A DNA stretch of 7,513 nucleotides from contig JAUWXV010000185.1 in NCBI GenBank assembly GCA_030616165.1, positions 1 through 7,513 on the forward strand, given 5' to 3'. Below are positions 1 to 7,513 of this stretch, one piece after another. This DNA is from a bacterium (GTDB lineage: Bacteria; SM23-31; JAUVVT01). The stretch's first letter is position 1. Every line of letters begins with the position of its first letter. The notes beneath the pieces were generated by a model. It had not been told where the DNA came from, made no database searches, and saw only the letters and a list, made by a program, of their open reading frames with translations. Both the position numbers and the translations under genes were made by a program.

Positions 1-21
1 CTGAATCTTTACAAACTAAAT

Positions 22-990
22 ATGGATTTTAAAATTTCTCTTGGAAATGTATCAAATAGGGAAGAGTTGGGAGATTGGTATTTTGATTATTCATCGGTAA
101 TTGATTACGTTCAGTCTGGATTTTATGGCAAAATCGATAAAAATGATATTCCTTTAGTGGATTACGATTCATTGTTCAAAAGGAATAAATGGTATTTTAG
201 AAATTACAAAAACACACAATTCGGAGTTCATTATGCACCGACAACGATTGCCCAATACGCCTTTGGTTTATTATATAAATATAACAGAAATGGTGATAAA
301 AAAAAATTAAATTTATTTAAAAAATGTGCAGATTGGTTTGTTGAAAATGTGAAAGATAAAGGAAATTATGGAGTCTGGGAACATACCTGGATAGAACCTG
401 TGTATGATATTAAGCCGCCCTGGATTTCGGCAATGACTCAGGGAGAGGCAATTTCTTTGCTTTTAAGGGCATATCAAATTTTTAGCGAAAGTGAATATTT
501 ATACGCCGCTCAAAAGGCTTTGAATTCTTTTAAAGAAACGAATATCGTTTATACTGATGAAAATAGTAATATCTGGCTTGAAGAGAATCCGATTGCTCCT
601 TCTAATCATATATTAAATGGCTTCATATTTGCACTTTTAGGATTGTTCGATTATTACAGAATAAAAAAGGATAAAGAGAGTTTTTATTTATGGAACGAAG
701 GAATAAAAACACTCGAGAAAAATCTTCATCTTTATGATTCGGGTTATTGGTCAAGGTATGATCTTTTGTTTAAACGTATTACTTCGGAAGTTTATCACAA
801 CATACATATCCATCAGTTAAAGGTTTTAGATAATCTTACTGAATTGAAAGTGTTTTACAATTTTTATAAAAAGTGGGAAAATTATAAAGAGAGCAAAATT
901 TGTTATCTGAAGAGGAAAATAAACGGAAGGATTTATAACAGAATAATAAGTAAACACTTTAATAAAAATTTTAATATTTCAGGGAAGTAA
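22..990 (+). CDS. D-glucuronyl C5-epimerase family protein (GLCE C-terminal domain), start uncertain
   Basis: Predicted to invert C5 of D-glucuronic acid residues within a glycan chain, giving L-iduronic acid. Almost the whole 322-residue product matches the alpha/alpha-barrel C-terminal domain of animal heparan sulfate C5-epimerase as I remember it: TIAQYAFG (75-82), AMTQGEAISLLLRAY (137-151), WLEENP (185-190), a PSNHILNGF block (193-201), LYDSGYWSRYDL (237-248) and YHNIHIHQL (258-266). The beta-sandwich domain of the animal enzyme is absent, as in short bacterial members. Tyr246 and Tyr258 align with two catalytic tyrosines; a third catalytic tyrosine appears replaced by Asn189. A basic tail (about 292-322) extends past the conserved core. 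No signal peptide is visible. The frame is open to the left edge and the ATG has no ribosome binding site, so the true start may lie upstream. The next gene begins 13 bp downstream, suggesting co-transcription. The family call is firm; substrate and activity are inferred. Confidence 0.87.
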   Translation: MDFKISLGNVSNREELGDWYFDYSSVIDYVQSGFYGKIDKNDIPLVDYDSLFKRNKWYFRNYKNTQFGVHYAPTTIAQYAFGLLYKYNRNGDKKKLNLFKKCADWFVENVKDKGNYGVWEHTWIEPVYDIKPPWISAMTQGEAISLLLRAYQIFSESEYLYAAQKALNSFKETNIVYTDENSNIWLEENPIAPSNHILNGFIFALLGLFDYYRIKKDKESFYLWNEGIKTLEKNLHLYDSGYWSRYDLLFKRITSEVYHNIHIHQLKVLDNLTELKVFYNFYKKWENYKESKICYLKRKINGRIYNRIISKHFNKNFNISGK

Positions 991-1003
991 AAAAAGATTG
1001 AAA

Positions 1004-2035
1004 ATGATTAACATTGCTCAGGTAGGATGTGGATATTGGGGACCGAATTTGCTCAGGAATTTTGTTCAGAGCAACAACTGTGATGTTAAAATTGTTGCTG
1101 ATATTAGTGATGAAAGATTAAGTTATGTAAATCGAGTTTATCCATATATAAAGATTACAAAGAGGTATGAAGATATATTAGAGGATAATTCGATTGATGC
1201 GGTTGTATTGGCAACACCTGCGAGTAGTCACTATGAAATATCGGAAAAGATTATCAAAAAAGGGAAACACGTGCTTGTGGAAAAACCACTTGCATTAAAC
1301 ACATCGGAGGTTAGGAATCTTATAACACTTGCTGAAAAATATAGAAGGATATTAATGGTTGGACATACCTTTGAATATAATGCTGCGGTACATGCTTTGA
1401 GAGATTATATTAAGACTGATGAATTGGGTAAGATATATTATATATATTCACAAAGACTGAATTTGGGTAAGGTCAGGGATGACGTAAATGCGATGTGGAA
1501 TCTGGCTCTGCATGATATATCTATTTTACTTTATGTACTGGACTCTGAGCCTGTTTCTGTTTCTGCTAAAGGTGTATCATACATTCAGAGAAATATTGAG
1601 GATGTTGTATTTATAACAATTTTATTTGAAAATGATATAGTTGCACATATTCATGTAAGCTGGCTCGATCCAAATAAAGTGAGAAAAATGACATTTGTCG
1701 GAAGTAAAAAAATGATTGTTTATGACGATATTTCTGATTATAAAATTCGAATTTTCGATAAGGGGATAGATAAAAAAAATATATATGATTCTCTCGGGGA
1801 ATTTGATGATTTCGGAAAGTTTCAGTTGATTCATCGTGCTGGAGATATTTTTATACCAAAAATAAAGTTTGAAGAGCCACTGAAGGTTGAGTGCGAACAT
1901 TTTATTAGTTGTATTCTGAATGGTGAAAAACCTATCTCTGACGGTTATGATGGATTGCGGGTGGTCAATCTACTTGAATCTGCATCAAAGTCCCTTGATG
2001 AAAATGGAAAAGAAATTCTTATCCCAAAAATTTAA
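1004..2035 (+). CDS. Gfo/Idh/MocA family NAD(P)-dependent sugar-nucleotide dehydrogenase
   Basis: Likely oxidises C3 of a UDP-sugar (UDP-GlcNAc or UDP-GlcNAc uronic acid) to a 3-keto intermediate for the aminotransferase encoded next. From ATG 1004 the protein has 343 residues. The N-terminal Rossmann motif GCGYWGPN lies at 8-15. The family signature EKP is at 93-95 with the expected catalytic Lys94, followed by VGHTFEYN at 119-126. LHDIS at about 169-173 carries the conserved His and Asp of the C-terminal substrate domain, and HVSWLDP at about 217-223 is typical of the subfamily annotated in polysaccharide loci. An in-frame TTG at 998 would add two residues. ATG 1004 is preferred because it has an A-rich leader and relatives begin at this Met. 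An AGGGAAG stretch at 981-987, overlapping the preceding stop, sits 10 bp from TTG and 16 bp from ATG, so the start is not fully settled. Exact substrate is unknown; WbpB/WlbA-like and GnnA-like roles both fit. Confidence 0.92.
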   Translation: MINIAQVGCGYWGPNLLRNFVQSNNCDVKIVADISDERLSYVNRVYPYIKITKRYEDILEDNSIDAVVLATPASSHYEISEKIIKKGKHVLVEKPLALNTSEVRNLITLAEKYRRILMVGHTFEYNAAVHALRDYIKTDELGKIYYIYSQRLNLGKVRDDVNAMWNLALHDISILLYVLDSEPVSVSAKGVSYIQRNIEDVVFITILFENDIVAHIHVSWLDPNKVRKMTFVGSKKMIVYDDISDYKIRIFDKGIDKKNIYDSLGEFDDFGKFQLIHRAGDIFIPKIKFEEPLKVECEHFISCILNGEKPISDGYDGLRVVNLLESASKSLDENGKEILIPKI

Positions 2036-2064
2036 TTCGATAATAATATTAATAACGGGATAAA

Positions 2065-3159
2065 ATGCAAATACCTCTTGTAGATTTAAAAGCACAGTAT
2101 TTATCAATAAAAGAAGAAATAGATAATGCGATAAAAGAAGTTATAGAGAGTTCTTCTTTTATTCTTGGAGAGAAATTAGAGAAATTTGAGCGCGAATTTG
2201 CAGAATTTTGTGGAGTCAGATTTGCAGTCGGAACAAGTTCAGGCACTACGGCACTCCATCTTGCTTTACTTGGGCTTGGTATTGGGAAAAATGATGAAGT
2301 GATAACTGTTCCCAATACCTTCATTGCAACTGCAGAAGCAATATCTCACAGTGGTGCAGGAGTTAGATTCGTTGACATTAATGAAAGGTCTTATACAATA
2401 GATGTAGAAAAAATAGAAAGCGCAGTTAATGAAAGAACCAGAGCAATTATCCCCGTTCATTTGTATGGTCAACCAGCAGATATGAACCCTATTAGTGAAA
2501 TTGCAGGGAAATATAATCTTAAAGTTATTGAGGACGCGGCACAGGCTCATAATGGGGAATATAAGAATAGGCGCGTAGGTTCGCTGGGAGATGAGGGGTG
2601 TTTTAGTTTTTTTCCTGGTAAAAATTTAGGCGCTTATGGTGATGCTGGAATTGTTGTTACGAATGATGAAGATGTTGCCGAAAATATTAAGTTATTAAGG
2701 AATCACGGAAGAAAGGAAAAAAATACACATATTATCGAGGGATATAATTACAGAATGGATGAAATCCAGGCGGCTATATTATCGGTGAAATTAAAATATC
2801 TTAATGATTGGACTAACAAAAGAAGAAATAATGCTCATCTTTATAATGATTTTTTATCAGGCTCTGAAATTATTATCCCGGAGGAAATGAGTTATGCCAA
2901 ACATGTTTATCACATATACGCAATAAGGACGAAAAACAGAAATGAAATCAGGGAAAAATTGAAAAAAAATAATATTTCAACAGGAATACATTATCCGGTT
3001 CCTTTGCATTTACAGCCTTCTTATAAATATTTAAATTATAAAAGAGGTGACTTTCCTATAACAGAAAATATTTCTGAAGAAATATTTTCATTACCGATAT
3101 ACCCGGAATTAACAGAGAAACAAATTAAATTTATATCAGAATTAATAATAAATCCTTAA
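2065..3159 (+). CDS. DegT/DnrJ/EryC1/StrS family PLP-dependent sugar aminotransferase
   Basis: Predicted cytoplasmic enzyme that transfers an amino group, usually from glutamate, to a keto-sugar nucleotide. At 364 residues it is full length for the family. It opens with the typical [10 protein letters not shown] (3-12). [13 protein letters not shown] (56-68) contributes to cofactor phosphate binding. EDAAQAH (156-162) carries the Asp (157) expected to contact the pyridine nitrogen, and [15 protein letters not shown] (181-195) contains the Schiff-base Lys186. [12 protein letters not shown] (226-237) and the C-terminal [12 protein letters not shown] block (307-318) are also family hallmarks. 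The residue after AQAH is Asn rather than the usual Gly. The motifs resemble 3-aminotransferases such as WbpE, GnnB and QdtB; the preceding dehydrogenase makes a C3-amino product the best guess. ATG 2065 has a weak GGGA four bases upstream of its leader, and lies 29 bp after the dehydrogenase gene. The family is certain; the sugar is inferred from context. Confidence 0.95.
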
Positions 3160-3175
3160 TAAAATTTAACTTGGA

Positions 3176-4513
3176 ATGGAAAAGAAAGTTCTAATCATAA
3201 GTTATTATTTCCCACCTATTGGCGGTGCTGGAACTATGCGTGTTTTGAAATTTATGAAATACCTCCCATCTTTTAATTGGGAACCATTTGTTTTAACTGT
3301 GAAAAGTCCTTATTCTTATATGAAAGATAATTCTATCGAAAAGGAAATAAAAAACAATAAAAACATATTTTATACCAGCGCTTTACTATTAGGTAATTTT
3401 TTCAGGAGATTTTTCAAATATAAACCTAAAATTAATATTAATAATAATAAAAAGGTAGGATTATTAAAGACTATTTTTGAAATATTTAAAAGGATTTTCA
3501 TTTTTTTTAAAAACATTTTTTATACTCTTTTTTTTTGTCCGGATGAATATATTGGATGGATTCCCTTTGCAGTAACAAAGGGTATGAAAATCATTAAAGA
3601 AAAAGAGATAGACATTATATTTACTTCCGGCCCTCCAAATTCCGTGCACCTGATAGGTTTATTATTGAAAAAAATTACCGGTAAAAAATGGGTAATTGAT
3701 TGTCGTGATTTATGGAATCAATATTGCTTGAACTACAATCCTTATAATATCAGAATAAAAAGTAAAATTGACGAATATATGGAACGTGCTGTTGTGATTA
3801 ATTCTGATAGAATTATAGTAGTTTCTGATACAATGAAAAACCAGCTTCTGGAAAGATTTCCTTATATAAAAAATGAAAAATTTACAGTTATTACAAATGG
3901 ATATGACCCGTCAGATTTTGAAAATATAGTTCCTTTTACGTATAAAAAGAAATTTGTTATTATTCATTATGGAACATTGTTTAGATGGAGAAAACCTGAT
4001 AATTTTTTTAAAGCATTAAAAAATGTTATTTATAAAAATGTGGATTTTAGAGATGATATTTTAGTAGTATTTATGGGAATAATACACGAAAATACTTTAA
4101 AGTATGTTGATTCGTTGGGATTAAATTCATATTTAGAAATCATAAATTATAAACCTTATTATGAAAGTTTGCAATATTTAAAGGGTGCAAACATTTTTCT
4201 ATTGATTCCTGGAGAACTTACTTTTAATAAAAATATGCTGACAGCAAAATTATTTGATTATATAGGCGCCAGAAAGCCAATTTTAGCATTGATTGTAGAT
4301 GGTGCATTAAAAGATTTAATTGAAAAATATTCACTGGGGATTGCTGTATATAATGATAATATTGACGAGATTGAAAATGCAATTTATAAATTTTATCTTG
4401 ATTTTAAATTAAAGAAAGATACATACAATCCGAAAGATTGTTCTGCGTTTGAAAGAAAGTTTATAACAAAACGACTTTCTGAATTATTAGATGATGTGAA
4501 AAAAAATAATTAA
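3176..4513 (+). CDS. GT-B fold glycosyltransferase, family-4-like
   Basis: Likely adds a sugar from a nucleotide donor to a lipid-linked repeat unit at the inner face of the membrane. The 445-residue protein shows an N-terminal Rossmann-like domain with SYYFPPIGGAG (9-19), a PDEYIGWIPFA motif (122-132), TSGPPNSVHL (150-159) and VIDCRDLW (173-180), as in GT4-type enzymes that begin with this glycine-rich loop. The C-terminal donor domain starts near NGYD (241-244) and includes HYGTLFRW (264-271), FMG (299-301) and AKLFDYIGARKPILAL (357-372), the usual donor-binding region. An Asn/Lys-rich stretch (about 84-93) leads into a basic, aromatic-rich hydrophobic segment (about 97-120) that could lie on the membrane. 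That segment is encoded by T8 (3501-3508) and T9 (3528-3536) runs. The gene sits 16 bp after the aminotransferase gene, with no Shine-Dalgarno sequence. Donor and acceptor cannot be read from sequence. Confidence 0.92.
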   Translation: MEKKVLIISYYFPPIGGAGTMRVLKFMKYLPSFNWEPFVLTVKSPYSYMKDNSIEKEIKNNKNIFYTSALLLGNFFRRFFKYKPKININNNKKVGLLKTIFEIFKRIFIFFKNIFYTLFFCPDEYIGWIPFAVTKGMKIIKEKEIDIIFTSGPPNSVHLIGLLLKKITGKKWVIDCRDLWNQYCLNYNPYNIRIKSKIDEYMERAVVINSDRIIVVSDTMKNQLLERFPYIKNEKFTVITNGYDPSDFENIVPFTYKKKFVIIHYGTLFRWRKPDNFFKALKNVIYKNVDFRDDILVVFMGIIHENTLKYVDSLGLNSYLEIINYKPYYESLQYLKGANIFLLIPGELTFNKNMLTAKLFDYIGARKPILALIVDGALKDLIEKYSLGIAVYNDNIDEIENAIYKFYLDFKLKKDTYNPKDCSAFERKFITKRLSELLDDVKKNN

Positions 4514-4531
4514 CCTGAATAAAATAAAAAA

Positions 4532-6049
4532 ATGAAAATATATTATTCTAAAATTTTAAAAAAGAGAATAGAATTATTATATATTGGTTTTTTTTCAATA
4601 TTATTTTTCATATTTTTTCTTTTCACAGAAATATTTGGTGTTATAGAAGCTTTAAAAATTTTATTAGGATTAATTACCGCAGGTGGAGTTTTTTATCTTG
4701 TATCTAAAAAAAATATATATGGTCTCTGGTTTTTATTAATATTGTTTTATTTTATACCATATTCGAGCCCTGATTATCTTGCTCGTGTAGGGGAAAAGTC
4801 ATATTTTTCTTTATTTGAGAGATTTAACAGCACATTTTGTATTTGGGATGTTCTTATATTTTCACTTGCAGCATTTTTAATAATTAATAGACTCGTAAAA
4901 GGAAAGTTAAAATTTGTTGGTATTCAATACAAGGAAATCAGATTATATATATATTTAATGATATTTGCATTTATAAATGGATTTTTACACGTTTCCGGGA
5001 GTTTTCTTTCCTTTGGTCCAACAGAATTTTTAAGACCGATAATAAGTTTTATGCCTTTTTTTTATCTGATTTTTATGTATCTTTTGACTATCAATCTAAT
5101 CGAATCAAAGAAGGACTTGGATAGAACTTATGATTTTATTTGGATATTAACAATATTGTTAATTTTTTACGGTATTTATCGGCTTATTGGAATATTATCA
5201 GGTAGTTTTGATGCTTTGATGATGTTTGGGCTTCCTATGATACTATATGACCAGATGTCATTAATTTTTTATCCGATTTTTCTCTATATTTCACTATATT
5301 TGTTAAAAGTAAAATCAAAGAAAAAAAATATTATTGTTGCTTTTTCACTTTTTCTTATAATATTATCAAGTACAAGAAGGTTTAATTATTTGATTCTAAT
5401 TTCTGGATTTTTTATTACCTTGTTTTTGATTCATAAAGTGAAAAGGATTGGTTTAGGTGTAATTGTTAAAAATTTTTTAAAGATTTTAATTTTTTTATTA
5501 ATAATTTTTTTAGTAATAATACTTTTACTTCCGGATTTTGTTATAGGTGTTTACGATTCGGTAAAGTCAATATACTTTTTGTCTGAATATAGTTTATCGT
5601 ATGGTGGTAACATAAGAAAAGCAGAACTGGAAAATATGTTCCTTAATATGAATAAAAGAAAATATTCTTATCTCGTTGGTTATGGTTTGGGCACAAGATG
5701 GGAGGCGATTGTTGATATTTCTTTTGGTGCTCTGGATTATGACAAAAAAGAAGTAAATAAAGGTATAAACTGGTGGCCACAATTTCATCTGCCTTATATT
5801 TCTTTGATTTATGTTTATGGTATTTTGGGATTTTTGTTAATGTTATTTATTGTATTTATGTTTTTAAAAAGGTCTGTCTATTTCATTAAAAAATTCGAAA
5901 ATAAGAAATATTATCAAGCTCAGATTATTGCAATAACCTCCTATTTAGTACTTACAATGTTTTTTTTAGGGGGTAGTTTCAATCCGACAAGTGCAATATT
6001 TTGTGGAGTATTATACGGTTTGCGAGTTTCAATGGTTAAATATTGTTGA
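4532..6049 (+). CDS. O-antigen polymerase/ligase-like polytopic membrane protein (Wzy/WaaL type)
   Basis: Probably joins repeat units into a polymer on the outer face of the inner membrane, or ligates the glycan to an acceptor. The 505-residue protein is strongly hydrophobic, with about 12-14 likely membrane segments (for example 17-37, 61-78, 104-121, 136-156, 166-187, 200-222, 264-300, 314-337, 419-446 and 463-500). A large extracytoplasmic loop of about 80 residues (338-418) precedes the last helices. LSSTRR at 278-283 matches the S-x-SR-like region of the Wzy_C/O-antigen ligase family, and VGYGLGTRW (382-390) is the short G-x-G-rich motif usual in the big loop, followed by an aromatic/His stretch (WWPQFHLPY, 414-422) and YGILG (429-433). 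Primary sequence does not separate polymerase from ligase; a place between glycosyltransferases in a repeat-unit cluster favours polymerase. The base composition is very AT-rich, as is common for wzy genes. ATG 4532 has an A-rich leader, 18 bp after the preceding gene. Confidence 0.87.
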   Translation: MKIYYSKILKKRIELLYIGFFSILFFIFFLFTEIFGVIEALKILLGLITAGGVFYLVSKKNIYGLWFLLILFYFIPYSSPDYLARVGEKSYFSLFERFNSTFCIWDVLIFSLAAFLIINRLVKGKLKFVGIQYKEIRLYIYLMIFAFINGFLHVSGSFLSFGPTEFLRPIISFMPFFYLIFMYLLTINLIESKKDLDRTYDFIWILTILLIFYGIYRLIGILSGSFDALMMFGLPMILYDQMSLIFYPIFLYISLYLLKVKSKKKNIIVAFSLFLIILSSTRRFNYLILISGFFITLFLIHKVKRIGLGVIVKNFLKILIFLLIIFLVIILLLPDFVIGVYDSVKSIYFLSEYSLSYGGNIRKAELENMFLNMNKRKYSYLVGYGLGTRWEAIVDISFGALDYDKKEVNKGINWWPQFHLPYISLIYVYGILGFLLMLFIVFMFLKRSVYFIKKFENKKYYQAQIIAITSYLVLTMFFLGGSFNPTSAIFCGVLYGLRVSMVKYC

Positions 6050-6247
6050 AATTCAAATTTTTTGATGTTTTTAACTTTTATATGATTCAGAATTGAATAA
6101 TGTTAATTTAGGTATTATTTATGATAATATTTGATAATTCAAATAAAAAGTTGTAAGAAAAAAATAATATAATGGAATTTATCACGACATTGAATATTTG
6201 TTTTCCATAAGAACAATTGATAGAAACTATTACAAGATTAATTAACG
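6050..6247 (+). other. AT-rich intergenic spacer
   Basis: This 198-bp gap is far longer than the 13-29 bp gaps upstream, so it could hold the end of one transcript and the start of another. It contains no ORF longer than about a dozen codons on the + strand. Visible structures are a 7-bp inverted repeat with a 4-base loop (6128-6145) and a weak 6-bp stem including one G-T pair (about 6218-6232) 15 bases before the methyltransferase start. A TATAAT hexamer at 6168-6173 has no convincing -35 partner. No GC-rich hairpin with a T-tract is present, so no intrinsic terminator is called. Confidence 0.6.
6128..6145. repeat. Perfect 7-bp inverted repeat, 4-base loop
   Basis: TATTTGA (6128-6134) and TCAAATA (6139-6145) are exact reverse complements around TAAT. 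The stem is AT-rich and is followed by AAAAG, not a T run, so it does not look like a terminator for the upstream genes. It could be an operator half-site pair or chance in AT-rich DNA. The right arm lies in a near-copy of 6046-6058. Confidence 0.35.
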
Positions 6248-7147
6248 ATGATATATAAAGATTCTGCAAGTTATCAGGAAAAAATAAAAAAGGAGGCGGA
6301 ATTCTGGGACAGCAAGATTACTCCTTATCATTATTATGATAAAAATAAAAAAACTGAAAGACCAGTTTATATGTGGGATGATGAGGAAGTGAATAATTTG
6401 CTAAGGGGAAAATATTTATTTGAAATAATAAATACCGGGAAAACGACTGCTGGAAATGTACTTGATTTGGGATGTGGAAAGGGAGTTTTATGCTATGAGA
6501 TATCAAAAGGGAATAAGGATAGGGAAATTTGGGGAATAGATATAAGCAAAAAGAGAATCGAACTTGCAAGAGAATTTTATGACAGCAGAAAGGATAAGCA
6601 AAATCTTTCTAAGATAATATATAAAATTGATGATTTGAGTTTGTGTGATTTGCCGGAGGATTACTTTGAATTTGTTTATGTGTGGGATACTCTGCATCAT
6701 ATACCAGAAATAGAGCATTTAATATCGGAAACTTATAAATCTTTAAAGCAGAATATGTCATTTTTTGTATTTGATCATATAGGGAAGTCTAAGATTGGCT
6801 GGTTGATTTATATTGTTTTGTGGTTAATTCTGCCAACTTATGATTCTTATGGAGAAAAAATAAAAAAGATTGTGAATAAATTTTTTAGGAAAGAATCAAT
6901 TGATAAAAATGGTCTTAGAAGTCCTTTTGAGGATGTGTCTTGTGAAAGGATTGTTGGTGCTATAAAGAAGTATTTCAAGGTTCAATCGATAACATATCTT
7001 TTAGCTTTTAATCATTATTTGATTCCAAAACTGCGGATAAAAAAGACAGGTGGTTTGATTAAATTTTTGGTGTTTGCTGAGAATTTGCTGATTAAGTTTA
7101 ATTTTTTAAAGCCTGAGTATGTTTATATAAAGGCAATAAAGCAGTAA
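6248..7147 (+). CDS. Class I SAM-dependent methyltransferase
   Basis: Likely methylates a sugar hydroxyl, or another small group, of the glycan or its precursor using S-adenosylmethionine. The 299-residue protein carries motif I VLDLGCGKG (71-79), the acidic end of strand beta2 in WGIDIS (95-100), a post-II region KIDDLSLCDLP (126-136) and motif WDTLHHIPE (146-154), typical of Methyltransf_11/25-type enzymes. After FDHIGKSK (175-182) a hydrophobic stretch (about 184-197) ends in a Pro; similar stretches occur in the polysaccharide-locus relatives and need not span a membrane. The C-terminal part (224-299) is family-like but not diagnostic. A stop at 6239-6241 in the same frame makes ATG 6248 the first available ATG; there is no Shine-Dalgarno sequence. 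Spacers of 198 and 104 bp on either side set it apart from the tight operon upstream. A chain-capping or repeat-decorating role is possible; the acceptor is unknown. Confidence 0.9.
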   Translation: MIYKDSASYQEKIKKEAEFWDSKITPYHYYDKNKKTERPVYMWDDEEVNNLLRGKYLFEIINTGKTTAGNVLDLGCGKGVLCYEISKGNKDREIWGIDISKKRIELAREFYDSRKDKQNLSKIIYKIDDLSLCDLPEDYFEFVYVWDTLHHIPEIEHLISETYKSLKQNMSFFVFDHIGKSKIGWLIYIVLWLILPTYDSYGEKIKKIVNKFFRKESIDKNGLRSPFEDVSCERIVGAIKKYFKVQSITYLLAFNHYLIPKLRIKKTGGLIKFLVFAENLLIKFNFLKPEYVYIKAIKQ

Positions 7148-7251
7148 TCTTATTATTGATTTGTTTGATTTTGTGATAAGTATTGTTTGAGGATTTGGAA
7201 TATAGTTTGATTTTAATCTTTTAAATTTAAAAATAAATTATTAACAATATT
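7148..7251 (+). other. T-rich intergenic spacer with three GTTTGA copies
   Basis: This 104-bp gap separates the methyltransferase from the last glycosyltransferase. GTTTGA occurs at 7163-7168, 7185-7190 and 7205-7210, spaced 22 and 20 bases apart, close to two helical turns. A TTAAATTTAA palindrome lies at 7221-7230. No terminator hairpin or convincing promoter can be named. A stop at 7234-7236 closes the frame of the following gene, so that gene begins after it. Confidence 0.45.
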
Positions 7252-7513
7252 GTGAATGAAAAAAATAGACCTAAAATTTATATTGTATTATTAAACTGGA
7301 ACGGATATAATTTAACGAGAGAGTGTATTTTGTCACTTTTAGATATAAAATATACTAATTATCAAATCGTTACTGTAGATAACGGTTCAGATGATGATTC
7401 ATATTCGAAATTATACGGAGAATTCAGTGAAAAGGTAGATTTTATAAAAAATGAAAAGAATTTGGGTTTTGCAGAATGTAATAATGCTGGTATTAAATAT
7501 TCCGTTGAACAAG
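7252..7513 (+). CDS. GT-A family-2 glycosyltransferase, 5' part only (rhamnosyltransferase-like)
   Basis: The gene runs off the right edge; 87 codons are visible. The product opens with IVLLNWNG (11-18) and NLTRECILSLL (20-30), continues with VTVDNGSDDDS (40-50) and then NEKNLGFAECNNAGI (67-81). This is the nucleotide-binding half of GT2 enzymes of the WbbL/rhamnosyltransferase type: the Asp of VDNGSDD contacts the nucleotide, and N-x-G-F-A-x-x-N-N is the subfamily hallmark. The DxD-like metal motif and acceptor region lie outside the window. It probably adds a deoxyhexose such as rhamnose to the repeat unit, but the donor is inferred only from subfamily resemblance. In this frame an upstream stop (7234-7236) leaves GTG 7252 as the only usual start codon before the conserved region. 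An ATG at 7256 is in the wrong frame and would fit only if the A7 tract at 7259-7265 had one more A. Confidence 0.88.
   Translation, partial: MNEKNRPKIYIVLLNWNGYNLTRECILSLLDIKYTNYQIVTVDNGSDDDSYSKLYGEFSEKVDFIKNEKNLGFAECNNAGIKYSVEQ

Follow-up and report, generated by a model that had tools for sequence, protein, structure and literature searches.

Introduction

In animals, conversion of glucuronic to iduronic acid within heparan sulfate is carried out by the D-glucuronyl C5-epimerase GLCE (PDB 6HZZ, 6I01, 4PXQ). It combines a helical catalytic domain with N-terminal β-hairpin and β-sandwich domains. Tyr578 of the human enzyme serves as the base and Glu499 as the acid (review PMC12834895), and the key catalytic residues have been listed as Glu499, Tyr500, Asn510, Tyr560 and Tyr578 (PMC13308652). 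An enzyme from Bermanella is bacterial, carries out the same type of reaction and is said to be related in sequence to human GLCE (PMC4432689, PMC12834895). It is the one characterised bacterial GLCE-type epimerase that we found named in the literature, its native glycan is not known, and the family is widespread in candidate phyla. The C5-epimerase Agl32 of Halobacterium salinarum consists of one helical domain and modifies its glycan while this is still lipid-linked and not yet moved across the membrane; it is reported to superpose poorly on GLCE (5.0 Å over 184 residues) and to lack the GLCE catalytic residues (PMC13308652). The nucleotide sugar UDP-GlcNAc3NAcA is made by the WbpABED enzymes of Pseudomonas and by the gna/dgaABC products of Acinetobacter (PMC10622841, PMC9676051). 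Tying PF06662 members to such a sugar-nucleotide pathway and to a partner glycosyltransferase would give a concrete guess at their substrate, and small single-domain epimerases would serve the production of L-uronic acid glycans.

Here we have analysed a stretch of 7,513 nucleotides (the window), which is a complete contig (C230 of genome G000) from a 3.74 Mb, 343-contig assembly that is 90% complete. Our main reading, to which we assign a probability of roughly 0.6, is that its first gene encodes a stand-alone PF06662 C5-epimerase of a Wzx/Wzy-type surface polysaccharide, acting on a uronic acid bound in the glycan; its activity, substrate and compartment are what we infer. The protein is an added member of a known family and not a new kind of system.

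Results

A single-domain GLCE-type protein

The window carries the following genes, all on the forward strand.

22..990, +: PF06662 uronosyl C5-epimerase catalytic domain protein (Pfam, human GLCE match, structure model)
998..2035, +: Gfo/Idh/MocA sugar-nucleotide oxidoreductase, UDP-GlcNAc(A) 3-dehydrogenase-like (PF01408/PF22725; NF040723)
2065..3159, +: DegT/DnrJ/EryC1 PLP aminotransferase of the sugar 3-aminotransferase type, QdtB/WbpE-like (PF01041, E 1.2e-123)
3176..4513, +: GT4-like glycosyltransferase (PF13439/PF00534; adjacency count)
4532..6049, +: candidate Wzy-like polymerase with 11 predicted transmembrane segments (hydropathy only)
6248..7147, +: SAM-dependent methyltransferase (PF13847, E 1.3e-14)
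7252..7513, +: GT2 glycosyltransferase, truncated where the contig stops (PF00535, E 2.3e-10)

The epimerase reading frame encodes 322 residues counted from Met22, amounting to a single helical catalytic domain alone. The sequence-only reading had recognised the catalytic domain of the GLCE family, lacking the additional parts of the animal enzyme, and had proposed a profile search and a model superposition as checks. Both were run and bear it out. The protein matches PF06662 (C5-epim_C) over profile positions 3-187 of 188 with an E of 1.1e-43 and 149.3 bits, well above the curated cut-off of 23.3, and its only strong sequence matches in the PDB are human GLCE (6hzz, phmmer E 2.9e-29) and zebrafish GLCE (4pw2, E 1e-27). 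The AlphaFold model (pLDDT 92.7, built on a 57-sequence alignment) finds GLCE entries as its closest solved structures in Foldseek, all at an E of about 1e-11, and superposes on GLCE with a Z score of 32.6 and 2.6 Å over 271 residues, the next fold reaching Z 16. Chance similarity is ruled out by the profile match, the GLCE sequence match and this Z score, and an AGE-family or GH76 identity was rejected, those folds scoring Z 14-16 against 32.6 for GLCE. The signature motifs of the animal enzyme that the sequence-only reading named are all in place (AMTQG at residue 137, LNGF at 198, LYDSG at 237, YDL at 246 and YHNIHIHQL at 258).

The window epimerase thus shares with animal GLCE the helical catalytic domain and the equivalents of Glu499, Asn510, Tyr560 and Tyr578, and lacks both β-domains. 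Their absence is taken as real, because any loss at the contig edge would, to judge from relatives, amount to only some 20-40 residues, too few to make up these domains. The Bermanella enzyme could be likened to it by published description only. Agl32 provides a precedent for the compartment proposed below; unlike Agl32, the window epimerase has the GLCE fold and most of its catalytic residues.

Neighbouring genes and a second contig

The earlier view of the surroundings as a polysaccharide gene cluster holds, with oxidoreductase, aminotransferase, GT4, polymerase-like, methyltransferase and GT2 genes all present. For the oxidoreductase, the best NCBIfam model is NF040723 (UDP-GlcNAc 3-dehydrogenase), with an E of 1.6e-51 but far below the curated cut-off. 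The PDB chain 3q2k, which we take to be WlbA-like, matches it at 3e-8 in the Rossmann part only. The gene is listed from TTG 998, and ATG 1004, preceded by 'agggaag', is a likely alternative start. The aminotransferase matches QdtB (3frk, 6e-114) and WbpE (3nyu, 1e-76). The GT4 protein has no PDB sequence match at 0.001, and the polymerase candidate at 4532..6049 has no Pfam match.

A second contig of the same genome (C164, 7.2 kb) carries a QdtC/WbpD-like hexapeptide (LbH) N-acetyltransferase gene, with no other strong candidate elsewhere in the genome, which overlaps a UDP-HexNAc 6-dehydrogenase gene; reading of the translations names the flanking genes as Wza/Wzz-like and Wzx-like. All four enzyme types of the UDP-GlcNAc3NAcA pathway (6-dehydrogenase, 3-oxidoreductase, 3-aminotransferase and LbH N-acetyltransferase) are therefore present as candidates in one genome, but they are split between the 7.5 kb window contig (oxidoreductase and aminotransferase) and C164 (N-acetyltransferase and dehydrogenase). 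Judged by sequence, the two contigs are candidate complementary halves of this pathway and of a Wzx/Wzy export system. An end-to-end join of C164 and C230 is unproven, the end of C164 being non-coding with G/C-rich inverted repeats and no overlap visible by eye. Compared with the Wbp and Dga pathways, the oxidoreductase here seems, by these matches, to resemble UDP-GlcNAc 3-dehydrogenase more than WlbA, and a C5-epimerase is added. A second oxidoreductase of this type, on contig C141, was discarded as a pathway partner, since on our own reading of the genes it sits in a pseudaminate-like cluster.

We found no match to TIGR00236, the model for a WecB/WbpI-type 2-epimerase, in the 90%-complete genome, while the control was positive in 11 of 14 cases. 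Lacking this enzyme, the genome is unlikely to follow the route through ManNAc3NAcA to L-GulNAc3NAcA, so that the nucleotide pathway would stop at gluco-configured GlcNAc3NAcA, from which C5 inversion would yield an L-ido product.

Relatives and their gene neighbourhoods

A scan of 84,980 species genomes with one pattern gave 223 confirmed PF06662 relatives, 80 of which were kept; in a sample of 60 genomes, four had a protein above the PF06662 cut-off. The relatives come often from candidate division KSB1, Latescibacterota, Calditrichota, Ignavibacteriota and Bacteroidota, and less so from Bacillota, Actinomycetota, Chloroflexota and archaea. A quick tree, whose deep branches are weakly supported, places the window epimerase nearest to L013 (Bacterium HR37), L017, L014, L023 and L021, and joins the animal GLCE domain to a Bacillus protein (SH-aLRT 99). 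This protein (Bacillus pinisoli, L053:9722-10744) marks a bacterial lineage close to GLCE, and its locus holds a sugar-nucleotide dehydrogenase homologue and ABC-transporter-like genes.

Homologues (100 bits or more) of the window GT4, which sits three genes downstream of the epimerase, occupy 15 of 149 gene slots immediately beside an epimerase, against 2 of 775 slots further away (p 7e-11, a value that overstates independence as some loci are close kin, although the label still needs several changes on the tree). Strong homologues of the window oxidoreductase occur in four of the five loci near the window in the tree (the window, L010, L013 and L017; not L021) and in 1 of the 74 others, with a p of 1.6e-5 for a five-locus neighbourhood that was picked from the tree after the labels had been seen and compared among PF06662 loci only. 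The window oxidoreductase is 42-54% identical to its counterparts in L010, L013 and L017. In L013, the nearest relative, the whole set stands together, a dehydrogenase being followed by epimerase, oxidoreductase, LbH N-acetyltransferase and DegT aminotransferase, and the two C164 enzymes are 53% (LbH) and 51% (dehydrogenase) identical to their L013 counterparts. L083 has, in order, a 6-dehydrogenase, an oxidoreductase-LbH fusion, a 2-epimerase, a DegT aminotransferase and then the epimerase. The fusion (L083:4837-6507) naturally joins a Gfo/Idh oxidoreductase to a hexapeptide N-acetyltransferase and so links two pathway steps. L010 carries oxidoreductase, aminotransferase and 2-epimerase, the last being found also in L072 and L083; L072 is the weaker pathway match, its oxidoreductase being only 22% identical.

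Which uronic acid may be epimerised

The substrate would be a D-configured uronic acid already within the glycan, and the product its L-epimer. This could be GlcA, giving L-IdoA, or 2,3-diacetamido-2,3-dideoxy-D-GlcA, giving the L-ido-configured sugar, and the neighbouring genes slightly favour the latter. The sequence-only reading had proposed a surface glycan with L-iduronate or a similar sugar and had taken heparosan activity to be plausible from the Bermanella precedent. Of the first claim, family, fold and residues all fit an epimerised uronic acid, but GlcA is one option only, as the GlcNAc3NAcA genes fit too. The second transfers poorly, because GLCE groups with a Bacillus protein elsewhere in the tree. 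Heparosan is also a poor guide to the substrate since the genes next to the epimerase look like those for UDP-GlcNAc 3-dehydrogenase and 3-aminotransferase. Nothing in the window points to the synthesis or sulfation of heparosan.

The strongest competing explanation is a plain GlcA to IdoA epimerase that acts on ordinary glucuronic acid in the repeat unit, like GLCE and the Bermanella enzyme, with the oxidoreductase and aminotransferase supplying a different, unconnected amino sugar to this unit. We consider it a serious contender, if somewhat short of even odds. The active site is GLCE-like, a UDP-glucose 6-dehydrogenase (AglM/TuaD-like) is encoded on contig C146, so that ordinary GlcA should be available and L-IdoA a possible product, and the oxidoreductase/aminotransferase set is absent from most of the PF06662 loci examined. 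The window itself, however, has no gene supplying glucuronate, and the nearest relatives L013 and L010 have just this set beside their epimerase.

The pair could also be of the GnnA/GnnB kind. Its product would then be UDP-GlcNAc3N, which is no uronic acid, destined for lipid A or a neutral sugar, while the epimerase acts elsewhere. The window oxidoreductase is indeed nearest to UDP-GlcNAc 3-dehydrogenase models and not to 3q2k, but the genes around it are a Wzy-like gene and glycosyltransferases and not lipid A genes, and L083 has a similar pair together with a UDP-HexNAc 6-dehydrogenase and a 2-epimerase. We regard this explanation as rather unlikely.

The most specific form of the diacetamido proposal holds that the lipid-linked 2,3-diacetamido-2,3-dideoxy-D-GlcA is turned into its L-ido form, that the Tyr500 to Asn change described below is part of an altered pocket, and that a wider bacterial PF06662 set (L010, L013, L083) is paired with the same pathway; as a whole this is tentative and, on present evidence, doubtful.

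The active site and Asn189

Residues were compared by aligning 85 homologues to the GLCE domain, which places the active-site codons of the window epimerase as follows.

583..588, +: Glu188 (GLCE Glu499, catalytic acid/base) and Asn189 (GLCE Tyr500, substituted; codon AAT), from the 85-homologue alignment and the codon
616..618, +: Asn199 (GLCE Asn510), from the same alignment
757..759, +: Tyr246 (GLCE Tyr560), from the same alignment
793..795, +: Tyr258 (GLCE Tyr578, catalytic base), from the same alignment; role according to PMC12834895

Four of the five listed GLCE residues are thus kept (E188, N199, Y246 and Y258). Among the 85 homologues, Glu499 is conserved in 84, Asn510 in 73 (Asp in 11), Tyr560 in 79 and Tyr578 in 83. 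In the proposed mechanism, Tyr258 and Glu188 would stand on opposite faces of C5 and reversibly remove and return its proton.

The exception is the GLCE block 'WYEEYP', which is incompletely kept, Asn189 standing where animal GLCE has Tyr500. This position is Tyr in 64 of the 85 proteins, Phe in 10 and Cys in 4, with Trp, Val, Thr, Gly and Met also occurring; Asn is found solely in the window epimerase. The Asn codon is one base away from Tyr (AAT versus TAT), and it may reflect a real change, a sequencing error or decay. The same genome has a second PF06662 gene (L003:9038-9889), 37% identical and with EEYP intact, at the end of contig C4 beside a Wzx-like flippase and a glycosyltransferase.

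Should the substitution abolish epimerisation, the protein would be decaying or merely glycan-binding. The uniqueness of Asn and the intact paralogue on C4 speak for such a loss, while the frame is intact with no other key residue changed, and Phe, Cys or Trp in the homologues suggests that the position is tolerant, with Val, Thr, Gly and Met likewise occurring in relatives. An impaired enzyme is accordingly improbable in our judgement.

Other active-site variants occur in the family. Asp in place of Asn510 defines a subfamily (L051, L055, L059, L062 and L080; also L054, L057, L060 and L064), some members of which have Phe for Tyr560. Its Bacteroidota and Ignavibacteriota loci have the order GT4, epimerase and asparagine-synthase-like amidotransferase, which suggests a uronamide-forming module. 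In Dictyobacter vulcani (L052:9845-12082), PF06662 is fused to a glycosyltransferase (PF00534) and the catalytic tyrosines are replaced by Thr and Gln.

The N-terminus and the site of action

The probable site of action is the cytoplasm, where the epimerase would modify the undecaprenyl-linked repeat unit once the neighbouring glycosyltransferases have acted. That a lipid-linked intermediate is modified inside the cell, as suggested earlier, is plausible in so far as no hydrophobic leader or signal peptide follows Met22; the argument is weakened by the start itself. The reading frame stays open to base 1 of the contig, and L013, L014, L017, L035, L046 and L056 have 20-40 extra N-terminal residues ahead of the conserved 'GYYxDF', so that Met22 is perhaps not the true start. 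It may be internal, with the N-terminus cut by the contig edge, and the claim that a signal peptide is missing stands from Met22 onwards only.

It is very unlikely that the enzyme acts after export, on the completed polymer in the periplasm or beyond it, by means of a signal sequence encoded before the start of the contig. A hydrophobic N-terminus does occur in about 18 of the 85 homologues, and some are fused to cell-wall or secretion domains, but the nearest relatives L010, L013, L017 and L021 have no hydrophobic N-terminal segment.

Secreted-looking PF06662 proteins include L079:9830-13236, L061:2393-4564 and L072:7445-10729. Proteins of this kind vary in their additional parts, one having a CHU_C/FlgD-Ig tail and one a weak glucosaminidase match with Y_Y_Y repeats, and Alkalihalobacillus has two tandem PF06662 copies, one with CWB2 cell-wall binding repeats.
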